A stretch of DNA of 64,000 bases from Polynucleobacter hirudinilacicola (GTDB lineage: Bacteria > Pseudomonadota > Gammaproteobacteria > Burkholderiales > Burkholderiaceae). The DNA lies in the NCBI RefSeq assembly GCF_002192535.1, contig NZ_NAIA01000003.1, positions 403,954 to 467,953 on the forward strand, read 5' to 3'. Below are positions 1 to 64,000 of the stretch, piece by piece (the first letter of the stretch is position 1; every line of letters begins with the position of its first letter). The position numbers were made by a program, and so were the translations under genes. The notes under the pieces were generated by a model. The model searched no databases and had not been told where the DNA came from. It was given only the letters and a program-made list of their open reading frames with translations.

Positions 1-603
1 GCAAAAATTGGGAATGCAAAAGACAAGTTTTTACCGATGATCCAAACGGCACTCAAGGCCAAGCCGATCAAAGGTAGGATCACCCTTAGTGGCTACGAAG
101 GTTCAGAGTTATTGGTAGCCCGTTTATTAGTTGAGAGTGGGGCAGATGTTCGTTATGTTGGTAGTGCATGTCCAAAAACAGCTTGGAGCAGTAGCGACCT
201 AGATTGGCTAGAGCAGCATGGTGTGCATGTACAGTATCGCGCATCTCTCGAGCAAGATCTTGCTGCTATGAAAGAGTTTGAGCCAGATCTGGTGATCGGT
301 ACAACCCCGGTTGTACAAAAAGCCAAAGAATTAGCAATTCCTTCTCTGTATTTCACGAACTTGATTTCTGCAAGACCATTAATGGGAGCAGCTGGTGCTG
401 GCTCATTAGCTCAAGTCATTAATGCTGCCCTAGCAAATCAAAATCGCTTTGATGCGATGAACTCCTTCTTTGAAGGTGTTGGTAAAGATCATGCAACGGG
501 TGTTTGGGAGTCTGTGCCCGTCGATCGTCCTGAATTTAAAGCGGATGTAAGACGTCGCATGGAAAAAGCGAAGGCCAAGCAAAAAGCTGAGGAGATGGGC
601 TAA
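1..603 (+). CDS. bchY: Chlorophyllide a reductase subunit Y (C-terminal part)
   Basis: The reading frame is open from the first base of the window, so the gene starts upstream and only about 200 C-terminal residues are visible. BchY with BchZ forms the nitrogenase MoFe-like catalytic component of chlorophyllide a oxidoreductase, which reduces ring B of chlorophyllide a on the way to bacteriochlorophyll a. The visible part has the expected final Rossmann-like domain, with an [21 protein letters not shown] segment, and a basic tail. Its stop overlaps the bchZ start by one base (TAATG), which suggests translational coupling. The order bchY-bchZ-puf is the usual superoperon. The Met at 37 is internal, not the start. 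Confidence 0.93.
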
Positions 604-2060
604 TGCTAGTTCTTGATCACGATCGCGCTGGCGGCTATTGGGGTGCAGTATATGTTTTCACTGCTGTGAAGGGTTTGCAGGTGGTGATTGACGGTCCTGT
701 TGGCTGCGAAAACTTACCTGTGACATCCGTATTGCATTACACCGATGCTTTACCTCCGCATGAGCTGCCTATCGTAGTAACGGGTTTAGCTGAGGAGCAG
801 TTGGGTAGAGAGGGCACAGAAGAATCAATGAAGCGTGCCCATAAAGTATTGGATCCGGATTTACCTGCGGTAGTAGTCACAGGATCGATTGCTGAAATGA
901 TTGGCGGCGGTGTGACTCCAGAGGGCACAGGGATTAAGCGCTTCTTACCCAGAACAATTGATGAAGACCAGTGGCAATGCGCAAATCGTGCCATGAATTG
1001 GTTATGGACAGAGTACGGTCTTAAAAAAATCCCAGAACGTAAAAGAGTTGCTGGCGAAAAGCCGAGAGTCAATATTATTGGTCCTTGCTATGGCAGCTTT
1101 AACTTATATAGTGATTTAGCCGAAATACGACGCCTCATTGAGGGTATCGGTGCAGAAGTCAATATGGTATTCCCGCTTGGATCGCATCTTGCCGATGTTC
1201 CCAAGCTAGCTGATGCCGATGTCAACGTTTGTATGTATCGTGAATATGGACGTTTACTTTGTGAAACTTTAGAGCGCCCTTATCTACAGGCTCCAATTGG
1301 CATGCAATCTACAACGGCTTTCCTAAGAAAGTTGGGCGAGCTCTGTGAACTCGATGTAGAAGAGTTTATTGAAAAAGAAAAACACACCACACTCAAGCCT
1401 ATTTGGGATTTATGGCGCTCTGTTACTCAGGACTTTTTTGGCACCGCCAGTTTTGCCATTGTTGCTAATGAAACCTATACCCGAGGAATTCGAAATTTCC
1501 TCGAAGAGGAAATGGGACTTCCTTGTAATTTTGCAGTTCCTAGGATGCCAGGTAATAAAACAAATAACGTTGAGATTCGTGAACTAGTGCAGAAGAAAAC
1601 ACCGCTAGTGATGTTTGGAAGTTATAACGAGCGCATGTATGGCAGTGAAATCGGCGCACGTTTTTCCTACATTCCTGCTTCATTCCCTGGAGCAATTATT
1701 CGTCGGCATACCGGTACCCCTTTTATGGGCTATGCAGGTTCGGTCTATTTGATCCAAGAAGTTTGTAACTCTCTGTTTGATGCCTTATTCAATATTCTCC
1801 CGCTAGGTTCAGAGATGGATAAGGTTGATAAAACACCTGCCAAAGTACAGAGCTCAATTAAGACGATGCCTTGGGAGCAAGAAGCGCAAACGCTACTCAA
1901 TAAGTTAATTAGCAATCAACCTGTGCTAACTCAAATCTCTGCAGCCAAAAGAATGCGAGATGAGGCAGAGCTTGAGGCACGTAAACAGAATATCGAAAGA
2001 GTCACAGTAGATTGTGTGCAGAAGTCATCGTTCTCCATTACAGCGGGAGAGGTTGTATGA
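603..2060 (+). CDS. bchZ: Chlorophyllide a reductase subunit Z
   Basis: 485 residues, normal length for BchZ, the second catalytic subunit of chlorophyllide a oxidoreductase (COR). The N-terminus holds the Cys-containing [21 protein letters not shown] motif, and a later Cys lies in [16 protein letters not shown]; such cysteines hold the catalytic [4Fe-4S] cluster in this family. A C-terminal extension of about 60 residues, ending in a PMW-like [10 protein letters not shown] segment, matches the small protochlorophyllide-reductase-like tail known from BchB/BchZ. The start overlaps the bchY stop. The gene directly precedes the puf genes, so transcription through bchYZ into puf is likely. Confidence 0.95.
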
Positions 2061-2100
2061 GCTCAGCACAAAGAAATTACCCTGACCAAGGGTTAAACCA

Positions 2101-2163
2101 ATATGACTTTTCCAGGTCATATCCTCAAATCTACAGGGGTGATGTAGAAAAGACCGCAAGGTC
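2101..2163 (+). promoter_or_regulatory. Structured leader ahead of pufB
   Basis: Between bchZ and pufB are two inverted repeats. The first has 7-bp arms (ATATGAC at 2101-2107, GTCATAT at 2116-2122). The second, at 2152-2163, is GACC-GCAA-GGTC, a perfect 4-bp stem closed by a GNRA-type GCAA tetraloop, ending 7 bases before the pufB Shine-Dalgarno AGGAG (2171-2175). In other purple bacteria the puf mRNA is cut in its 5' leader and stem-loops protect the pufBA segment. A similar role here is inference. Confidence 0.4.
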
Positions 2164-2183
2164 AGTTTCAAGGAGTTGTCATC

Positions 2184-2330
2184 ATGAGTGAAAACAGATC
2201 TATATCTGGGCTTACCGATGCAGAGGCTCAAGAATTCCATGCATTTTATGTGCAAGGTCTTTTAGGGTTTGTTGCTATCGCAGTCGTCGCGCACATACTT
2301 GTATGGGCATGGCGTCCATGGTTCTTTTGA
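2184..2330 (+). CDS. pufB: Light-harvesting 1 (B870) beta polypeptide
   Basis: 48 residues, translated directly from the sequence. It has the typical LH1 beta layout: a polar N-terminus with [18 protein letters not shown], one transmembrane helix, a bacteriochlorophyll-ligating His in [15 protein letters not shown], and the aromatic C-terminus that binds the pigment carbonyl. A second His in EFHAFY is the conserved N-terminal His. LH1 beta pairs with LH1 alpha to form the ring around the reaction centre in the inner membrane. A good Shine-Dalgarno AAGGAG lies at 2170-2175. Unusually, pufA does not follow at once: a gene for a 73-residue protein lies in between. Confidence 0.95.
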
Positions 2331-2379
2331 TGCAGTAGTAAGTACATAGTAAATAGCGCAGCTAAAAGGAGTAGTGAAT

Positions 2380-2601
2380 ATGAAGACCAATACAGATTTA
2401 ATCAATAAAAATGATTTTCAGGACACCATGTCCTTCAAGTTCATTTTCTTAGTTAGTTATGTGGTGATCTTTATCGTTGCCCTCATTTTGGTTGTGTTGC
2501 CTTCCTCTCAGAAAAGTTGGTTATTTTCCGAATCTGACGGTGCATCATTTTTAAAGTCAGTTGAGTCAGGCGTTTACAGCTTTATGTCTTACTTAAATTA
2601 G
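2380..2601 (+). CDS. Small single-helix membrane protein between pufB and pufA
   Basis: 73 residues from ATG 2380, preceded by AAAGGAG (2364-2370) at good spacing; an in-frame GTG at 2374 is less likely. I do not recognise the family. Residues 1-20 are polar, 21-40 form one strongly hydrophobic helix, 41-52 are polar with a Trp, and 54-72 could form a second short amphipathic helix. There is no His in the helix, so it is not an ordinary bacteriochlorophyll-binding alpha or beta antenna chain. The gene ends 10 bases before pufA and has its own Shine-Dalgarno, so it is co-transcribed with puf. The size and layout recall accessory RC-LH1 subunits such as PufX or protein W, but I see no convincing sequence match. 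A ring-gap or assembly role is inference. Confidence 0.8.
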
Positions 2602-2611
2602 GAGAAATATT

Positions 2612-2788
2612 ATGTGGAGAGTATGGAAGTTATACGACCCGTTACGTGCGATGGTTGCACAGGGCGTTTTTCTTTTTGCTTTGGCGGCCATGATTCATCT
2701 CATTTTATTGAGCACAGTTCAATACAAATGGTTGGATGGAATGAGTCAAGAGCAGTACAAAGCAGCAATCTCAGCAGCGAAGAAGTAA
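2612..2788 (+). CDS. pufA: Light-harvesting 1 (B870) alpha polypeptide
   Basis: 58 residues, translated directly. It begins [20 protein letters not shown], the classical LH1 alpha N-terminus (W-K-x-x-DPxR), followed by one membrane helix with the bacteriochlorophyll ligand in [13 protein letters not shown] and a short polar tail ending AAISAAKK. It pairs with PufB in the LH1 ring. Shine-Dalgarno AGGAGA lies at 2600-2605. Downstream lies a strong hairpin before pufL, as in other puf operons where the antenna message must be more abundant than the reaction-centre message. Confidence 0.95.
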
Positions 2789-2802
2789 TTAGAAGTGAAA
2801 AC

Positions 2803-2838
2803 CGTAGACGAATATCTAGAAATAGCCATTCGTCTACG
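2803..2838 (+). promoter_or_regulatory. Intercistronic hairpin between pufA and pufL
   Basis: Perfect 11-bp inverted repeat: CGTAGACGAAT (2803-2813) and ATTCGTCTACG (2828-2838), with a 14-base loop. A second, smaller one follows: TGAGAA (2855-2860) and TTCTCA (2864-2869). There is no T-run, so full termination is unlikely. In Rhodobacter, hairpins at this place protect the pufBA mRNA 3' end and set the excess of LH1 over reaction centre. The same role is likely here from position and structure. Confidence 0.75.
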
Positions 2839-2887
2839 TACGATTAATTTATTTTGAGAAAAATTCTCATTATGTTAGGAGCACAAA

Positions 2888-3712
2888 ATGGCCATGCTCA
2901 ACTTTGAAAAGAAATACCGCGTTCGCGGTGGAACCCTCATTGGTGGAGATCTTTTTGATTTCTGGGTAGGTCCTTTTTATGTTGGATTTTTTGGTGTAAC
3001 AACCATATTTTTCGCATTCTTAGGTACCGCGATGATTTTATGGGGCACTTCTCAGATGGGAGTCTGGAATATCTGGCAAATCAATATTGCTCCGCCAGAC
3101 CTTAAATATGGACTTGGGGTAGCGCCATTAATGGAGGGCGGATTGTGGCAGCTGATTACCATTTGTGCCTTAGGTGCTTTTGGATCCTGGGCGATGCGCG
3201 AAGTTGAGATCTCACGCAAACTGGGTATGGGCTTACATGTACCGGCTGCTTTTAGTATGGCGATCTTTGCTTACTTCACGCTAGTGGTCATCAGACCTAT
3301 TTTGATGGGTGCATGGCATTTTGGTTTTCCGTATGGAATCCTCAGCCACTTAGATTGGGTGTCGAATACTGGTTATCAGTATCTACACTTTCATTACAAC
3401 CCTGCACATATGATTGCAGTGACATTGTTCTTTACAACAACACTAGCGCTGTCATTGCATGGCGCATTGATTTTGTCATCAACCAATCCTCAACCTGGGC
3501 ATACGGTTAGAACACCAGAGCACGAAGACACATTCTTTAGAGATATTGTGGGTTACTCCGTTGGAACACTGGGTATCCATCGCTTAGGTTTATTTCTAGC
3601 TCTAGCAGCAGTATTTTGGAGCGCAGTATGTATTGTCATTAGCGGACCATTTTGGACTAAAGGATGGCCGGAGTGGTGGACATGGTGGTTGAATTTACCA
3701 ATCTGGGGATAG
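2888..3712 (+). CDS. pufL: Photosynthetic reaction centre L subunit
   Basis: 274 residues, typical for PufL. It starts [20 protein letters not shown], the conserved L N-terminus, and has five membrane helices. His-containing segments [15 protein letters not shown] and [14 protein letters not shown] carry ligands for the accessory and special-pair bacteriochlorophylls and the iron. L and M bind the special pair, bacteriopheophytins, quinones and non-heme iron. Shine-Dalgarno AGGAGC lies just upstream. It follows the intercistronic hairpin and precedes pufM by 28 bases. Confidence 0.97.
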
Positions 3713-3740
3713 TTTTAGCTCAATTGAAAATGCGGAGAGC

Positions 3741-4742
3741 ATGATGGAATATCAAAACCTATTTACACAAACGCAAGTAACCGGCCCCGCTAGTCATGGC
3801 GTTCCTATTAACGCATACGATATGCGCGAAAGAACTAAAACCATTGGCTTTAGTCATCTCATGGGGCGACTGGGTAATGCACAACTAGGCCCCATCTACC
3901 TTGGGCGCCTTGGTGTCGCATCATTGATGTTTGGTATGACTGCCTTTTTCATTATTGGCATGAATATGCTGGCGCAAGTGAACTGGAATCCACTACAGTT
4001 TGTGAAAAAACTATTCTGGTTATCGCTTGATGCACCGGCCCCTAAATATGGACTGACATTTCCGCCATTGAATGAAGGGGGTTGGTGGTTAATTGTGGGC
4101 TTATTCACCACAATCTCCATTATGTTGTGGTGGTTGCGTACCTTCCGTAGGGCGCAAGCATTGGGAATGGGTACCCACGTACCTTGGGCATTTGCTTCTG
4201 CCATTTGGTTATTTCTAGTACTCGGCTTATTCCGTCCAGTATTGATGGGCAGCTGGAGTGAAGGCGTTCCCTTTGGAATCTTCTCTCACCTAGATTGGAC
4301 ATCTGCTTTATCCATTCGTTATGGAAATCTGTTTTACAACCCATTTCACATGCTCTCAATTGTTTTCCTCTATGGTTCAGTGCTGTTGTTTGCAATGCAC
4401 GGTGCAACCATTCTTGCGGTAAGCCGCTTTGGTGGTGAACGAGAGATTGAACAGATTGTTGATCGCGGAACCGCATCTGAAAGAGCTGCGTTGTTCTGGA
4501 GATGGACGATGGGCTTTAATGCAACCATGGAATCTATCCATCGTTGGGCTTGGTGGTTTGCAGTCTTAACTCCATTGACTGGCGGTATTGGAATCTTGTT
4601 AACCGGTACGGTAGTGGAGAACTGGTATTTATGGGGAGTAAAACACAATATTGCTCCTGCCTATCCAGCGATTTATGGGACTGTAGCTGACCCAGCTTTG
4701 AAAGCACCGGCAGCCCCAGTAGCTAAAGGGGACAAAAAATGA
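3741..4742 (+). CDS. pufM: Photosynthetic reaction centre M subunit
   Basis: 333 residues (332 if the second Met at 3744, better spaced from CGGAG, is used). It has the M-type N-terminus [15 protein letters not shown], five membrane helices, and the motifs [16 protein letters not shown] and [10 protein letters not shown] with pigment and iron ligands. The Ala/Pro/Lys-rich C-terminal extension after about residue 315 lies periplasmic, in keeping with species that carry a bound cytochrome. It overlaps pufC by four bases (ATGA), so the two are translationally coupled. Confidence 0.97.
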
Positions 4743-5782
4743 AAAATTTGACTCATAAAATTTCGATTGCATTGAGTATCTTTGCAATGGTGACATTGAC
4801 GGCCTGCGAAAGACCGCCGATAGACGCAAAGCAAACGGGCTATCGTGGAACTGGTATGGATCAAATCAATAATCCACGTACTGATGAACAGTTAGCCAAG
4901 ATCAATGAGATGCCAGCGGCACTACCTTCATCACCAGATGGTCCAAAGGCAGGGGCGGTCTATAAGAACGTCAAGGTCTTGAATAATCTGAGCGCTGCTC
5001 AATTTAGTACCTTTATGGTTTCTATGACTGCTTGGGTTGCGCCTAATGAGGGTTGTGCTTACTGTCATAACGTTCAAAATTTTGCTGATGACTCGCTTTA
5101 TACCAAAAACGTTGCTAGAAGAATGATTCAGATGAATCAAAGTATTAACGGTAATTGGGGCGATCACGTTAAGACTACCGGGGTAACCTGCTACACCTGT
5201 CACCGTGGCAATAATGTTCCGCAAAACGTTTGGTTTAATCCTGTTGAAAAACGGGGTGGCAATATGTTGGGTAATGCTAATGGTCAAAATGATCCGCAAA
5301 AAACAAATGGCTATTCTTCATTACCGAATCAGCCCTTTGCCAGTTACTTTGTAGCCAATGCTGGTGCCGCTCGCATCATTGGGGATACGGCATTACCTAC
5401 AGGTAACAAAGGATCCTTGCAAAGCACTGAGAATATTTATGGTGTGATGTCACATATGTCCCATTCGCTGGGAGTGAACTGCACCTATTGCCATAACAGT
5501 CGTGCATTTAATAGTTGGGAAGAGAGCACTCCACAACGTATCCAGGCTTGGCAAGGAATTCAGATGCTGAAAGATGTCAATACGACCTTTATCAGTCCTT
5601 TGGCTTCCATATCGCCTGTGCACCGGAAGGGGCCTGATGGTGATGTTGGTAAAGCAAACTGTGCAACTTGTCACCAGGGTGTTAATAAACCACTTTTAGG
5701 CAAGAGTATGTTGCAAGATTACCCATTCTTGGCTCCGAGTAACAACAAGCCAAAAGATGGCAATCAACTTGCTAAGAACTAA
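4739..5782 (+). CDS. pufC: Reaction-centre tetraheme cytochrome c subunit
   Basis: 347 residues. The N-terminus is a lipoprotein signal with lipobox LTAC, lipidated Cys23, so it is anchored to the periplasmic face. Four CxxCH heme motifs are visible: CAYCH (Cys106), CYTCH (Cys151), CTYCH and CATCH, as expected for the tetraheme subunit that re-reduces the photo-oxidised special pair. Methionines in helices ahead of the motifs ([23 protein letters not shown]) are likely axial ligands. It is the last puf gene and is followed by a perfect 11-bp hairpin. Confidence 0.96.
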
Positions 5783-5787
5783 TGACC

Positions 5788-5822
5788 AAATCTCCATCAA
5801 TCAATCTGATCGATGGAGATTT
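5788..5822 (+). terminator. Hairpin at the end of puf operon
   Basis: Perfect 11-bp inverted repeat AAATCTCCATC (5788-5798) and GATGGAGATTT (5812-5822) with a 13-base loop, 6 bases after the pufC stop. The right arm runs into TTTAATTT, a weak U-tract. It may stop part of the transcripts or protect the puf mRNA 3' end; crtI begins 18 bases later on the same strand, so some read-through is likely. Confidence 0.6.
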
Positions 5823-5839
5823 AATTTAAAGGGCGCTTG

Positions 5840-7399
5840 ATGGACCAAAAGGTCGATCACTTTAAGATTCCAGAAAATGTAGTGGCATATAGCCATGTCA
5901 ATAATTCTGAGCGCGCTTTGGTGATTGGCGCAGGATTTGGCGGCCTTGCGGTAGCTATTCGATTGGCACTCAAAGGCTACGATGTTCAGGTCCTTGAAAG
6001 ACTCGGCAGCGCAGGTGGGCGTGCATATGTTCATCGTCGTAATGGATTCACATTCGATGCGGGTCCAACCATCATTACTGCACCATTCTTATTAGAAGAG
6101 TTATGGGATATGTGCGGTAAAAAGATGTCAGATGATGTTGACCTTCGGGCAATGGATCCTTTTTACCAAATTCGCTTTGCTGATGGACGTGTTTTTAACT
6201 ACACCGGCGACTTGGAGCGCATGAAAGTAGAAGTCGCTAAATTTAGTCCAAAAGACCTACCGGGCTATCTCCGATTTTTAGATGAAGCAGAAAGTTGCTA
6301 TAAGCTGGCCTTTGAAGACCTGGGCGATGTTGCATTTGATAATGTTCAGGACTTGGTAAAAGCCATGCCTAATTTAATTAAGATGCGCGCTTGGAAGAGT
6401 TTGTATAGCGTGGTAGCAAAGTATATTAAAGACCCGCAATTACGTGAAGTAATGAGTTTTCATCCTCTATTGATTGGCGGAAATCCTTTTTCTGTCAGCT
6501 CTGCTTATGCACTGATTAACTCTCTAGAGCGTAAATGGGGGGTTCATTCCGCCATGGGTGGGACGGGCTCCATCATTAAAGGAATGGTTGGTTTATTAAA
6601 CGGCTTAGGCGTAAGCATCCGTTATGCAAGTACCGTCAAGAAAATCAATATTGTTGACAATAAAGTCACTGGTGTGACCTTGGAAAATGGCGACGTTTTA
6701 TACGCCAATAAAGTGGTATCCAATGCTGATACTGCTTGGACCTATAAAAATCTCATTGATCCTGAATATCGTAAAGTATGGACAGATAAAAAAATTGAAA
6801 ATGGTAAGTACTCAATGAGTTTATTTGTTTGGTACTTCGGGACCAAAAAGCAATATCCTCAAGTGCCACACCATATGATGTTATTAGGTGAGCGCTATAA
6901 AGAATTATTAAACGATATCTTTAAGCGCCATCATTTGGCTAAAGATTTTAGTCTCTACTTACATCGTCCTACTGCTACAGACCCTAGTTTGGCTCCAGAG
7001 GGCTGCGATACTTTCTACGTCTTGTCGCCAGTGCCGCACTTAGATAGCGGAACTGATTGGAGCGAAGTGGCAGAGTCATACAGAAAATCAATTGCCAAAA
7101 TGCTAGGCGAAACTGTTTTACCCGGTTTAGAAGAGAATCTGGTGGAATCATTTGTGATGACGCCACAAGACTTTCAGGATCGACTGCTTTCTTATAAGGG
7201 TGCTGCATTTGGCCTTGAGCCACTCTTGACGCAGAGTGCTTGGTTCAGACCCCATAATCGCAGTGAAGATATTGAAGGCCTCTATATGGTTGGTGCAAGT
7301 ACGCACCCAGGGGCTGGAATTCCGGGAGTCTTGTCTTCTGCAAAAGCACTGGATTCACTTATTACTCCCGCAAAAATGGTATCCAATCATGCTAGATAG
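5840..7399 (+). CDS. crtI: Phytoene desaturase (CrtI type)
   Basis: 519 residues from ATG 5840; the TTG just before it is in frame but unlikely. CrtI desaturates phytoene stepwise to neurosporene or lycopene in the membrane, using FAD. The dinucleotide-binding motif GAGFGGLAVAIRLALKG lies near residues 30-47, followed by the family's GRAYVHRRNGFTFDAGPTII stretch. The C-terminal FAD motif YMVGASTHPGAGIPGV is typical. The gene overlaps crtB by 11 bases and follows the puf hairpin. With CrtC, CrtD and CrtA also encoded here, the expected end product is of the spheroidenone type, so neurosporene is the likely main product; this is inference. Confidence 0.95.
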   Translation: MDQKVDHFKIPENVVAYSHVNNSERALVIGAGFGGLAVAIRLALKGYDVQVLERLGSAGGRAYVHRRNGFTFDAGPTIITAPFLLEELWDMCGKKMSDDVDLRAMDPFYQIRFADGRVFNYTGDLERMKVEVAKFSPKDLPGYLRFLDEAESCYKLAFEDLGDVAFDNVQDLVKAMPNLIKMRAWKSLYSVVAKYIKDPQLREVMSFHPLLIGGNPFSVSSAYALINSLERKWGVHSAMGGTGSIIKGMVGLLNGLGVSIRYASTVKKINIVDNKVTGVTLENGDVLYANKVVSNADTAWTYKNLIDPEYRKVWTDKKIENGKYSMSLFVWYFGTKKQYPQVPHHMMLLGERYKELLNDIFKRHHLAKDFSLYLHRPTATDPSLAPEGCDTFYVLSPVPHLDSGTDWSEVAESYRKSIAKMLGETVLPGLEENLVESFVMTPQDFQDRLLSYKGAAFGLEPLLTQSAWFRPHNRSEDIEGLYMVGASTHPGAGIPGVLSSAKALDSLITPAKMVSNHAR

Positions 7400-8447
7400 A
7401 GCGATTACCTCTGAATATGGATTTCAGATAGATTTAGAGACTTGCGAGAATCTGATGCGGGATGGTTCCAAATCCTTTTTTTCTGCAGCCAGAATACTTC
7501 CAACGAAGATTCGTGATTCAGCCATAGCCTTGTATGCTTTTTGTCGCATGCTTGATGATATGGTGGATGATCAACACGCCCCTGAGGATGTGATTAAGCA
7601 AATCGAATATCGTCTTGATCGTATCTATGCACAAAATCCAGTAGATATTCCGGCTGACAGAGCTTTAGCGATTGTGGTCTCACGGTTTTTAATTCCCCGT
7701 GACATATTAGAAGCCTTGGTGGAAGGTTTTAGATGGGATCGCACTGGGCGTCAGTATCAAACAATTGATGAGCTGTGTGACTATGCCGCAAGAGTTGCCT
7801 CGACAGTAGGCGCAATGATGACCCTCATCATGGGCGTACGCGACCGCGATATCTTAGAGCGTGCATGTGAACTTGGTTTAGCAATGCAGCTCACCAATAT
7901 TGCTCGGGATGTAGGTGAAGATGCCAGAAATCATCGCTTATATTTACCAAGAGAGTGGCTTAAAGCTGAAAATATTGATCCAGATGCTTGGTTACAAAAT
8001 CCAGTGTTTAACGATGCAATCTCCAGAGTGATTCAAAGACTCATATCTCAAGCAGATGACATGTATAAGCGCGCTTCATATGGCATCGTTGGCTTACCAC
8101 GCAACTGTCGTTCCGCCATTTCTGCTGCCAGCTTAATTTACTCAGAGATTAGTCGACAAATTGAGCGGCAAGGGCTTGATAGCATCAGCAATAGGGCAGT
8201 AGTTTCTAAGCGGAAAAAAATATTGCTATTGCTAAAGTCTTTGCAATCGACTATCTATAGCTCAAAATTAAATCATAGCCTCAGTAAAATTCCATCAATT
8301 CAATTTCTAGTGGATGCGGTTGAGCCTGAGGCGCCTTATGCTCACTACAGTGGTTCAGTAGAAGATCGGTTGATTTGGGTTGTTGGGCTGATGGAAAAGA
8401 TTGAGCGGCGCAAAGTACAGTCCTACAACTCCCTAGCCCAGCATTAA
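7389..8447 (+). CDS. crtB: Phytoene synthase
   Basis: 352 residues from ATG 7389, inside the end of crtI (11-base overlap); the frame stays open further upstream but without homology. CrtB condenses two geranylgeranyl diphosphates to phytoene. The two Asp-rich motifs that bind diphosphate through Mg are present: MLDDMVDD and ARDVGEDARNHRLYLP. The conserved start SKSFFSAARILP is also clear. The extension after about residue 290 is less typical. It is convergent with crtC, with only 21 bases between, and no obvious terminator. Confidence 0.95.
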   Translation: MLDRAITSEYGFQIDLETCENLMRDGSKSFFSAARILPTKIRDSAIALYAFCRMLDDMVDDQHAPEDVIKQIEYRLDRIYAQNPVDIPADRALAIVVSRFLIPRDILEALVEGFRWDRTGRQYQTIDELCDYAARVASTVGAMMTLIMGVRDRDILERACELGLAMQLTNIARDVGEDARNHRLYLPREWLKAENIDPDAWLQNPVFNDAISRVIQRLISQADDMYKRASYGIVGLPRNCRSAISAASLIYSEISRQIERQGLDSISNRAVVSKRKKILLLLKSLQSTIYSSKLNHSLSKIPSIQFLVDAVEPEAPYAHYSGSVEDRLIWVVGLMEKIERRKVQSYNSLAQH

Positions 8448-8468
8448 CAATATTCCCGCACTGCCAAT

Positions 8469-9428
8469 TTAAAACAGGCGAGTTGGGTTTCTGGGCATTC
8501 TCCAGGGCAGCATCAATTGCACAATATTAGACTCTAAGCGCTTGACATTGAGTGTCTCATGCATTGAAACGACCTCTTCACCCAGTAAGTGGGATTGGAT
8601 CATTGAGCGCGCATAAAAGGGCGTGTCTTCATAGGTATTCAGAAGGGTGACACTAGGCTCTCCCCCGGATTGTTCGGAACGCATATTGCGTTTGATGCCC
8701 CAGCCCGTTTTTCGAAGTAACACTCTTGCTGGTGGCTCAAAGGACTCTACAGTTCCGTTAGGATTAAATTTGCTCGCAATGATGCGCTCATTGCCATTCT
8801 TTTGTCTGACATCGTAGATGACTGCTGTGCTGCCATCTTTGAGATGGGCTCTTGACCAATCCCATTCACTAAAAGGCTTGCTGATGGCCTCATCGCCCTC
8901 ATTAGAGTCAAAATAAGCATTTCCTTGCCACTGAAGAGAAGGGTTTGTAAAGGAAACTTCCACTCTTGCTGATGGTGCGATAGGGCCCCAGCGGTGCTTT
9001 TGATGATCATCTAGTGCTACAACATGATGAAAGAGTTGCTCGGGAAATACTTTGATACTTCCTTGAACTTTTGTCCCTAATAGAGGAACGCGCTCATCAA
9101 TCTGAATGGTGAGCACATCATTTTCCCAGCGTAAATGACTAGGCCCAACAGTAAATTGATGGGCTGTTCTCTCAATCGCATTTTGACCGCGCTCAGTCAT
9201 GGTCCAGTATTTTTTTGTGGGGGTATAGAGTGCTACATTAATTGCGCAGTAATCATCCGCAGGCGCTAGTTTTGTTTTGTTAGCCCAGGCATAGTAGGGT
9301 GAAAAGACGCTGCCTACAAAAGCAATAATGCTAAATCCATAGAGCCCATCATCGCTGAGGCCGTCGATGTACCACCAGAGATAGTTGCCAGGATCTACTG
9401 CTTGATCAAACCGAGGCGTTCCATCAGG
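8469..9428 (-). CDS. crtC: Hydroxyneurosporene synthase / carotenoid 1,2-hydratase
   Basis: CrtC adds water across the C1-C2 double bond of neurosporene or lycopene. Recognisable homology begins about 9428 with TPRFDQAVDPGNYLWWYIDG, then SDDGLYGFSIIAFVGSVFSPYYAWAN, a hallmark of the family, and runs to the stop at 8469. The upper coordinate marks where homology begins, not a start codon. In this frame there is no ATG, GTG or TTG near that point: the nearest upstream one is ATG 9698, about 300 bases inside crtD, and the nearest downstream is ATG 9200, which would delete the conserved N-terminus. Residues between 9698 and 9430 are a Ser/Gly-rich shadow of crtD. A rare start codon or coupling to the crtD stop (9395) is possible, as is a long N-terminal extension from 9698. 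Confidence 0.85.
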   Translation of the reverse strand, partial: PDGTPRFDQAVDPGNYLWWYIDGLSDDGLYGFSIIAFVGSVFSPYYAWANKTKLAPADDYCAINVALYTPTKKYWTMTERGQNAIERTAHQFTVGPSHLRWENDVLTIQIDERVPLLGTKVQGSIKVFPEQLFHHVVALDDHQKHRWGPIAPSARVEVSFTNPSLQWQGNAYFDSNEGDEAISKPFSEWDWSRAHLKDGSTAVIYDVRQKNGNERIIASKFNPNGTVESFEPPARVLLRKTGWGIKRNMRSEQSGGEPSVTLLNTYEDTPFYARSMIQSHLLGEEVVSMHETLNVKRLESNIVQLMLPWRMPRNPTRLF

Positions 9429-10885
9429 GTTGCGGCCGCCAGTCGTCCTGACATAGCTGCCATTGGAACTCCCGGACCCGGATGAACGCTGCCCCCCGCT
9501 AGAAGTAGATTCTGAATTTGAGATTGAGAACCTAGCCGTTGAAAGGAGCTCATCCAGCCGTGAGTTGCTTGGCCATAAAGAGCTCCACCTCGCCCCGGAA
9601 ATAGTTTGGCAAATTGCTGGGGTGAGGTTCGCGTGATCTGTGCATCCTGCAGTTGAAGGCCATACTGGCGCATGAGTGAAAAAGCTTTTTGTTCGCATCG
9701 TTCTATTTCCTCATCATCAGATTGAATATCGCCATTGGCAGGTGCGTTGACTAAGCAAAAAATTCTTTCATAGTCATTATTTTCACTTGCAAAGTCTCTT
9801 CTGTCTTGGGCGCAAATATAGACAGTAGGATTGCTAGGTAATTTTTTCTTTTCAAAGATATCGGTAAATTCACTTTGGTAGGGCTGGTTAAAGAATACGT
9901 TATGTCTTACCAATGGAAAGCCTGATGCCTTGACGCGCATAGACCAGGTCACTGCTGAAAGTGAATCGGTTTGCTTTAAGTTCTGGGGAATGGCAGCATT
10001 TGCCTGCTTACCCAGTAAGCCATGTTGCAGCGCGTTGATATCGCCATTAAAGATCAGGTAATCGCATTCAATGACCTCGCCAGAAGTGAGTTGAACGCCG
10101 CTTATCTTGGATCCCGAAAATTGGAGCGATTGAACCTCAGCCCCATATTGAAAATGACACCCTTTTTTTTGGGCCAAGCGGGCTATAACCTCTGGGATTT
10201 TAGTCATGCCACCTTTGATGGACCATACCCCTTTCATTTCTACCTCAGCAATGAGCATGAGGGTAGCTGGTGCCAGGTAGGGAGATGAGCCACAGTAGGT
10301 TGCATAGCGACCAAATAATTGGTGTAAACGCGGATCTGGAAAATAGTTTGCAAGCGCAGACCAAAGATTACTAAATGGCCCAATATCCCAAAGTACTTTG
10401 CTCTTTTGGATACCTAGTGCAGACATCATGCCGAGTAAGTTTGGACGCGGAGATTCAATAAATGGATCTTTTAGTGACTCATACACTTTTTTCGCTGTCT
10501 TGCAAAACTCTAAAAATAACTGAGCTTGCTTAGGACTAGAGAATTGTGCAATGGCATCAGCGCTTTTTTGAGTATCCGCATAGAGATCAAGTGGCGCATC
10601 CCCCCAGCTATGCCGAGCCAGAATATCCAGCGCCTCTAACTCAAACTCCGCATCAAAACTTTCACCGCAGTCAGCAAAGAGTTGTTCGAAGATCCAACGC
10701 ATCGTAAATACGGTGGGCCCAGAATCAATCGGTGCATCATCTACTTTAATGGCCCGAATCTTCCCTCCAGGGGCATTGCCTTTTTCTAATACAGTGACAT
10801 CAAGACCGCGATGCGCAAGCTCAAGTGCGGCAGTGAGTCCACCAATACCTGCCCCAACAACAAGGATCTTAGGGGATTTGGACAT
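9395..10885 (-). CDS. crtD: Carotenoid 3,4-desaturase (methoxyneurosporene/hydroxyneurosporene dehydrogenase)
   Basis: 496 residues. CrtD inserts the C3-C4 double bond into 1-hydroxy or 1-methoxy acyclic carotenoids. It is a CrtI-like flavoprotein: GAGIGGLTAALELAHRGLDV FAD motif at residues 11-30, DSGPTVFTMRWIFEQLF, and the C-terminal GGSVHPGPGVPMAAMSGRLAA. It is distinct from crtI by the early TMRW motif seen in CrtD proteins. It overlaps crtA by 17 bases at its 5' end and crtC at its 3' end, within a five-gene minus-strand operon. Confidence 0.92.
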   Translation of the reverse strand: MSKSPKILVVGAGIGGLTAALELAHRGLDVTVLEKGNAPGGKIRAIKVDDAPIDSGPTVFTMRWIFEQLFADCGESFDAEFELEALDILARHSWGDAPLDLYADTQKSADAIAQFSSPKQAQLFLEFCKTAKKVYESLKDPFIESPRPNLLGMMSALGIQKSKVLWDIGPFSNLWSALANYFPDPRLHQLFGRYATYCGSSPYLAPATLMLIAEVEMKGVWSIKGGMTKIPEVIARLAQKKGCHFQYGAEVQSLQFSGSKISGVQLTSGEVIECDYLIFNGDINALQHGLLGKQANAAIPQNLKQTDSLSAVTWSMRVKASGFPLVRHNVFFNQPYQSEFTDIFEKKKLPSNPTVYICAQDRRDFASENNDYERIFCLVNAPANGDIQSDDEEIERCEQKAFSLMRQYGLQLQDAQITRTSPQQFAKLFPGRGGALYGQATHGWMSSFQRLGSQSQIQNLLLAGGSVHPGPGVPMAAMSGRLAAATLMERLGLIKQ

Positions 10886-11564
10886 GTTTACCTTGCCAAA
10901 TACCTTGCGCCTTAATTACCCTGAATCTCGTAAACATTGATTCAGAAAAATACGCCTGTCCGTAAGCCGCTTTAATTGCTGATAGATGCGCGCCTTGCTG
11001 AGCATATTGATCAAGCGACTGAGCGTTATCCCAAATAGTGAAGGTAGCCTGACGAAAGTAGGGGGCCTCACCAACTCCCGCTGTCAGAATCTTTCCTGAA
11101 GCAAGATTAATAGCATCTTCTGCAGGTTTTGCCTTTGCCCAAAATTGCATTGCTTTACTTGGTCTAATAGAAGCTCTGGTCAATGATGCAATGGGACCTA
11201 GCTTCGGAGGATTCGGGTCTGAGCATAATAAGGAGAAGCCAGACCAAGAGCCACGACTGGAGTAGGGCTGAACAGTGGCCAGAAAAAACTCTTTAGCGTG
11301 ATCTTGATACGCTTTCAGAATCGATGATGATTCCTCAAACCGTGCGGCATTTTGCGCAGAATCAAAGACACAGAAGAAGCCTTGTTTAGTAAGGCTAGGT
11401 GTGGTGCTAAATCCACCATTCAAACCAGAGCCCAGCACTTTACAAAATTGCAAACCGGGAATGTGTTTAAAAGGGAGCTTACCTAAGATGTACCGAGAAA
11501 ATCCCCATCCTCTGGCATTGGGAGCAATATCAATTAAGCCTAATACTGCTGTCTGCTCATTCAT
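10869..11564 (-). CDS. crtA: Spheroidene monooxygenase
   Basis: 231 residues. CrtA is a heme-containing monooxygenase that converts spheroidene to spheroidenone (keto at C2) with oxygen, the red carotenoid of oxic-grown cells. Family hallmarks are visible: RGWGFSRYILGKLPF near the N-terminus, GLQFCKVLGSGLNGGFSTTPS, TRASIRPSKAMQFWAKAKP, and GVGEAPYFRQATFTIW. Its presence fits an aerobic phototroph. It lies 6 bases after ppsR and overlaps crtD by 17 bases. Confidence 0.93.
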   Translation of the reverse strand: MNEQTAVLGLIDIAPNARGWGFSRYILGKLPFKHIPGLQFCKVLGSGLNGGFSTTPSLTKQGFFCVFDSAQNAARFEESSSILKAYQDHAKEFFLATVQPYSSRGSWSGFSLLCSDPNPPKLGPIASLTRASIRPSKAMQFWAKAKPAEDAINLASGKILTAGVGEAPYFRQATFTIWDNAQSLDQYAQQGAHLSAIKAAYGQAYFSESMFTRFRVIKAQGIWQGKHVQIP

Positions 11565-11570
11565 TCGATC

Positions 11571-12995
11571 TTAGGCGTCAGCATCATCGTTGGCATTGCT
11601 GTCAACAATACCAAAACGTCTCATTTTGATGTACAGACCCTGGCGTGATAAGCCAAGCAACTCAGCTGCCGATGCTCTATTTGTCATGGTGAGGTCAAGC
11701 GCAGCCAAAATACAAAGTTTTTCAATGATGTCGGTGGTCTCGGTAACGATTTGTTTGAGTGGCACCTTACCAACTAATTGAGTTAATTCTTTGGCGTTCT
11801 TGCCAAGATTTTCTGGCTTATCAGTTGGTTGATTCGAGGCCTTAGAAACTTGATGGATGCCAATTGCAACAAGTGAAAGTTTCCCGCTATTAAAACCGAC
11901 AGCAGAAATGCGGACATCTAAAGGCGAGCTGCCATCATCCGCAGTAATCGTACTTGCATAATCTTTGATGGAGCCGTATTCACGAACTGTACCCAGAATA
12001 ATCTTGAGATCAATGCTAGCTCTTCCAAGCCAAATTTCTAGTGACTTTCCTAGGATGCCCTCTTTTTGGGTAGATTGGGACATCGACACAAACGTGTTAT
12101 TGGTAGTAAGGACAACCCCGTTGGTACTACAAACGATAAAGCCGTCTTGAAAATCCTCCATTGCTTGGGCAAGTAATGTTGCCTGCTCATTGACTGTCCC
12201 AAGATGGGCAGCTTGAGATTTTGGCTTAATGGATACAAGGCATATATTTTGATTTCCCTCGCGCAGAAGCGCACTCGAAATTTCTACATTCTCTTTTAGA
12301 TTCTCAAGGGTTGTTTGAATCGATGATTGCAATATCCCAGACTTGGATTCCAGAAGGTAGTTTTGAATCGCTTCATGATCTTTTGCAGGAAATAAATTGA
12401 CAAAGAGTTTGCCCTGAATTTTCTTCAGATCACCCACTAAGAAACCGGCTGATTTATTGACCTCAATAATTTTTAAGGTCTGGCTATCTACAATTAAATA
12501 AGCCTGGTCAATACTATTAAAAAGCTGCAGGTAACGATTCTGGATCGCATGAAGATTTGCATAATCACGCTCAATTTCCTGTTGGGACTCAACTAATTTT
12601 TGCTGCAGAGTAGAAATGCTGCTGAGATCTTTACCAATCGCAACCGACTTGTTTTCTTTTGGGAAAAAGATGGTGCTGTATTGAATGGGAATTGAATTGG
12701 ATCCATCTATCTCTTGATTTACTTGACGCCATTTTTGCTCATCACGATCTTCATTGGTTTTGAGAAGGGCGTTGATTTTTGGTTGGCTGTCAATCGCAAC
12801 AGTATCTAACCATTTTTTATTGGTTAAAGATGCTGTATTACTAGAAATGGGTTTGGTACCATCAATGACTTTTTCAATCACACCGGCTTTATCGATGATG
12901 AGTGCAATGTCAACTGAGTAGGCAAGCAGCTCGGCTGCTAAATGAATATCGATATTATTTAGTTTTGAAGAATCTGAATGATAAATTTTGGTCAC
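11571..12995 (-). CDS. ppsR: PpsR/CrtJ-type photosynthesis gene repressor
   Basis: 474 residues with a GTG start. PpsR/CrtJ represses bch, crt and antenna genes in the presence of oxygen by binding TGT-N12-ACA palindromes. The protein shows an N-terminal region, a Gln/coiled linker (about 130-155), PAS domains (about 160-270 and 275-390) and a C-terminal Fis-type helix-turn-helix with NRASAAELLGLSRQGLYIKM. Cys428 at the start of the helix-turn-helix (EKLCILAAL) is at the place of the redox-active Cys of Rhodobacter PpsR. The gene sits directly after an AerR-type antirepressor gene, and a matching operator lies in the shared promoter region at 13896-13913, so autoregulation is likely. Confidence 0.93.
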   Translation of the reverse strand: MTKIYHSDSSKLNNIDIHLAAELLAYSVDIALIIDKAGVIEKVIDGTKPISSNTASLTNKKWLDTVAIDSQPKINALLKTNEDRDEQKWRQVNQEIDGSNSIPIQYSTIFFPKENKSVAIGKDLSSISTLQQKLVESQQEIERDYANLHAIQNRYLQLFNSIDQAYLIVDSQTLKIIEVNKSAGFLVGDLKKIQGKLFVNLFPAKDHEAIQNYLLESKSGILQSSIQTTLENLKENVEISSALLREGNQNICLVSIKPKSQAAHLGTVNEQATLLAQAMEDFQDGFIVCSTNGVVLTTNNTFVSMSQSTQKEGILGKSLEIWLGRASIDLKIILGTVREYGSIKDYASTITADDGSSPLDVRISAVGFNSGKLSLVAIGIHQVSKASNQPTDKPENLGKNAKELTQLVGKVPLKQIVTETTDIIEKLCILAALDLTMTNRASAAELLGLSRQGLYIKMRRFGIVDSNANDDADA

Positions 12996-13015
12996 AGTGT
13001 CTTCTACTTATTCTT

Positions 13016-13849
13016 CTAAGTTTTTTGTTCTAATTGGCTGAGATACTGCTCAAGTTGTTGAACGGACCCCTCAGGACTAAACGCCTTAACATCTGCCTGA
13101 ATATGGTCAAAAGCATCGGGCGCTTTATTATAGAGCGGCCCTCCAATGAGAACAACGATTTTTGGGTTCTTCGATTTTTGTCTGAGTAAATTTATCAAGT
13201 TTGGAAGTTCTTCAAGCTGCTCATTCGTTGCAACTGAAATCGCAAGTGCTTGATGCATTTTTGTTTCGACTCCTTCAACCATGGAGTCAATATTGGCTTT
13301 ATTGGGCCGATGCACCTGCCAACCAGAATACGTCAGAAAGTTGGCGAAGATGAGCGTGCCAAGTGTGTGCTGTGAGCCAGGACAGCCAGAAATAAAGATG
13401 GATTTATTTTGTTGTCGCTCTAGCTGATTTGCCTGAAAGAGGTAATCTAGTTTGTAGATGACTCTTTCAAGCTTATTGACGCCAATGGATACGTCTGCAA
13501 AGCTCAGGCTATCTTCTTCCCAGTGCTTTCCTAATTTTCTTGCAAGCTCTGGTATCAGCTCTAAAACAATGTAGTCAATTGCTATTCCATGGGCTTTATG
13601 GGTTGTGATCGCAAGTTCAAATGCGCCTTCTTCAGCATTGAGTAAAAGGTTAGCAATTCTATTAACTTCTTCTTCATCGAGAGCGTTAGAGGCTTTGCCT
13701 TGCTTATCTGACGGGGGCTGAAGCCAATTTTGATTAGAGGAGGTCCTAGACGCTGAGCCGTCTACTTTGCGTTCAATCTCCTCAATTAATACTGGTAATT
13801 GAGTGCTGACAACTTCCCTGATGAGTTCTTTCTTAGCTAATGTATTCAC
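13016..13849 (-). CDS. ppaA: AerR/PpaA-type cobalamin-binding antirepressor
   Basis: 277 residues from a GTG start with AAGGG upstream. AerR/PpaA proteins bind cobalamin (or heme) through a SCHIC domain and counteract PpsR/CrtJ in response to light. Residues about 60-150 form a helical cap (LLNAEEGAFELAITTHKAHG, ELARKLGKHWEEDSLSFADV), and about 155-270 a Rossmann-like B12-binding fold with SGCPGSQHTLGTLIF; the His of GSQHTLG sits where these proteins coordinate the cofactor. There is no BLUF domain, unlike AppA. It is first in the minus-strand operon, 20 bases before ppsR. A second member of the family is at 37.9 kb. Confidence 0.9.
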   Translation of the reverse strand: MNTLAKKELIREVVSTQLPVLIEEIERKVDGSASRTSSNQNWLQPPSDKQGKASNALDEEEVNRIANLLLNAEEGAFELAITTHKAHGIAIDYIVLELIPELARKLGKHWEEDSLSFADVSIGVNKLERVIYKLDYLFQANQLERQQNKSIFISGCPGSQHTLGTLIFANFLTYSGWQVHRPNKANIDSMVEGVETKMHQALAISVATNEQLEELPNLINLLRQKSKNPKIVVLIGGPLYNKAPDAFDHIQADVKAFSPEGSVQQLEQYLSQLEQKT

Positions 13850-13895
13850 TAAATAGCCCTTAGGATAGTAATTGCGTCATGAGCGATAATGAAAA

Positions 13896-13913
13896 TGTAA
13901 AATAATTATTACA
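13896..13913. promoter_or_regulatory. PpsR operator (TGT-N12-ACA) in divergent ppaA/bchF region
   Basis: The 18-bp element reads TGTAAAATAATTATTACA, a perfect match to the TGT-N12-ACA consensus of PpsR/CrtJ with a near-symmetric AT-rich core. It lies 46 bp upstream of the ppaA start and 137 bp upstream of bchF, so it can serve both the ppaA-ppsR-crtADC and the bchF operons. Confidence 0.8.
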
Positions 13914-13939
13914 CTTGTAATCAGAATAAGGCAATTATT

Positions 13940-13968
13940 TTGCTATAAATAGGGTTTATACCTATAAA
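13940..13968 (+). promoter_or_regulatory. Candidate sigma70 promoter of the bchF operon
   Basis: A -35-like TTGCTA (13940-13945) and a -10-like TATAAA (13963-13968) are separated by 17 bases. Transcription would start near 13975, giving a leader of about 75 bases before bchF. The PpsR box lies 26 bp upstream of the -35. The rest of the gene-free interval 13850-14050 is AT-rich; no equally good minus-strand promoter was found for ppaA. Confidence 0.45.
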
Positions 13969-14050
13969 TATCAGGGTAAATACTAGTTTTTGTAAGGCAA
14001 ATTTGGCGTAAAGTTTTGTTTACACATAGCCAACAAGGCAGCCTCAAAAA

Positions 14051-15813
<1,763 letters not shown>

Positions 15814-15821
15814 GGAATCCT

Positions 15822-17439
15822 ATGCAATTAACTCTGTGGACATATGAAGGCCCTCCTCACATTGGAGCAATGCGCATTGCAACTTCAATGACAGATATGC
15901 ATTATGTTCTGCACTCCCCCCAAGGAGATACCTACGCAGATCTGCTGTTTACGATGATTGGCCGTTCACGTAAGCGTCCTCCAGTTACCTACACTACCTT
16001 TCAGGCAAGAGACTTGGGTGGCGATACAGCGCAGTTATTTCAAGATTCAGTCAATGATGCGTATCAGCGTTTTCAACCAAAGGCAATGATTGTTGGTGCC
16101 TCATGTACTGCTGAGTTGATTCAAGATGATCCAGGTGGTTTGGCAAGAGCATTAAGCCTGCCTATTCCAGTTATCCCTTTGGAATTGCCTTCGTATCAAA
16201 AAAAGGAAAACTGGGGAGCATCAGAAACTTTCTATCATATTGTTCGTGGCTTAGTGAGTGTCGATAAATCGATTTCAGCGCAACAGTATCAAGAGAAGCG
16301 TGTTGCGAGCAAGCAGGAAGGCCAAAAACCTAGCTGCAATATCTTAGGACCAACAGCCTTAGGTTTTAGAAATCGTGATGATGTACAGGAGATTCGAGGC
16401 CTACTCGAATCTATGGGCATAGAGGTGAGGGTAGTAGCGCCATTAAATGCATCCGTATCTGATCTCGCTAGGATCACAGAAGCTGACTTCAACGTATCTC
16501 TTTATCCTGAAATCAGTCAGCTGACTTCTACTTGGCTCACTAAAACTTTCGGCCAGCCATTCACAAAGACTATCCCGATTGGTACTAAAGCAACTAAGGC
16601 ATTTATTCAAGAGGTAGCGCAGCTTGCTAATCTCAATCCTGAAGCCACCTTAGCGGATCAAGAAGAAAGAGCTCACTGGTATGCCAAGTCGGTTGATTCA
16701 ACCTATTTAACTGATAAGCGGGTATTTATCTTTGGCGATGCCAGCCATGCTATTGCAGCAGCAAAGGTTGCTGCTGAAGAAATTGGCTTCAAAGTAGTCG
16801 GCCTGGGAACTTATAGTCGTGAATTTGCACGTGAAGTTCGTGAAGCTGCAAAAAATTACGATGTTGAAGCGCTAATTACCGATGACTACTTAGAAGTAGA
16901 GCAAAAGGTTGCTGAGTTAAGTCCAGACTTAGTTTTGGGAACTCAGATGGAGCGCCACATCGCCAAGAGATTAGGTGTTCCTTGCGCAGTGATTTCAGCT
17001 CCAGTACACGTGCAAGATTTCCCTGCACGCTACTCTCCTCAAATGGGTTTTGAGGGCGCCAATGTTTTATTTGATACCTGGATTCATCCTCTGATGATGG
17101 GTCTAGAAGAGCATCTCATCATGATGTTCCGCGATGACTTTGAATTTACTGCTAAAGCAGCGCCATCTCACTTAGGTCATGGAAGCCCTAGTGCAAAAGA
17201 GCATGCTCCGGCTGTAGCGAATACTAACGATGCAGTTCCTGCTCAGTCAGCCCAAGTCAACGCTGAAGTCTTTAATGGCGCTAATCCAGCCAATCTTTGG
17301 GATGCAGCTGCTGAAAAAGAATTGGGAAAGATTCCATTCTTTGTGAGAGGTAAGGCGCGACGTAATACTGAAAAATTTGCAGTAGAGCATGGCATTAGTC
17401 AAATTACGATCGAAACTCTCTATGACGCAAAGGCTCACT

Positions 17440-17450
<11 letters not shown>
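15822..17450 (+). CDS. bchB: Light-independent protochlorophyllide reductase subunit B
   Basis: 542 residues. BchB is the substrate-binding partner of BchN in DPOR. The start [20 protein letters not shown] is diagnostic and contains the Asp/Tyr-rich region that contributes the unusual ligand to the cluster; [19 protein letters not shown] carries a Cys ligand. After a low-complexity Ala/Pro linker (about 450-485) there is the small C-terminal domain [20 protein letters not shown] (proto-chlorophyllide reductase 57-kDa C-terminal domain). It overlaps bchH by 11 bases. Confidence 0.96.
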
Positions 17451-22145
<4,695 letters not shown>

Positions 22146-22147
22146 TC

Positions 22148-22849
22148 ATGGATGCTATTTCCTATTTAGATAGACGCAGTAAGTTACAGGACTATTTTGA
22201 TCGTACTGCTAACGATGCTTGGGCAAAGCTGACATCAGATGCTCCAGTAAGCGGTATTCGAGCAACCGTGAGAGCGGGGCGCGACCAAATGCGCAATAGC
22301 ATTATTAGTCGATTGCCAGAAAATCTGACTGGCAAAAGAGTTCTAGATGCAGGTTGTGGCACCGGCGCTGTAGCGCTTGAGCTTGCTAATAAAGGGGCTT
22401 TAGTTACTGCAGTTGATTTGTCACCCAATCTGATTGAGCTTGCAAAAAGCAGAATTCCTGAATCTGACCGCCAGAACATTCAGTTCTATGCTGGCGATAT
22501 GTTGGATGAGGCTTATGGTGACTTCGATTATGTCATTGGCATGGACTCCATGATTCACTACTGCGCCAAGGACATGTTGGTAGTCTTGGAGAAATTATCC
22601 TCACGCGTTAGTGAAAAAATTCTCTTTACCTTTGCCCCAAGCACATTGCCGCTTGAGCTCATGATTCGGGTTGGCCGCTTATTTCCAAGAAGAGACAGGG
22701 CTCCATTCATTGAGCCTATTAGTCAAACCAGGCTGCATCAAGCAATCAAAGAGTCCCCTTGGTTTGTTGATTGGGAAGTACCCTTTACACATTTAGTTTC
22801 TAGTGGGTTTTATAAATCTCAATTAATGGAGCTGCAAAAGAAATCATGA
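22148..22849 (+). CDS. bchM: Magnesium protoporphyrin IX O-methyltransferase
   Basis: 233 residues. BchM methylates the C13 propionate of Mg-protoporphyrin IX with S-adenosylmethionine, the step after Mg chelatase. The class I SAM-binding motif VLDAGCGTGAVALELANKG is at about residues 65-83; the N-terminal YLDRRSKLQDYFDRTANDAW and the later MDSMIHYCAKDM are family features. The end overlaps lhaA by four bases. Confidence 0.95.
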   Translation: MDAISYLDRRSKLQDYFDRTANDAWAKLTSDAPVSGIRATVRAGRDQMRNSIISRLPENLTGKRVLDAGCGTGAVALELANKGALVTAVDLSPNLIELAKSRIPESDRQNIQFYAGDMLDEAYGDFDYVIGMDSMIHYCAKDMLVVLEKLSSRVSEKILFTFAPSTLPLELMIRVGRLFPRRDRAPFIEPISQTRLHQAIKESPWFVDWEVPFTHLVSSGFYKSQLMELQKKS

Positions 22850-24276
22850 TGGGCATGTTTAAGATCGCCAAAGCATGGACGAGGATTAATCCTCGCTATT
22901 TGCCTTTTGCTGATGTGGCGACTCCTAACTTGCCTTTGGGGCGCCTGCTCAGACTATCTTTGTTTCAGGTGTCTGTTGGTATGGCCACCTCATTACTAGT
23001 TGGCACTCTTAATCGAGTCATGATTGTTGAGATGAATATAGAAGCATGGATAGTAGCCTTAATGGTGGCTTTACCTTTGGTCTTTGCCCCTTTTAGAGCT
23101 TTGATTGGCCACAAGTCTGATACTCACCGCTCGATATTGGGTTGGAGAAGGGTTCCTTATATCTGGATTGGTACCTGGCTGCAGTTTGGTGGTCTTGCCA
23201 TCATGCCATTTGCCCTCATCTTGTTATCTGGCGACACCCACTGGCCTATCTGGTTCAGTTATCTTGGTAGCACCTTGGCGTTTTTGCTAGTTGGTGCAGG
23301 TATGCAAACCACCCAAACTGCTGGTCTGGCCTTAGCCACTGATTTAGCGGATGAGAAAAATAGACCACGCGTTGTTGCCATGATGTATGTCATGTTGCTG
23401 GTGGGCATGGTGTTTAGCGGAATTTTGTTCAGTGTATTTTTGAATCCCTTTAGCCCTATGCAATTAATCAGGGTGATACAGGGCGTGGCCATCCTCACTT
23501 TATTGCTCAATCTCTTTGCTTTGTGGAAACAAGAAGCTCGGCAGCCAAGAAATACCTCTCCCGCAATTCCTCAGCCTAAATTTACTCAGAGCTGGCATGA
23601 GTTCATCAGAAAGCCGCACGTACGCCGGTTTTTAGTCATGCTGGGTCTCGGTACAACTGCCTTTAGCATGCAAGACATTATTTTGGAGCCTTATGGCGGT
23701 GAGATATTGCAGCTTGATGTTTCTGCAACCAGTTTCTTAACAGCCCTTATTGCATTTGGATCTTTATTGGCTTTCTCGCTTTCGGCCAGATGGTTAAGTC
23801 GTGGCCACAATGCCCACAGAATTGCTGCGTTAGGTTTATTACTCGGCTTAATCGCATTCAGTATGGTGATCTTTTCTGAACCTCTAGGCTCCCCAAATCT
23901 ATTTAGATTAGGCGCACTCTTGATTGGCTTTAGTGGAGGTTTATTTGCTGTCAGCACTCTAACCATCGCAATGAGCATGGAGCAAGACAATATGAGTGGC
24001 ATGGTAATAGGCGCTTGGGGTGCTGTAACTGCTACTTGTTCAGGTATTGGCATGTCCTTGGGCGGTGGAATTAGGGATCTCGTCGGTCAATTGGCAACGA
24101 GTGGGGCAATTGGCTCCGCCTTAATGAGCCCAGCCATTGGTTATAGCTTTGTTTATCACATTGAGATTTATTTGTTGTTTATTACTCTGATTGCATTAGG
24201 TCCTTTAGTTGCTATAAGGACAAGTTTAGGGGTTTCAAAAATCGGTAAGTTTGGCCTAGCTGATTTTCCAGGCTAG
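22846..24276 (+). CDS. lhaA: LhaA/PucC-family LH1 assembly factor
   Basis: 476 residues with about 12 membrane helices, related to the major facilitator fold. LhaA helps assembly of LH1 and is usually encoded between bchM and puhA, exactly as here. Family signatures are visible: NLPLGRLLRLSLFQVSVGM, TLNRVMIVEMNIEAWIV, RALIGHKSDTHRSILGWRRV and FSMQDIILEPYGGEI. A second PucC-family gene lies between bchG and bchP at 30.3 kb; the position next to puhA identifies this one as LhaA. It is followed by a 21-base gap with Shine-Dalgarno AAGGAAGGGGAG for puhA. Confidence 0.92.
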   Translation: MMGMFKIAKAWTRINPRYLPFADVATPNLPLGRLLRLSLFQVSVGMATSLLVGTLNRVMIVEMNIEAWIVALMVALPLVFAPFRALIGHKSDTHRSILGWRRVPYIWIGTWLQFGGLAIMPFALILLSGDTHWPIWFSYLGSTLAFLLVGAGMQTTQTAGLALATDLADEKNRPRVVAMMYVMLLVGMVFSGILFSVFLNPFSPMQLIRVIQGVAILTLLLNLFALWKQEARQPRNTSPAIPQPKFTQSWHEFIRKPHVRRFLVMLGLGTTAFSMQDIILEPYGGEILQLDVSATSFLTALIAFGSLLAFSLSARWLSRGHNAHRIAALGLLLGLIAFSMVIFSEPLGSPNLFRLGALLIGFSGGLFAVSTLTIAMSMEQDNMSGMVIGAWGAVTATCSGIGMSLGGGIRDLVGQLATSGAIGSALMSPAIGYSFVYHIEIYLLFITLIALGPLVAIRTSLGVSKIGKFGLADFPG

Positions 24277-24297
24277 TTTTTAAGGAAGGGGAGAAAT

Positions 24298-25062
24298 ATG
24301 GGTACGGGTGCAATTACACAATATATCGACGTGGCTCAAGTCGTTTTTTATATTTTTTTACTTTTCTTTGTTGGATTGATCATCTATCTAACACTAGAAA
24401 GTAAGCGCGAAGGATTTCCACTGGAAACTGAGCGTTATGGCCAAGTGCGTCGTGAAGACGGCATTTTAGGTATGCCAAGAGTGAAAAAATTTGTGACGGA
24501 GTTTGGCAAGACATACTACGCCCCACTTCAAACTCCTCCAGAACCAGAAAAAGTCTCTGCAGTTCCTATTCATCCATGGAATGGCGCTCCTTTATCTCCA
24601 GTTGGCAATCCGTTATTAGCAGGCGTTGGTCCTGGCTCTTATGCAAATCGTGCCGATCATGTGGATTACGACTTAGAGGGTCATGCGCGTATTCGACCAT
24701 TGCGCAAGCTTCCGCATATTGCTATCTCAACCATCGATATCAATCCGATTGGTCTAGATGTTATCGGTGCAGATGGCAATAAAGGCGGTAAGGTAACTGA
24801 CGTATGGGTAGACCATATGGAAATGATGATTCGCTATCTTGAGCTTGATGCTAATGGCAATAAGGTGCTGTTACCAATTAACTTCTCACGTATTGGTAAG
24901 CATGATATTCAGGTGCAATCGATTTTGTCAGACCAATTTGCACTGGTTCCAAAAACCAAGCATCCAGAAGAGGTTACTTTGCTGGAAGAAGAAAAAATCA
25001 TGGCTTACTTTGGAGCAGGTACTTTGTATGCCACACCTGAGCGTCAGGAGCCATTGGCATGA
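24298..25062 (+). CDS. puhA: Photosynthetic reaction centre H subunit
   Basis: 254 residues. H caps the cytoplasmic side of the L-M pair and guides protons to the secondary quinone. One N-terminal membrane helix (about 12-32: VFYIFLLFFVGLIIYLTLES) is followed by KREGFPLE, the conserved junction, and a soluble beta-rich PRC-barrel domain with VTDVWVDHMEMMIRYLEL. It has a strong Shine-Dalgarno and overlaps puhB by four bases. Confidence 0.96.
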   Translation: MGTGAITQYIDVAQVVFYIFLLFFVGLIIYLTLESKREGFPLETERYGQVRREDGILGMPRVKKFVTEFGKTYYAPLQTPPEPEKVSAVPIHPWNGAPLSPVGNPLLAGVGPGSYANRADHVDYDLEGHARIRPLRKLPHIAISTIDINPIGLDVIGADGNKGGKVTDVWVDHMEMMIRYLELDANGNKVLLPINFSRIGKHDIQVQSILSDQFALVPKTKHPEEVTLLEEEKIMAYFGAGTLYATPERQEPLA

Positions 25063-25739
25063 GTCTCGATATCCATAACAGTCCAGAGCATGAGTTCGAA
25101 CCTGAGCTAGGTCTTCCAGAAAGATTGCCACAGGGAGAGCGTATTTTATGGCAGGGCTCGCCCGATACTAAGGCGCTCTTGTTTAGAGTCTTTCATTTCA
25201 AAATGTTAGTCATCTATTTTGGTCTGTTATTGGCTTATCGTTTGGTGACTGGTTTCAGTGAGGGTGAGGCCTTCACTGAGATACTGTTTGCTGCACTCAA
25301 CATTGTGGCTCTTTCAGGTTTGGGCTTGGGTTTGGTTGCACTGATTGCCTATTTAATGGCTTCAACAGCGATTTATACGATTACCAATAAGCGCGTTGTG
25401 ATGCGTATTGGAATTGTGCTGAATATGACCTTTAATTTTCCGCTCAAGATGATTGAATCAGCGGATTGTGGTGTCGCTAAGCAGGGCTCTGGTGATATAT
25501 ATCTGAAGTTAAGCAAAGGAACCAAAATTGCGATTTTCCACTTATGGCCTCATGCAAGACCGGGGAAGTGGGCCGTCCCTCAGCCAACCTTCAGAAGTAT
25601 TAAAAATTGTTCTGAAGTCGCTCAAATCTTGGTAGATGCATGGGCAGCCCAAAATAATGTCATTGCTCGTACAGTGCAGAAGAATGAGTCAAAAGAAGTG
25701 AATTCAAAGAACCCTTACTCTGGGATTGAAACAGCATGA
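25059..25739 (+). CDS. puhB: Photosynthetic complex assembly protein PuhB
   Basis: 226 residues. PuhB is a membrane protein with a PH-like (bPH2) domain that helps reaction-centre assembly. The start has LPERLPQGERILWQGSPDTKALLFRVFHFK, typical of PuhB, then two or three membrane helices (about 48-65, 80-107) and the PH-like part TNKRVVMRIGIVLNMTFNFP. It is joined to puhA and puhC by four-base overlaps, so the three are made together. Confidence 0.92.
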   Translation: MSLDIHNSPEHEFEPELGLPERLPQGERILWQGSPDTKALLFRVFHFKMLVIYFGLLLAYRLVTGFSEGEAFTEILFAALNIVALSGLGLGLVALIAYLMASTAIYTITNKRVVMRIGIVLNMTFNFPLKMIESADCGVAKQGSGDIYLKLSKGTKIAIFHLWPHARPGKWAVPQPTFRSIKNCSEVAQILVDAWAAQNNVIARTVQKNESKEVNSKNPYSGIETA

Positions 25740-26179
25740 TTCTGCGTATGAATGCCACTCAGATGCAAAACTATATTGCATTGTTTATTGCTTCATTGTT
25801 GATGGCAATCATTCTGTTGATCGCAAATTATGTTCAGTCTGGAAAGTCAGAGCCTCAAGTTGATGCTGCTGTAATTACTAAGAAAACCCTGCACTTTAGA
25901 GACCTTCCGAATGGTGCGGTTGGCGTGATTTCTGCGGATAATGGGCAAATGATTGCCCAGGTTGAGGGTCAGGCTGGCTTTGTGAGGGGAATTTTGAGAG
26001 CATTAGCTCGTGATCGTCGGATTCGTCAGATCTCTAGCGATGATGCGTTTGAACTGGTTAGTCGTTCTGATGGAAGATTGACCTTGATTGATTTAGCAAC
26101 GAATAATCGAATTGATTTGGAGTCATTCGGAAAAGATAACGCAGCTGAGTTCGCTGCTTTTTTAACTAGCGCGAGATAA
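25736..26179 (+). CDS. puhC: Photosynthetic complex assembly protein PuhC
   Basis: 147 residues with one N-terminal membrane helix (about 10-30, IALFIASLLMAIILLIANYV) and a periplasmic domain. It shows the PuhC pattern LHFRDLPNGAVGVISADNGQ and VEGQAGFVRGILRALARDRR. In Rhodobacter, PuhC affects reaction-centre and LH1 organisation. It overlaps puhB by four bases and is followed after 2 bases by an uncharacterised gene. Confidence 0.9.
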   Translation: MILRMNATQMQNYIALFIASLLMAIILLIANYVQSGKSEPQVDAAVITKKTLHFRDLPNGAVGVISADNGQMIAQVEGQAGFVRGILRALARDRRIRQISSDDAFELVSRSDGRLTLIDLATNNRIDLESFGKDNAAEFAAFLTSAR

Positions 26180-26181
26180 CT

Positions 26182-26535
26182 ATGTCAAAGCAAAAGGTTC
26201 AATGTCACGTTGATATGTCGAATACCTCTGAGTTTCTGTACGCTCACGTAGACTTGAATGGGGTTCAAGTAGGACCAGGAGATGAGGTTCTAGTTCATGA
26301 CCCTATTACTGATATCTCATTTGGTGAAGTATTGAGTTACGACCGAACCGCCACTGTTTCTAAAGCAGGTATCTTTTCACGACTCTGGGTGTATCTCACT
26401 GCAAGACTAGAGGTCACTATGCTATATGAGGTTAGTTTCTCGACCACTCGATTTAGTAAGGCTAAGAAATATCCTCGCCCAGCACCCAGTCAAGAGATTG
26501 CCCCAATTATTTTGAATGAAGGAGTGAAGGTATGA
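26182..26535 (+). CDS. Conserved PGC protein of unknown function
   Basis: 117 residues, no signal peptide and no clear membrane helix. I cannot name a domain. The sequence is beta-rich at first ([20 protein letters not shown]), with a Gly-Asp turn, then a basic-aromatic segment ([16 protein letters not shown]) that could lie on the membrane, and a Pro-rich tail. Small uncharacterised genes at this place, between puhC and acsF, occur in other proteobacterial photosynthesis clusters. It is tightly packed: 2 bases after puhC and overlapping acsF by four, so co-expression with the cyclase is nearly certain. A role as partner of AcsF or in assembly is inference. Confidence 0.85.
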
Positions 26536-27608
26536 GTGCAAACGCGCCAACCATGCCAATGGGACGTCCCATTAACGAGTCAACTGACCGGGCTCTTGAA
26601 AATACCATTCTGAGCCCACGCTTTTATACAACGGACTTTGACGAAATGGACCGTTTTGATATCTCCTCTGTAAAGCCAGAGTGGGATCGCCTCATGCAGG
26701 AGTTTGACCAGGATATTAATCAAGCCCATTTTCAGCGTCCTGAAGATATGTCTAAGGACTACTCCCATCTTCCAGAAGGTCTATATCAAGAATTCTTAGA
26801 CTTTTTAATTAGCTCGATTACTTCTGAATTCTCAGGCTGTGTTCTCTATTCAGAAATTAAGAAATCCATCAATAATCCCGAGCTTAAAAGTCTATTTACC
26901 TATATGGCCCGCGATGAGAGCAGGCATGCTGGCTTCATCAATCAATGGCTAAAAGATTTTGGCATCGGCGTGGATTTAGGATTTTTAGCAAGAACAAAAA
27001 AATATACATTCTTTAAGCCTAAGTTTATTTTTTATGCAACCTATCTTTCTGAGAAGATTGGTTATGCACGCTACATCATGATTTATCGCATTATTCAAAA
27101 GAAACCTGAGTTGCGTTTTCACCCGATATTCCTGTGGTTTGAAAAATGGTGCAATGATGAATTCCGTCATGGCGAAGCATTTGCATTGCTAATGCGCTCT
27201 AATCCGAAGTTGCTCAGTGGCGTGAATCGTCTATGGATCCGCTTTTTCCTGATCGCTGTTTACGCAACGATGTATGTTCGCGATCATTCCAGACCAGAAT
27301 TTCATAAGGCATTAGGCGTTTCTCCAACAGACTATGACCGTCAAGTTCTGCAAATTACTTCTGATATTTCTAAGCAAGTATTCCCTTTCACCATAAACTT
27401 GGATGATCCAAGGGTTTGGGAAGGCTTTGAAAAACTGAGAAAGATATCGGATGAGGTGGAAGAGCTTAAGCAGAAGGGCGGAGTTCTGTCTGCGATTAAG
27501 CGTGGCGGATTAGCGGTTGCTGCGGCTACCACCTTCTTGCGTATTTATCTATTGCCAGTGGTTCCTAATGAGCTGCCAACAGATATTCGCTTAGTGCCTG
27601 TTTGGTAA
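26532..27608 (+). CDS. acsF: Aerobic Mg-protoporphyrin IX monomethyl ester cyclase
   Basis: 358 residues. AcsF is the oxygen-dependent cyclase that forms the isocyclic ring E. It is a diiron protein with ligands in [28 protein letters not shown] and [16 protein letters not shown] (ExxH motifs). The N-terminal [19 protein letters not shown] is diagnostic. Its presence and the lack of the oxygen-sensitive BchE in the window fit aerobic pigment synthesis. It overlaps the preceding unknown gene by four bases. Confidence 0.96.
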
Positions 27609-27614
27609 GTCATT

Positions 27615-28373
27615 ATGTATTTTTGGATAAGCCCCTTAATCTTTACCATCTTTGTATGGTGGTTTAGTACCGGCCTTATTCTGAAGATTAATAGCTTGCC
27701 AAGACATTACTTCAAGGTAATCTTTGCGCTTTCCATTGGCGTCTTATTGTTGGCATTTTGGGGATTGCAAATCTCGAGTCAACAAGCTACGGTTGCTGGA
27801 GCCTATTGCTCCTTCACTTGTGCAATTGTGATTTGGGGTTGGCAAGAGCTTGCTTTTTTACTTGGATATATTACTGGATCAAGACGTTCGGATTGTCCTC
27901 ATGGCCTGAGTGGAATGAGACGTGCTTGGTATGCATTCCAAACTATTAATTATCATGAGCTAACTTTGCTCAGTCTCGGTATTGTCTTGTTCTTGATGAA
28001 CCTAGAGGCTGTCAATCAGACTGGTTTTTGGACTTACATCATTCTCTGGGGAATGAGGCAAAGCACGAAGATTAATATCTTCTTAGGTGTCCTGAATTTC
28101 AATGAAGCCTTCTTGCCTCAGCATCTGAAATATCTCATTACTTACTTTAGACGTAAGGCAATGAACTTGCTGATGCCGTTCTCCATTTTGATTTCAGTTA
28201 TTTTTTTAGTACCTATTTGGTCGCATGCGGCGTCTGAGTCATCAGTCTATGAGATGACCTCGTCAGCGCTACTTGGTACGTTGTTGGCGCTTGGATTGTT
28301 AGAGCACTTATTCCTGATCATGCCATTTCCCAGTGAGCTGTTGTGGAAGTGGGGTTATAAGAACCATCGTTGA
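27615..28373 (+). CDS. puhE: PuhE-like membrane protein (DUF3623 family)
   Basis: 252 residues with about seven hydrophobic segments. The motifs FVWWFSTGLILKINSLPRHY near the N-terminus and MLNFNEAFLPQHL-like NFNEAFLPQHLKYL near residue 155 are typical of the putative photosynthetic complex assembly protein PuhE. Its biochemical function is not known; loss in Rhodobacter disturbs bacteriochlorophyll levels and reaction-centre assembly. It lies 6 bases after acsF and 13 before ispH. Confidence 0.9.
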   Translation: MYFWISPLIFTIFVWWFSTGLILKINSLPRHYFKVIFALSIGVLLLAFWGLQISSQQATVAGAYCSFTCAIVIWGWQELAFLLGYITGSRRSDCPHGLSGMRRAWYAFQTINYHELTLLSLGIVLFLMNLEAVNQTGFWTYIILWGMRQSTKINIFLGVLNFNEAFLPQHLKYLITYFRRKAMNLLMPFSILISVIFLVPIWSHAASESSVYEMTSSALLGTLLALGLLEHLFLIMPFPSELLWKWGYKNHR

Positions 28374-28386
28374 ATAATCATAATCA

Positions 28387-29328
28387 ATGCGTTCGAATAA
28401 AACAATCTATCTAGCCCAGCCGCGTGGCTTTTGTGCAGGAGTAGAAAGGGCTATTCTCATCGTTGAAGAAGCGCTGAAAAAATATGGCGCCCCTATTTAT
28501 GTGAGACATGAAATTATTCACAATGCCTATGTCGTGAAAGATTTTGAGTCGCGTGGCGTCATCTTCATTAATGAGCTAGATACGGTGCCTCAGGGTGCAA
28601 TTCTGATTTTTAGTGCGCATGGTGTATCCAAGGCTGTTCGATTTGAAGCAGATGAGCGCCAATTTCAGGTCTTTGATGCTACTTGCCCATTGGTAGCCAA
28701 AGTGCATGCAGAAGTCGTTCGCCTAAAAGAGCGCGGCTATCAGATCATCATGATTGGACACCGTGGTCATCCAGAAGTGGAGGGCACTATGGGGCAAGTG
28801 GATTCCTCAATTCATTTGATCGAGCATGTACAAGATGTAGATCAACTTTCTTTTAAAGAGAATGAACTGATTGCTTATGTCACTCAAACAACATTATCTG
28901 TTGATGAGACACAAGAAATTACGGCTGCCCTGATGAAGAAATATCCACAGATTCATGCGCCTAAGCGTCAGGATATTTGTTATGCCACTCAGAATCGACA
29001 AGATGCAGTGAAGGCGATGCTTCCCCATGTAGATGTGGTGATTGTTGTAGGTAGTCAAAATAGCTCCAACTCAAAGCGACTACAAGAATTGGCAAGCAGC
29101 ATGAATGTACCGGCGTATTTAGTTGACGATCCAAAGCAGATTCAGGCTGAGTGGTTTCAATCAATGAATAGCGTTGGTGTTACAGCGGGCGCATCTGCGC
29201 CTGAGGCTTTGACAGCCCAAATTACTGAAGCAATTAATAGTCTTTATCGAGGTACGGTTGTCCCAATGCCTGGGATTGAGGAAACCGTGAATTTTTCCCT
29301 CCCCAAGGGTTTGCTGGAAGCAGCCTAA
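28387..29328 (+). CDS. ispH: 4-hydroxy-3-methylbut-2-enyl diphosphate reductase
   Basis: 313 residues, normal for IspH, the last enzyme of the MEP pathway, which yields IPP and DMAPP. The three cluster cysteines are visible: QPRGFCAGV, DATCPLVAKVH and RQDICYATQNRQ. GHRGHPEVEGTMGQ is also typical. Its place in the photosynthesis cluster suggests a dedicated supply of precursors for carotenoids and the geranylgeranyl/phytyl tail; a second housekeeping copy elsewhere is likely but not shown. No clear Shine-Dalgarno precedes the ATG. Confidence 0.95.
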   Translation: MRSNKTIYLAQPRGFCAGVERAILIVEEALKKYGAPIYVRHEIIHNAYVVKDFESRGVIFINELDTVPQGAILIFSAHGVSKAVRFEADERQFQVFDATCPLVAKVHAEVVRLKERGYQIIMIGHRGHPEVEGTMGQVDSSIHLIEHVQDVDQLSFKENELIAYVTQTTLSVDETQEITAALMKKYPQIHAPKRQDICYATQNRQDAVKAMLPHVDVVIVVGSQNSSNSKRLQELASSMNVPAYLVDDPKQIQAEWFQSMNSVGVTAGASAPEALTAQITEAINSLYRGTVVPMPGIEETVNFSLPKGLLEAA

Positions 29329-29394
29329 ACCCCCGAAATTCGTCTTTTCCCTTGATATATAAGGGTTTTCACTGGTAAAAATCAGGCTTAAAAG

Positions 29395-29412
29395 TGTCAA
29401 ATTTAATTGACA
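29395..29412. promoter_or_regulatory. PpsR operator overlapping the bchG promoter
   Basis: TGTCAAATTTAATTGACA is a perfect TGT-N12-ACA PpsR/CrtJ box with full TGTCAA/TTGACA arms. It lies within a longer 10-bp inverted repeat (29391-29400 and 29407-29416). Its right end contains the perfect -35 hexamer TTGACA (29407-29412). A second shorter palindrome, TGTCAATGACA, follows at 29421-29431. A repressor bound here would block RNA polymerase directly. Confidence 0.85.
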
Positions 29413-29435
29413 CTTTAATATGTCAATGACAAAAT
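29407..29435 (+). promoter_or_regulatory. Candidate bchG promoter
   Basis: Consensus -35 TTGACA at 29407-29412, 17-base spacer, and -10-like CAAAAT at 29430-29435 (4 of 6 matches). Transcription would begin at or next to the bchG ATG (29443), and no Shine-Dalgarno precedes that ATG, so a leaderless message is possible. An alternative promoter further upstream is TTGATA (29352-29357), 18 bases, TAAAAA (29376-29381). Confidence 0.45.
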
Positions 29436-29442
29436 CATTTAC

Positions 29443-30327
29443 ATGAATCTGCCAGAACCACGAGCAATTTTGACGCTTTTAAAGCCGATTACTTGGTTTC
29501 CGCCAATGTGGGCGTTTGCCTGCGGATCTATTACTGGCACTGACAAGATTGCTGAAAATCTACCAATCTTTTTCCTCGGCTTATTGCTTACTGGGCCTCT
29601 GGTATGTGCTTCCAGTCAAGCAGTAAATGATTGGTACGACAGACATGTTGATGCGATTAACGAACCTAATCGACCCATTCCGTCAGGTCGTATTCCTGGT
29701 CGATGGGGTCTCTATATTGCAATACTGTGGTCGCTGATTTCATTATGGGTTGGAAGTTACTTGGGCCCCATTGGATTTTTAGCTACCTTGCTTGCTTTAG
29801 TGTTGGCATGGTTTTACAGCATGCCACCAATGCGTTTTAAAAATAACGGTTGGCTTGGCAATCTTGCATGTGGTGTGAGTTATGAAGGTTTGGCTTGGAT
29901 TACTGGAGCAACCTTACTCTCCGGTGGAGTTCTGCCAAGCAAACCATCACTCTTACTTGCTGGTTTATATAGCGCTAGTGCACATGGAATCATGACCTTA
30001 AATGATTTCAAGGCGATTGAAGGTGATCGACAAATGGGTGTTCGATCTTTACCCGTGCAACTGGGCGCAATGAAAGCCGCCCAAGTATCTGCAGCCTTTA
30101 TGTTGATCCCACAAGTGATCGTATTGGCTTTGCTACTGATGTGGGGTAAGCCTATCTACGCAATCGTGATTGGTGGGTTGATATTAGGACAAATCGTTTT
30201 ATTAAGAGACTTCCTGAAAAGACCAGTTGAGAAAGCACTCTTTTACAGTGGCTTTGGCGTTCCAATCTTGGTCTCCGGAATGATGGTGGCTGCATTTGCA
30301 GTTAATAGTATGGGGATTGAGTCATGA
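29443..30327 (+). CDS. bchG: Bacteriochlorophyll synthase (geranylgeranyl transferase)
   Basis: 294 residues, a UbiA-type prenyltransferase with about eight membrane helices. It esterifies bacteriochlorophyllide a with geranylgeranyl or phytyl diphosphate. The Asp-rich motif NDWYDRHVDAINEPNRPIPS binds the Mg-diphosphate, and the second one is LNDFKAIEGDRQMGVRSLPV. The N-terminal LLKPITWFPPMWAFACG matches BchG rather than other UbiA proteins. It is first of a bchG-PucC-bchP run and has its own PpsR-boxed promoter. Confidence 0.95.
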   Translation: MNLPEPRAILTLLKPITWFPPMWAFACGSITGTDKIAENLPIFFLGLLLTGPLVCASSQAVNDWYDRHVDAINEPNRPIPSGRIPGRWGLYIAILWSLISLWVGSYLGPIGFLATLLALVLAWFYSMPPMRFKNNGWLGNLACGVSYEGLAWITGATLLSGGVLPSKPSLLLAGLYSASAHGIMTLNDFKAIEGDRQMGVRSLPVQLGAMKAAQVSAAFMLIPQVIVLALLLMWGKPIYAIVIGGLILGQIVLLRDFLKRPVEKALFYSGFGVPILVSGMMVAAFAVNSMGIES

Positions 30328-31652
30328 GTATTGCTATGACACAGTCACTCTATCAGTCATCAACTTTTGGCTGGCTCAGTATTGTGCGCCTTGGCTTAGT
30401 ACAGGCATGCATCGGCGCCATAGTCGTGATGACGACCTCTACTTTAAATCGCATCATGGTGGTTGAGTTAGCACTGCCTGCCAGTCTGCCTGGCTTGTTA
30501 GTAGCAATTCATTATTTTGTCCAAGTGATTAGACCGCGGATGGGATTTGAGTCTGATAGCGGAGCCAAAAGAACCCCATGGATTATTGGCGGTGTAGGTT
30601 TACTAGCCTTGGGTGGATTTGGTGCGGCCATTGCTACATCACTCATGGGTATTCACTTAATCCTTGGTATTGCAGCAGCAATCGTCGCCTTCTTCTTCAT
30701 TGGTATCGGCGTGAGTATGAGTGGCACCTCTTTGCTAGCGCTGTTGGCAAAAGGCGTTAGCGATGAGAGAAGAGCCGCGGCTGCGACCACGGTATGGCTC
30801 ATGATGATTTTTGGCTTTGCTCTGACGAGTGGTATTGCAGGTAAATTTCTTGACCCTTACTCGCCAGAAAAAGTCATTCTCATTTCCGGGATCATTTCAT
30901 CGATAGCATGCTTTCTTACAGTGATAGCGCTCTATAGATTAGAGGGGCGCGAGCTACAAAATACCGCTGCAAGCAACACTCAAAAGGCGCCCTTCAGAAA
31001 GGCGCTAAGTGATATTTTGGCTGATCCTGATACCAAGAAATTCACCATCTTCATTTTCTTATCAATGTTTGCATTTAGTGCGCAGGATTTGATTTTGGAA
31101 CCTTTTGCTGGAATGATTTTTAACTATTCTTTAGGTGAGACAACCAGTCTATCTGGCATTCAGCACTCAGGCGTACTCACCGGCATGTTATTAGTGGCAG
31201 TTTGTGGATCTAGCAGATTGCGGCCTTACTTTGGATCCTTGAGGTCTTGGATGATCTATGGCTGTCTCGCCTCTGCGCTAGCAATGTCTGGCTTAGTGAT
31301 TGCTGGAATCTTGGAAGGTAACTGGCCATTAAAACTCAATGTATTTATCTTGGGGTTAGCGAATGGTGCTTTCTCTATTGCTGCTATCGCTTCAATGATG
31401 CGTTTGGCAGTTGTGGGTGGTGGCGGAAAAGAGGGCGTCAGGATTGGCCTTTGGGGTGGAGCTCAAGCAATTGCTTTTGGCTTAGGTGGTCTTTTAGGCG
31501 CTGGCGCTAGTGATCTTGCGCGATCTATTTTTACAAGCCCTGCATACGCATACGCATCTGTTTTTTTCATTGAAGCAATTCTGTTTGTTGCTTCTGCATA
31601 TATGGCATCTCAAGTTGAGAGCAAAACTGGTAGTTCTAGTGGAGTGAGGTGA
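30324..31652 (+). CDS. PucC-family protein between bchG and bchP
   Basis: 442 residues, about 12 membrane helices, homologous to the LhaA at 22.8 kb. Shared features are FGWLSIVRLGLVQACIGAIV, TLNRIMVVELALPASLPGLL, FSAQDLILEPFAGMIF and a run of Gly-rich helices. A gene of this type is regularly found between bchG and bchP in purple bacteria (called orf428 or bch2). It probably handles (bacterio)chlorophyll delivery or antenna assembly; this is not proven. It overlaps bchG by four bases. Confidence 0.88.
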   Translation: MSIAMTQSLYQSSTFGWLSIVRLGLVQACIGAIVVMTTSTLNRIMVVELALPASLPGLLVAIHYFVQVIRPRMGFESDSGAKRTPWIIGGVGLLALGGFGAAIATSLMGIHLILGIAAAIVAFFFIGIGVSMSGTSLLALLAKGVSDERRAAAATTVWLMMIFGFALTSGIAGKFLDPYSPEKVILISGIISSIACFLTVIALYRLEGRELQNTAASNTQKAPFRKALSDILADPDTKKFTIFIFLSMFAFSAQDLILEPFAGMIFNYSLGETTSLSGIQHSGVLTGMLLVAVCGSSRLRPYFGSLRSWMIYGCLASALAMSGLVIAGILEGNWPLKLNVFILGLANGAFSIAAIASMMRLAVVGGGGKEGVRIGLWGGAQAIAFGLGGLLGAGASDLARSIFTSPAYAYASVFFIEAILFVASAYMASQVESKTGSSSGVR

Positions 31653-31655
31653 AAC

Positions 31656-32861
31656 ATGACAACTGAATTTATTTATGACGCAGTAGTTGTTGGTGGTGGT
31701 CCTGCTGGGGCTACTGCGGCTCAAACGCTTGCGCAAAAAGGGAAGCAGGTCTTGCTGCTGGATAAGCGTGGGCGTATTAAACCGTGTGGTGGTGCGATTC
31801 CTCCGCGTTTAATCAAAGATTTTCAGATCCCAGATGAGTTGCTGGTAGCGAAAGCAAAATCCGCCCGGATGGTATCTCCATTAGGAAAAACAGTGGATAT
31901 ACCTATTGAGAACGGCTTTGTAGGGATGGTCGATCGATCTCACTTTGATGAGTGGTTAAGACAGCGTGCCGTTGCGGCAGGAGCTACTCGTGAGGATGGT
32001 TTATTCGAGAACCTCACCAGAGAAGGTCCTTATGCACGTATTTACTATCGCACGCGAGGTGCTCGCGATGGCGATCATGGTAGCTTAAAGAGTGTTTTGG
32101 CCAAAGCAGTCATTGGTGCCGATGGCGCTAAATCCCAGGTGGGAAGAAGTGCAGGCGTACAGGGATGTGCTGAGGCAAATTATGTGTTTGCCTATCACGA
32201 GATTATTAAAACTCCATCCAATGCACCAAATTCTTTTGATGCCAGTCGCTGTGATGTTTTATACCAAAAGCCAGTTTCCCCTGATTTTTATGGCTGGGTC
32301 TTTCCTCATGGCGACACTATCAGTATTGGCACTGGTAGTGCTGATAAAGGCTTCTCTCTGAGAAATGCAGTGGCAAAGTTACGTGCTGATATTGGCTTAG
32401 AAGGCGCTGAATTGATTCGGCATGAAGGGGCGCCACTACCAATGAAGCCTTTAAAGAAATGGGATGACGGCCAGCAAGTAGTTTTAGCAGGTGATGCTGC
32501 TGGAGTGGTTGCTCCAGCATCTGGTGAAGGTATCTATTATGCGATGCTGGGTGGTCAACTGGCTGGTGAAGCTGTTGCTGAATTTGTAGAAAGCAATGAT
32601 CCAGCAAAACTGAAATTGGCTCGCAAGCGATTTATGAAAGAGCACCGTATGACCTTTATTGTTTTGGGCATCATGCAATATTTTTGGTACTCGACCGATA
32701 AAAGACGTGAGAGTTTCGTGAAGATGTGTGAGGACAAAGACGTTCAAAAACTCACATTTGAGTCTTATATGAACAAAAAGCTCGTTCGCAAGAAACCGAT
32801 GGCGCATCTCAAAATATTTATTAAGGATATGGGGCACTTATTGGGCCTAGCTAAAGTATGA
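31656..32861 (+). CDS. bchP: Geranylgeranyl diphosphate / geranylgeranyl-bacteriochlorophyll reductase
   Basis: 401 residues. BchP reduces the geranylgeranyl tail to phytyl using NADPH. The FAD motif VVVGGGPAGATAAQTLAQKG is near the N-terminus, followed by LDKRGRIKPCGGAIPPRLI, a family hallmark with its Cys, and the second FAD motif VVLAGDAAGVVAPASGEGIY. It is the third gene of the bchG run and overlaps tspO by four bases. Confidence 0.95.
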   Translation: MTTEFIYDAVVVGGGPAGATAAQTLAQKGKQVLLLDKRGRIKPCGGAIPPRLIKDFQIPDELLVAKAKSARMVSPLGKTVDIPIENGFVGMVDRSHFDEWLRQRAVAAGATREDGLFENLTREGPYARIYYRTRGARDGDHGSLKSVLAKAVIGADGAKSQVGRSAGVQGCAEANYVFAYHEIIKTPSNAPNSFDASRCDVLYQKPVSPDFYGWVFPHGDTISIGTGSADKGFSLRNAVAKLRADIGLEGAELIRHEGAPLPMKPLKKWDDGQQVVLAGDAAGVVAPASGEGIYYAMLGGQLAGEAVAEFVESNDPAKLKLARKRFMKEHRMTFIVLGIMQYFWYSTDKRRESFVKMCEDKDVQKLTFESYMNKKLVRKKPMAHLKIFIKDMGHLLGLAKV

Positions 32862-33343
32862 AGATGTTTTTTCAACAGAAGTATCTCTGGCTAATTGCAG
32901 CTTGGATGGTGACCACTTCAGTCTTGGGTGGCTTGGCTACGAAGTTGGGGCCTTGGTACTTTTCTTTGATTCAACCGCCTTGGAAACCACCAGATTGGGC
33001 CTTTGGTATCGTTTGGACCACTATTTTTATTCTCTCTGCATTGGCATGGATGGTTGCTTTCAATGGTGGCGCTAGTCAGTCTCAGAAAAACAAAATCACC
33101 ATGCTTTTTTGGTTGAATGGCTTTTTCAATGTGCTTTGGAGCGTCCTATATTTCCGGATGCAGCATCCCGATTGGTCGTTGATAGAGGCATTTTTCCTTT
33201 GGGGTTCTGTGCTTGCCATTATTTTGGTGATGTGGCCAATCCGTAGGCTCGCTGCATACCTCATGATGCCGTACTTGATTTGGGTAACGATTGCAATGTG
33301 CCTCAATTGGGAAACGCTGGTTCTGAATCCTGGGGCCTACTAA
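32858..33343 (+). CDS. tspO: TspO/MBR family tryptophan-rich sensory protein
   Basis: 161 residues, five membrane helices, rich in Trp: PPWKPPDWAFGIVWTTIFILSA, WLNGFFNVLWSVLYFR. TspO binds porphyrins and in Rhodobacter lowers expression of photosynthesis genes under oxygen, probably through tetrapyrrole intermediates. Here it is four-base coupled to bchP and 4 bases ahead of hemA, so the sensor or transporter is made together with both ends of the tetrapyrrole pathway. Confidence 0.93.
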   Translation: MKMFFQQKYLWLIAAWMVTTSVLGGLATKLGPWYFSLIQPPWKPPDWAFGIVWTTIFILSALAWMVAFNGGASQSQKNKITMLFWLNGFFNVLWSVLYFRMQHPDWSLIEAFFLWGSVLAIILVMWPIRRLAAYLMMPYLIWVTIAMCLNWETLVLNPGAY

Positions 33344-33347
33344 GCAT

Positions 33348-34658
33348 ATGCCAAGCATGAAACTGCTCAATCTCGGTGTGAATCATCATACTGCCCCGAT
33401 TGATATTCGGGAGAGCGTAGCAGTTGCGCCTGAGGTTTTGCAAGATTCCTTAATTGATTTACGTAAGTACTTGCACAGAGAGAATGCAGAGCACCAGCCA
33501 GAGGTGGCAATTCTTTCTACTTGTAATCGCATGGAAATCTATTGTGCTGCCAATGATGTTGATTATGAGGATCATCATTTAGAGAGTCGTGCATTTGAAT
33601 GGTTGGCTGCTCAGAATAATGTCCATAAAAATGAACTGCGTCCTTACATTTACTCTGCCAAGGAGAGCGATGCAGTCAAGCATGCCTTTAGGGTGGGCAG
33701 TGGCTTAGATTCGATGGTCTTAGGTGAAACTCAAATCCTAGGGCAAATGAAAAAAGCGATTGAGAACGCAAACCAAGTAGGAACCTTAGGAACTTATTTA
33801 AAGCCTCTATTTGATAAGACTTTCTCTGTAGCAAAAGTGGTTAGAGGAAATACGCAAATAGGTTCGAATTCTGTTTCAATGGCAGGCGCCTCCATCAAGT
33901 TGGTCGAGCGTATCTTTGGACCAATTAGTGAATGCAATGTTTTATTCATTGGTGCTGGCGAGATGATTAGCCTGTGCGCAAATCATTTTGCAGGTAAAAA
34001 TCCTAAAAAGATTGCCATTTCCAACCGTACCATTGATCGCGGAAGTGAATTAATTCAGGCTTTTGCTAGCCAAAATTTACAGACCGAAGTTTTCCCTTTG
34101 GCTGACTTGCCCAAGCATCTTCATCAATATGATGTTGTGGTCTCCTGTACAGCGAGCTCCTTGCCGATTGTAGGCATGGGGATGGTGAAAACGGCACTGA
34201 AAGCTCGGCAGTCTCGCCCGATAGCACTCATTGATTTAGCGGTGCCAAGAGATTTTGAGCCTGAAATTAAGAGTTTAAAAAATGCTTATCTCTACTCCAT
34301 CGATGATCTCGGTGAAATCGTCAATGCTGGAAAGGCTAACCGACTTGAATCAATCGGTGAAGCAGAAAAGATTATTGAAAAAGGGGTTATAGAGTTTTAT
34401 GAAACTCTAGGGAAGAGGGCGGTAGTGCCGATTATTAGGTCAATCCAAGATGTGGGTGAGCAATATCAAAAGATTGAGCTAGAAAAGGCAAGCAGAAGAA
34501 TTGCAAACGGCGATGATCCGATGGTGGTTCTCTCCCATATGGCTATTGCACTTGCTAATAAGTTTATGCATGCCCCGATTCATGCTTTGAAGCAGTCTTC
34601 TGATGAAAATTTAGAAGAGTACAAAAAAATTATTTCCAAAATCTACTCGTCGAAGTGA
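33348..34658 (+). CDS. hemA: Glutamyl-tRNA reductase
   Basis: 436 residues (433 if the Met at 33357 is used). This is the C5-pathway HemA, which makes glutamate-1-semialdehyde for 5-aminolevulinate and so for all tetrapyrroles. Features are [15 protein letters not shown], the catalytic Cys in [31 protein letters not shown], and the NADPH-binding [17 protein letters not shown]. The C-terminal dimerisation helices are complete. Many Betaproteobacteria place hemA with prfA; its place in the PGC suggests control with bacteriochlorophyll synthesis. A second copy elsewhere is possible. Confidence 0.95.
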
Positions 34659-34665
34659 GGTTGCT

Positions 34666-36552
34666 ATGTTAAAAATGACAAACTTCCTTGAGACCATATC
34701 AGCCCCCGATGAATTAAGGGGGTTGGAGGTTTCCAAGCTGCCCCAAATTGCTCAAGAGCTGCGTAATTTCATATTAACTTCTGTCTCAGGTACGGGCGGC
34801 CATCTCTCATCCAATTTGGGAACTGTGGAATTAGCCCTAGCGCTTCACTATGTATTTGATACACCCTATGATCGTTTGGTTTGGGATGTAGGCCATCAAA
34901 GTTATGCTCATAAAATATTGACGGGTCGCCGCGAGGCAATGTCAGGACTGCGCCAGTTTGACGGTATTTCAGGATTTCCTAAGAGAAGTGAGAGTGAGTA
35001 CGATGCATTTGGTACAGCTCACTCATCTACCAGTATCTCAGCTGCTTTGGGTATGGCGGTAGCTGCAAAAAATAAGAATGAGCAGCGCAATGTCGTAGCT
35101 ATTATTGGCGATGGAGCAATGAGTGCCGGTATGGCGTTTGAGGCTATGAATAATGCTGGCGTCAATAAAAAAGTTCCCCTCATTGTGATTCTTAATGACA
35201 ACGAGATGTCGATTTCTCCGGCAGTCGGAGCATTGAATCGCTATTTGGTGAAATTAATTTCTGGCTCTATGTATGCTGCTACTAAAAGAGGGTTAGATAA
35301 AGTTCTTTCTGTAGCTCCGCCGATTCGTGAATTTGCCAAAAGACTTGAGGGCCACACAAAAGGAATGCTGGGACCAGCAACGATTTTTGAAGAGTTTGGA
35401 TTTGATTACTACGGCCCGATTGATGGCCATAATTTGGATGTATTGGTATCGACCTTACAAAACATTAAGGTTCTTGCTCAAACAGAAGGACCACAATTTC
35501 TTCATGTGATTACCAAGAAGGGTAAAGGCTATGCACTAGCTGAGGCTGATCCTATTGCCTACCATGGCCCGAGTCCATTTAATCCAATCGTGGGTATACA
35601 AGCCAAGCCTGCCAGTAAAAAAACCTATACCCAAATTTTTGGAGAATGGTTGTGCGATATGGGTGAGGCGGATGAGCGATTAATGGCAATTACTCCAGCG
35701 ATGCGCGAAGGCTCTGGATTGGTGGAATTTGAAAAGCGCTTTCCTGAACGATATTTTGATGTTGGTATTGCAGAGCAACACGCTGTGACATTCGCTGCGG
35801 GCATTGCTTGTGAAGGATTAAAGCCAGTCGTTGCAATTTACTCGACTTTTTTACAGCGAGGCTACGATCAACTAATCCATGATGTCACCTTACAAAACTT
35901 ACCAGTAGTATTTGCAATTGATCGTGCTGGCATGGTTGGCGCAGACGGCGCAACGCATGCGGGCGCATTTGACGTCGCATTCTTACGTTGCCTGCCTAAT
36001 TTGATTCTCATGACACCCGCGAATGAGCAAGAGTGCAGAGCAATGCTTACCACTGCCTTTAAGCATGATGGTCCTGCTGCTGTTCGTTATCCTCGCGGAT
36101 CTGGCATTGGACTTGAGACTACTGGCCAAGCATTAGAGTCTTTACCAATTGGCAAGGGCCTCGTTGTCAGATCAATATCTGAACAACTTCCCCCTCAGAA
36201 AAAGATTGCCTTTATTTGCTTCGGGCCACTGCTATATAACGCTCTCTCAGTTGCAAAAGAGATCAATGCCACGGTTATTGATATGCGCTTCGTGAAGCCT
36301 TTGGACGAGGAATTGTTGTGCGATATCGCCCGCACCCACGATGCCTTGGTGTTTGTCGAGGACAGTGCCGTGAAGGGTGGAGCAGGTAGTGCCTGTCTTG
36401 AGGTTCTGGCCGATCAAAATATTCAAATTGAATCTTTGCAAATGGGATTGCCTGATGAATATGTTGAGCATGGCGATGTCAATTTCTTATTAGATCTCTA
36501 TGGGCTCTCTTCCGAGAAAATGAAGCAAAGAGTTACAGCGCGATTCCTCTAG
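34666..36552 (+). CDS. dxs: 1-deoxy-D-xylulose-5-phosphate synthase
   Basis: 628 residues, full-length Dxs, first enzyme of the MEP isoprenoid pathway, thiamine-diphosphate dependent. Motifs: [19 protein letters not shown]-like [20 protein letters not shown], the ThDP motif [38 protein letters not shown] with the catalytic Glu, and RYPRGSGIG. Like ispH, it lies within the photosynthesis genes, 7 bases after hemA, consistent with matched supply of geranylgeranyl diphosphate and tetrapyrrole. Confidence 0.95.
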
Positions 36553-36565
36553 GGATCAATCGACA

Positions 36566-37783
36566 ATGGAGTCTATTGAGATTGCCCCATTTCGCGAGTT
36601 GTGTACCGATTGTGGAGTATCTAGAACAAAACAGCCCAAGCGTTGTGCTACTGCTTGTCAATTCATTCAGCCAAATTACCCACAATTTGAAATCTCTACG
36701 CACGGCAGAGTCCGTAATATAGGCGACTCAGACGAAGTCTTCTTTGGGACTTATCTGCAGATGTATAGGGCGCGATTAAAGCAGCCTCTAGAAGGCGCTC
36801 AGTGGACGGGGATTATTACTCGATTATGTGAGCTATTGTTAGAGCAAGACCTTGTGGATGCGGTGATTACAATGGCATCTGATCCAGAGGATAAGTGGCG
36901 CCCTCAGCCGGTAATTATTAATCGCGCTCAGGATATGCAGCTTTGTAGGGGAATGAAAATGGGTTACGCACCCATTGTTCAATACCTCGAACAAGCCAAA
37001 GAGCTCGGCCACCAAAGGGTTGCGATGGTTGGCATACCTTGTCAGGTTTACGCCGCCAGAGCGCTTGAGAAAGAATTGGGCTTTGAAAAACTATTCATTA
37101 TTGGCTCACCTTGCTCAGACAACACAACCACAGAAAATTTCCATCATTTTTTAGGTTTGCTATCTCACAAGCCAGAAGAAATCACTTACTTAGAATTTAG
37201 AGCCGATTACCACGTAGAGTTACGTTTTGCAGATGGACGTATTCAAGAGATTCCTTTCTTGAAGCTGCCGCTTTCAGATTTGCCAGGTGATTTCTTCCCG
37301 ACCACTTGTAAGACCTGTGTTGACTACGTCAATTCGCTTTCGGATATTACAGTTGGGTATATGGCCGGCACAGGAGAGCAATGGTTAATTGTGCGGAATG
37401 CGCGTGGGCAGGAGCTGGCTAAGTTATTAGGCCCAGAAATCCATCTTGAAGCCTTGCAGTCAGCTGGAAATCGTTTGGGGCCAGTAAAAGGCTTTATGAA
37501 GAATGTCGAGTTGGCTGCTGGAGGCTTACCCCTGCAGCGAATGCCGAATTTTATGAGAAGTATTTTTGCCTGGGTGATGCCCAGATTTGGACCTCGTGGC
37601 CTGGAGTTTGCAAAAGCAAGGGTTGAAATGAAGGCTATTGAGTCCGTCATTCATTTACGCAATACTGCGCCGCACAAAATCAAGAACATGGTGCCAAATC
37701 ATGTTTGGCAAGTTGTCCGGAAGTATGGATTAGAGCCTAGAAACGATGAAATCAAGGACTCTAGGGAAAGCACCTACAGTTAA
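36566..37783 (+). CDS. bciB: Ferredoxin-type divinyl chlorophyllide 8-vinyl reductase
   Basis: 405 residues with the coenzyme F420 hydrogenase beta-subunit N- and C-terminal domains (FrhB type). BciB reduces the C8 vinyl group using reduced ferredoxin, FAD and two [4Fe-4S] clusters. Cysteines are at CTDCGVSRTKQPKRCATACQF (residues 12-32), in MQLCRGMKMGY, VGIPCQVYAARAL, IGSPCSDNTTTENF and TTCKTCVDYVNSL. The context next to dxs, hemA and bchP supports BciB rather than an F420 enzyme. Other phototrophs use the unrelated NADPH enzyme BciA. Confidence 0.88.
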   Translation: MESIEIAPFRELCTDCGVSRTKQPKRCATACQFIQPNYPQFEISTHGRVRNIGDSDEVFFGTYLQMYRARLKQPLEGAQWTGIITRLCELLLEQDLVDAVITMASDPEDKWRPQPVIINRAQDMQLCRGMKMGYAPIVQYLEQAKELGHQRVAMVGIPCQVYAARALEKELGFEKLFIIGSPCSDNTTTENFHHFLGLLSHKPEEITYLEFRADYHVELRFADGRIQEIPFLKLPLSDLPGDFFPTTCKTCVDYVNSLSDITVGYMAGTGEQWLIVRNARGQELAKLLGPEIHLEALQSAGNRLGPVKGFMKNVELAAGGLPLQRMPNFMRSIFAWVMPRFGPRGLEFAKARVEMKAIESVIHLRNTAPHKIKNMVPNHVWQVVRKYGLEPRNDEIKDSRESTYS

Positions 37784-37787
37784 GTGT

Positions 37788-37883
37788 TTGTGAATTTCCC
37801 GGAAAGAATTTATAACGTAAGGATTCTAATTAAGAGGCTCTTAGGCAGCCACGGTAATTTTCAAAAGTTCTTTTGAGACCGTG
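37788..37883 (+). promoter_or_regulatory. Promoter and structured leader of the second AerR-like gene
   Basis: TTGTGA (37788-37793), 17 bases, then TATAAC (37811-37816) make a good sigma70-like promoter. The leader of about 75 bases holds a 13-bp palindrome TAAGAG-G-CTCTTA (37831-37843) and a two-part hairpin: CACGGT (37850-37855) pairs with ACCGTG (37878-37883), and inside it TCAAAAG (37861-37867) with CTTTTGA (37870-37876). The hairpin ends 13 bases before the first candidate start codon, and no good Shine-Dalgarno is seen. Confidence 0.45.
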
Positions 37884-37896
37884 ACTTGATCTGGTG

Positions 37897-38865
37897 ATGT
37901 TCATGAATTTATCTAGGCTGGTGAGCATTGCAGGATTTAAGAAGAAATCCAAGCAGGATGACTTTAAGTTGGACCAACAACAGTCATCTAAGTCATCAGA
38001 CAGGATGTGGGAGGATTGTCTGGTATCTAATGCGCCATCGCAGGCGACTTTTAAAAAAGAACAAGATACCCATCCACTTGAAAAAGCTTGTACAGAAGCT
38101 GAGTACCTCGAGTCCCTGGTAAGGACAATCGAGGGGAAAATACTGCCCCATATTATTGAGCAGCATCTCGAGTCTTCCATTCCAGAAGACTTGCTGGCAA
38201 AAGCAACCATTGACGAAAACAATATCCTTCAATTAACTAATTTGGTTCTCCAGGAGGATGCGCGCATCTCGGTTGATTTCGTAAAAGAGATTCATGCTTC
38301 TGGAACAAGCTTAGAAGATATTTATTTGCTCTTATTAACCCCAGTTGCCAGAAAGCTTGGAGCAATGTGGGAGGAAGATGAATCTAGCTTCACAGAAGTC
38401 ACCATCGCGCTTTGGCGCATTAAGCAGTTGATGTATGACTTGAGCCCGATATTTCAACAGTATGCAGAGCAAAATAAAACGGGCTCTAGCATTATGCTGG
38501 TACCGTTGCCTGGCTCTCAGCACAACTTAGGCCTGTTTATGGTTTCTGAATTCTTTGCCAAAGCTGGATGGCGTATTTGGGGCGAGTTGGCTGCGACAGA
38601 AGAAGAAATTATTCAGATGGCCGCCAATGAATGGTTTGATGTTGTCGGTTTATCAGCCAGTGTTCGGGAGCAATTTCCGCAGCTCAAAGAGTTGATTAAG
38701 AGCATCAAGGCTAAATCAAAAAATCCCAATGTAGGTGTCATCATTGGCAGCCCGGTATTTAATCAGTTTCCTGAGCTCGTCGATGATCTAGGTGCAGATA
38801 TGGTGGGAATGGATGCTGAGGATGCACTGGAGAAAGCCACTTTTTACGTTGAGCGATTGCGCTAG
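37897..38865 (+). CDS. Second AerR/PpaA-like cobalamin-binding regulator
   Basis: 322 residues from ATG 37897; GTG 37894 and ATG 37903 are in frame. The first 65 residues are charged and unlike the ppaA product. The rest has the same plan: helical cap (about 100-185, VARKLGAMWEEDESSFTEVTIAL) and Rossmann-like B12-binding domain (about 195-320) with LVPLPGSQHNLGLFMVSEFF, VVGLSASVREQFPQL and IGSPVFNQFPELVDDLGADM. The His of GSQHNLG is kept. It probably senses light or cobalamin/heme and modulates PpsR or a related repressor. It is transcribed alone after bciB, with its own promoter, and ends the PGC. Confidence 0.85.
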   Translation: MFMNLSRLVSIAGFKKKSKQDDFKLDQQQSSKSSDRMWEDCLVSNAPSQATFKKEQDTHPLEKACTEAEYLESLVRTIEGKILPHIIEQHLESSIPEDLLAKATIDENNILQLTNLVLQEDARISVDFVKEIHASGTSLEDIYLLLLTPVARKLGAMWEEDESSFTEVTIALWRIKQLMYDLSPIFQQYAEQNKTGSSIMLVPLPGSQHNLGLFMVSEFFAKAGWRIWGELAATEEEIIQMAANEWFDVVGLSASVREQFPQLKELIKSIKAKSKNPNVGVIIGSPVFNQFPELVDDLGADMVGMDAEDALEKATFYVERLR

Positions 38866-38879
38866 TACAAAATCTTAAT

Positions 38880-40202
38880 ATGTCTCGTGCGCATCGAATA
38901 GTGATTGTAGGTGGTGGGGCAGGCGGGCTTGAATTAGCCACCAAGCTGGGCGATAGCTATAGTGCCGATAAGATAGCTGTCACCCTAGTTGATAAAAATA
39001 GAACGCACATCTGGAAACCAAAGCTACATGAAGTAGCGGCGGGATCGATGGATCTTGCCGATCAAGAGCTAGATTACATTGCTCAAGCCCATTGGCACCA
39101 CTTCAGGTTTCGATTGGGTGAGCTAGTTGGCATCGATAGAGATAAGAAAGAAATTCAGGTTGCCCCCTATATAGATGAGTCGGGTGAGCTGGTTACGCCT
39201 ACCCAAGCCATTCCTTATGACACCCTAGTCATTTCAATTGGCAGCCTCACAAATGACTTTGGAACTCAGGGTGTTGAGCAATATGCTCAAAGACTGGAGT
39301 CCTTGGGCGATGCTAAACGTTTTCATCTACGCCTGGTAAATGCTTGCCTAAGAGCGCAAGCTCAAACTAGTACATTGGCTCCACATCAATTAAAGGTTGC
39401 GATTATTGGTGCGGGGGCGACTGGGGTTGAGCTGGCAGCTGAATTACATCGCACAACGCGTGCCATCATTTCTTTCGGAATGGATAGAGTTGACCCTGAA
39501 AAAGATTTGAAAGTAGTCCTCATCGAAGCCGCTCCTAAAATTTTGCCAGCACTTTCAGAGCGGATCTCGCTAGCAGCAGAGAAATTATTGACTGACCTTG
39601 GCGTTAAGGTGATGACAAATGCGAAGGTACAAAAAGTTCAAGCAGATAAGGTAGTGCTTGCCGATGGCCAGGAGATTCCAGCTGAACTGATTGTTTGGGC
39701 TGCAGGAGTGAAGGCACCCGATTTTCTAAAAGGTATCGGTGGCTTGGAGACTAATCATGTCAATCAGCTTTTAGTTTTACCAACACTACAAACCACTTTA
39801 GATCAAAATATATTTGCTATCGGCGACTGCGCTGCATGCCCTTGGCCTGAGGCAAACAACGGCAAGGGAGGCATTGTGCCACCACGTGCCCAAGCAGCCC
39901 ATCAGCAAGCATCGCATCTATATAAACAAATCAACCGAATTATTCATCATCAACCCCTGAAGCCTTATCAATATCGAGACTTTGGTTCTTTGGTTTCGCT
40001 TGGGGAATATAGTAGCGTCGGTAGCATGATGGGCGGCCTGATTGGCGGAAGCCTGATGGTTGAGGGGCTCTTTGCTAAATTAATGTACATCAGCCTGTAC
40101 AAGCTACATCAATTGGCTTTACATGGTTGGTTTAAGGTTTTTCTAGATACCTTAAGTCGATTGATTCACCGCAGAACACATTCAATTGTAAAATTGCACT
40201 AG
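38880..40202 (+). CDS. ndh: Type II NADH dehydrogenase (NDH-2)
   Basis: 440 residues. A single-chain FAD enzyme that passes electrons from NADH to quinone without proton pumping. FAD motif IVIVGGGAGGLELATKLG at the N-terminus, NAD motif VAIIGAGATGVELAAELH at about 173-190, and FAIGDCAACPWPEANNGK near 320 are typical. The C-terminus (YSSVGSMMGGLIGGSLMVEG and the following amphipathic helix) anchors it to the membrane. It starts 14 bases after the AerR-like gene; a link to redox balance in the phototroph is plausible but only inferred. Confidence 0.92.
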   Translation: MSRAHRIVIVGGGAGGLELATKLGDSYSADKIAVTLVDKNRTHIWKPKLHEVAAGSMDLADQELDYIAQAHWHHFRFRLGELVGIDRDKKEIQVAPYIDESGELVTPTQAIPYDTLVISIGSLTNDFGTQGVEQYAQRLESLGDAKRFHLRLVNACLRAQAQTSTLAPHQLKVAIIGAGATGVELAAELHRTTRAIISFGMDRVDPEKDLKVVLIEAAPKILPALSERISLAAEKLLTDLGVKVMTNAKVQKVQADKVVLADGQEIPAELIVWAAGVKAPDFLKGIGGLETNHVNQLLVLPTLQTTLDQNIFAIGDCAACPWPEANNGKGGIVPPRAQAAHQQASHLYKQINRIIHHQPLKPYQYRDFGSLVSLGEYSSVGSMMGGLIGGSLMVEGLFAKLMYISLYKLHQLALHGWFKVFLDTLSRLIHRRTHSIVKLH

Positions 40203-40222
40203 TTAGACTTGTGCAAGTATTT
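40194..40222 (+). terminator. Possible weak terminator after ndh
   Basis: TTGCAC (40194-40199) and GTGCAA (40211-40216) form a 6-bp stem with an 11-base loop over the ndh stop codon, followed by GTATTTTT. The short stem makes strong termination doubtful. Confidence 0.3.
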
Positions 40223-40250
40223 TTCCATTGAACTGAGATCTCTGTAGTAA

Positions 40251-41048
40251 ATGCTGGAGTTACGTCAAACCGCCCTTGAAATACTAGTCATCACAGATCC
40301 GAAAACGAAGGTTAATCGGGTTCAACAATTATTTGCTGATTACCATCAGGAGCACATTACTCTAGACGTTTCTGCTACTTTAAATTCAAAAGATCTCACG
40401 CTTCCTGGACGCCCTCAAAAGCCAGAGTTAGTCCCGCCATTAACAGTCCCCAAAAGAAGGATGGATACCGCTGAAGGCAGACTTTCTTTGCTGCACTCAC
40501 TGGCCCACATTGAATTTAATGCGATGAATCTTGCGCTTGATGCAATTTGGCGATTTGCTGATATGCCAACGCAATACTATGCAGATTGGTTAAAGGTTAC
40601 AAAAGAAGAGGCTTACCACTTTAGTTTGATAGAAGATCATTTACAGTCTGTTGGTGTTGCGTATGGAGATTTTCCTGCTCACAACAGTCTGTGGGAGATG
40701 GTTGAGAGAACTGCAGATGCAGTCATTGCCAGAATGGCCCTGGTCCCCAGAACCATGGAGGCTAGAGGCTTGGATGCGGTGCCCGCCATTCGTGATCGTT
40801 TTAAACAGATTAAGGATGCTCAGGTTGTTGAAATTTTAGAAATTATCCTCAGGGATGAGGTAGGGCATGTATTGATTGGCAATCAATGGTTTAATTTCTT
40901 ATGCGCCAAGGAAGGTTTATCTCCAATCAAGACATATCAGGACTTAGCCAAAGCCTATCGTGCGCCAGTATTAAAGGGGCCATTTAATTTAGAGGCTCGC
41001 AAACAAGCGGGATTTACTACTGAAGAATTAACTCTACTTGGAACATAA
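40251..41048 (+). CDS. DUF455 family ferritin-like protein
   Basis: 265 residues. This family has a ferritin-like four-helix bundle with a probable di-metal centre. Candidate ligands are in SLAHIEFNAMNLALDAIWR, KEEAYHFSLIEDHL and ILRDEVGHVLIGNQW (ExxH repeats). The exact function is unknown; some relatives act in tRNA hydroxylation-like or oxidative roles. It is separated from ndh by 48 bases, with no clear Shine-Dalgarno before the ATG. Confidence 0.88.
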   Translation: MLELRQTALEILVITDPKTKVNRVQQLFADYHQEHITLDVSATLNSKDLTLPGRPQKPELVPPLTVPKRRMDTAEGRLSLLHSLAHIEFNAMNLALDAIWRFADMPTQYYADWLKVTKEEAYHFSLIEDHLQSVGVAYGDFPAHNSLWEMVERTADAVIARMALVPRTMEARGLDAVPAIRDRFKQIKDAQVVEILEIILRDEVGHVLIGNQWFNFLCAKEGLSPIKTYQDLAKAYRAPVLKGPFNLEARKQAGFTTEELTLLGT

Positions 41049-41070
41049 TTAGAAAACGTCTGGAGAACAT

Positions 41071-41772
41071 ATGAATTTATCTCGTCGAACATTCATTACA
41101 TCAGCCGCATTAGCTCCGGTAGCGTGTGGCGTTCCTCTATCTTATGAAAAAGGTATCCCTGTCCCCGCTCCGAAGCCTGCGCCCAATATTCGCCCGCCAC
41201 AGATTGGTCAGGAGTGGACATATATCAAGAAAGATGTTTTTAACGGAAAGACACTTGGAATTATTACCGAGCGTGTCTCGAAGATTGGTTCGACGATTGT
41301 CATTGATCGCAGTTCTGCGGATGGTGGGATGCTCCCTAGTGAGATTCAAACTTCTTGGGGCATGGTTGCTACTGATACGCAATGGCCACGCTTACTGAAC
41401 TTTAGCCCCTCATTACCCTTATGGCCGCTTGAGCTCTCGACTGCTTGGAGCAAGCAATTTACTACCAAATACAGTATTCCTGGATATTCAGATTCAAGGA
41501 TGAATTGGCAGGAGTATATGAGCGTTCAGGGTTGGGAGCAGATTACAGTTCCTGCAGGAGTTTTTATTGCACTCCGTTTTCAGAATCTAATTAACTTTGA
41601 AAATTCGGATCCCAACATCGTTGATTGCATTCGCAGGGAAACAGTTTGGTTCGCTCCTCAAATTGGCCGTTGGGTCGCAAGAGAGGCATCAGGCTCTTAT
41701 CAAATACAAGGTTCAATTGGTGCTGTGTTTCAAGAGGGAAGCTATCAGTGGCAACTTACCTCTTATAAGTAA
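41071..41772 (+). CDS. Lipoprotein with Tat-like signal, paralogue 1
   Basis: 233 residues. The signal MNLSRRTFITSAALAPVACG has a twin-arginine motif and a lipobox ending at Cys19, suggesting Tat export and lipidation. I do not recognise the family. The mature part is a beta-rich domain with GQEWTYIKKDVFNGKTLGII, TERVSKIGSTIVIDRSS, PSEIQTSWGMVATDTQWPR and VWFAPQIGRWVAREASG. It is clearly paralogous to the next gene, in the same order of motifs, and overlaps it by one base (TAATG). Confidence 0.85.
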   Translation: MNLSRRTFITSAALAPVACGVPLSYEKGIPVPAPKPAPNIRPPQIGQEWTYIKKDVFNGKTLGIITERVSKIGSTIVIDRSSADGGMLPSEIQTSWGMVATDTQWPRLLNFSPSLPLWPLELSTAWSKQFTTKYSIPGYSDSRMNWQEYMSVQGWEQITVPAGVFIALRFQNLINFENSDPNIVDCIRRETVWFAPQIGRWVAREASGSYQIQGSIGAVFQEGSYQWQLTSYK

Positions 41773-42485
41773 TGAGAATAGACCGCTTACGAATATTTCT
41801 AGTTTCGCTCCTCCCAATCATTTTGGCGGGGTGCATATCTGCGCAACCATTTCCTGAGGGTGTGAATGTAGCCCAGCCAGTATCACCACCTGTCGTTAGG
41901 GCGCCCAAAGTTGGGCAGGAGTGGGTGTATCAGGTGCGCAATGTATTTAATCAAGAAATTCTTGATACCGTAACTGAGAGAGTGGTCTCAGTTGGCAGTG
42001 AAATTCGTATTGAAAGGTCAGGACTGAATGCTGGCCAGCTTCCAGACGAGATTCAATCATCTTGGGGAATGATTGTGCAAGATCCGCATTGGAATCCTAC
42101 GCAGATATTTCAAAAGGGAATCCCTCTTTGGCCAGAGCAGTTTCAAGTAGGTTGGTCTCGGTTTTATAACACTCAGTATCAAGTGCTGAACTATCCAAAC
42201 GCCAATTATTATTGGGGGCTCAGTATGGCAGGGGCCGCTTGGGAGCAAATTCAAGTTCCGGCGGGAAAGTTTCTAATCTTTCATTACCATAATGAAATGC
42301 CTTCTTTTGAAAGTAACGACGTCTTTAGGATGGCAAGTTATCGTCAAGAGGATATATGGCTTGCCCCTGAAATTGGCCGCTGGGTCATACGCAGGGGGTA
42401 TGGACGCTATTTGATGTCTGGTGATTTTTGGACCGACGCTCACTGGGAAGACTATCTGCAATGGGAGCTAGTCTCCTGGAAGTAG
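41772..42485 (+). CDS. Lipoprotein, paralogue 2
   Basis: 237 residues. The Sec-type lipoprotein signal MRIDRLRIFLVSLLPIILAG ends in lipobox LAGC (Cys21). The mature domain repeats the layout of its neighbour: GQEWVYQVRNVFNQEILDTV, TERVVSVGSEIRIERSG, PDEIQSSWGMIVQDPHWNP, GAAWEQIQVPAGKFLIFHYH and IWLAPEIGRWVIRRGYGRY. No function can be assigned. The pair looks like a tandem duplication that diverged, including in the export signal (Tat-like in the first, Sec-like in the second). Confidence 0.85.
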   Translation: MRIDRLRIFLVSLLPIILAGCISAQPFPEGVNVAQPVSPPVVRAPKVGQEWVYQVRNVFNQEILDTVTERVVSVGSEIRIERSGLNAGQLPDEIQSSWGMIVQDPHWNPTQIFQKGIPLWPEQFQVGWSRFYNTQYQVLNYPNANYYWGLSMAGAAWEQIQVPAGKFLIFHYHNEMPSFESNDVFRMASYRQEDIWLAPEIGRWVIRRGYGRYLMSGDFWTDAHWEDYLQWELVSWK

Positions 42486-42509
42486 CAATGCGCTTAAAAT
42501 AGACGCATT

Positions 42510-43163
42510 GTGTATACCGTTAAAGAACTCTTTCCTACGCTTCAGGGCGAAGGCACTCACACTGGACGTGCTGCGGTTTTTTGTCGTTTTGCTGGTTGTA
42601 ATTTATGGAGTGGTCGCGAGGAGGATCGAGCGACTGCTATCTGCAAATTTTGTGACACCGATTTTGTAGGTAGCGACGGTGACGGTGGTGGAAAGTTTGA
42701 ATCTGCCATAGATCTAGCAAATGCAATCGAGTCTGCATGGAAAAGTACCTCAGCAGGACCTCAGCAACGGTATGTCGTGTTCACGGGTGGCGAACCGCTT
42801 TTGCAATTAGATGACGAGCTGATTGCTAAGCTACATGAAAAAGGTTTCGAGATTGCAATTGAAACAAACGGTACTATCAAGGTTCCCAAAGGGGTTGATT
42901 GGGTTTGCGTCAGCCCTAAAGCTGGCTCTGACTTAATTGTTCTTCAAGCGAATGAACTCAAGTTGGTGATTCCTCAAGAAGGGCAGGATTCATTGGAAAA
43001 GTTATTGGCTCGTTTTGAGAAGATGGACTACCGCAATCGCTTTCTGCAGCCTATGGATGGGCCAAACCTTAAAACGAATACCGAATTAGCCATTAGTCTT
43101 TGCCAGAAACGCCCGCTTTGGAGATTGAGTCTCCAATCTCATAAACTCATAGGCATTCGCTAA
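42510..43163 (+). CDS. queE: 7-carboxy-7-deazaguanine synthase
   Basis: 217 residues from a GTG start. QueE is a radical SAM enzyme in queuosine synthesis. The start YTVKELFPTLQGEGTHTGR is typical, and the cluster cysteines are in CNLWSGREEDRATAICKFCD, the longer insert form rather than plain CxxxCxxC. FTGGEPLLQLD follows. The start lies within an inverted repeat (CAATGCG 42486-42492, CGCATTG 42504-42510) and a -10-like TAAAAT sits at 42495-42500, so the message may be leaderless. queD follows. Confidence 0.93.
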   Translation: MYTVKELFPTLQGEGTHTGRAAVFCRFAGCNLWSGREEDRATAICKFCDTDFVGSDGDGGGKFESAIDLANAIESAWKSTSAGPQQRYVVFTGGEPLLQLDDELIAKLHEKGFEIAIETNGTIKVPKGVDWVCVSPKAGSDLIVLQANELKLVIPQEGQDSLEKLLARFEKMDYRNRFLQPMDGPNLKTNTELAISLCQKRPLWRLSLQSHKLIGIR

Positions 43164-43211
43164 GGTGCTTGATAATCTAGCTAAGCCCAGTAATGTATTG
43201 ATTAGATCTAA

Positions 43212-43676
43212 ATGACAAGTAAACAACCTGCAATTTCCATTACCCGCCGTCTTGAATTTGACTCAGGACACCGCATTCCCAATCATGATGGGCAATGTAA
43301 GCATTTGCATGGGCACCGCTATGCTATTGAAGTTACGCTCACTGGAGAAGTTGCAGACCATCCTGGTAAAGCTGACGATGGTATGGTGCTCGACTTTGGG
43401 GATATTAAACGCCTCACCAATCAATATATTGTTGATCTTTGGGATCATGCATTTTTGGTGGCTAAAGAGGATGAAAGTGTAGTTGCATTTTTAGCAACAC
43501 TACCTAATCATAAAACGGTTGTGATGGAGCATGTTCCTACTGTTGAGAATTTAGCTAATGCCGCCTTTGCTATTTTGCAGCCAGTCTTTAGCAAGAATTT
43601 TGGTGGACGCCTTGAGCTTTCTGCTCTTCGTTTATATGAAACTCCCAATTGTTGGGCTGACGTACATCACCCTTAA
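43212..43676 (+). CDS. queD: 6-carboxy-5,6,7,8-tetrahydropterin synthase
   Basis: 154 residues. QueD converts dihydroneopterin triphosphate to 6-carboxytetrahydropterin for queuosine. Zinc ligands are in FDSGHRIPNHDGQCKHLHGHRY (His and catalytic Cys), with the later DFGDIKRL and WDHAFLV motifs and catalytic His-Glu near the C-terminus (ALRLYETPNCWADV). It ends directly before the tadA ATG. Confidence 0.94.
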   Translation: MTSKQPAISITRRLEFDSGHRIPNHDGQCKHLHGHRYAIEVTLTGEVADHPGKADDGMVLDFGDIKRLTNQYIVDLWDHAFLVAKEDESVVAFLATLPNHKTVVMEHVPTVENLANAAFAILQPVFSKNFGGRLELSALRLYETPNCWADVHHP

Positions 43677-44135
43677 ATGAACCAAGCAGAGCTTGACCGC
43701 CAATTTATGGAGCAGGCTCTAGAGCAGGCTCAGTTAGCTGCTATTGCTGGTGAAGTCCCTGTGGGTGCTGTCATCGTACGCAATGGAGCAGTACTTTCTA
43801 AAGCGTTTAATAAGCCCATCACCAATCATGATCCAAGTGCCCATGCCGAAATGTTGGCACTTAGACAGGCAGCTTTATCTGAAGAGAATTATCGCTTGCC
43901 GGGCACCACCCTTTATGTCACCTTAGAGCCTTGCACGATGTGCGCTGGTGCAATGTTGCATGCTAGAGTAGATCGTATTGTTTATGGGGCTGCAGACCCC
44001 AAAACCGGTGCCGCTGGTAGCGTTTTAGATGTATTCTCATCAAAACAAATCAATCATCAGACCGTTATTGAAGGCGGAATGATGGGTGAGGAGTGCGGTC
44101 AATTGCTGCGTGATTTCTTTAAGGAACGACGTTGA
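43677..44135 (+). CDS. tadA: tRNA-specific adenosine deaminase
   Basis: 152 residues. TadA converts A34 to inosine in tRNA-Arg(ACG). The zinc-deaminase motifs are HAEMLALRQAA (HAE) and TLEPCTMCAGAMLHARVDRIV (PCxxC). It begins immediately after the queD stop and overlaps the next gene by four bases. All three upstream-linked genes act on tRNA (queuosine and inosine). Confidence 0.95.
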   Translation: MNQAELDRQFMEQALEQAQLAAIAGEVPVGAVIVRNGAVLSKAFNKPITNHDPSAHAEMLALRQAALSEENYRLPGTTLYVTLEPCTMCAGAMLHARVDRIVYGAADPKTGAAGSVLDVFSSKQINHQTVIEGGMMGEECGQLLRDFFKERR

Positions 44136-45076
44136 AAGCCATTCACTTGATTGCCCCTTCTGGAGCAAGTCTCGATGATAAAAGTCCTTTAGCTGGGATC
44201 GATTGGCTAAAGCGTCAAGGCATTGCTATTGAGAATGCAGAATGTGTGCAGCGTGTTCATGAGCGTTTTGCAGGAAGCGACGAGGTACGCTTAAATGAAT
44301 TCAATACTCTAGCGACACTCAATCCTCAGACTCTAGTAATGGCGATGCGGGGTGGTTATGGTATTCATCGCTTGCTTCCCAATATTGATTGGACTGGCAT
44401 TTCTAAAGCAGTTGCTAGTGGATTGCAAATTTGCGGGCACAGTGATTTCACGGCATTTCAATTGGGCTTGTTGGCTAAGAGCGGTGCCATCACTTTATCC
44501 GGACCAATGCTGAATTATGATTTTGGCAAGATCGATGATACCGGCAAAGCAATAGAGCCTGATGGCTTTATGTGGAAACACTTTCAATCTGCTATTCAAG
44601 AGCGAAAACTCGATTGCAGCGTATCCGCATCACAAGTATTTCTGGCGAACTCCGGCGGCAATAAGCTTACAGGGATGTTATGGGGCGGTAATTTGACAGT
44701 CTTAGCTGGTCTAGTGGGAACTCCCTATCTACCTTCTCAGCAGCAAACCCAAAATGGCATTTTATTTTTAGAGGATGTGAATGAGCATCCTTATCGTATA
44801 GAACGCATGCTGATGCAATTACTGGATGCCGGAATACTCGGCAACCAGTCGGCCATCCTTCTAGGAGGCTTCTCCGCCTATCGTTTGTACGACAACGACA
44901 AAGGGTATTCATTAGAGCGCGCAATTGAAGCTATTCGTAAGCGTTTGCCTGAGAGCATTCCTATTTTGACGGATCTACCATTTGGTCATCAAGCCAATAA
45001 GCTCACACTACCAATGGGTGCTCAAGCTACTCTTGATTACAGCCCTAGTGGATTTACTATTAAAGCAAGCTGGTAA
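44132..45076 (+). CDS. ldcA: LD-carboxypeptidase
   Basis: 314 residues from a TTG start overlapping the tadA stop (TTGA). LD-carboxypeptidases (peptidase S66) remove the terminal D-Ala from murein tetrapeptides during recycling. The Ser nucleophile lies in VMAMRGGYGIHRLLP or the following GHSDFTAF region, and Glu/His of the triad in the C-terminal half (LFLEDVNEHPYRIERMLMQL, DLPFGHQANKLTLPMG). The SOUL protein gene starts at the next base after its stop. Confidence 0.9.
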   Translation: MKAIHLIAPSGASLDDKSPLAGIDWLKRQGIAIENAECVQRVHERFAGSDEVRLNEFNTLATLNPQTLVMAMRGGYGIHRLLPNIDWTGISKAVASGLQICGHSDFTAFQLGLLAKSGAITLSGPMLNYDFGKIDDTGKAIEPDGFMWKHFQSAIQERKLDCSVSASQVFLANSGGNKLTGMLWGGNLTVLAGLVGTPYLPSQQQTQNGILFLEDVNEHPYRIERMLMQLLDAGILGNQSAILLGGFSAYRLYDNDKGYSLERAIEAIRKRLPESIPILTDLPFGHQANKLTLPMGAQATLDYSPSGFTIKASW

Positions 45077-45712
45077 ATGGTTTTAAGACATCTTTTTGCA
45101 AGAATTATTCTAAGCACTATTACGCTGACTTTTATGGGGGCAGTAATGGCAATCGAAGAGCCTAAATTTTCAGTTTTAGAAAAAAATCCACCATTTGAGC
45201 TTAGGTCATATGCCCCGATGATATTGGCCGAAGCCCAAACAGAAGGTGATCTAGACGAGGCCTCAAGCCAGGGTTTTCGACTAATTGCTGGCTACATCTT
45301 TGGGCAGAACCAGGTGAGCGAAAAGATTGCGATGACCGTGCCAGTAGCTGTTGAAGAGCAGGCACCTAAGAGTGCAAAGATTGCGATGACCGCACCCGTC
45401 AATATTGAATCAAATGCTGGGAAATGGACAGTTTCATTTGTGATGCCATCTGAATACACTATGGAAAGCCTGCCTAAGCCGCTTAATCCAAGAGTTCAGT
45501 TGCGCCAGATCCCAGCTGTAAAGCGCGCAGTGATTGTTTTTACTGGCTTTAATAGCGAGAATAAAGTCGCCGAAAAAACACTAGAGCTAGAAGAGTGGAT
45601 GCGGAGTAAAAATCTTCAAGCAGTTGGCGTGCCGAGGTTTGCACGCTACAACCCACCTTGGTCGATACCCTTTATGCGCCGTAACGAAATCATGATTGAT
45701 GTTCGTGACTAG
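45077..45712 (+). CDS. SOUL family heme-binding protein, exported
   Basis: 211 residues with an N-terminal signal or anchor (about 8-25, FARIILSTITLTFMGAVMA). The SOUL domain begins EEPKFSVLEKNPPFELRSY and has the repeated KIAMTVPVAVE / KIAMTAPVNIE segments and the final GVPRFARYNPPWSIPFMRRNEIMI. Such proteins bind heme or free porphyrins; the periplasmic bacterial ones are poorly studied. It is the last gene on the plus strand here and convergent with rlmJ. Confidence 0.9.
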   Translation: MVLRHLFARIILSTITLTFMGAVMAIEEPKFSVLEKNPPFELRSYAPMILAEAQTEGDLDEASSQGFRLIAGYIFGQNQVSEKIAMTVPVAVEEQAPKSAKIAMTAPVNIESNAGKWTVSFVMPSEYTMESLPKPLNPRVQLRQIPAVKRAVIVFTGFNSENKVAEKTLELEEWMRSKNLQAVGVPRFARYNPPWSIPFMRRNEIMIDVRD

Positions 45713-45731
45713 AGGCCTTTCAGTAAATCAC

Positions 45732-46601
45732 TTAAGCTTCAAAACTCTTTAGTAAAAATTGGGCACCTCCATCTACTCCTAAGGCCTTAGTCAGAATAGG
45801 TAGCGCCTCTGATAAATGCTTTTCTAAGGTCCATGGAGGATTGATGATGAACATTCCGCTAGCCTGAAGACGTCGCTCGCCAGGCGCATTCTCAATTCTC
45901 AATTCTGTATGAAGCCATGAGCGTTTATGACTCGCAGCAATTTTCTTCATGCGATCTGGGAGCGCTGCCGATTCTCTCCTAGAGAGGGCGGGGTACCAAA
46001 TTGCATAACAGCCAGTAGCAAAGCGTTGCAGAGCCTCTTCCATCGCCGCTTCAAGAAAACGGTAGTCTTGCTTATCTTCATAAGAGGGATCAATGAGAAC
46101 AAGGCCTCGCCTGCTGGGCGGGGGAAGCAAACCTTTGAGTCTACTAAAGCTATCTGCGGCGTAAATATCAATTTGCTTAGCTTGTTTTAGCTCACCAATA
46201 TTGTGTCGAAGAATGTCAATTTCTTTGGGGTGAAGTTCAAATAACTTGAGTCGATCTTGTGGTCGCAGTAAGCGAGCCAAGATAAAAGGAGATCCTGGAT
46301 AGGTGGCAAGATCGCCCCCCATATTTTCTGCATAAATAAACTCCAAATACTTACTAATACTCTCTACAGTTGGATTGCCTGCTTCAATAAATTTGAGCAA
46401 TCGAAATATTCCACCCTCAGCTTCCTTGCTCACAGCAGCAAAACCATCTTTTAGGCTGTAAATACCAGCACCGGCATGGGTGTCAACAATCGTTAGTGCG
46501 CCAGGCTTTTCCTGAAGATATTCAACTAAATGAATCAGTGTGAGGTGTTTCAGAATATCGGCATGACTGCCAGCGTGAAACGCGTGTCGATAGCTAAACA
46601 T
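45732..46601 (-). CDS. rlmJ: 23S rRNA (adenine-2030-N6)-methyltransferase
   Basis: 289 residues. RlmJ methylates A2030 of 23S rRNA. The start MFSYRHAFHAGSHADILKHL is diagnostic, and the catalytic motif is LVLIDPSYEDKQDY (DPxY type), with the SAM-binding part around VDTHAGAGIYSL. It lies 6 bases downstream of the PAP2 gene on the same strand. Confidence 0.95.
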   Translation of the reverse strand: MFSYRHAFHAGSHADILKHLTLIHLVEYLQEKPGALTIVDTHAGAGIYSLKDGFAAVSKEAEGGIFRLLKFIEAGNPTVESISKYLEFIYAENMGGDLATYPGSPFILARLLRPQDRLKLFELHPKEIDILRHNIGELKQAKQIDIYAADSFSRLKGLLPPPSRRGLVLIDPSYEDKQDYRFLEAAMEEALQRFATGCYAIWYPALSRRESAALPDRMKKIAASHKRSWLHTELRIENAPGERRLQASGMFIINPPWTLEKHLSEALPILTKALGVDGGAQFLLKSFEA

Positions 46602-46607
46602 GGTGAA

Positions 46608-47399
46608 TCACTCTGAACTGGTGAGTGATTTATTAAACTGAGCTTTAATAAATAAAACTAAGGTTATGAGCAAAATGACCACGGAGGCATACTGCAGCGG
46701 CTGGTTTAGCTCATGATCCATAATTTGCGTTAGGTGAGCATAGATTGCGGCAACTCCACCAATCGCCACAATACGTAGCCAGGCACTCCGAGGGGAAAGA
46801 TATTTTTCAGGAAGGCGATTAGCAAATAAAGCCCCTAACATCCCGCACCATATTCCAAATCCTGCGCCACCCAATACATCAGTTAACCAATGGGCCCCAA
46901 TGGCGCTGCGCGATAGCCCAACGAAAGCTGCAATCACAAAGAGGATTAATAAAAGCTTACGCTTATCTTTATCAAAAGCAAAATATAAGGCTGCAGCAAT
47001 AGCAAAAGCCGTTAGTGTATGACCAGAGGGAAAGGCCTTGTGGAGCAGGGGTTCGCCAAGGCGGTAGTAACTACCCTCTGTTAAAACCCCAGCAGGCCTT
47101 GGAAGATCAAAATAATTTTTGAGAAGAGGACTGGTAATAGCAGAGATAAAGCCTGCAAAAACTGCTGCACTGAAAGCGCGAGGTGCTAACAATAGAAGTG
47201 GAAAGGCAAGAGCAAACACGCCCCATCCATTCCCTAGAAATGTCAGCCATGCCCAAAGTGTGTCCGGTAGTGATCTTGCTAATTGATTCAGAAATAGAAA
47301 GCTACTGCTTTGGAATTCGCCAAAATAGATTGCAAATGCGAGTGCTAGCGGGGCTATTGGAATGAACCAAGCTAATACTGGAATAGCCTTTTTGTCCAT
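46608..47399 (-). CDS. PAP2-family membrane phosphatase
   Basis: 263 residues, about six or seven membrane helices. The acid-phosphatase motifs of PAP2 (lipid A/undecaprenyl phosphatase) proteins are visible: a degenerate first motif near FDLPRPAG, PSGHTLTAFAIAAA, and SRSAIGAHWLTDVLGGAG. The substrate may be undecaprenyl diphosphate or a lipid A phosphate. It lies in a block with glycosyltransferase genes, which fits an envelope role. Confidence 0.88.
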   Translation of the reverse strand: MDKKAIPVLAWFIPIAPLALAFAIYFGEFQSSSFLFLNQLARSLPDTLWAWLTFLGNGWGVFALAFPLLLLAPRAFSAAVFAGFISAITSPLLKNYFDLPRPAGVLTEGSYYRLGEPLLHKAFPSGHTLTAFAIAAALYFAFDKDKRKLLLILFVIAAFVGLSRSAIGAHWLTDVLGGAGFGIWCGMLGALFANRLPEKYLSPRSAWLRIVAIGGVAAIYAHLTQIMDHELNQPLQYASVVILLITLVLFIKAQFNKSLTSSE

Positions 47400-47404
47400 C
47401 CTGC

Positions 47405-48664
47405 TTACTGACCTTTAGTCTTATCTGCATCTTGTAGCTGAATGGTGACTTTCTCTAAGACTTGAGCAACTGTAATTGCTTGCATACAAACATTATCCTG
47501 ACAAGGCGTTTTGCGATGATTTGCTGCGCTGACACATGGAGAGCATGCTAAGTTTGCCGTGATTGCAATCGAGTTTCCTACGGAGCCATATAGAGCGGGA
47601 GTTTCCGGTCCAAAGAGAACAACAGTTCTTAGCGAAGTAACTGCTGAGAAGTGACCTGGACCAGAGTCATTGGTCACCATGACATCCGATAGGGTGTAAA
47701 GCGGCGGTAACTCTGCAAAACTCACTTGACCTGCAAAGTTCAAAGCGTTTTTAATATTAGCTACTGTACGAACTTTTTCTACATATGCAAATTCAGCAGG
47801 GGAGCCTGTGATCAAAATCAGATCACTCGGATATTGTTGATGAACACCTTGAATTAATTCAGAAAAGCGCTGCTGCGCCCAGCGGCGTTGCGGTAGTAAA
47901 TCACTGGCATTTGGGTTAATCAGAATTAAGCGATGCTTACCATGAATATATTCAACCCCAGATTCCTTAGCCAATTTTTCAACTCGCTCGCGAACGTTAA
48001 TAAGTGCCTTTGGGTCAATGACAGCTTGCACTAAACGTACCTCAGAGTCTGGAATCTGAATTTTGCTAAACGGCACTTCAATGTGTTTTGCAAAGGCCGC
48101 ATGAATTAAAGAAAGAAAGTTCTTAGTGATGTGAATATGAGGGTTGTAGTGCACCTTACGGGTGAGCATGAAGCCACGCCACAAGCCTTCGCCATGAAAG
48201 ATGTGATAACCCACGCGGCGTCTAGCGCCACATAGGCCGGTGAGCAGGGCGGTAAAGCGTGAGAATAGCTCGAGATCAATGACAGTATCAATCCGATGAC
48301 GGCGTGCGATGATTAAAAAACGTAAGGTATCTTTAATCAAACCACCCAAGCTAGAGGAATCAATTGTAAAAATATTTTCTGGTTTGACGGTATTGAGTAG
48401 AGTCAGACTGGCACGATTGCTCTTAAAGATGAGAAAGAAAAGTTCAGCGCCACGAGACTGTGCATTACGCATAGCCGGATCAACCAAAATCGCGCTACCC
48501 ATTTCTGAGAGCTCAATGAAAAGTAATTTCTTGGGAGTCTCCAACTCGCGGCCAAAGATATTCTTTACACCATCCATGAGGGCTACTAATGGGCTAGCGA
48601 TTGCGCAGAGTGGCACACCGACCCAATGATCGATGGCACGCATGGTATTGACGCTAATAGTCAT
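47405..48664 (-). CDS. Glycosyltransferase family 9 (heptosyltransferase-like) protein
   Basis: 419 residues. GT9 enzymes add heptose to the lipopolysaccharide core. The C-terminal domain shows LINPNASDLLPQRRWAQQRF, ILITGSPAEFAYVEKV and VTNDSGPGHFSAVTSLRTVVLFGPETPALYG, the family's sugar-nucleotide site. Cysteines near the C-terminus (CSPCVSAANHRKTPCQDNVC) are a common tail in this group. The exact sugar cannot be told from sequence. Confidence 0.87.
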   Translation of the reverse strand: MTISVNTMRAIDHWVGVPLCAIASPLVALMDGVKNIFGRELETPKKLLFIELSEMGSAILVDPAMRNAQSRGAELFFLIFKSNRASLTLLNTVKPENIFTIDSSSLGGLIKDTLRFLIIARRHRIDTVIDLELFSRFTALLTGLCGARRRVGYHIFHGEGLWRGFMLTRKVHYNPHIHITKNFLSLIHAAFAKHIEVPFSKIQIPDSEVRLVQAVIDPKALINVRERVEKLAKESGVEYIHGKHRLILINPNASDLLPQRRWAQQRFSELIQGVHQQYPSDLILITGSPAEFAYVEKVRTVANIKNALNFAGQVSFAELPPLYTLSDVMVTNDSGPGHFSAVTSLRTVVLFGPETPALYGSVGNSIAITANLACSPCVSAANHRKTPCQDNVCMQAITVAQVLEKVTIQLQDADKTKGQ

Positions 48665-48682
48665 AGTTTTGCTCTAAAGGAA

Positions 48683-49726
48683 TTATTTTCGTTTTAGTAA
48701 AAAGTATGCACCAGGCAGCACTGATAAAACAGTAATTGCGCCGTAGCTAATAGATGCCAATACAGTTAATGAGGGACTAACACCCCAGAGTGCCAATACG
48801 GAGGATAGGGTGGCTTCACGCAATCCCCATCCGGAAATACTAATGGGCAACATCAGTAGTAGGCTTAAGGCTGGCAGGCCAATCATTAAACCCTCAATTG
48901 GCGCATTAACTCCATATGCCTTCATGCAGAACAGTAGCGTCAGAATAGTCAGGCAGTGAATTCCAACGGCTAAAAAAGCTTGTGCAATATTGGTTGGCCA
49001 AGAAAATGCCAATTGAATTCCTGGCATTGCATTATTCATTTGGAGTCGGTTTAATAATGTTTGTAGTAGCTGCCTGGTTTTGGACCAAGCTAAGAGGAGA
49101 GCAATGAGAACTCCTGACAAAAGCATGATGCCTATTACGGCATAGCCTAAATCTTGTCCCCAGGCGGCAAGAGTGGCACCACCTATGATTAAGCCAATAC
49201 CGCCTAATAAATTATTACCCGCTAGGCCCAGAAGGCGATCTACTAAGGTCATCGCAAAGCTAAGGCGTAGTTTGGGGGTCGCAAGTCCCAGGTCTACTGA
49301 GTGGTGAAGCTCTTCATCTAACTCTTTGCGGTCACTAAAGTTTCCTGAGGTAGTAAGGTGGGTTGCTGTGATGGCGCGATAGCTATCTCCGCCCAATGTA
49401 CTTGGAAGACCTTGGTTAATGAGCCCACCAGCAAAATACAGGCCAATATAGGAATGAATGCGACGCGGAAATCCGACTGCCTGCATAAATAATCCCCAGC
49501 GGTAACCGCCACAAACATATGCAGTCATCATGCTAGCTAAGGCAGCCAAAAACCAAATTGGCTCCATTTTGATTTCTGAATCTAATAAGGTATGCCAGTC
49601 AATTCCGCTGGTTGCTTTCCAGAGAAGTGCAATCGAAAGCAGAATACGGATGGTGGGCCATGCGCGCTTCAGAATTGATTTCCACCCAGAAGGGGTTTTG
49701 GGGGTGGATTGGGGTATTGAACTCAT
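48683..49726 (-). CDS. Lysylphosphatidylglycerol synthase TM-region / UPF0104 membrane protein
   Basis: 347 residues from ATG 49726 (MSSIPQSTPKTPSGWK); a TTG at 49804 would overlap the next gene and adds only a shadow. About eight membrane helices; FAGGLINQGLPSTLGGDSYRA and ISGWGLREATLSSVLALWG are the conserved motifs of the AglD/LPG-flippase-like family. Such proteins often move or assist lipid-linked sugars. It lies between GT9 and GT39 genes. Confidence 0.85.
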   Translation of the reverse strand: MSSIPQSTPKTPSGWKSILKRAWPTIRILLSIALLWKATSGIDWHTLLDSEIKMEPIWFLAALASMMTAYVCGGYRWGLFMQAVGFPRRIHSYIGLYFAGGLINQGLPSTLGGDSYRAITATHLTTSGNFSDRKELDEELHHSVDLGLATPKLRLSFAMTLVDRLLGLAGNNLLGGIGLIIGGATLAAWGQDLGYAVIGIMLLSGVLIALLLAWSKTRQLLQTLLNRLQMNNAMPGIQLAFSWPTNIAQAFLAVGIHCLTILTLLFCMKAYGVNAPIEGLMIGLPALSLLLMLPISISGWGLREATLSSVLALWGVSPSLTVLASISYGAITVLSVLPGAYFLLKRK

Positions 49727-49776
49727 AGGCGTAAGGATAATGCTTTGGGCGCCTAAGGTCCTGAATTTGAGGGGAA

Positions 49777-51273
49777 TTACTCTGCTGCGGATGGTCCTTG
49801 CCAATTACTGCAAAGGCTAAAGTCAAATTTAGACAATACCCGGCCAAAGCGCTGGATTTCTAGGTTATCCAGAGGCTCACAGCGCTCAAAGCCTGCTTTC
49901 GTAGCAATGGGAGGCGGAAATGACATGCCTGACCAATGAATCAGCAGGATATTTGCCCCCGAAGGAAGTTCTCCAAACCAGAGGTCAAATTGATCTTTTC
50001 TTTGATCAAGTACAAATACAGGGATCGGTTTTGCGTACCAGGCAGCTCGACTTCCTAAAGTCCAATTTTGCACGGCAATACCATCAGCTTTGGTGGCTTG
50101 AGTTAATTCAGCAGCTTTTTGGCCTGCGCTCTTCCAGCCATAAAGATCAGCAATTGGATTGGATTTAATGGATGCTGAGCTAATGCCACCAGATAAAACA
50201 AATCCAAAGCCAATTAGGCAAAGTGCAATTTGTAATATGAATAAAAGACGTATGACAGTGCGATGCTGAATAGACCAAGCCTTTGCTAAACCAATGCCAG
50301 CAAACGGTGCCAAACAAAACCATGCAGGTGTTGTCCAGTGGGGTAGGCTACCGCCACCAGAGAGACTTGCAAAAATAACAAAGGGAATAAAAAAGAATCC
50401 AAGCAAAGACAATAAAGATAGCTTGGTTCCATGCATGCAGTCTTTGAGAAAGATATAGCTACCTATGATGAGTAGCGGGCCGAACGCAATAATCTGAATT
50501 CCAAGGAATGCGCCTAATCTTCGCCATAACCATTCACCACCGCTGCCATGGGCGATCTGATATTTAAATGAAATCCAGTCATTGACCCAATTCCAATACA
50601 GGACAGGGCTAATTAAGAGTAGAGCAAGAATAGCGGCTAACCAAAAACCTATTTTTCCGATCCAGGGTTTTCTACGGGCGCTAATTAATACGAGAAGTAG
50701 AGCAAAGGCAGTAAAGATGGCGGTGTATTTGCTCAGGCCAGCTAATCCAAGTAATGCGCCAGTCAATAACCAATCACCAATCGTGAAGTGATCTTGAATT
50801 AACCAACGCAGCGCCATTAACATCAGACCAAGACTTAAGGGCGCCAATAAAGTATCTGGTAATAAACCAATTGCCAGAACATGGGGCATTGGCGCAGCAA
50901 TAATGGCGAGAACAGCCATCAAACCACAAGCGTTAGCAGAAGGTAGTGCACTAGTGAGATAGCCGGAGTTTCTGCCTTGGATATAGCGGTGAATTTCTAG
51001 TGTGACTAGGTAAACTAGAAAACAGGCGATTGCCCAGAGAAATTCAGGCACTAGACGAATTAAACCCTCTGAAGAAGTAAGGGCAACCAGCGGCCACTGG
51101 ATCCAGCCCACCAATGGTGGGTGATCAAAATAGCTCCAAGCTAAATGCTGAGCATATAAGGCGTAGTGGGCTTCATCAACCGAAAATTCAATTGAGAAAC
51201 CTAGGGCAAAATGAACTAGCGCTGCTATACAAATGCAGATTGCCGCCCAGCTTGAAGGTGATTGATGGCGCAT
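49777..51273 (-). CDS. Glycosyltransferase family 39 (ArnT/PMT-like) protein
   Basis: 498 residues, multi-pass. The first periplasmic loop has FSVDEAHYALYAQHLAWSYFDHPPLVGW, with the catalytic acidic residue of GT39/GT83 enzymes that transfer a sugar from a polyprenyl phosphate. Together with the flippase-like neighbour it suggests modification of lipid A or other envelope glycan. The ATG at 51273 faces the DUF3047 gene, so the two are divergent. Confidence 0.87.
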   Translation of the reverse strand: MRHQSPSSWAAICICIAALVHFALGFSIEFSVDEAHYALYAQHLAWSYFDHPPLVGWIQWPLVALTSSEGLIRLVPEFLWAIACFLVYLVTLEIHRYIQGRNSGYLTSALPSANACGLMAVLAIIAAPMPHVLAIGLLPDTLLAPLSLGLMLMALRWLIQDHFTIGDWLLTGALLGLAGLSKYTAIFTAFALLLVLISARRKPWIGKIGFWLAAILALLLISPVLYWNWVNDWISFKYQIAHGSGGEWLWRRLGAFLGIQIIAFGPLLIIGSYIFLKDCMHGTKLSLLSLLGFFFIPFVIFASLSGGGSLPHWTTPAWFCLAPFAGIGLAKAWSIQHRTVIRLLFILQIALCLIGFGFVLSGGISSASIKSNPIADLYGWKSAGQKAAELTQATKADGIAVQNWTLGSRAAWYAKPIPVFVLDQRKDQFDLWFGELPSGANILLIHWSGMSFPPPIATKAGFERCEPLDNLEIQRFGRVLSKFDFSLCSNWQGPSAAE

Positions 51274-51321
51274 AAACCGATTTTAGACTTACTCGGGAAA
51301 TTCTTTGGGACAATTAGTAAT

Positions 51322-52119
51322 ATGTTCAAACGTGTTTTATATCTCTTGATGCTCTTTACGCTGCTTGCATTAGCTGGCTGTGCAGGTTTTGGTGGCGGAT
51401 CAGTTCAGGATGAGTTTGGACAGGCTTTTGATCCTAATAAGCTTCCAGCGCAGGACGAATTACCTAAATTTTCTGCCGAGACTGCTCGTAGCGGCATGCC
51501 GAATGGCTGGAATTTTTATCGCATAGCGCCTTATAAAAAGAATACCGTTTACCGTCTTGAGAGTTACCAAGGCAGAACTGTTTTGAGTGCTAATTCCAAA
51601 ACATCTGCATCGGGTTTGGCAGTAAAACTGCGCCCAAGGCAAGTAAATAATTTATGGCTACAGTGGGAGTGGAAGGCTTTGAGTTCTATTCCCGAGGCCG
51701 ATAATGCAGAGCGTTATAACGATGATGCGCCCCTCAGAATCTTGGTTGCGTTTGATGGCAATAAATCTAAATTGCCGTTGAAGGAAAAAATGAACTTTGA
51801 GATGGCCAGCCTCATTAGCGGTCAAGAAATGCCTTATGCAACACTGATGTATATCTGGTCGGGTAAATCTCCTGTAGACACAATTATTACTAATGCGCAT
51901 ACCTCACGTATCAAGATGATTGTGGTCGACTCTGGCTGGGAAAATTTAGGAAGCTGGCACAACCATCAACGTGACCTTACCGCTGATTACAAGCGAGCCT
52001 ATGGCGAAACTCCGGGAGAGATTATTGGAATCGCATTGCTGACTGATACTGACAACACAAAATCAGAAGCGCGTGCCATCTACGGCGATATTGAACTCAT
52101 TCGCAAGAATCCGAAATAA
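51322..52119 (+). CDS. DUF3047 lipoprotein
   Basis: 265 residues from ATG 51322; the longer frame back to 51262 (TTG) overlaps the neighbour and lacks a signal. The N-terminus MFKRVLYLLMLFTLLALAGC is a lipoprotein signal with lipobox LAGC (Cys20). The mature domain shows the DUF3047 pattern: LSANSKTSASGLAVKLRPRQ, LWLQWEWKA, LRILVAFDGNK, TLMYIWSGKSPVDTIITNAH and a final DIELIRK. Function unknown. It is convergent with copA. Confidence 0.87.
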   Translation: MFKRVLYLLMLFTLLALAGCAGFGGGSVQDEFGQAFDPNKLPAQDELPKFSAETARSGMPNGWNFYRIAPYKKNTVYRLESYQGRTVLSANSKTSASGLAVKLRPRQVNNLWLQWEWKALSSIPEADNAERYNDDAPLRILVAFDGNKSKLPLKEKMNFEMASLISGQEMPYATLMYIWSGKSPVDTIITNAHTSRIKMIVVDSGWENLGSWHNHQRDLTADYKRAYGETPGEIIGIALLTDTDNTKSEARAIYGDIELIRKNPK

Positions 52120-52126
52120 AAATTAC

Positions 52127-54400
52127 CTAGGCATGAGAAGGGCGCCAGCGTTTTAGTAGCAGTGCATTACTGAGTACGCAAAAGCTGGAAAGCGCCATAG
52201 CGCTACCTGCCAGCATTGGTGATAGGTAGCCTAGAGCTGCGAGGGGAATTCCAGTGGAGTTAAAAATAAAGGCCCAAAACAAGTTTTGCTGAATCTTTTT
52301 CCAGGTTCGCTTGGAGATATCGATCGCATCAGCAACTAAGCTAGGGTCTCCGCGCATTAAAGTAATTCCTGCGGCTTGCATGGCAACATCTGTGCCAGTA
52401 GACATGGCCATGCCAACATCTGCTGTAGCAAGAGCCGGAGCATCATTCACACCATCACCTACCATAGCTACCCATTGGCGCTTCCCATTCTTATTAGATG
52501 ATTGCAGTTTTCGAATAATGTCTGCCTTGTTGTTTGGCAAGATTTGTGCAAAGACTTCATCAATACCGATGAGGTGACCTACACGATTTGCTGCTGCAGT
52601 ATTGTCTCCAGAGAGTATGACGGTACGAATCTGTAGTTGATGCAAAGATGCGATTGCCTCACTGGCATTACTTTTCAGTTCATCGCCAAAGGCAATGATC
52701 GCAATCGGTGATGACGTCGATACATTCATTAATACAGAGACAGTCTGCCCAGCCTCAAAGCAAGTTTGAGCCTTTTGAATAACCTCCGCTTGATGTGTGT
52801 TTGACTCGAGTGATGCAACGCTTTGTAAGCAGAGGGCCTCGCCCGCCCATGGGCCATTACTAGGTTTGCCACTAATGCCGATGCCTGGTAGCGCCTTGCT
52901 TTCTAAAGGCGGGATGGGATTCACTCCTTTTTGCTTGGCTCCATTCAGCAAAGCTTTAGCTAAAGGGTGTTCACTGCCTAATTGCAAACCTGCAGCACTC
53001 GCCAAGATGGCGTCATCATCAGCTGAACTAGTAAATGAAATTAAATTGAGAAGTCTGGGTTTGCCAATCGTCAGTGTTCCTGTTTTATCAAAGGCAACGA
53101 TATTTAAGCGATGTGCAAGTTCAAGCACTTGGGGGTCTTTAATCAAAATGCCAAAGCGGGCAGCAATGCCAGTACCCGCCATAATGGCTGCAGGTGTTGC
53201 TAAACCAAGAGCGCATGGGCAGGCAATCACCAGTACAGACACTGCTCTTAAAATTGCGATCGATGCAGAATCCAAATAAAACCAATTGATTAATCCCGTG
53301 ATGATGGCAATCACAATGACGCTCGGTACAAAGATTGCGCTAACCTGATCTACTAATTTTTGAATTGGTGCTTTCTGAGTTTGCGCATCTTCTACTAAAG
53401 AAATAATTTTAGAAAGGACGCTCTCAACGCCAACAGCTTGGGCTTCAATGACTAGGACACCCTCGCCATTGAGAGATCCGCCAATGACTGTTAGACCAAC
53501 GGATTTTTTAACTGGTGCGCTTTCACCAGTAAGGAGGGATTCATCTACATGGCTGCTGCCAAGCAGAATCAGGCCATCCACAGGGATCCGTTCGCCTGGC
53601 ATTACTAATACGCGATCTTTCGGAAAGACCTGCTCTAGTGGGAGTTCGCGATATTGATCTAGTGGGGCACCATCTGCAACTTCGATGTGAGAGTCGAGAA
53701 CTTTGGCGTGCGCTGGCCATAGTTTTTGCAGCGCTCGAATTGCCTCACTAGTTTGCTGCTTGGCACGAGCCTCTAGCCACTTACCCAAAAGCACCATACA
53801 AATGATGACTGCTGATCCCTCGAAATACAGTTCATGTGATGCATGGGGTGAGACTAGCATTTGATAAATACTTAAACCATAGGCGGCACTAGTACCGAGT
53901 GCAACTAGTAGATCCATATTGCCAACGCCAGACATCAGTGATTTAAATCCGGCTTTATAAAAACGCCATCCTAAAAAGAACTGAATTGGACTAGCGAGCA
54001 GTAATTGCCATTTTGGTGAGAGTGCCCAATGAATTCCAAACGGCATGAGAAGCATTGGTAAAAATAATGGGGCGGCAAGAGCAAAGCCTAATAAAACTCT
54101 TCCCAAGCCATCGCTGCCCCAAAAGGATTGTGAGGGTTTCAGTGCAGTAATTGCATGGGGTTCACTTAATTGGGCTTCATAGCCAGTCTTTTGGACTGCT
54201 GCAATGACTTCTCCAATTTTTGTGGGCGATGATGCATTCAGACGAATTCTGGCTTGTTCAGTCGCCAGATTGACACTGGCAGCTTCCACGCCGGGGATCC
54301 TATCTAGGGCTTTTTCAACCCTGCCTACACAGGATGCACAGGTCATTCCACCGATATCTAGAGTAAATAACTCAGAATGGATCTCTTTTGGGGTGCTCAT
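52127..54400 (-). CDS. copA: Copper-exporting P1B-type ATPase
   Basis: 757 residues. One N-terminal heavy-metal domain (GMTCASCVGRVEKALDRIPG), eight expected membrane helices, actuator motif LTGESAPVKKSVG, the ion-binding CPC in VIACPCALGLATPAAIM, phosphorylation site AFDKTGTLTIGKP, SEHPLAKALL (the HP locus) and GDGVNDAPALATADVGMAM. The CPC with a CxxC domain points to Cu(I). It is divergent from the small chaperone gene with only 51 bp between; I see no clear CueR box there. AcsF and cytochrome oxidase status may link it to copper supply, but that is speculation. Confidence 0.94.
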   Translation of the reverse strand: MSTPKEIHSELFTLDIGGMTCASCVGRVEKALDRIPGVEAASVNLATEQARIRLNASSPTKIGEVIAAVQKTGYEAQLSEPHAITALKPSQSFWGSDGLGRVLLGFALAAPLFLPMLLMPFGIHWALSPKWQLLLASPIQFFLGWRFYKAGFKSLMSGVGNMDLLVALGTSAAYGLSIYQMLVSPHASHELYFEGSAVIICMVLLGKWLEARAKQQTSEAIRALQKLWPAHAKVLDSHIEVADGAPLDQYRELPLEQVFPKDRVLVMPGERIPVDGLILLGSSHVDESLLTGESAPVKKSVGLTVIGGSLNGEGVLVIEAQAVGVESVLSKIISLVEDAQTQKAPIQKLVDQVSAIFVPSVIVIAIITGLINWFYLDSASIAILRAVSVLVIACPCALGLATPAAIMAGTGIAARFGILIKDPQVLELAHRLNIVAFDKTGTLTIGKPRLLNLISFTSSADDDAILASAAGLQLGSEHPLAKALLNGAKQKGVNPIPPLESKALPGIGISGKPSNGPWAGEALCLQSVASLESNTHQAEVIQKAQTCFEAGQTVSVLMNVSTSSPIAIIAFGDELKSNASEAIASLHQLQIRTVILSGDNTAAANRVGHLIGIDEVFAQILPNNKADIIRKLQSSNKNGKRQWVAMVGDGVNDAPALATADVGMAMSTGTDVAMQAAGITLMRGDPSLVADAIDISKRTWKKIQQNLFWAFIFNSTGIPLAALGYLSPMLAGSAMALSSFCVLSNALLLKRWRPSHA

Positions 54401-54451
54401 ATAGAAGATAATCTACTGCATAGGACCATATTTACAGCAAAAGAGGCTTAT

Positions 54452-54646
54452 ATGTTGAGTTTAAAAGTGTCTGGAATGACTTGTGGGGGCTGTATTAATG
54501 CTGTTACTCGGGCAATTCAAGCCCAGGATCCGCAAGCCAAGGTACAGGCTGATTTAGCATCCCAAGTGGTTGATCTTGAAACTTCTTTGTCGGCTGCGCA
54601 AGCTAGCCAGATCATTGCGGACGCAGGTTTTCCAGTTACTCAATAA
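54452..54646 (+). CDS. copZ: Heavy-metal-associated (copper chaperone) protein
   Basis: 64 residues from ATG 54452; the frame is open back to 54377 but that part lies on the copA start. A single HMA domain with the metal-binding loop SGMTCGGCINAVTRAI and the beta-alpha-beta-beta-alpha-beta length. It likely hands Cu(I) to the divergent copA product. Confidence 0.9.
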   Translation: MLSLKVSGMTCGGCINAVTRAIQAQDPQAKVQADLASQVVDLETSLSAAQASQIIADAGFPVTQ

Positions 54647-54662
54647 ACTGCCAGGTAGGCCA

Positions 54663-54699
54663 TAACCGCTTGTTAAGCAAGGTTTTGCTGGTGCGGTTA
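54663..54699 (+). promoter_or_regulatory. Nested stem-loop between copZ and apbC
   Basis: TAACCGC (54663-54669) pairs with GCGGTTA (54693-54699); inside it AGCAA (54676-54680) pairs with TTGCT (54685-54689) around a GGTT loop. No U-run follows, so it is not a standard terminator. A smaller TATTC/GAATA repeat follows near 54742-54756. Role unknown; transcript end of copZ or leader of apbC. Confidence 0.4.
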
Positions 54700-54776
54700 A
54701 TCTAGTCGCTATTCAATAAAATTAACAAAAGTAATTCTGGGTATTCATTCGGAATAGCTGGGTATAGGAGAAAGTA

Positions 54777-55865
54777 GTGTCAGTAACTGTAGAAGCTGTA
54801 CAAGGTGCCATTAAGAATTTGCTGGACCCTAATACTAAGATTGACTTTGTAACAGCCAAGAATCTCAAGAATTTGCGTGTTGAAGATGGCGATGTCACGT
54901 TTGATATCGTTTTGGGTTATCCCGCTAAAAGTCAGTTTGATGCCATTCGTAAGTCTGTCATTAATGCTGTGCGCGAATTGCCCGGCGTTAAAAATGTCAG
55001 CGTCAATGTGAGCAGCCAAATTGTTGCGCATGCTGTGCAACGTGGCGTGAAGTTATTGCCTGGCGTTAAAAATATTATTGCTGTTGCTAGTGGTAAGGGC
55101 GGAGTAGGTAAATCCACTACCGCTGTGAACTTAGCTTTGGCTCTTGCTGCAGAGGGTGCACAAGTCGGAATATTGGATGCTGATATTTATGGGCCAAGTC
55201 AACCAATGATGCTTGGCATTACTGGTCGACCAGAATCTATTGAAGAAAACACGATTGAGCCAATGGAAGGTCATGGCTTGCAAGCTAGCTCTATTGGTTT
55301 CTTGATTGAGGAAGATGCGCCGATGGTGTGGCGCGGTCCCATGGTCACTTCCGCTCTAGAGCAACTGCTTCGTCAAACTCGCTGGCGTGATTTAGATTAT
55401 TTAATTGTGGACATGCCCCCAGGCACTGGTGATATTCAGTTAACCCTGTCACAAAAAGTGCCTGTGACTGGTTCGGTGATTGTGACTACTCCCCAGGACA
55501 TTGCTTTATTAGATGCTCGCAAGGGTTTGAAGATGTTTGAGAAGGTGGGCGTGCCCATTGTTGGCATCATTGAAAATATGAGTACGTATGTTTGTACAAA
55601 GTGTGGACACGAAGAGCATATTTTTGGTAGCGGTGGTGGTGAAAAAATGTGTAAAGAGTATGGCGTTGATTTCTTAGGCGCATTACCACTCAACTTATCG
55701 ATCCGTGAGCAGGCTGATGCTGGGCGTCCAACCGTAGTGGCCGACCCTGATGGCGCTATTAGCGCGATCTATAAGAACATCGCTCGACAAGTTGCTATTC
55801 GTGTTGCTACTCTGTCTAAAGATATGAGTAGTAAATTTCCAAGCATTGTTGTTCAAAACACTTGA
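54777..55865 (+). CDS. apbC: Iron-sulfur cluster carrier protein ApbC/Mrp
   Basis: 362 residues from a GTG start with AGGAG upstream. The N-terminal DUF59/MIP18-like domain (1-95) is followed by a NBP35-type P-loop ATPase: GKGGVGKSTTAVNLALALA and LDADIYGPSQPMMLG. The cluster-binding CxxC lies in YVCTKCGHEEHIFG. It transfers Fe-S clusters to client proteins. Its place before the formate dehydrogenase locus, which encodes many Fe-S proteins, is fitting, though the gene is a general one. Confidence 0.93.
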   Translation: MSVTVEAVQGAIKNLLDPNTKIDFVTAKNLKNLRVEDGDVTFDIVLGYPAKSQFDAIRKSVINAVRELPGVKNVSVNVSSQIVAHAVQRGVKLLPGVKNIIAVASGKGGVGKSTTAVNLALALAAEGAQVGILDADIYGPSQPMMLGITGRPESIEENTIEPMEGHGLQASSIGFLIEEDAPMVWRGPMVTSALEQLLRQTRWRDLDYLIVDMPPGTGDIQLTLSQKVPVTGSVIVTTPQDIALLDARKGLKMFEKVGVPIVGIIENMSTYVCTKCGHEEHIFGSGGGEKMCKEYGVDFLGALPLNLSIREQADAGRPTVVADPDGAISAIYKNIARQVAIRVATLSKDMSSKFPSIVVQNT

Positions 55866-55879
55866 GGTCCTGAGTATTT

Positions 55880-56419
55880 ATGCGCTTTGCAGTATTAATG
55901 CGTAAACAAAATCTGGATAACCCATGGGTTTCATATCGATGGGTGCCTCGGGAGGTCTTGCCTGATTTTGGACAATTCAATCCACAAAGCCTGGAAAGTA
56001 GTTCTATATCAGGTCAATTTCTGGGGCGAGATGACGATGGTGAGTCTTGGTTGTTTACCGGCTTTGAATTAAATCTTTTTCCTGACGAAGCTGAAGGCTA
56101 CTATCTCAATGTTTCAGCGACTACACCGGCATGGTTTGTGATGTGGAGATTGGAGGAAGACATTGAGCATTATGTTGATGAGCAATCTCTTTCTCTTGCT
56201 AAAGCTGAAATAACGTTAGCAGTGCCACATCGAATTTGCGTGAGCTATAACGAGGCTGCCCGATTACTTGATGGTGGAGAGTCAGTTGATACCATCCCAA
56301 TGAGTAATGAGCATGCTTCTTGGTTGCAAGAGTACGTTAATGAAAACTATCGGCCTGAGCCAAAGAAGCGACATAAGCCAGCCTCATTCAAGGGTGCCCA
56401 GCGCCCAGCGGAGGAATAA
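55880..56419 (+). CDS. DUF3305 protein of the formate dehydrogenase locus
   Basis: 179 residues. The family (DUF3305) is found next to formate dehydrogenase genes in Proteobacteria together with DUF3306. Features are an initial strand RFAVLMRKQNLDNPWVSYRW, LFPDEAEGYYLNVSATTPAWFVMWRLE and a basic tail with KKRHKPASFKGAQRP. No signal peptide. It probably helps maturation or assembly of the enzyme; the activity is unknown. It shares one base with the next gene (TAATG). Confidence 0.85.
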   Translation: MRFAVLMRKQNLDNPWVSYRWVPREVLPDFGQFNPQSLESSSISGQFLGRDDDGESWLFTGFELNLFPDEAEGYYLNVSATTPAWFVMWRLEEDIEHYVDEQSLSLAKAEITLAVPHRICVSYNEAARLLDGGESVDTIPMSNEHASWLQEYVNENYRPEPKKRHKPASFKGAQRPAEE

Positions 56420-56967
56420 TGGCTGAGGGTTTCTTAAGTCGCTGGTCAAAGCGTAAGGCTGGAAAGTTAGATGATCCGGTAGAGCAGCCCAAAGAAGTTG
56501 CTAAGAGCCCAACGCCAGTTTCTCCAGAGGAACCAGCTCCTCCACCGGTAACCTTGGAGGATGTGGAGAAGATTGATCGTTTTGATCCTGATTTCTCCGC
56601 CTTCATGAGGCCAGATGTAGATCCTGCTGTGCAGCAGGCTGCGCTCAAAAAGATGTTTACCGATCCACGTTTCAATGTGATGGATGGCCTAGACATCTAT
56701 ATAGATGACTATTCCAAGCCTGATCCTTTACCCCCAGGCATGCTCGAACGAATGGTGCAAAGCGATATGCTCGGGCTTTTCAGTAAGCCTGATGCTACGG
56801 CCGAAGGGGAAAAGCAGGCAGAAGAGCAAATAGCGTCCTCTCAACCCAATGAGAAGCTTTTGGAGGCTCAAGACCAAACTGATTTAACATCCACAGATTC
56901 AACGGCGCAGACAAAATCTGCTCATTTGGATGAAGTACCCATAGAGCCTGCCCAGAAAAAAACTTAA
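56419..56967 (+). CDS. DUF3306 protein of the formate dehydrogenase locus
   Basis: 182 residues. It begins MAEGFLSRWSKRKAGKL, the usual DUF3306 start, followed by a Pro/Glu-rich low-complexity linker, then a compact segment DFSAFMRPDVDPAVQQAALK and DGLDIYIDDYSKPDPLPPG, and a disordered acidic tail. Function unknown. It is coupled to DUF3305 and followed after 11 bases by the polyferredoxin gene. Confidence 0.85.
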   Translation: MAEGFLSRWSKRKAGKLDDPVEQPKEVAKSPTPVSPEEPAPPPVTLEDVEKIDRFDPDFSAFMRPDVDPAVQQAALKKMFTDPRFNVMDGLDIYIDDYSKPDPLPPGMLERMVQSDMLGLFSKPDATAEGEKQAEEQIASSQPNEKLLEAQDQTDLTSTDSTAQTKSAHLDEVPIEPAQKKT

Positions 56968-56978
56968 GAAGATAGTGC

Positions 56979-59069
56979 ATGAGTCAAAAATTAGTATGTA
57001 ACTGCAATGGCACCATGCCTTTGGATACAAAGGCGCTTGGCGTTCCAGTGCATCACTCCTTATGTAGACAAGAGGTCAGCACTTTCTTAAAGGCGCTTGA
57101 TGGATCTGATTCATTAGTGGTTGCCTGCACCCAAGAGGGTGCGCTATTTAATGAGTTAGCTGAGCAGTCAGAAAAGCCTTTGGTGGCTCCTCTGCGTTTT
57201 GTCAATATTCGTGAGGTTGCTGGCTGGACTCAAGAGGCCAAACTATCAGGGCCGAAGATTGCATCTTTACTTGCTTTGGCTGACATGCCGGAAGCTGAGC
57301 CCGTTCCCGTCGTCAATTATCAAAGCCAAGGTAGGCTCTTAATTGTTGGCGCAGGATCTTTGGCATTGCCTTGGGCAGAAAAGCTCGGTGCTTCATTAGA
57401 TATTTCTGTTTTGTGTACCGAGCCTGGTGACTTACCTTTGGTACGTAACTATCCAATCTATACAGGTAAAGTGACTAAGCTGGATGGTTACCTTGGCAAT
57501 TTTTCTGTTGATTGGGATCTCGAGAACCCAATTGATCCAGAGATGTGTACTCGTTGTGGCGCTTGCGTTGAAGCTTGCCCAGAGAGTGCGATTGATCTCT
57601 CCTTTCAGATTGATTTAAATAAATGTAAGTCGCATCGTTCATGTGTCACTGCGTGCGCAAGTATTGGCGCAATCTCGTTTGATCGTAAGGAGCGTGCGCG
57701 TAATGCAGAGTTTGATTTGATTTTGGATTTGCGCACTGATCCCAAGATGCGTATGAGCCAAACACCTCAGGGATATTTCGCACCGGGTAAGGATCCGCTA
57801 GATCAGGCGATGGTAGTAAATCAATTGCTGGAGATGGTAGGTGAGTTTGAGAAGCCAAAATATTTTGTCTATAACGAAAAAATTTGCGCGCATGGCCGCA
57901 ACGGTAAAGTAGGTTGTAGCGCTTGTATTGATGTTTGTTCGACAGGTGCCATTGGCTCTATATTCAAAAATGGTCAAGGCAGTGTTGATGTCAATCCGAA
58001 TCTTTGTATGGGCTGTGGAGCATGCTCCACAGCTTGCCCGTCAGGTGCAATGCGTTACAACTACCCTAGCGTACCCCACCAAGGAAAAGAATTAAAAACG
58101 CTTGCTACAGTATTTACTGCCGAGGCTAAAAAGCTTAATCAAGCTGCCGCGCCAAGTCTGCTCTTGCATACCTTAAAAGCTGGCACTCAAATGATTGATG
58201 GCTTGGGCCGCACTGCCCACGTGATGCCTAAACAATTTGAGGCTTTGCCGTCATTTGTTATTCCATATGGGATTGAGCATATTGCGTCTACCGGCTTAGA
58301 TCTATGGCTTGGCGCTCTCACCTACGGCTTTACAGAAGTGGTCTTGCTATTAAGTGGTGACGAGGATCCCGCTTATCGCGCAACTCTTGAAGAGCAGGCT
58401 CATCTTACCAATGCAATATTGAAGGCTTATGGCTTTGATGAGCGCATTCATTTAATCGCGGCTCAATCCACTGACGATTTACAAACAGTATCTAATGCAA
58501 TGGGTGCTATGCGTCAGCGAGGCGCCTTGAGTACGATTTGCACCCCTGCCAGCTTTGGTTTATCTAATCAAAAGCGTGAAACGATTGAGGCAGTGCTTGA
58601 GCATTTGCAAAAACAAGCCAAGACTCCATTGCCAGAGGCGGGCGTCGCTCTACCCAATTCATCTTTGTTGGGCGGTTTAAATATCAACAAAGACGCCTGC
58701 ACTTTGTGCATGTCTTGCGTCAGCAGCTGTCCTGAGGGCGCGCTCCTGGATAACCCAGATGAGCCAATCCTCTCTTTTATTGAGAAGCAGTGCGTGCAAT
58801 GCGGCATCTGTGCTCAGACATGCCCAGAGCAAGCTTTGACATTAAACCCCCGTTTGCAAACTGTAGAACAGCGCAAGCAAAAAACAACGCTTAACGAGAC
58901 CCAGGCTTTTCATTGCATTAGCTGCGGTAAAGCCTTTGGAACTCTGAAGATGGTTGATCTCATGTTGACTAAGTTAGGTGCTCATGGCGCATTTGCGGGC
59001 GCGGCAATGGATAGACTCAAGATGTGCGGTGATTGTCGAGTAGTTGATATGGTGAAGAAAGAAACATGA
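56979..59069 (+). CDS. Polyferredoxin (multi-[4Fe-4S]) protein of formate dehydrogenase locus
   Basis: 696 residues. At least five cluster motifs: CTRCGACVEACPESAID, CKSHRSCVTACAS, a CxxC set in GCSACIDVCSTGAIG, CMGCGACSTACPSGAM, CTLCMSCVSSCPEGALL and CVQCGICAQTCPEQALTL, plus cysteines at both ends (CNCNGTM; CISCGKAFG...CGDCRVVDM). It is likely cytoplasmic and may carry electrons or act in assembly of formate dehydrogenase. It overlaps the TorD-like gene by four bases. Confidence 0.88.
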   Translation: MSQKLVCNCNGTMPLDTKALGVPVHHSLCRQEVSTFLKALDGSDSLVVACTQEGALFNELAEQSEKPLVAPLRFVNIREVAGWTQEAKLSGPKIASLLALADMPEAEPVPVVNYQSQGRLLIVGAGSLALPWAEKLGASLDISVLCTEPGDLPLVRNYPIYTGKVTKLDGYLGNFSVDWDLENPIDPEMCTRCGACVEACPESAIDLSFQIDLNKCKSHRSCVTACASIGAISFDRKERARNAEFDLILDLRTDPKMRMSQTPQGYFAPGKDPLDQAMVVNQLLEMVGEFEKPKYFVYNEKICAHGRNGKVGCSACIDVCSTGAIGSIFKNGQGSVDVNPNLCMGCGACSTACPSGAMRYNYPSVPHQGKELKTLATVFTAEAKKLNQAAAPSLLLHTLKAGTQMIDGLGRTAHVMPKQFEALPSFVIPYGIEHIASTGLDLWLGALTYGFTEVVLLLSGDEDPAYRATLEEQAHLTNAILKAYGFDERIHLIAAQSTDDLQTVSNAMGAMRQRGALSTICTPASFGLSNQKRETIEAVLEHLQKQAKTPLPEAGVALPNSSLLGGLNINKDACTLCMSCVSSCPEGALLDNPDEPILSFIEKQCVQCGICAQTCPEQALTLNPRLQTVEQRKQKTTLNETQAFHCISCGKAFGTLKMVDLMLTKLGAHGAFAGAAMDRLKMCGDCRVVDMVKKET

Positions 59070-59713
59070 GCGAAATCTCAAAAGAAGTAAAAGAGCAGTC
59101 CTCAACAGAGGTTGGCGATATCGGTTTACCAGAGGATTTAGCTAGGGCTGACCTCTATGGCTTAATTGCCAGATTTTTTCAATTACCACCAGATCAAGAG
59201 CTTTTGGATCAAATTGCTGCAACCGCCAATCAGCAGGAGGCTGCTGATGAGGCGCCTTTAGCTAAAGTCTGGATGGATGTGGTTGAGGTAGCTAAAAATA
59301 ATCCTGCCAAAGCTTGGCATGATGAGTTTGATTTGAATTTCATTAGTGTTGGTAAGCCTAACGTTGTTCTCAATGGCTCTTATTACATGGCAGGACACTT
59401 AAACGAGAAGCCGCTCGTCAATATTCGTAGGGCACTTGAGGAGTTTGGTCTTGAGGCTGCCGAGGAGGTGACTGAGACTGAAGACCATATCTCAGCTCTG
59501 TGTGAAGTGATGCGCTACTTGATTGCTGGTGATGATGTCGAGATATCAAACCTTACAAATCAAAGGGTTTTTTTCAATGACCACATTCGTCCTTGGTGTG
59601 ACGATTTTTGTAATGCCATCGAGGGTATTCCCGATATGCATCTCTATCGCCCAATCGCTGCGCTGACTAGAGAATTCCTGGCAATCGAGGGACAGAGCTT
59701 CGACATGATTTGA
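59066..59713 (+). CDS. TorD/DmsD-family molybdoenzyme chaperone
   Basis: 215 residues, all-helical. TorD-like chaperones bind the Tat signal and apo-form of molybdoenzymes until the cofactor is inserted. Features are DLARADLYGLIARFFQLPPD, DEFDLNFISVGKPNVVLNGSYYMAGHLNEKPL and FFNDHIRPWCDDFCNAIEGI. The client is presumably the FdhA encoded 400 bases downstream. Confidence 0.9.
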   Translation: MSEISKEVKEQSSTEVGDIGLPEDLARADLYGLIARFFQLPPDQELLDQIAATANQQEAADEAPLAKVWMDVVEVAKNNPAKAWHDEFDLNFISVGKPNVVLNGSYYMAGHLNEKPLVNIRRALEEFGLEAAEEVTETEDHISALCEVMRYLIAGDDVEISNLTNQRVFFNDHIRPWCDDFCNAIEGIPDMHLYRPIAALTREFLAIEGQSFDMI

Positions 59714-59828
59714 TGTTGCATCATTTTGAGGGAAAACCCTTAGGTGCAATTGAATATACATATATGCTAAAAATGCAAATACGAATTACACTTGTCCCAT
59801 ATCAAGAATAATTAAAAAGGAGCATGCC

Positions 59829-60050
59829 ATGAGCACAAAATCCAAAGTTGCTTTAAGCGAAGAAAACAAGCCTTCACGCCGTAAGTTCTTTATTGGTGCA
59901 GGCGCTACTGTAGGGGCTGTTGCTGTTGCCTCTCAAACCTCTATTGGTAAAGCCGTCATCCAAGAAATTGGCAGCACTGTAAAAGGTAAGGGCGAAGGCC
60001 AAACGATTACTGCTCACATGCGTAAGTATTACGAAAGCACCATGCTGTAA
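59829..60050 (+). CDS. Small Tat-signal protein of the formate dehydrogenase locus
   Basis: 73 residues. It carries a twin-arginine signal SRRKFFIGAGATVGAVAVAS and a short remainder with EGQTITAHMRKYYESTML. Small Tat proteins of this type accompany formate dehydrogenase genes in many Proteobacteria; they may help export or membrane attachment. Shine-Dalgarno AAGGAG lies 8 bases ahead. The 115-base gap before it holds a small hairpin (TTGCAT near 59715 with TGCAA near 59740) and AT-rich sequence, perhaps a promoter. Confidence 0.85.
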   Translation: MSTKSKVALSEENKPSRRKFFIGAGATVGAVAVASQTSIGKAVIQEIGSTVKGKGEGQTITAHMRKYYESTML

Positions 60051-60119
60051 ATAGTTGCATTACTAAATATTGTTTTAACTGTTACTAAATAAATAAAAAA
60101 ACTTTTTCAGGGACAACAT

Positions 60120-63098
60120 ATGAGTCTGACTCGTAAATCAAACACCCCACAAAGCAGTCGCTCCACATCTCACTTGATTGGTAGCTTGTCGCGCGGTTTA
60201 AAAGCGGCGGTGCCAACTATGGATCGCCGAACATTCTTAAAGCGTTCAGGTGTTGGCGTTGGTGCTGGTATCGCTGCAAGCCAGCTGACGATGGTGCAAA
60301 AGGTTTCTGCTGAGCAAAGCAAGGCAATGCTCGATGGCAAAGGCAAGATCGAAGTTAAAAGAACGATTTGTACCCACTGCTCAGTTGGTTGCGCTACAGA
60401 TGCTACTGTTGAGAATGGTGTTTGGGTTCGTCAAGATTCTGTATTCGATTCGCCAATTAATATGGGCGCCTACTGTGCCAAGGGAGCTTCCTTGCGTGAG
60501 CACGGTCATGGCGACTATCGCTTGCGCTACCCAATGAAGTTGGTTGATGGAAAGTATCAGCGTATTTCATGGGATCAAGCTCTTACTGAAATTACTGCCC
60601 AAATGAAGAGCATTCGTGAGAAATATTCTCCTGATGCTATGTATTTCATTGGTTCATCAAAGCACAATAACGAACAAGCCTACTTACTCCGTAAGTGGGT
60701 TTCTTTCTTTGGTACAAACAATACAGACCATCAAGCTCGTATTTGTCACTCCACAACGGTTGCCGGTGTAGCAAATACCTGGGGCTATGGTGCGATGACC
60801 AATAGCTACAACGATATGATGAACTCTAAAGCTGCCATGTATATTGGCTCAAATGCTGCAGAGGCACACCCAGTTTCGATGTTGAGCTTGTTGCATGCAA
60901 AAGAAAATGGTTGCAAGGTAATCGTGGTTGACCCACGTTACACACGTACTGCCGCTAAGTCAGATCAGTATGTACGCATTCGTTCTGGTACTGACATTCC
61001 TTTCTTGTTTGGTCTTCTGTATCACATCTTCAAAAATGGCTGGGAAGATAAGAAGTACATCAATGACCGCGTCTACGGTATGGATGAGATCCGCAAAGAA
61101 GTAATGGAAAAGTGGACTCCTGCAAACGTTGAAGAAGCTTGCGGTGTACCTGAAGCGCAAATGTATAAAGTCGCTGAAACATTAGCCAAGAATCGTCCGA
61201 GCACGGTTGTTTGGTGTATGGGCCAAACGCAGCACACCATCGGTAACTCTATGGTTCGTGCGTCATGCATTTTGCAGTTAGCCCTAGGTAACATTGGTAA
61301 GTCTGGTGGCGGAACTAATATTTTCCGTGGTCACGACAACGTTCAGGGTGCAACTGACGTAGGTCCTAATCCAGATTCATTGCCTGGCTACTATGGTTTG
61401 GCTGCTGGGTCATGGAAACACTATGCAACAGTTTGGGGTGTTGATTACGAGTGGATCAAAGGTCGTTATGCACCAGACATGATGGAGAAATCAGGCACTA
61501 CCGTTTCTCGTTGGGTTGATGCTGTGCTTGAGAAGAACGACATGATTGATCAGCAAACCAGCGTTAAAGGTTTGTTCTTCTGGGGTCATGCTCCTAACTC
61601 ACAAACTCGTGGCCTTGATATGAAGCGCGCAATGGACACCTTGGATCTGCTCGTTGTAGTTGATCCATATCCAAGCGCAACTGCTGCAATGGCTGCAATG
61701 CCTTCAGCAGAAGGTCAGTCAGTAAACAAGAATCGCAATGTTTATTTGCTGCCAGCTGCAACTCAGTTTGAGACCTGCGGAACTGCAACTGCATCTAATC
61801 GTTCATTGCAGTGGCGCGAGAAGGTCATCGATCCTTTGTTTGAGTCTGTGCCTGACCATGTGATCATGCAAGCGTTTGCTGATCGCCTAGGTTTCGGCGA
61901 AGAGTTGTCAAAGAACTACAAGATGCTGAGCACCAAGTTTGCTGGTAAGCAATGGAAAGAGCCACAGATTGAAGATATCTTGCGTGAGATTAATCGCTCC
62001 GTTTGGACGATTGGATACACCGGTCAAACTCCAGAGCGTCTCAAAGCTCACATGAGAATGGTTGCTACATTTGATCCGAAGACCCTTAAATCACGAGGTG
62101 GTGTTGACCCAGTAACTGGTTACGACACTACTGGCGATTACTACGGTTTGCCTTGGCCTTGTTATGGAACAGCTGCAATCAAGCATCCAGGTTCACCAAA
62201 TCTCTATGACACCAGTAAGAGTGTGATGGAGGGTGGTGGTAACTTCCGTGCCAACTTTGGTATTGAGAAAGATGGCAAGACCTTGCTGGCAGAAGATGGC
62301 TCTTACTCAAAGGGTTCCGCAATCAAGACCGGCTATCCAGAGTTCGATCACGTATTCGTGAAGAAGCTCGGTTGGTGGAATCAGTTGACTGAAGATGAGC
62401 AAAAAGCTGCCGAAGGTAAGAACTGGAAGACTGACTTGTCTGGCGGTATTCAGCGAGTTGTGATGAAGAATGGTTGTCATCCATTTGGTAATGCGAAAGC
62501 TCGCGCAGTTGTTTGGAACTTCCCAGATGCAGTTCCAATTCACCGTGAAGCGCTCTACAGTACTAACGCTGCAATGATGCGCAAGTACCCAACGTCTGCA
62601 GATAAGAAGAATTTCTGGCGCTTGCCAACTCTCTATAAGACTGTCCAAGATCAAAACTTGAACAACAAGCTTTATGAGAAGTTCCCAATTATTCTGACCT
62701 CAGGTCGTTTGGTTGAGTACGAGGGCGGTGGAGATGAGACTCGTTCCAACCCATGGTTGGCTGAGTTACAACAAGAAAACTTCGTAGAGATTAATCCTAA
62801 GGCAGCAGCAGATCGCGGCATTAAGAACTGGGATTATGTTTGGGTGAAGTCCCCAACTGGTGCCAAGATCAAAGTGCGCGCATTAGTCACTGAGCGCGTT
62901 GACAAAGAAACTGCCTTTATCCCATTCCACTTTGCAGGATGGTGGCAAGGTAATGACTTGCGTAAGTATTATCCAGAGGGTGCTGCTCCAGTCGTTTTGG
63001 GTGAGGCGGTCAATACTGCAACTACCTATGGTTATGACCAGGTGACGATGATGCAGGAGACTAAAACCACTATGTGTCAAATCGAGAAATTTGCCTAA
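60120..63098 (+). CDS. fdhA: Formate dehydrogenase catalytic subunit (molybdopterin)
   Basis: 992 residues. A twin-arginine signal, MDRRTFLKRSGVGVGAGIAA, lies behind a 33-residue leader; ATG 60120 is chosen for its Shine-Dalgarno AGGGA. The [4Fe-4S] site is CTHCSVGCATDATVENG plus the later AYCAKGAS. The molybdenum or tungsten ligand is Cys in QARICHSTTVAGVANTWGYG, where E. coli FDH-N has selenocysteine. The protein should be periplasmic, with FdhB. This is the respiratory type that sends electrons from formate to quinone. Confidence 0.94.
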   Translation: MSLTRKSNTPQSSRSTSHLIGSLSRGLKAAVPTMDRRTFLKRSGVGVGAGIAASQLTMVQKVSAEQSKAMLDGKGKIEVKRTICTHCSVGCATDATVENGVWVRQDSVFDSPINMGAYCAKGASLREHGHGDYRLRYPMKLVDGKYQRISWDQALTEITAQMKSIREKYSPDAMYFIGSSKHNNEQAYLLRKWVSFFGTNNTDHQARICHSTTVAGVANTWGYGAMTNSYNDMMNSKAAMYIGSNAAEAHPVSMLSLLHAKENGCKVIVVDPRYTRTAAKSDQYVRIRSGTDIPFLFGLLYHIFKNGWEDKKYINDRVYGMDEIRKEVMEKWTPANVEEACGVPEAQMYKVAETLAKNRPSTVVWCMGQTQHTIGNSMVRASCILQLALGNIGKSGGGTNIFRGHDNVQGATDVGPNPDSLPGYYGLAAGSWKHYATVWGVDYEWIKGRYAPDMMEKSGTTVSRWVDAVLEKNDMIDQQTSVKGLFFWGHAPNSQTRGLDMKRAMDTLDLLVVVDPYPSATAAMAAMPSAEGQSVNKNRNVYLLPAATQFETCGTATASNRSLQWREKVIDPLFESVPDHVIMQAFADRLGFGEELSKNYKMLSTKFAGKQWKEPQIEDILREINRSVWTIGYTGQTPERLKAHMRMVATFDPKTLKSRGGVDPVTGYDTTGDYYGLPWPCYGTAAIKHPGSPNLYDTSKSVMEGGGNFRANFGIEKDGKTLLAEDGSYSKGSAIKTGYPEFDHVFVKKLGWWNQLTEDEQKAAEGKNWKTDLSGGIQRVVMKNGCHPFGNAKARAVVWNFPDAVPIHREALYSTNAAMMRKYPTSADKKNFWRLPTLYKTVQDQNLNNKLYEKFPIILTSGRLVEYEGGGDETRSNPWLAELQQENFVEINPKAAADRGIKNWDYVWVKSPTGAKIKVRALVTERVDKETAFIPFHFAGWWQGNDLRKYYPEGAAPVVLGEAVNTATTYGYDQVTMMQETKTTMCQIEKFA

Positions 63099-63125
63099 GT
63101 CAAAAAATAAAGTCAGGAGAACACA

Positions 63126-63782
63126 ATGGCAAGAATGAAATTTATCTGCGACACAGAGCGATGCATCGAATGCAACGGCTGTGTGACTGCTTGTAAGAAC
63201 GATAACGAAGTACCTTGGGGCGTGAATCGTCGCCGTGTTGTTACGGTAAACGACGGCATCATCGGTCAAGAAAAGTCTATTTCAGTTGCTTGTATGCACT
63301 GTACCGATGCTCCTTGTATGGCTGTGTGCCCGGTAGATTGCTTCTACCGCACCGATGAAGGCGTTGTCCTTCATGACAAGGATATTTGCATTGGTTGTGG
63401 ATACTGCTCATTTGCATGCCCATTTGGTGCGCCACAGTTCCTTAGCAAGGGCGCCTTTGGCTCCCGCAGCAAGATGGACAAGTGCACATTCTGCAGCGGT
63501 GGCCCAGAAGAGAATGGCAGTGTTGCTGAGTTTGAGAAATATGGCCGTAATCGCCTTGCAGAAGGTAAGTTGCCTCTCTGTGCGGAGATGTGTTCTACCA
63601 AGGCATTGATTGGTGGTGACAGCGATATTATCTCGGGAATCTTCAATAACCGAGTTGCAACACGCGAGAAGAATGGCAAGTATGCGGGTTCTAAAGCGTT
63701 TGGTTGGACTACTGCTTATGGTGGGCCAGATACTCCGGCGCCAACTCCAACACCTGCTGCAAAAATTCCAGGAGCTAAATAA
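63126..63782 (+). CDS. fdhB: Formate dehydrogenase iron-sulfur subunit
   Basis: 218 residues with four [4Fe-4S] motifs: CDTERCIECNGCVTACKND, CMHCTDAPCMAVCPVDC, CIGCGYCSFACPFGAP, and CTFCSGGPEE with CAEMCSTKAL. It takes electrons from FdhA and passes them to the membrane subunit. The C-terminal Pro/Thr-rich tail APTPTPAAKIPGAK is odd but common in this group. Shine-Dalgarno AGGAG at 63114-63118. It shares one base with the next gene. Confidence 0.93.
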   Translation: MARMKFICDTERCIECNGCVTACKNDNEVPWGVNRRRVVTVNDGIIGQEKSISVACMHCTDAPCMAVCPVDCFYRTDEGVVLHDKDICIGCGYCSFACPFGAPQFLSKGAFGSRSKMDKCTFCSGGPEENGSVAEFEKYGRNRLAEGKLPLCAEMCSTKALIGGDSDIISGIFNNRVATREKNGKYAGSKAFGWTTAYGGPDTPAPTPTPAAKIPGAK

Positions 63783-64000
63783 TGAAATTCAATTTCAAAA
63801 CTCTCGGCTTATGTTTTGCAGCAGCAACTCTGTTGGCCGCATGTTCTGAGCCACCAGAAATCGCAGCTAAGGTGGCAAAGCGTCCTGACGTTGCCCCATA
63901 CATGGGTGCTGATAATGGTTTCATGACTAAAAACTGGACCCCAAAGAATCAAACCAGTTGGACTGAATCCGTTGATAAGCGCACTCAGGGTCAAAACGAA
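63782..64000 (+). CDS. Start of exported protein, probably formate dehydrogenase gamma/cytochrome subunit
   Basis: Only the first 73 residues are in the window. The signal MKFNFKTLGLCFAAATLLAA ends in lipobox LAAC (Cys21). The next part, RPDVAPYMGADNGFMTKNWTPKNQ and KRTQGQNE, resembles the N-terminal extension of cytochrome b subunits of formate dehydrogenases in Burkholderiales, and the gene is coupled to fdhB by TAATG. The membrane and heme part would lie beyond the window, so the call rests mainly on context. Confidence 0.65.
   Translation, partial: MKFNFKTLGLCFAAATLLAACSEPPEIAAKVAKRPDVAPYMGADNGFMTKNWTPKNQTSWTESVDKRTQGQNE

Follow-up and report, generated by a model that had tools for sequence, protein, structure and literature searches.

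A gene between pufB and pufA of Polynucleobacter hirudinilacicola encodes a putative pigment-free paralogue of the LH1 beta polypeptide

Sequence comparison places the ancestry of the 73-residue protein encoded between pufB and pufA of Polynucleobacter hirudinilacicola (gene X, protein X) in the LH1 beta polypeptide, PufB, and the best match is with betas that carry a C-terminal tail. Judged from these alignments, X is a pigment-free PufB paralogue that has kept the tail, while the PufB encoded in the same operon has none. Since X is already known as a transcribed ORF from the transcript data in PMC10037100, it is the ancestry that is new here. Our preferred reading, to which we give a probability of roughly 0.4, is that X serves as an accessory subunit of the LH1 ring, which it perhaps interrupts.

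The window, by which we mean the whole stretch of 64,000 nucleotides that was analysed, belongs to a genome of 2.0 Mb and carries the operon in the order bchZ-pufB-X-pufA-pufL-pufM-pufC, with the following features:

2184..2330, + strand: pufB, LH1 beta, short form (2 residues beyond the last PW)
2364..2371, + strand: Shine-Dalgarno sequence of gene X (AAAAGGAG), a good match 8 bases 5' of the ATG, read from the sequence
2380..2601, + strand: gene X, putative pigment-free LH1-beta paralogue, 73 aa; position-equivalent of ORF2 (Rubrivivax gelatinosus) and ORF74 (Roseateles depolymerans)
2437..2523, + strand: part of gene X (residues 20-48) with homology to the membrane helix of LH1 beta, from profile comparison, with residues counted from the sequence
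2542..2595, + strand: C-terminal amphipathic helix of X (residues 55-72), with the near-invariant end V-Y-x-[FL]-M-S-x-L
2612..2788, + strand: pufA, LH1 alpha; its Shine-Dalgarno sequence TAGGAG at 2599-2604 overlaps the stop codon of gene X
2803..2838, + strand: strong RNA hairpin in the pufA-pufL spacer, where the pufB-X-pufA segment ends on its 3' side (z = -4.25 for 2786-2887)
2888..3712, + strand: pufL
3741..4742, + strand: pufM
4739..5782, + strand: pufC, reaction-centre cytochrome

Gene X extends from an ATG at 2380 to a TAG stop at 2599-2601, giving 73 codons, and an alternative GTG start 6 bases upstream of the ATG would give 75. The preliminary description had reported a gene of 73 residues with its own Shine-Dalgarno sequence between pufB and pufA, and both the coordinates and the signal were confirmed on the sequence. 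The neighbouring pufB and pufA match Pfam LHC and the NCBIfam models for LH1 beta and alpha. As the stop codon of gene X is part of the pufA Shine-Dalgarno sequence, translational coupling is suggested, and the strong hairpin 3' of pufA places gene X within the antenna part of the operon. Three further elements were observed in the surroundings. The sequence GACC-GCAA-GGTC at 2152-2163, 20 bases before the pufB start, forms a hairpin whose loop is of the GNRA type; such hairpins, with stem lengths of 4-6 bases, were present in 68 of 177 unique pufB upstream regions versus 0.5% of shuffled ones, and the element possibly contributes to mRNA stability. A 44-codon ORF at 2057-2191 begins with an ATG that overlaps the stop codon of bchZ and extends into the start of pufB; it gave no match in Pfam and NCBIfam scans and may correspond to ORF1 of Rubrivivax or to a leader of the pufK kind (pufK is among the genes described in PMC5725709). 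Two further LHC-family genes that form a pair some 12 kb ahead of the window (G000:C3:391366-391616; 35.6 and 31.5 bits, above the cut-off) possibly encode LH2-type polypeptides.

The preliminary description regarded X as a candidate for an undescribed component, but the ORF has already been published under the names ORF2 and ORF74, with no function assigned. In its treatment of the Rubrivivax gelatinosus puf operon, PMC12817894 places ORF1 upstream of pufB and ORF2, with unknown function, upstream of pufA, and cites Nagashima for the first report of ORF2 in 1994. The same section aligned ORF2 with alpha polypeptides, noted the missing His and judged pufA2 of Gemmatimonadota not to be derived from ORF2 (PMC12817894). 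For Roseateles depolymerans, the expression data of PMC10037100 describe co-transcription of pufA, pufB and ORF74 on the major puf transcript of 1 kb, the greatest changes under carbon starvation for these three genes, and a decrease to 0.71, 1.09 and 2.34%, respectively, in a sigma factor mutant. Homologues of X occupy the positions of ORF2 and ORF74 in three Rubrivivax loci (L131, L132 and L134) and in the Roseateles depolymerans locus L208, and with 74 aa in L131 and L208 they fall into the same size class as X of the window. From position and length, we infer that X is the equivalent of ORF2/ORF74. Our literature search, whose range did not include the original sequence papers on ORF2 and ORF74, returned neither a functional study nor a statement of homology to beta. 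Another small ORF of Roseateles depolymerans, ORF77, is placed between pufM and pufC by the locus numbers in Table 2 of PMC10037100, a region that in Rhodobacter contains pufX downstream of pufM; a search of L208 did not identify this ORF.

When a profile of X was compared with the PDB, LH1 beta chains were retrieved (8z81_B, E 1.9e-9; 9m8m_B, 7e-8; 7xxf_B, 7.9e-8), and all matches below E 0.01 in the PDB searches with X were LH1 beta chains, with no X chain among them. The profile alignments compared with hhalign comprised 31 X, 18 tail-bearing betas, 43 short betas, 66 alphas and 19 ORFs in the pufQ position. Against the tail-bearing betas, X reached P 99.5, a score of 109 and an E-value of 3e-22, which, like all hhalign E-values given here, refers to a single comparison and not to a database search. 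The 69 aligned columns span the membrane helix, the W-[LF]-P-G region and the C-terminal tail, and the membrane part and the tail each match beta alone (1.3e-14 and 2.4e-10). Reversed alignments and 100 within-segment shuffles for each of three targets served as controls. With 24.4 (P 42.3) for the best of the 100 column-shuffled controls of the X-beta comparison and 12.5 for the reversed alignment, chance similarity of hydrophobic helices was rejected as an explanation of the match. The comparison with short betas, a set in which some rows begin at an internal Met, gave P 96.9. Although alpha is also a one-helix antenna protein, it was rejected as ancestor of X (P 1.3). The statement in the preliminary description that X has no clear sequence match therefore holds for PufX and protein W but not for LH1 beta.

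Scanned alone, X of the window gave no Pfam match at E <= 1, and L200 was the only one of the scanned X proteins that passed the cut-off of Pfam LHC (PF00556; 27.2 versus 23 bits). NF040862, the NCBIfam model for LH1 beta, matched 5 of 23 X members with a best E of 0.0022. In a tree of 58 sequences and 75 columns (17 X, 12 pufQ-position ORFs, 18 tail-bearing and 11 short betas), which represents a subset of the available sequences and whose deeper order is unreliable with this number of columns, X was separate from beta except for the G201 copy, which joined a tail-bearing beta, and the pufQ-position ORFs clustered with a support of 100.

The residue that binds bacteriochlorophyll in beta has been lost from X. 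In the window, X has Val at residue 38 where beta carries this His, and Trp47 of the W-[LF]-P-G region is retained. None of 146 unique X sequences has His at the aligned position, which is occupied by Q in 92, V in 15, L in 9 and other residues in the rest, and 160 of the 161 unique betas show the motif H-x8-W, the remaining one being a broken frame that retains the His; as X and beta were sorted by the best-scoring profile, a His-bearing copy would tend toward the beta class. Every ORF observed between a pufB and a pufA fell into the X class. The lack of a His for bacteriochlorophyll, noted at the outset for the single protein, was confirmed. X combines homology to LH1 beta with absence of the bacteriochlorophyll His, which makes it a beta homologue and not an antenna beta.

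The strongest conservation in X was found in the tail and not on a helix face. Of the 146 sequences, 145 have V-Y close to the C-terminus, and in the exception, G201, the tail differs. An AlphaFold2 model based on 35 aligned sequences predicts a long helix from residue 5 to 48 and a second helix from 55 to 72 with low confidence (mean pLDDT 64.3, pTM 0.33). The second helix is amphipathic with a moment of 0.42, a value attained by 0.05% of 2000 shuffles. Both the moment and the low-confidence model agree with the amphipathic C-terminal helix that the preliminary description had proposed for residues 54-72.

In a sample of 399 genomes from across the order, taken to be Burkholderiales, 46 contained pufL at E <= 1e-60, and X was found in 38 of them, including one weak copy (G201) located where the contig ends and no pufA is visible. 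Beyond these 46, G422 has pufB-X-pufA and no pufL at E <= 1e-60. The earlier assumption that pufB and pufA usually lie a few bases apart does not apply here, as an ORF between the two genes is common in the order sample and not odd. All 38 X-bearing genomes encode a PufB with just 1-3 residues after the last PW. Among the eight pufL genomes that lack X, five (G179, G401, G431, G328 and G314) encode one PufB each, whose tail extends 27-28 residues beyond the last PW, and three (G218, G337 and G368) have a short PufB together with an ORF in the pufQ position, indicating that a puf operon can manage without X and without a beta tail. As far as can be read from the sequences, this distribution suggests that the job of the tail is done by beta in some lineages and by X in others, with three genomes having neither.

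Outside the order, X was not detected between pufB and pufA in any of 27 pufL-bearing genomes of a phylum-wide sample (398 genomes, 31 with pufL). Ten of the 27 have a Pfam-PufQ-type ORF, two of these ten having been tested against Pfam, ten have another ORF in the pufQ position and seven have neither, the labels being partly circular because the pufQ-type profiles were built from the loci that they then labelled. A search of titled genome contigs matched 172 stretches, of which 143 encode relatives of X, and 80 loci were kept, among them those of Rubrivivax gelatinosus, R. benzoatilyticus and Roseateles depolymerans. The order pufB-X-pufA was found in 78 of the 80 loci and the contigs of the other two start at X; wherever both genes share a contig, X lies downstream of pufB. 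None of the 80 titles points to a group outside the betaproteobacteria, six of them being vague (e.g. 'uncultured bacterium'). One contig with the title Methylotenera sp. MAG (L189) encodes PufB and PufA identical to those of Roseateles puraquae (L198) and a nearly identical X, and it may therefore be a wrongly binned Roseateles contig.

The homology to beta, the loss of the His, the strict linkage to pufB and pufA, the complementarity between short PufB and beta tail and the ORF74 transcript together lead to our reading of X as a pigment-free subunit of the LH1 ring. X would sit in the membrane like beta, with the N-terminus inside and the C-terminus outside, and would pack against alpha or beta as a 'blank' beta without a pigment pair, while its tail would dock on a conserved surface on the periplasmic side of the core. 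The pigment array would be interrupted at the site of X, which might allow quinone passage or define a ring end; this is the least certain step. The earlier proposal of an accessory subunit of the RC-LH1 core is in part carried over, as it fits the beta homology, the puf linkage, the absence of a pigment ligand and the co-transcription in Roseateles described in the transcript data of PMC10037100. The charge balance of X (mean -0.1 for the N-terminus and +0.6 for the C-terminus in 143 sequences) gives no support to the proposed beta-like topology. In addition, the location of gene X amid the antenna genes would favour a high copy number over a single X per ring, which counts against a ring-interrupting subunit, as does the peak of conservation in the tail instead of on a helix face.

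Alternatively, X could be a PufQ-type factor that acts outside the finished ring and handles or directs bacteriochlorophyll precursors or holds PufA and PufB during assembly. We consider this doubtful, yet it is a serious alternative because X is related to ORFs in the pufQ position: against 12 such ORFs that lie between bchZ and pufB and fall outside the Pfam PufQ type, X gave P 97.5 and E 8e-12, which favours a PufQ-type factor over a ring subunit. X-bearing loci of the order sample had no pufQ-type match, and the X-less G218, G337 and G368 carry such an ORF. PufQ itself is described in the puf-operon section of PMC5725709 as a single-helix protein of 8.7 kDa that sets the bacteriochlorophyll supply and LH levels. 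However, the score of 109 between X and tail-bearing LH1 beta exceeds that between X and the pufQ-position ORFs (60), the tail of X gave no match when compared alone with the tails of these ORFs (P 2.2), and X is located in the antenna segment and not at the operon start. In no scan did X match Pfam PufQ, and against the Pfam-PufQ-type set it reached only P 13.4. With this value and no match to PF05398, for which the pufQ-position ORFs L248 and L251 score 80.8 and 126.4 bits, canonical PufQ was rejected as a direct match of X on present evidence.

The stretch from bchZ to pufB, which is the pufQ position, contains a small ORF for a single-helix protein in L219, L227, L228, L240, L241, L243-L245, L247, L258, L259, L264 and L279. 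Seven of the small pufQ-position ORFs were put to Pfam and none exceeded the PufQ cut-off, the best score being 15.4 bits (L244), and the ORF of L259, which is not an X, had a weak PufX match (E 0.16, 12.1 bits, cut-off 25). As a set, 12 pufQ-position ORFs matched tail-bearing LH1 beta with P 96.6 in the profile comparison. The Pfam-PufQ-type set, which we take to be Rhodobacterales, did not match beta in hhalign (P 0.7). We tentatively suggest, as a possibility rather than a probability, that X and the pufQ-position ORFs, and possibly PufQ, form one family of 'blank' proteins derived from LH1 beta that build or open the LH1 ring and feed pigment to it. If so, the tail-bearing beta would have been replaced in this order by a split arrangement of a short PufB, with pigment and without tail, and X, with tail and without pigment. 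The P 0.7 against beta and the C-terminus of PufQ, predicted on the cytoplasmic side in the account of PMC5725709, argue against membership of PufQ itself in this family.

A further alternative is that X resembles the gamma polypeptides and fills, in many copies per ring, the places between beta helices, sealing pores or stabilising the ring while the pigment array stays uninterrupted. X shares an mRNA segment with pufB and pufA that is bounded by the pufA-pufL hairpin, and ORF74 is carried on the major 1-kb puf transcript (PMC10037100, transcript data), so that antenna-like amounts would be allowed. A precedent is found in the core complex of Rhodopila globiformis, where, according to the structural summary in PMC9640540, 11 gamma-like helices between the betas block 11 of 16 pores. 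We nevertheless regard this alternative as improbable, because a protein homologous to beta would be expected at a beta site sooner than between betas and because the between-beta polypeptide of Rhodopila runs the opposite way (PMC9640540, same summary).

Within the genus, homologues of gene X at E <= 1.3e-8 were present in 55 of 151 genomes, all of them among the 61 genomes with pufM, and in the six other pufM-positive genomes (G028, G062, G092, G102, G110 and G136) the contig ends before pufB. The next weaker matches were the second piece of a broken gene in G118 (1.1e-4) and a match at 0.023. Gene X lies between pufB and pufA in all 55 checkable genomes, with one copy broken: in G118 (L093), the frame is interrupted near a T run, which may be a real change or a sequencing error. 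Conservation in the puf operons of related phototrophs, which the preliminary description had named as a test of its own proposal, was thus observed. Gene X is under purifying selection, with dN/dS of 0.09-0.26 against 14 relatives and a median of 0.17 and a maximum of 0.62 over 652 pairs with dS 0.1-1.5, a set into which some genomes enter more than once. Homologues in the genus and these ratios mark gene X as more than an ORF arising by chance. If X were a beta duplicate in decay, or a translational spacer with a protein of no function, this would account for the lost ligand that defines beta and for the broken frame in G118, but this reading is very improbable in view of the dN/dS values, the near-invariant C-terminus and the occurrence of X in every one of the 55 phototrophs of the genus that could be checked.

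Quinone exit from a closed LH1 ring and the determinants of ring size have been elucidated for lineages that possess PufX, protein W or gamma-like polypeptides. As the PDB searches find LH1 betas and no X, the core complex of the bacteria considered here may hold a part that has not been seen so far. A pigment-free beta leads to a direct structural prediction, and its presence in most sampled puf operons of the order corresponds to a named and deletable gene in the cultured Rubrivivax and Roseateles. The ORF known since 1994 (as cited in PMC12817894) now has an ancestry, which by our comparisons is beta and not alpha. Our results further raise the testable idea that the proteins encoded in the pufQ position share beta ancestry.

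PufX is not known to bind pigment. Like X, PufX of Rhodobacter has one membrane helix, as stated in the comparison of accessory subunits in PMC7806223, but pufX follows pufM (operon description in PMC5725709), whereas X lies between pufB and pufA and is homologous to beta; PufX was rejected as a relative, as the scans of X gave no match to Pfam PF11511. Protein W of Rhodopseudomonas palustris is an accessory protein that interrupts the LH1 ring (PMC7806223, same comparison), as we propose for X. It has three membrane helices (PMC7806223), in contrast to the one membrane helix and short C-terminal helix in the low-confidence model of X, and was rejected as a relative on this ground. PufQ, the pufQ-position ORFs and X are all small single-helix proteins of the puf operon, and they differ in place, with PufQ encoded between bchZ and pufB and X downstream of pufB. 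For ORF2 and ORF74, the passages of the published accounts that concern them (PMC12817894, PMC10037100) give neither a function nor homology to beta, whereas X is tied here to beta. Most LH1 betas have an N-terminal S-G-L-T motif that the aligned X sequences lack, and tail-bearing LH1 beta and X have in common the membrane helix, the W-[LF]-P-G region and the C-terminal tail.
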